Assembly (NCBI GenBank): GCA_024278555.1
Contig: JAJRSX010000031.1
Coordinates: 1 to 8,084 of the forward strand
Source: a bacterium
GTDB lineage: Bacteria; CG2-30-53-67; CG2-30-70-394
Length of the DNA: 8,084 nucleotides
Direction of reading: 5' to 3'
Positions 1 through 8,084 of the stretch are shown piece after piece (position 1 is the stretch's first letter; each line of letters begins with the position of its first letter). The notes beneath the pieces are model-generated. The model saw only the letters and a program-made list of their open reading frames with translations, had not been told where the DNA came from and did no database searches. The position numbers were made by a program, and so were the translations under genes.

Positions 1-1262
1 CACGCCTCCAGGTGTTTGTGGACGTTCTCCACCAGCACCACCGCCGCATCCACCATGACCCCGATGGCGATCGCCAGGCCGCCGAGAGACATGATGTCGG
101 CGTTGATGTGCAGCACATCCATGATCAGCAGGGACGCCAGCAGGCCGAGGGGGAGGACGATCGCCGCCACCAGGGTGGAGCGGACGTGCATCAGGAAGAG
201 GATGATGATCAGCGCCACCACCACGATCTCCTCCGTGAGCTTGTCCTTCAGGTTCTCCACCGCCCGCTCAATGAGGGAGGAGCGGTCATAGGTGGGGACG
301 ATCTCCACCCCGTCGGGCAGCCCCGTCTTGAGCTCCTCCAGCCGCTGCTTCACCCCGTCGATGACCGCCAGGGCATTCTCCCCGAAGCGCATGATGACCA
401 CCCCGCCGGCCACCTCGCCCTCGCCGTCGAGCTCGGCGAGACCCCGCCTGAGCTCCGGCCCGAGGTGGATGTGGGCCACCTGCGACAGGAGGATTGGGGT
501 GCCGTTGCCGTCGACCCCGAGGGGGATCTCCTCCAGGTCGTGGATCGACTTGATATAGCCCAGGCCGCGCACCATGAACTCGGTCTCCGCCTGCTCGACC
601 AGGCGGCCGCCGACGTCGTTGTTGGAGCGCTGGATAGCGTGTTTCACCTTGGAGAGGGGGATGCCGAAGGCGAGCAATTTGTCCGGGTCGACCTCCACCT
701 GATACTGCTTCACGTAGCCGCCGATGGAGGCGACCTCGGAGACCCCGGGGACGGTCTGCAGCTCGTACTTGAGGAACCAGTCCTGGATCGAGCGCAGCTC
801 CGAGAGGTCGTGGGTGCCGCTCTTGTCGACCAGGGCGTACTCGTAGACCCAGCCGACACCGGTGGCGTCCGGCCCGAGCGACGGGTTGACCCCGGCGGGC
901 AGGCGGCCGGAGACGAAGTTCAGGTACTCCAGGACCCGCGAGCGTGCCCAGTAGAGGTCGGTACCGTCGTCGAAGATGATGTAGACGAAGGAGAAGCCGA
1001 AGAAGGAGTAGCCCCGCACCACCTTGGCAAACGGCACCGACAGCATCGCGGTGGTCAGGGGGTAGGTGATCTGGTCCTCCACCACGTCCGGCGCCTGGCC
1101 CGGGTACTCGGTGTAGATAATCACCTGGACGTCGGAGAGGTCCGGGATCGCGTCCAGGGCGATATTGCGCGCGGCGTAGACACCGCCAAAGAGCAGCGCC
1201 ACCGAGGCGATGAGGACCAGGGCCCGGTTGTTTACGGAGTATTCGATAATTTTGGAGATCAT
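1..1262 (-). CDS. cusA: CusA-type Cu(I)/Ag(I) efflux RND pump, N-terminal part (cut by window edge)
   Basis: Inner-membrane proton-driven pump of a tripartite heavy-metal efflux (HME-RND) system. It moves metal from periplasm or cytosol into the adaptor and outer-membrane channel. Residues 1-420 of roughly 1,040 are present; the minus-strand frame stays open to base 1. Seen: start [15 protein letters not shown]1 about residues 14-31, the porter-domain stretches [70 protein letters not shown] and [10 protein letters not shown], and TM2-TM4 at about 345-358, 362-382 and 388-412. TM4 reads [14 protein letters not shown], placing A399, D405 and E412 exactly where E. coli CusA has them. The divalent-cation CzcA class has Asp at the first site. 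Family assignment is from remembered motifs; the methionine triad (M573/M623/M672 in E. coli) lies outside the window. The ATG at 1262 matches the E. coli start, but no Shine-Dalgarno is visible before it. It lies 42 bp past the four-helix-bundle gene. Confidence 0.95.
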
Positions 1263-1269
1263 GAGGGCG

Positions 1270-1303
1270 GTAGAACGTAGAAAGTAGGAAGTAGAAAGGG
1301 GGG
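1270..1303. repeat. Left arm: four GTAGAAA-like heptamers plus G6
   Basis: On the plus strand the units read GTAGAAC, GTAGAAA, GTAGGAA, GTAGAAA, then six G (1298-1303). Positions 1277-1302 are the inverted complement of 1636-1661 with one mismatch (1280/1658). In the efflux transcript this arm is a pyrimidine-rich stretch directly upstream of cusA, where a purine-rich ribosome-binding site would be expected. Confidence 0.9.
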
Positions 1304-1304
1304 A

Positions 1305-1631
1305 TTAGCGCCTGGCGGTTTCGTCGGCTTGGGCAAGGAGAACCCTATTGTCCGAGATGTATCCGAGGTCTTTCGCGAGAATAAAGTAGTACCGGGTTTC
1401 TTCGAGTGACGCCTCGGCGATGTTGTAGAAGCGGCACTTTTCGGGCTTGGAGCGGCGTTTGAACCCTTCCGCAATGTTTGCTGGGATAGAAACGGCTGCG
1501 CGTCGTAGCTGACTGGTCAGCCCGAAGTGCTCATCGTTTTGGAACTGTTTACTGATTCGATAGACATCCAGTACCAGCGCATGGGCCTTCTGCCAGGCAA
1601 CGAGTTGGTCGAATCGCTCAACTTTCATCAT
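1305..1631 (-). CDS. Four-helix-bundle protein of the 23S rRNA intervening-sequence (IVP/S23, Avd-like) family
   Basis: A 108-residue protein with the family hallmarks: start VERFDQLVAWQKAHALVLDVYRI is helix 1, followed by FGLTSQLRRAAVSIPANIAEG (about 36-56), the strongest motif of the family (TIGR02436/PF05635), then RFYNIAEASLEETRYYFILAKDLGYI for helix 3. Relatives are encoded in 23S rRNA intervening sequences and as the Avd accessory protein of diversity-generating retroelements; they form pentameric, basic, nucleic-acid-binding bundles. The biochemical role of stand-alone copies is not established. At 108 residues it is a little shorter than the usual 115-125, ending at ADETARR before helix 4 would normally finish, close to the repeat arm. 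Two consecutive ATGs (1631, 1628) follow a G5-TGGG stretch; the second has the better spacing. No reverse transcriptase or variable repeat is in the window, so a DGR role is not supported here. Confidence 0.92.
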   Translation of the reverse strand: MMKVERFDQLVAWQKAHALVLDVYRISKQFQNDEHFGLTSQLRRAAVSIPANIAEGFKRRSKPEKCRFYNIAEASLEETRYYFILAKDLGYISDNRVLLAQADETARR

Positions 1632-1635
1632 CCCA

Positions 1636-1661
1636 CCCCCTTTCTACTTCCTACTTTTTAC
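1636..1661. repeat. Right arm: three GTAGAAA-like heptamers plus G5 (inverted copy)
   Basis: Read on the minus strand: GTAAAAA, GTAGGAA, GTAGAAA, then five G. It overlaps the last codons and the TAG stop of cusB (1653-1651), and its G-run lies just upstream of the four-helix-bundle start. It pairs with 1277-1302 to give a potential long stem in the operon mRNA, closing a loop of about 330 nt. That is long enough in principle for RNase III recognition. Confidence 0.9.
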
Positions 1662-3606
1662 TGCCGCTGTCTCCAGACAGCGGCTCGCCGCAGCGCAGCA
1701 TGGAGGCGCCGAAGTAGGGGTTCGCAAGCTCACCCTTCTGGAGCCAGTTGGCGTGCGACATGGGGCAGTGGAAGGCGTTCAGGCCGAGGTCGCTGGCGAT
1801 GGATTTTTCCGGGCCGCGGGCGAGCTTCAGCATGAGCTCGGAGACCGGGCCGAAGCCGCCGCGCGCCACCTGGAGGTCCTCGGAGGTGAGGTGGTCGAGG
1901 TCGGTGGCCAGCCGCTTCAGCTCGGCGAGGGTGGCGCCGCTTCCCGGTTGCTCCGCGAGGCGGTCCAGCGCCCCCCGGAGCTGCTCCACAGCAGCGGTGG
2001 GCGCGGTGTGGTCGCCGGACAGGGCGGCCTGGATCTTCAGGTAGGCGGTGAAGGCGTCGTGGGCCGCCGCGGGTGCGGGCGGTGAGGGGGCCATCTTCAT
2101 CCCTTTCATTCCTTCCATGCCCTTCATGTTTTTCATCGAGCCCGCGTCCGCCGGCGCGCCGGCAGCCCTCTTCTTGCGTACCGCCAGGAGCTTGTTGACC
2201 GCCTCCTTGAGCTGCGACTCGGAGTCGAGGAGGAACTGCGCCGAGCTGACCACGGTCTCCCCTTCGATCAGCCCCGCGAGGACCTGGTAGCCGTCGTCGC
2301 CCTCGGGTCCGAGGGTGAGGGTGCGCGGCTCGAAGCGGTTGTCGTCGAGCTCCACGAAGGCGAGGTTGCGGCGGCCCGAGTGGATCACCGCCTCCTTCGG
2401 AACCACCACCACGGCGGCCGCCACCCGCGGGGTCATGATGACGTTCGAGTACATCCCCGGCTTCAGGGTGAGGTCGGGGTTCTTGAAGATCAGGCGCACC
2501 TGAACGACCCGGGTCTTCGGGTTGAGGGTCGGGTAGATGTAGTCGAGGCGGCCGTGGAAGACTTGGCCTGGGTGGTAGGTGAGGGTCATGTCGGCGTGGG
2601 TCCCCGGTTGCACCCAGGGGAGCTCCTGCGAGTAGACGTCCGCCAGGACCCAGACGGTGGAGAGGTCGGCGAGCTTCAGCAGGGGCTGGCCCGGCTTGGC
2701 GTAGGCCCCCTCGACGACGTGGCGCATGAGGACGACGCCGTCGAAGGGGGAGTAGAGGGTGAGGGTGCGCTCCACCTTGCCGGTGCGCGCCAGGCGGTCG
2801 ATCTGCGCCGGGTTGATGTCCCACAGCGCCAGCCGCTCGCGCGTGGAGGCCAGCAGCCGCTTCGCGCCGGAGACCACCTCGGGGAAGGGGGAGCGCTTTG
2901 CCTTGCGCAGGTTGTCCAGGGCGAGGAGGTACTCGCGCTGGGTGGTCACCAGGTCCGGGGCGTAGAGGGTGAGGAGCGGGTCGCCCTTCTTCACCTGCTG
3001 GCCGGTCTCGGCGACGAAGAGGTGCTCGATCCAGCCGCCTACCTTGGTGTTGATCTCGGTGAGGCGGGTCTCGTCCTCGGTGACGTGGCCGATGGTGCGC
3101 AGGGAGCGGGTGAGGTCGCGGCGTTCGATGGTGGCGGTGCGCACCCCCATGTTCTGGACCACCGCGGGGTCGATGCGGATGGCGTTCGGGTGGGCGTCAT
3201 TTTGGGCCGCCTCATCCTCGTCCTCGTAGACCGGCACCAGGTCCATCCCCATGGGCGACTTGCCGGGCTTATCCCGGATGTAGGTGGGGTTCATCGGGGC
3301 GACCCAATACTTGATCTTGCGCTCGCCCTTCGCCTTGGCCTTGGTCTCGCCCCCGGCCGTCGTCGTCCCGGAGGTCCCAGCCTTCAACGGCATCAGCTTC
3401 ATGCCGCAGATGGGGCAGTCGCCAGGGTGGTCCTGGATGACGTTCGGGTGCATACCGCAGGTGTAGAGCTGCTCCCCTCCGGTCTCCTCGCCGTGCTCGT
3501 GCTGCGTGGTCGCGGTGGGGGCGGGGGTTACGAAGCGCGTGCCCACCCAGACGCCGAGGCCGGTAAAGAGGAGGGCGATAGCGATGATGCCGAAGATCCG
3601 TTTCAT
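1651..3606 (-). CDS. cusB: CusB-type periplasmic adaptor (membrane fusion protein) with two HMBDs, Met-rich linker and DUF3347-like C-terminus
   Basis: Adaptor that couples the CusA pump to the outer-membrane channel and probably hands over metal. 651 residues, against about 400 for E. coli CusB. N-terminal membrane anchor at about 4-24. First heavy-metal-binding domain at about 48-74 has the Cys/Met/His pattern YTCGMHP..DCPICGMKLMPL. A second at about 100-128 (YWVAPMNPTYIRDKPGKS, then PMGMDLVPVYE) lacks the cysteines. The adaptor core spans about 140-470: lipoyl/barrel KVGGWIEHLFV and VKKGDPLLTLYAPDL, an alpha-hairpin at about 220-275, then SPFDGVVLMRHVVEGAYAKPG and NPKTRVVQVR. A methionine-rich linker with MKNMKGMEGMKGMKM lies at 491-505. 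The C-terminal domain (about 515-641) resembles DUF3347, ending FHCPMSHANWLQKG..NPYFGASMLRCGE. An AAGGA element lies 10 nt before the ATG. The stop codon falls within the downstream inverted repeat. Metal class is inferred together with cusA. Confidence 0.93.
   Translation of the reverse strand: MKRIFGIIAIALLFTGLGVWVGTRFVTPAPTATTQHEHGEETGGEQLYTCGMHPNVIQDHPGDCPICGMKLMPLKAGTSGTTTAGGETKAKAKGERKIKYWVAPMNPTYIRDKPGKSPMGMDLVPVYEDEDEAAQNDAHPNAIRIDPAVVQNMGVRTATIERRDLTRSLRTIGHVTEDETRLTEINTKVGGWIEHLFVAETGQQVKKGDPLLTLYAPDLVTTQREYLLALDNLRKAKRSPFPEVVSGAKRLLASTRERLALWDINPAQIDRLARTGKVERTLTLYSPFDGVVLMRHVVEGAYAKPGQPLLKLADLSTVWVLADVYSQELPWVQPGTHADMTLTYHPGQVFHGRLDYIYPTLNPKTRVVQVRLIFKNPDLTLKPGMYSNVIMTPRVAAAVVVVPKEAVIHSGRRNLAFVELDDNRFEPRTLTLGPEGDDGYQVLAGLIEGETVVSSAQFLLDSESQLKEAVNKLLAVRKKRAAGAPADAGSMKNMKGMEGMKGMKMAPSPPAPAAAHDAFTAYLKIQAALSGDHTAPTAAVEQLRGALDRLAEQPGSGATLAELKRLATDLDHLTSEDLQVARGGFGPVSELMLKLARGPEKSIASDLGLNAFHCPMSHANWLQKGELANPYFGASMLRCGEPLSGDSGSKK
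1664..1683 (-). other. Perfect 8-bp hairpin at the 3' end of cusB
   Basis: CCGCTGTC at 1664-1671 and GACAGCGG at 1676-1683 are exact inverted complements with a 4-nt loop. The hairpin encodes the PLSGDSG tail of CusB and ends two bases before the right repeat arm. No T-run follows on either strand, so it is not a standard intrinsic terminator. It may be the target against which the cassette inserted, or a processing or stability hairpin in the polycistronic mRNA. Confidence 0.6.
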
Positions 3607-3648
3607 ATCTGCCTGTTCCTTGACTGCGAATGATCTCTTCGATGGGAA

Positions 3649-3735
3649 ACCGTGAACGACACGAAGTGCATGAAGGGGGGAGGGTGCTGAGGGTTACCCC
3701 TGCTTTTCCTTGCGGGTATTCGTGTCCTTGGTGGT
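3649..3735. repeat. Imperfect inverted pair of GACACGAA-type repeats at the cusC-cusB junction
   Basis: Plus-strand 3649-3666 (ACCGTGAACGACACGAAG) and the reverse complement of 3718-3735 (ACCACCAAGGACACGAAT) match at 13 of 18 positions and share GACACGAA. The right copy is read as the last residues of CusC (TTKDTNTRKEK); the left copy is in the intergenic gap and is followed by ATGAAG and G6 (3675-3680). This belongs to a short purine-rich dispersed repeat type with a period of about 9, also seen at 5402-5430 and 8066-8084. The arrangement (repeat pair overlapping the end of an operon gene) parallels the cusB-cusA junction. Confidence 0.55.
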
Positions 3736-5001
3736 CTTGCCGCCGGCAGGTCCGCCGTGGCCGCCGACAGCCTCCGGTAGCCGCCCCACCGCCTGTCGCA
3801 GCTCGGCCTGCTGCTGGAAGAGGTCGGCGCGGGCGCGGAAGGCGGCGAGCCTCAGGTCGAGCCAGTCGCGCTCCGCGTCCAGGAGGTCGAGGAAGCCGGC
3901 GCTGCCGGTGCGGTAGGCGTCCATGGTGGCGCGCAGGGCCTGCTCCGCCTGGGGCACGAGGCCGGTGGTGAAGAGGGCGACCTGGTCGCGGGTGGTGGTC
4001 ATGCGGAAGCGGAGGTCGTCGATCTCCGAGAGGGCCCGGTCGAGCTCATCCTTGTAGGCGGCCTGCGCCTCGGCGAGGCGCGCCTCCTGCTCCGTCACCC
4101 CCGCCTTCAGCCGCGTGCGCCAGATGGGGAGGTTGACGGAGAGGGTCGCCCAGTAGCTGTCGGTGCCGTTGTCGTCCACCGGCAGGGGACCGGGGGAGAC
4201 GAGGGTGTAGTCGAGGCGGGCGGTGAGGTCCGGGTAGTACCGCTTGTGGGCCAGCGCGAGGCGGCTGCGGATCGCCTCGATCTTGTGGGCGAGGGCGGCC
4301 AGCCGCGGCCGCTCCCTTTCCATGGCCGTCCGCAGGGCCTCGGTTGTAGGGATCACCGGGGTCCCGGTGGGGAGGTGAGAGGCGACGATAGGGGTGGACG
4401 GGTCGCGGCCGAGCAGGGCGTTGATGCGCGCCACCAGGGTGGTGCGCCGGGCGCGCAGGGTGAGCAGCTGGTCGGTGTCGCGTGACAGGGCGACCTGGGC
4501 GCGCAGGACGTCGCGCTGCTGGCCGTCGCCGGCGCGGTAGTGGGCCAGCGCCGCCTCGACGATGTCCGAGACCAGGGCGTGGTCCGCCTCGGTGATGCGG
4601 ATCGACTCTTCGATATAGGCGAGGTCGTAGTAGCGATCCTGAACCTCGGTCACCACCGCCAACTCCACCTGCCGCAGCCCCTGGGCCACGGCAGCGGCGG
4701 TACGCTCTGCCGCCTCGCCGCGCAGGCCGCGCTTGCCCCAGAAGGGGAACTTCTGGGAGAGGAAGAGGCGCGCCTCCTGCGGTCCGACCCGCGTCTCCAC
4801 CTCCGACAGGTACCAGGCGAGACCGGCCTGCGGGTCGTCGAAGCTCGACGCCTGGGCGGGCATCGCGCCGGCGGCGATCGCCGCCTGGCGTGCCGAGGCG
4901 ATCCGCGGGTTGTCCCGAAGGGCGGTGGCGACGAGGTCGTCGAGGGGCGCGGCGGCGGCCGCGGTGGCGAGCAGGAGGGTGAAGAGGGCGATCGTGCGCA
5001 T
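3694..5001 (-). CDS. cusC: TolC/CusC-family outer-membrane efflux channel
   Basis: Outer-membrane factor forming the exit duct of the Cus tripartite pump; first gene of the operon. 435 residues from the ATG at 5001, chosen because it begins a clean Sec signal peptide (MRTIALFTLLLATAAAAA, then PLDD) and has GGAG 7 nt upstream. A TTG 11 codons earlier overlaps the promoter and is unlikely. There is no lipobox cysteine, unlike E. coli CusC, so it should be a signal-peptidase-I product. Two OEP repeats are visible: DDLVATALRDNPRIASARQ opens the first, with QKFPFWGKRGLRGEAA, and YYDLAYIEESIRI in a long helix. The second includes SYWATLSVNLPIWRTRLKAGV, LAEAQAAYKDELDRALSEIDD and YRTGSAGFLDLLDAERDWLDL. 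The final 13-16 residues (KTTKDTNTRKEKQG) are low-complexity and are encoded by a dispersed DNA repeat, so they are probably a recent extension. The gap to cusB is 87 bp. Confidence 0.92.
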   Translation of the reverse strand: MRTIALFTLLLATAAAAAPLDDLVATALRDNPRIASARQAAIAAGAMPAQASSFDDPQAGLAWYLSEVETRVGPQEARLFLSQKFPFWGKRGLRGEAAERTAAAVAQGLRQVELAVVTEVQDRYYDLAYIEESIRITEADHALVSDIVEAALAHYRAGDGQQRDVLRAQVALSRDTDQLLTLRARRTTLVARINALLGRDPSTPIVASHLPTGTPVIPTTEALRTAMERERPRLAALAHKIEAIRSRLALAHKRYYPDLTARLDYTLVSPGPLPVDDNGTDSYWATLSVNLPIWRTRLKAGVTEQEARLAEAQAAYKDELDRALSEIDDLRFRMTTTRDQVALFTTGLVPQAEQALRATMDAYRTGSAGFLDLLDAERDWLDLRLAAFRARADLFQQQAELRQAVGRLPEAVGGHGGPAGGKTTKDTNTRKEKQG

Positions 5002-5029
5002 GGGCGGGCTCCGTGTTTGTAGGGAGTAG

Positions 5030-5045
5030 AGCAAACATCGTGCCA
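5030..5045 (-). promoter_or_regulatory. Sigma-54 (RpoN) -24/-12 promoter of the cus operon
   Basis: Read on the minus strand the site is TGGCACGATGTTTGCT, which fits the RpoN consensus TGGCACG-N4-TTGCW at every defined position, with GG and GC separated by the required spacing. The predicted transcription start is about 5019-5020, giving an 18-nt leader with GGAG before the cusC ATG. RpoN dependence implies ATP-driven activation by an NtrC-family protein (two-component ZraR/HydG-like regulators control metal genes this way); no regulator gene is inside the window. Confidence 0.82.
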
Positions 5046-5107
5046 GGTCGGTGCCTTTCTGTAACTCATTGAAAAAACGGAAACACGATTTTCCACGCGG
5101 TGGCGAA

Positions 5108-5161
5108 ATGGAGAATAGTCCACAGATTGGAGTCTACAATGTTGGAGGATTCTCCAATCTG
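5108..5161. promoter_or_regulatory. Palindrome cluster, candidate upstream activator sites for the RpoN activator
   Basis: A perfect palindrome TTGGAG-GATT-CTCCAA lies at 5142-5157. A similar ATGGAG-AATA-GTCCAC lies at 5108-5123 (TGGAG-N4-NTCCA). A third half-site TTGGAG is at 5127-5132. The half-site at 5123-5132 (CAGATTGGAG) also pairs exactly with 5152-5161 (CTCCAATCTG). The palindrome centres are about 34 bp apart, close to three helical turns. They sit about 90-140 bp upstream of the predicted transcription start, the normal range for bacterial enhancer-binding proteins. The region is AT-richer than its surroundings. The binding protein is unknown. Confidence 0.62.
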
Positions 5162-5271
5162 CCCACCGGCTGATGGTTCACCACGGGGGACACGAGGAGG
5201 CGTGGGCGGGAGAAACCCCATCCGTGTGGAGTCGTTGAGGGTTGGCCTCGCGCAGAGAGGCGGAGAACGGC

Positions 5272-5300
5272 GGGGGTGGGGAGGGGGAGGCAGGAGGGGG
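5272..5300 (+). other. G-run cluster with G-quadruplex potential
   Basis: Plus-strand G-runs of 5, 4, 5 and 5 at 5272-5276, 5278-5281, 5283-5287 and 5296-5300 are separated by 1, 1 and 8 bases (the last gap also contains two GG pairs). This could fold into a four-stranded structure on the plus strand. It lies about 110 bp beyond the operator cluster. No function is shown by the sequence. Confidence 0.45.
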
Positions 5301-5311
5301 AACAGCAGGAG

Positions 5312-5334
5312 GTAGTAGACAGTAGATAGGGGGG
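5312..5334. repeat. Orphan heptamer arm (GTA-GTAGACA-GTAGATA-G6)
   Basis: The structure is GTAGACA (5315-5321), GTAGATA (5322-5328), then six G (5329-5334). This has the same heptamer length, phase and G-run as the arms around the four-helix-bundle gene (GTAGAAA units plus G6), but there is no such gene and no inverted partner nearby. It reads as a solo or degenerate copy of the same kind of element. Confidence 0.6.
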
Positions 5335-5352
5335 AGGCCGGGCCGGGCGGGT

Positions 5353-5394
5353 GTCGCCGGTGGTGGGCCGGGGGATGGCGTGGGCCGGGAAGGC
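5353..5394. repeat. Direct repeat copy 1 (GTCGCCGGTGGTG ... GGGAAGGC)
   Basis: Shares GTCGCCGGTGGTG exactly with copy 2 at 5454-5497 and continues with an alignable G-rich stretch ending in GGAAGGC. It is followed at once by the CACGGAA 9-mer array, whereas copy 2 is followed by the CGCAAAG palindromic element. Confidence 0.6.
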
Positions 5395-5401
5395 CATTTG
5401 A

Positions 5402-5430
5402 GCCACGGAATCCACGGAAAGACACGGAAG
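5402..5430. repeat. 9-mer purine-rich repeat (CCACGGAAT-CCACGGAAA-GACACGGAAG)
   Basis: Three near-identical units with a 9-10 bp period. A copy with the same start (CCACGGAATCCAC) recurs at 8066-8084 at the right window edge, preceded there by a similar GAAGGC-containing flank. The diverged GACACGAA repeats at the cusC-cusB junction look like the same type. Confidence 0.7.
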
Positions 5431-5453
5431 GGAAGCGAGCCACGGGTAGAGGC

Positions 5454-5497
5454 GTCGCCGGTGGTGAACACCAGGGGACGGCGGGGGCCTGGAAGGC
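5454..5497. repeat. Direct repeat copy 2
   Basis: Begins GTCGCCGGTGGTGAACACCA and ends GGCCTGGAAGGC, alignable with 5353-5394 with a few mismatches and a small gap. Its end overlaps the outer boundary of the palindromic element at 5485-5666. Confidence 0.6.
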
Positions 5498-5666
5498 AGG
5501 GCTCACGTAAAAACGCCAAGACGCAAAGAGCTGCGTCTCCCCTCCGCGACCCGTCCATCCCGCTGCCGGCCACGGACCGCGGCCGGGAAGAGCCCCACGC
5601 CTTAGGGGCCGCCGAGCAAGCCTTTGCGTCTTTGCGCCTTTGCGTGCCCCAAGGCCTTCAAGGCCC
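5485..5666. repeat. Palindromic element with CGCAAAG-type ends (MITE/REP-like)
   Basis: The inner arms 5504-5528 and 5622-5646 are inverted copies matching at 21 of 25 positions (CACGTAAAAACGCCAAGACG on one side, CACGCAAAGGCGCAAAGACG when the other is reverse complemented). The similarity continues outward to GGGCCTGGAAGGC (5485-5497) against GGGCCTTGAAGGC (reverse complement ending at 5666). Total span is 182 bp with a 93-bp core that holds no credible gene. This is a non-coding inverted-repeat element of unknown mobilisation. Confidence 0.6.
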
Positions 5667-5810
5667 AGGCAAGACCGCTTCATCCCCCATGAGACGCCGG
5701 GCTCGAACCGTAGGGGAAGGGCCGCCCATGCCGGTCGGATTCCTCGATCTTCCAAATTCTTCAGGCCCCCTGCCCCCTGCGCGGAGATCGGAGCCGACGA
5801 TCTAGGTTCT

Positions 5811-5852
5811 CCCCCCCCCGCCTACCCCACCTCCCCCCCCGCCCCGTAGACT
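5811..5852 (+). promoter_or_regulatory. C-tract leader and TAGACTC motif before selD
   Basis: C-runs of 9, 4, 8 and 4 (5811-5819, 5825-5828, 5833-5840, 5842-5845) are followed by TAGACT (5847-5852), 6 bases before the selD ATG. A very similar arrangement (C-run, GC block, ATAGACTC at 7779-7786) precedes tRNA-Arg, where TAGACT would be a plausible -10 box. If TAGACT is a -10 here too, the selD transcript would start at or next to the ATG and be nearly leaderless, which would fit the absence of a Shine-Dalgarno sequence. No convincing -35 is visible at either place. The minus strand has strong G-quadruplex potential. Confidence 0.35.
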
Positions 5853-5858
5853 CGTCCC

Positions 5859-6920
5859 ATGCGTTGGACGAGCAACAAGCGATTCCGCCTCACCCGCTAC
5901 AGCGACTGCGCCGGTTGAGCCTCCAAGGTCAGCCCGGCGGCGCTGGGTGAGATCTTGCCCCCCTTTCACGAGGCGGTGGGCGGTGACGTGATCGTCGGGC
6001 TCGACCATCCCGACGATGCCGGCGTGGTGCGCCTTTCCGACCAGCTCGCCCTCATCCAGACGGTCGACTTCTTCACCCCCATCGTCGACGACCCCTACGC
6101 CTACGGCCAGATCGCCGCGGCGAACGCCCTCTCCGACGTCTACGCCATGGGCGGCACGCCGATCAGCGCGGTGAATCTCCTCTGTCTGCCGGTGGGCCGG
6201 ATCGACCCGGAGGCGGTGGCGGGGATCCTCTCCGGCGGGCGTGACAAGGCGGCCGAGGCGGGCTGCCCGGTGATTGGCGGCCAGTCGGTGGAGGATCGGG
6301 AGCTGAAGTACGGCATGGCGGTCACCGGTCGCGTCCACCCGGAGCGGGTCCTCACCAAGGGGGGGGCGCGGCCCGGCGACGTGCTGGTGCTCACCAAGCC
6401 CCTCGGGGTCGGCCTGCTCACCTCCGGCTTCAAGGCGGGGCGCGGCAATAAGGCCCTGGTGGCGCGGGCGGTCGAGACCATGGCGACCCTGTCGGCGATC
6501 CCCGCCCGCCTCGCCCACGCCTTCCAGGCCCACGCCTGTACCGACATCACCGGCTTCGGCCTCCTCGGCCACGCCTCCGAGATGGTCCGCGGCAGCTCGG
6601 TCGGCTTCCGCATCGAGGCGCAGCAGGTGCCGCGCTTCGAAGAGGCCCTCGCCCGTCCCTATCGCAAGCTGCGCACCCGCGCCGACACCACCAACCGCGA
6701 CTACACCCGCGACGTGGCCACGGTGGACACGGCCGTAGACGAGCAGGTCGAGGCGCTCCTCTACGACCCGCAGACCTCGGGCGGGTTGCTCGTCGCCCTC
6801 CCCGAGCGGCGCGCCACCGGCTACCTCCAGGCGATCGCCGGCGAGGGCTACTCGCTGCCCTGCGCGGTGATCGGCACGGTGGAGACGGCCCTCGCCGGCC
6901 GGATTGTGGTGGAGGGCTAG
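5859..6920 (+). CDS. selD: Selenide, water dikinase (selenophosphate synthetase), selenoprotein with in-frame UGA (Sec20)
   Basis: Makes selenophosphate from selenide and ATP, the donor for tRNA(Sec) and 2-selenouridine. 353 residues counting the UGA as selenocysteine; E. coli SelD has 347. The start is the ATG at 5859: an in-frame TAG at 5847-5849 blocks earlier starts. The N-terminus FRLTRYSDCAG-U-ASKVSPAAL aligns with the E. coli catalytic segment, placing TGA (5916-5918) at the Cys17 position and K23 at the catalytic Lys20 position. Downstream: ATP/metal residues in DDAGVV (52-53), TVDFFTPIVDDPY (D70), AAANALSDVYAMGG (N89, D93), TKPLGVGLLTSG, TDITGFGLLGH and DPQTSGGLL. The usual GGHS/T motif reads GGQS (Q142). 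Annotators that stop at UGA would start the gene too late, at TTG 5955. It stands alone here, with no selA or selB nearby; Sec decoding must be encoded elsewhere. Confidence 0.95.
5916..5951 (+). promoter_or_regulatory. Candidate bacterial SECIS element directly after the selD UGA
   Basis: After UGA, CUC (5921-5923) can pair with GAG (5949-5951) and CAGC (5930-5933) with GCUG (5942-5945), closing an 8-nt loop CCGGCGGC. A U (5929) at the base of the upper stem and GG in the loop (5936-5937, bases 21-22 counting U of UGA as 1) resemble the bulged U and apical GG recognised by SelB in E. coli fdhF. The lower part contains an asymmetric internal loop, so the fold is plausible but not proven. Confidence 0.6.
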
Positions 6921-6966
6921 CGTCGACGGGCGCCGCGATCCTCTTCGCACCCCGCTCCCACGCGAG

Positions 6967-7380
6967 TCAGGTCGGGCCAGGCGGCCACGGGGTGAAGCCG
7001 GCCAATGCGAAGTGGCGATCGAAGGTGAAAACCTGGGGGATCTTGTTGCGGGCCATCAGGATGAACGAGATACAGTCGGTGAAGCTCACCTGCTGGTCGG
7101 CGTACTTTTCAAAGAGCTCTACTGCCCGCACCTCGTCCTCATGGGTGGGGCGCAAGATGGCGAGTGTTTGGGAGGCGTAGGTGAGGCGTGCCCGCTCGGC
7201 GGCGAAGGCGTGGCTAACCCTACGGCCGAGGAGGGTAAATGCCTCATCGAGGACGAAGTTGCTGGTGAAGCAACGCTGGCGCCCGGTGCGCAGGCGCTCC
7301 CAACCCTGGAGCGCGGCCTCGTGGTCCGGGTCCCGGGCGATATGCCTCGCCAAAAACGGACCGGTGTCGACGAAGATCAC
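6967..7380 (-). CDS. vapC: VapC-type PIN-domain ribonuclease toxin
   Basis: 137 residues, typical for VapC, a Mg-dependent endoribonuclease that cuts specific tRNA or rRNA sites when released from its antitoxin. The PIN acidic quartet is visible: D5 (MIFVDTGPF), E46 (NFVLDEAF), D102 (VSFTDCISF) and D121 (VFTFDRHF), with the late hydrophobic block LAGF. The start is GTG at 7380, inside the stop of the upstream antitoxin gene (4-nt GTGA overlap), indicating translational coupling. It is convergent with selD, with a 46-bp gap and no clear terminator between them. Its target RNA cannot be read from sequence. Confidence 0.9.
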   Translation of the reverse strand: MIFVDTGPFLARHIARDPDHEAALQGWERLRTGRQRCFTSNFVLDEAFTLLGRRVSHAFAAERARLTYASQTLAILRPTHEDEVRAVELFEKYADQQVSFTDCISFILMARNKIPQVFTFDRHFALAGFTPWPPGPT

Positions 7381-7616
7381 CCCTTCTCACCGTAGAGGTA
7401 GTCGTCGTGACGGGCGGCGAGATCGGCCGGCGCCTCCCCCGTGTACACGGCGTGGTCGGCAAGGAGCGGGTCCTCCTTGCGGGTAGGCGGTGCCTCCGAG
7501 AGCACCTCCGTCAGGGCGATGCGGATGAGCTCCCCGAAGGAAAGCCCCATCTCCTGCGCCCGTTTCTGGGCAAGGCTCTTCAGGTCCGGCGGCAACATCA
7601 CCGTGGTTCTCTTCAT
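7377..7616 (-). CDS. vapB: Ribbon-helix-helix antitoxin of the VapBC pair
   Basis: 79 residues. The N-terminal half, MKRTTVMLPPDLKSLAQKRA, followed by QEMGLSFGELIRIALTEVL, has the beta strand (TTVMLP) and two helices of a ribbon-helix-helix DNA-binding domain. The acidic C-terminal half (KEDPLLADHAVYTGEAPADLAARHDDYLYGEKG) would wrap the toxin. RHH antitoxins of this kind repress their own operon and neutralise the PIN toxin. It starts at ATG 7616 with only a weak purine stretch upstream and is first in the two-gene operon. The upstream ATATATGGCGGCGCTATT region (7626-7645) is only a weak palindrome as an operator candidate. Confidence 0.85.
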   Translation of the reverse strand: MKRTTVMLPPDLKSLAQKRAQEMGLSFGELIRIALTEVLSEAPPTRKEDPLLADHAVYTGEAPADLAARHDDYLYGEKG

Positions 7617-7722
7617 GACGCCTACATAATAGCGCCGCCATATATTCCCTCAACCCATGGGGAGCACCCGGCTAGCGCAGCTCGAAACCCATCGCCAGCG
7701 AAGCTCTCCCCACAAGCTGTTC

Positions 7723-7747
7723 GCTGAGAGCTGAGAGTTAATAACTC
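7723..7747. repeat. GCTGAGA heptamer pair plus GAGTTA-A-TAACTC palindrome
   Basis: Two tandem heptamers (7723-7729 and 7730-7736) run into a perfect 13-bp palindrome GAGTTAATAACTC (7735-7747). The heptamer period is the same as in the GTAGAAA and GTAGACA arms. It lies between the vapBC upstream region and tRNA-Arg; the rest of 7617-7803 shows only the C-tract/TAGACTC leader described for the tRNA. Confidence 0.5.
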
Positions 7748-7778
7748 CCCATCCCCTAGCCCTCCCCCCCGCGGGTCG

Positions 7779-7786
7779 ATAGACTC
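7779..7786 (+). promoter_or_regulatory. Possible -10 element (ATAGACTC) of the tRNA-Arg gene
   Basis: TAGACT (7780-7785) matches TATAAT at four of six positions and would start transcription about 12 nt before the mature tRNA. The C-run and GC block upstream repeat the arrangement before selD. No recognisable -35. Confidence 0.35.
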
Positions 7787-7803
7787 CCGCCTCCGCCGGA
7801 CGT

Positions 7804-7880
7804 GCGCGAGTAGCTCAGCTGGATAGAGTACAGGCCTCCGAAGCCTGGGGTCGTGGGTTCGAATCCCGCCTCGCGCACCA
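7804..7880 (+). tRNA. tRNA-Arg (anticodon CCG), CCA encoded
   Basis: 77-nt cloverleaf. The acceptor stem GCGCGAG (7804-7810) pairs with CTCGCGC, followed by discriminator A and encoded CCA (7878-7880). The D-arm starts GCTCAGCTGGATAGAG. The anticodon stem CAGGC/GCCTG closes the loop CTCCGAA, so the anticodon is CCG and it reads CGG arginine codons. The T-arm is GTGGG-TTCGAAT-CCCGC with one G-U pair. All canonical features are present. Confidence 0.97.
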
Positions 7881-7914
7881 GCCGGCGGCCGTCGCCGGCC
7901 GCCCGTCACCGGGC
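7881..7914 (+). terminator. Two tandem GC-rich hairpins directly after tRNA-Arg (terminator or processing structure)
   Basis: GCCGGCG (7881-7887) pairs with CGCCGGC (7893-7899) around a 5-nt loop, and GCCCG (7901-7905) pairs with CGGGC (7910-7914) around TCAC. No T-run follows, so this is not a classic intrinsic terminator; a 3'-end processing role is equally possible. Confidence 0.4.
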
Positions 7915-7955
7915 AAGACCACGAAGAGGACCCGCGACGATAAGGGCGGCACTTT

Positions 7956-8014
7956 GGGGTCAGGCTTGCAAACTTGCAAGATTACGCAAAACGCTCTGAA
8001 ATCAGGCTCGCAAG
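7956..8014. repeat. REP-like segment with repeated TCAGGCTTGCAA motif
   Basis: GGGGTCAGGCTTGCAAACTTGCAAG (split as GGGGTCAGGC, TTGCAA, ACTTGCAAG; 7956-7980) contains the self-complementary CTTGCAAG, and TCAGGCT-GCAAG recurs at 8002-8014. From memory, sequences of the type GGGGTCAGG-CTTGCA-TTTTGCAAG occur at ends of REP-associated tyrosine transposase (IS200/IS605-like) elements. Here no transposase is present, so it may be a remnant or a solo REP downstream of the tRNA. Confidence 0.35.
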
Positions 8015-8065
8015 AAGACCACCAAGCCACGTTGACCTGGGCGGCGTCGTTGAAGGCGACATCCG

Positions 8066-8084
8066 CCACGGAATCCACAGAAGG
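8066..8084. repeat. Second copy of the CACGGAA 9-mer repeat, cut by the window edge
   Basis: CCACGGAATCCACAGAAGG matches the start of the array at 5403-5421 except near its end. The flank before it (GAAGGCGACATCCG) aligns with GAAGGCCATTTGAG before the 5403 copy, so the similarity includes about 15 bases of flank. Confidence 0.6.

What the first reader, a model, noticed from the sequence alone, without database searches (positions are those of the whole stretch)
1277..1661. IVS-like cassette in an mRNA: four-helix-bundle gene bracketed by long inverted heptamer repeats inside the cus efflux operon
A stand-alone 23S-rRNA-IVP-family gene lies between cusB and cusA, normally adjacent genes. Arms of 26 bp (25 matching) made of GTAGAAA-type heptamers plus a G-run flank it as inverted copies. 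In the polycistronic mRNA the arms can form a stem that puts the ORF in a loop, the same architecture as rRNA intervening sequences, which RNase III removes. This suggests that the family spreads as a minimal 'gene plus complementary ends' unit beyond rRNA, and that efflux mRNA may be cut at this stem. Mobility and cleavage are inference.
Basis: partly seen in the sequence, partly recalled or inferred. Interest (0 to 1): 0.8.

Follow-up and report, generated by a model that had tools for sequence, protein, structure and literature searches.

The report
Mobile gene cassette with heptamer ends
A tiny gene of unknown function, flanked by mirror-image ends built from seven-letter repeats, has jumped into the middle of a bacterial copper-pump operon, and the same arm-gene-arm unit turns up, present in some strains and precisely absent in others, across many bacterial phyla and an archaeon.

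Summary
In detail: arms 1277-1302 and 1636-1661 (25/26 complementary) bracket a PF05635 (23S_rRNA_IVP) gene between cusB and cusA. Inverted arms flank 24/33 and 42/80 IVP genes in two surveys (controls 1/990 and 6/2400), with 7-nt self-repetition (lag-7 identity 0.65-0.69). The heptamer sequence differs between IVP subfamilies and correlates with protein similarity. The own genome holds a second unit, with a different heptamer, between carA and carB. At the cus site the unit is shared with the one same-genus genome held and absent from another family. Cyanobacterial plasmids give near-identical filled and empty sites, one with a clean 5-bp target duplication. Units are sense-oriented in 54 of 57 co-directional contexts. 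dN/dS is about 0.1. Gene-less heptamer pairs and defective multicopy derivatives exist. The mobility enzyme is unknown: no recombinase is encoded and the genome has no reverse transcriptase. RNase III cutting of the mRNA stem is inference. I found no description of this unit in the held literature, although its parts (rRNA IVS, heptamer repeats) are known.

The parts
1277..1302 (+). Distal arm (3' arm of the mRNA): GTAGAAA/GTAGGAA/GTAGAAA heptamers plus GGGGG; a fourth heptamer reaches back to 1270
   Evidence: inverted repeat; heptamer pattern 1270-1298
1305..1631 (-). IVP/S23 four-helix-bundle gene, 108 aa (PF05635, TIGR02436)
   Evidence: AF2 pLDDT 95 and Foldseek match 2GSC TM 0.87
1636..1661 (-). 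Proximal arm (5' arm of the mRNA), complementary to 1277-1302 at 25/26; contains the last codons and stop of cusB
1651..3606 (-). cusB, upstream host gene of the interrupted operon (HlyD_D23, HMBD)
3..1262 (-). cusA (5' part; runs off the window), downstream host gene of the interrupted operon
   Evidence: directly adjacent to cusB in G002, G003, G005

Best explanation
The feature is one copy of a minimal mobile unit: heptamer array, short leader with start site, IVP/S23 gene, inverted heptamer array. It carries no promoter that I can point to and sits in sense orientation between genes of an operon, so it is most likely expressed from the host transcript (inferred). In that mRNA the arms can pair into a dsRNA stem of about 26-35 bp with the ORF in the loop (predicted). 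The unit inserts as a whole, arms included, often at stop/start junctions (shown for sister plasmids; inferred for cus from related genomes). The protein is under purifying selection and is folded like pentameric S23 proteins and the RNA-binding DGR protein Avd. My preferred mechanism is that the IVP pentamer binds its own heptamer arms, roughly one heptamer per subunit since arms have 4-5 units, and thereby promotes the unit's maintenance and movement (and that of gene-less arm pairs) with an enzyme supplied in trans. Arm binding and the trans enzyme are inference.
For: Generality: inverted arms at IR score >=28 in 24/33 IVP genes against 1/990 control positions and 42/80 against 6/2400; best period 7 in 38/42; arm tracts have median lengths of 33 and 34.5 nt. 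Heptamer sequence tracks protein similarity (Mantel r 0.57, 0/2000 permutations). Two IVP subfamilies with different heptamers sit in the same four-gene operon of sister plasmids. Mobility: T. variabilis plasmid C carries the unit with a GTAAT duplication, while four 97-98% identical plasmids have the intact site. Further empty sites. Multicopy internally deleted derivatives occur in G006. Orientation: of 66 loci with both neighbours called, 54 are sense with both, 3 antisense with both. dN/dS is about 0.09-0.15. The fold matches 2GSC/2RLD (five chains each) and Avd in the DGR RNP. At the window locus, the same-genus G001 carries the orthologous unit with both arms changed from GTAGAAA to GTAGACA-type heptamers; another family has cusB-cusA adjacent.
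Against: No nucleic-acid binding by any IVP was tested here. The link between heptamer and protein could be plain co-inheritance. Target duplications are not uniform: one clean 5-bp case, one ambiguous, others with 8-13 bp of the junction replaced. Heptamer arrays also abound in a genome without PF05635 (G054). About a quarter to a half of the IVP genes showed no arms at the threshold. One plasmid unit lies antisense between nrdB and nrdA.
Confidence: 0.6

Rival explanations
1. Passive passenger. The arms are terminal repeats of a MITE-like element moved by an unrelated transposase, and the IVP gene has another role such as a host or addiction function.
For: Gene-less arm pairs exist and are polymorphic; a 5-bp duplication is seen; four Y1 transposase genes exist in the own genome.
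Against: The heptamer sequence follows the IVP subfamily. The three Y1 genes examined are not flanked by heptamers. No single transposase-type end sequence is shared between the loci surveyed.
Confidence: 0.25
2. Host-serving mRNA module. The stem and IVP protein control processing or stability of the operon mRNA, for example RNase III cutting that uncouples cusA from cusB, and are kept for that benefit.
For: Sense orientation inside operons; predicted stem; purifying selection; retention with divergence in both genomes of the genus. RNase III cuts the Coxiella rRNA IVS in vitro (PMC4990558).
Against: Patchy presence between near-identical plasmids, insertion into unrelated operons (cus, car, cmr, conjugation genes), decayed and interrupted copies.
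Confidence: 0.25
3. Retro-mobility. Like Avd in diversity-generating retroelements, the IVP protein recruits a reverse transcriptase to its own RNA and the copy is inserted as cDNA.
For: Fold similarity to Avd in the DGR RNP; sense bias in operons.
Against: The own genome (about 100% complete) has no PF00078 reverse transcriptase.
Confidence: 0.1
4. Recombination at pre-existing heptamer microsatellites: arrays arise by slippage and the gene is carried between them by homologous recombination.
For: Many dispersed arrays with the same heptamer in the own genome; arrays without IVP in other genomes; length variation between copies.
Against: The empty sites examined contain no heptamer arrays at the junction, so both arms arrive with the gene.
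Confidence: 0.08

Closest known systems
rRNA intervening sequences (IVS) with the S23p/IVP ORF (Leptospira, Coxiella)
   Same: Same protein family, complementary ends forming a stem around the ORF, about 430 nt, sporadic distribution; the Coxiella IVS also has heptameric repeats before the ORF (PMC4990558).
   Different: Located between protein genes of an operon, not in rRNA; excision by RNase III not shown; here heptamer arrays form both arms and differ by subfamily.
Heptameric repeats of Xanthomonas, Nostoc and Calothrix (GGGAATC, GGGGATT, STRR)
   Same: Tandem 7-nt units, a preference for about four units, many inverted pairs, dispersed between genes (PMC4692102).
   Different: That work makes no link to IVP genes and found no general association with mobile elements; here arrays flank a gene and come and go with it.
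MITEs and REP/RAYT elements
   Same: Short inverted-repeat units, dispersed, some gene-less.
   Different: No fixed terminal sequence, no known transposase partner found, a protein gene of non-transposase fold inside.
Avd accessory protein of diversity-generating retroelements
   Same: Similar fold (8UB7, TM 0.74; weak bAvd/Avd profile hits); homology noted before (PMC10053308).
   Different: No reverse transcriptase in the own genome; Avd score far under cut-off.

Membership tests
23S_rRNA_IVP / S23 protein family (PF05635, TIGR02436) | Profile match over the curated cut-off | tested here: met
   124.7 bits against 33.8; 114.8 against 24
rRNA intervening sequence (IVS) | Complementary ends flanking an S23p ORF | tested here: met
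   fold
rRNA intervening sequence (IVS) | Inserted in a 16S or 23S rRNA gene | tested here: not met
   Between cusB and cusA; only a tRNA found in the window; no rRNA motif in any locus held
rRNA intervening sequence (IVS) | Excision by RNase III | not testable with these tools
   Stem predicted only
MITE / inverted-repeat mobile element | Presence/absence at orthologous sites | tested here: met
   Clean for cyanobacterial plasmid relatives; at the window locus only by family-level comparison
MITE / inverted-repeat mobile element | Fixed-length target-site duplication | tested here: inconclusive
   GTAAT, 5 bp, clean in one case; TTCTA ambiguous; 8-13 bp replaced in others
MITE / inverted-repeat mobile element | Recombinase encoded by an autonomous partner | tested here: inconclusive
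   None in the unit; four Y1 transposases in the genome, three examined, without heptamer ends
Diversity-generating retroelement Avd | Associated reverse transcriptase | tested here: not met
   No PF00078 in the own genome; Avd model 29 bits against cut-off 80
Heptameric tandem repeat (STRR-like) | Tandem 7-nt units | tested here: met
   Window arms lag-7 identity 0.74

The most novel reading that the evidence does not exclude
A widespread class of minimal mobile elements whose only gene is a pentameric four-helix-bundle protein that reads subfamily-specific heptamer arrays, one per subunit, and moves its own unit and gene-less arm pairs into operon junctions without encoding any known recombinase; the rRNA IVS would be the special case that landed in rRNA.
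Probability: 0.3. Interest if true: 0.92.

Novelty: new variant of a known kind. Interest (0 to 1): 0.8.

Why it matters
PF05635 proteins are found in many bacterial phyla and in archaea, have two crystal structures and no known function. If they are the gene of a self-contained mobile unit with heptamer ends, that gives the family a testable role, offers an origin for rRNA intervening sequences and for part of the dispersed heptamer repeats of bacterial genomes, and explains IVP genes found inside operons such as cus, car and the CRISPR cmr genes as insertions rather than functional members.

Tried and rejected
Chance or low-complexity origin of the arms: rejected by shuffles and matched controls. 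The unit as an old operon member: rejected, since cusB-cusA and carA-carB are without the gene in other genomes. DGR membership: rejected, no reverse transcriptase. RAYT/REP ends: the three Y1 genes examined have no heptamer arrays. Strict one-to-one link between heptamer arrays and IVP genes: rejected, G054 has 188 pattern matches and no PF05635. A single conserved core for the gene-less pairs of the own genome: not found, only C153 and C198 clearly share one. Uniform target duplication: not found. An alignment of all IVP proteins was too divergent for a genome-contig scan, so a closer subset was used. A dN/dS attempt on the G000/G001 pair failed through a frame error and was not used. The first ORF-calling run gave unreliable downstream calls in GC-rich loci and was replaced.

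Full report
WHAT IS THERE. The window holds a copper/silver efflux operon on the minus strand: an outer-membrane factor gene (5034..3694), cusB (3606..1651), a 108-aa gene (1631..1305) and cusA (1262 to beyond the window). The 108-aa protein is a clear member of PF05635/TIGR02436. It is bracketed by 26-nt inverted arms with 25 matches, made of GTAGAAA-type heptamers with a G-run on the gene-proximal side. The cusB stop codon is inside its arm. As RNA, the best predicted fold pairs the arms around the ORF.

IN THE SAME GENOME. The genome (3.06 Mb, 211 contigs) has exactly two PF05635 genes. The second lies between carA and carB, normally adjacent, and is flanked by inverted arms with a different 7-nt unit (GGGATGG/GTGAGGG type). 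The GTAGAAA tract is dispersed: 56 pattern matches against none for the reversed pattern, one of them identical to the window's left arm over 26/26 (C18). At least six sites are gene-less inverted pairs about 160-185 nt long. One of these (C198) is missing from the same-genus genome although its flanks align at 83-87%.

AT THE SAME SITE ELSEWHERE. G001, the only other genome of the genus among those searched, has the orthologous unit between cusB and cusA (CusA 82% identical, IVP 64%). Its heptamers are GTAGACA-type in both arms, so the two arms have changed together and still match each other. G002, G003 and G005 (another family, CusA 72-74%) have cusB and cusA adjacent without the gene. At carA-carB, G001 (CarB 90%) and the others lack the IVP gene; G001 has a solo heptamer tract there instead.

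GENERALITY. In 33 PF05635 loci from a 60-genome sample that spans many lineages, 24 have flanking inverted repeats over a threshold reached by 1 of 990 control positions in the same loci. The arms are 65% self-identical at lag 7 and at lag 14, against about 25-37% at other lags. In 80 named loci closer to the window protein (Chloroflexi, Planctomycetes, Verrucomicrobia, Bacteroidetes, Cyanobacteria, Nitrospirae, Acidobacteria, WOR-3, an ANME-1 archaeon and others) the count is 42 against 6 of 2400 controls, with period 7 best in 38 of 42. In this subfamily the unit is roughly GNAGNNA; divergent IVPs use quite different heptamers (GGTTAGC, GGGTAAA, TGGTTCC). Heptamer similarity correlates with protein similarity (Mantel r 0.57, 0 of 2000 permutations), though co-inheritance alone could do this. 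Arms have a mode of 4-5 heptamers, median 33-34.5 nt. The two surveys overlap slightly (for example L055 and L164 are the same contig).

MOBILITY. The clearest evidence is in cyanobacterial plasmids. T. variabilis plasmid C carries an IVP unit upstream of a virB10-like gene. Four 97-98% identical plasmids read GTTAAAAAGTAATTAAC where the filled site reads GTTAAAAA-GTAAT-unit-GTAAT-TAAC, a 428-bp difference with a 5-bp duplication. Scytonema has the same insertion with two fewer heptamers, and Nostoc C052 a decayed copy. In a four-gene Nostoc plasmid operon the unit sits between genes 2 and 3 in three plasmids and is absent in others, while one plasmid has a different IVP subfamily with a different heptamer between genes 3 and 4. 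Gene-less heptamer pairs are inserted nearby, and in one case within an IVP gene. More filled/empty pairs: PCC 7003 against PCC 7002, between cas10 and cmr3; Aulosira; Calothrix and N. edaphicum. Target duplication is not uniform: some junctions have 8-13 bp replaced. In G006, at least six near-identical internally deleted IVP derivatives with different flanks show multiplication of a defective form.

ORIENTATION AND SELECTION. Among 66 loci in which both neighbours could be called, 54 units are sense with both neighbours, 3 antisense with both, and 9 mixed. A palindromic stem would form in either orientation, so the bias points to a need for the ORF to be transcribed with the host operon, or to a strand-specific insertion mechanism. 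dN/dS between cyanobacterial units is about 0.09-0.15, so the protein is maintained.

PROTEIN. AlphaFold2 gives a confident four-helix bundle (pLDDT 95). It matches 2GSC and 2RLD, five chains each, and more weakly Avd in the DGR ribonucleoprotein (8UB7, TM 0.74, E 0.55). The homology of PF05635 and Avd has been noted before (PMC10053308). The own genome has no reverse transcriptase, so a DGR-like route is not supported here.

LITERATURE. rRNA IVSs with an S23p ORF and complementary ends, cut by RNase III, are known; the Coxiella IVS carries GACAGAT heptamers before the ORF (PMC4990558), and neither the IVS remnant nor S23p is seen in the Coxiella ribosome structure (PMC13392368). Heptamer repeats with many inverted pairs are known in Xanthomonas and Nostoc (PMC4692102) without a link to IVP genes. 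IVP genes in cas loci were reported (PMC3936711). I found no paper in the held library that describes stand-alone IVP genes as heptamer-flanked mobile units; most subscription literature is not held.

VERDICT. Shown: the arm-gene-arm unit, its generality, its presence/absence polymorphism, its sense bias next to neighbouring genes, and purifying selection on the protein. Predicted: the mRNA stem. Inferred: arm binding by the IVP pentamer, expression from the host transcript, an enzyme in trans, and RNase III processing.

Noticed in passing
window 5859-6920 (+): selD-like gene (AIRS/AIRS_C) whose frame extends upstream through one in-frame TGA where SelD proteins have their active-site Cys/Sec (LTRYSDCAGUASKVSP); probably a selenocysteine-containing selenophosphate synthetase.
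   Followed up: partly
window 6967-7616 (-): PIN-domain toxin-like gene with a small upstream ORF, likely a VapBC-type pair.
   Followed up: no
window 7804-7880 (+): tRNA-Arg(CCG).
   Followed up: no
G054 (5.0 Mb, one contig): 188 matches to the GNAGNNA heptamer array pattern (2 in the control) but no PF05635 gene: heptamer arrays can abound without the IVP gene.
   Followed up: no
G005 and G007: The reversed control pattern matches 97 and 78 times, which suggests another abundant heptamer family in these genomes, which have no IVP gene.
   Followed up: no
G015 contigs C2, C3, C7, C12, C13: 19 PF05635 matches, mostly divergent pairs a few hundred bases apart on opposite strands, an arrangement unlike the other genomes.
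   Followed up: no
L200 (NZ_CP026682, Nostoc N6 plasmid pNPM1): A gene-less heptamer pair with a hairpin core has inserted inside an IVP gene and broken it.
   Followed up: partly
L103 and L104 (G006, G004), carA-carB junction: An 8-nt repeat array (TTGAACCC type, clearest in L103) lies between carA and carB, the junction where the own genome has its second IVP unit.
   Followed up: no
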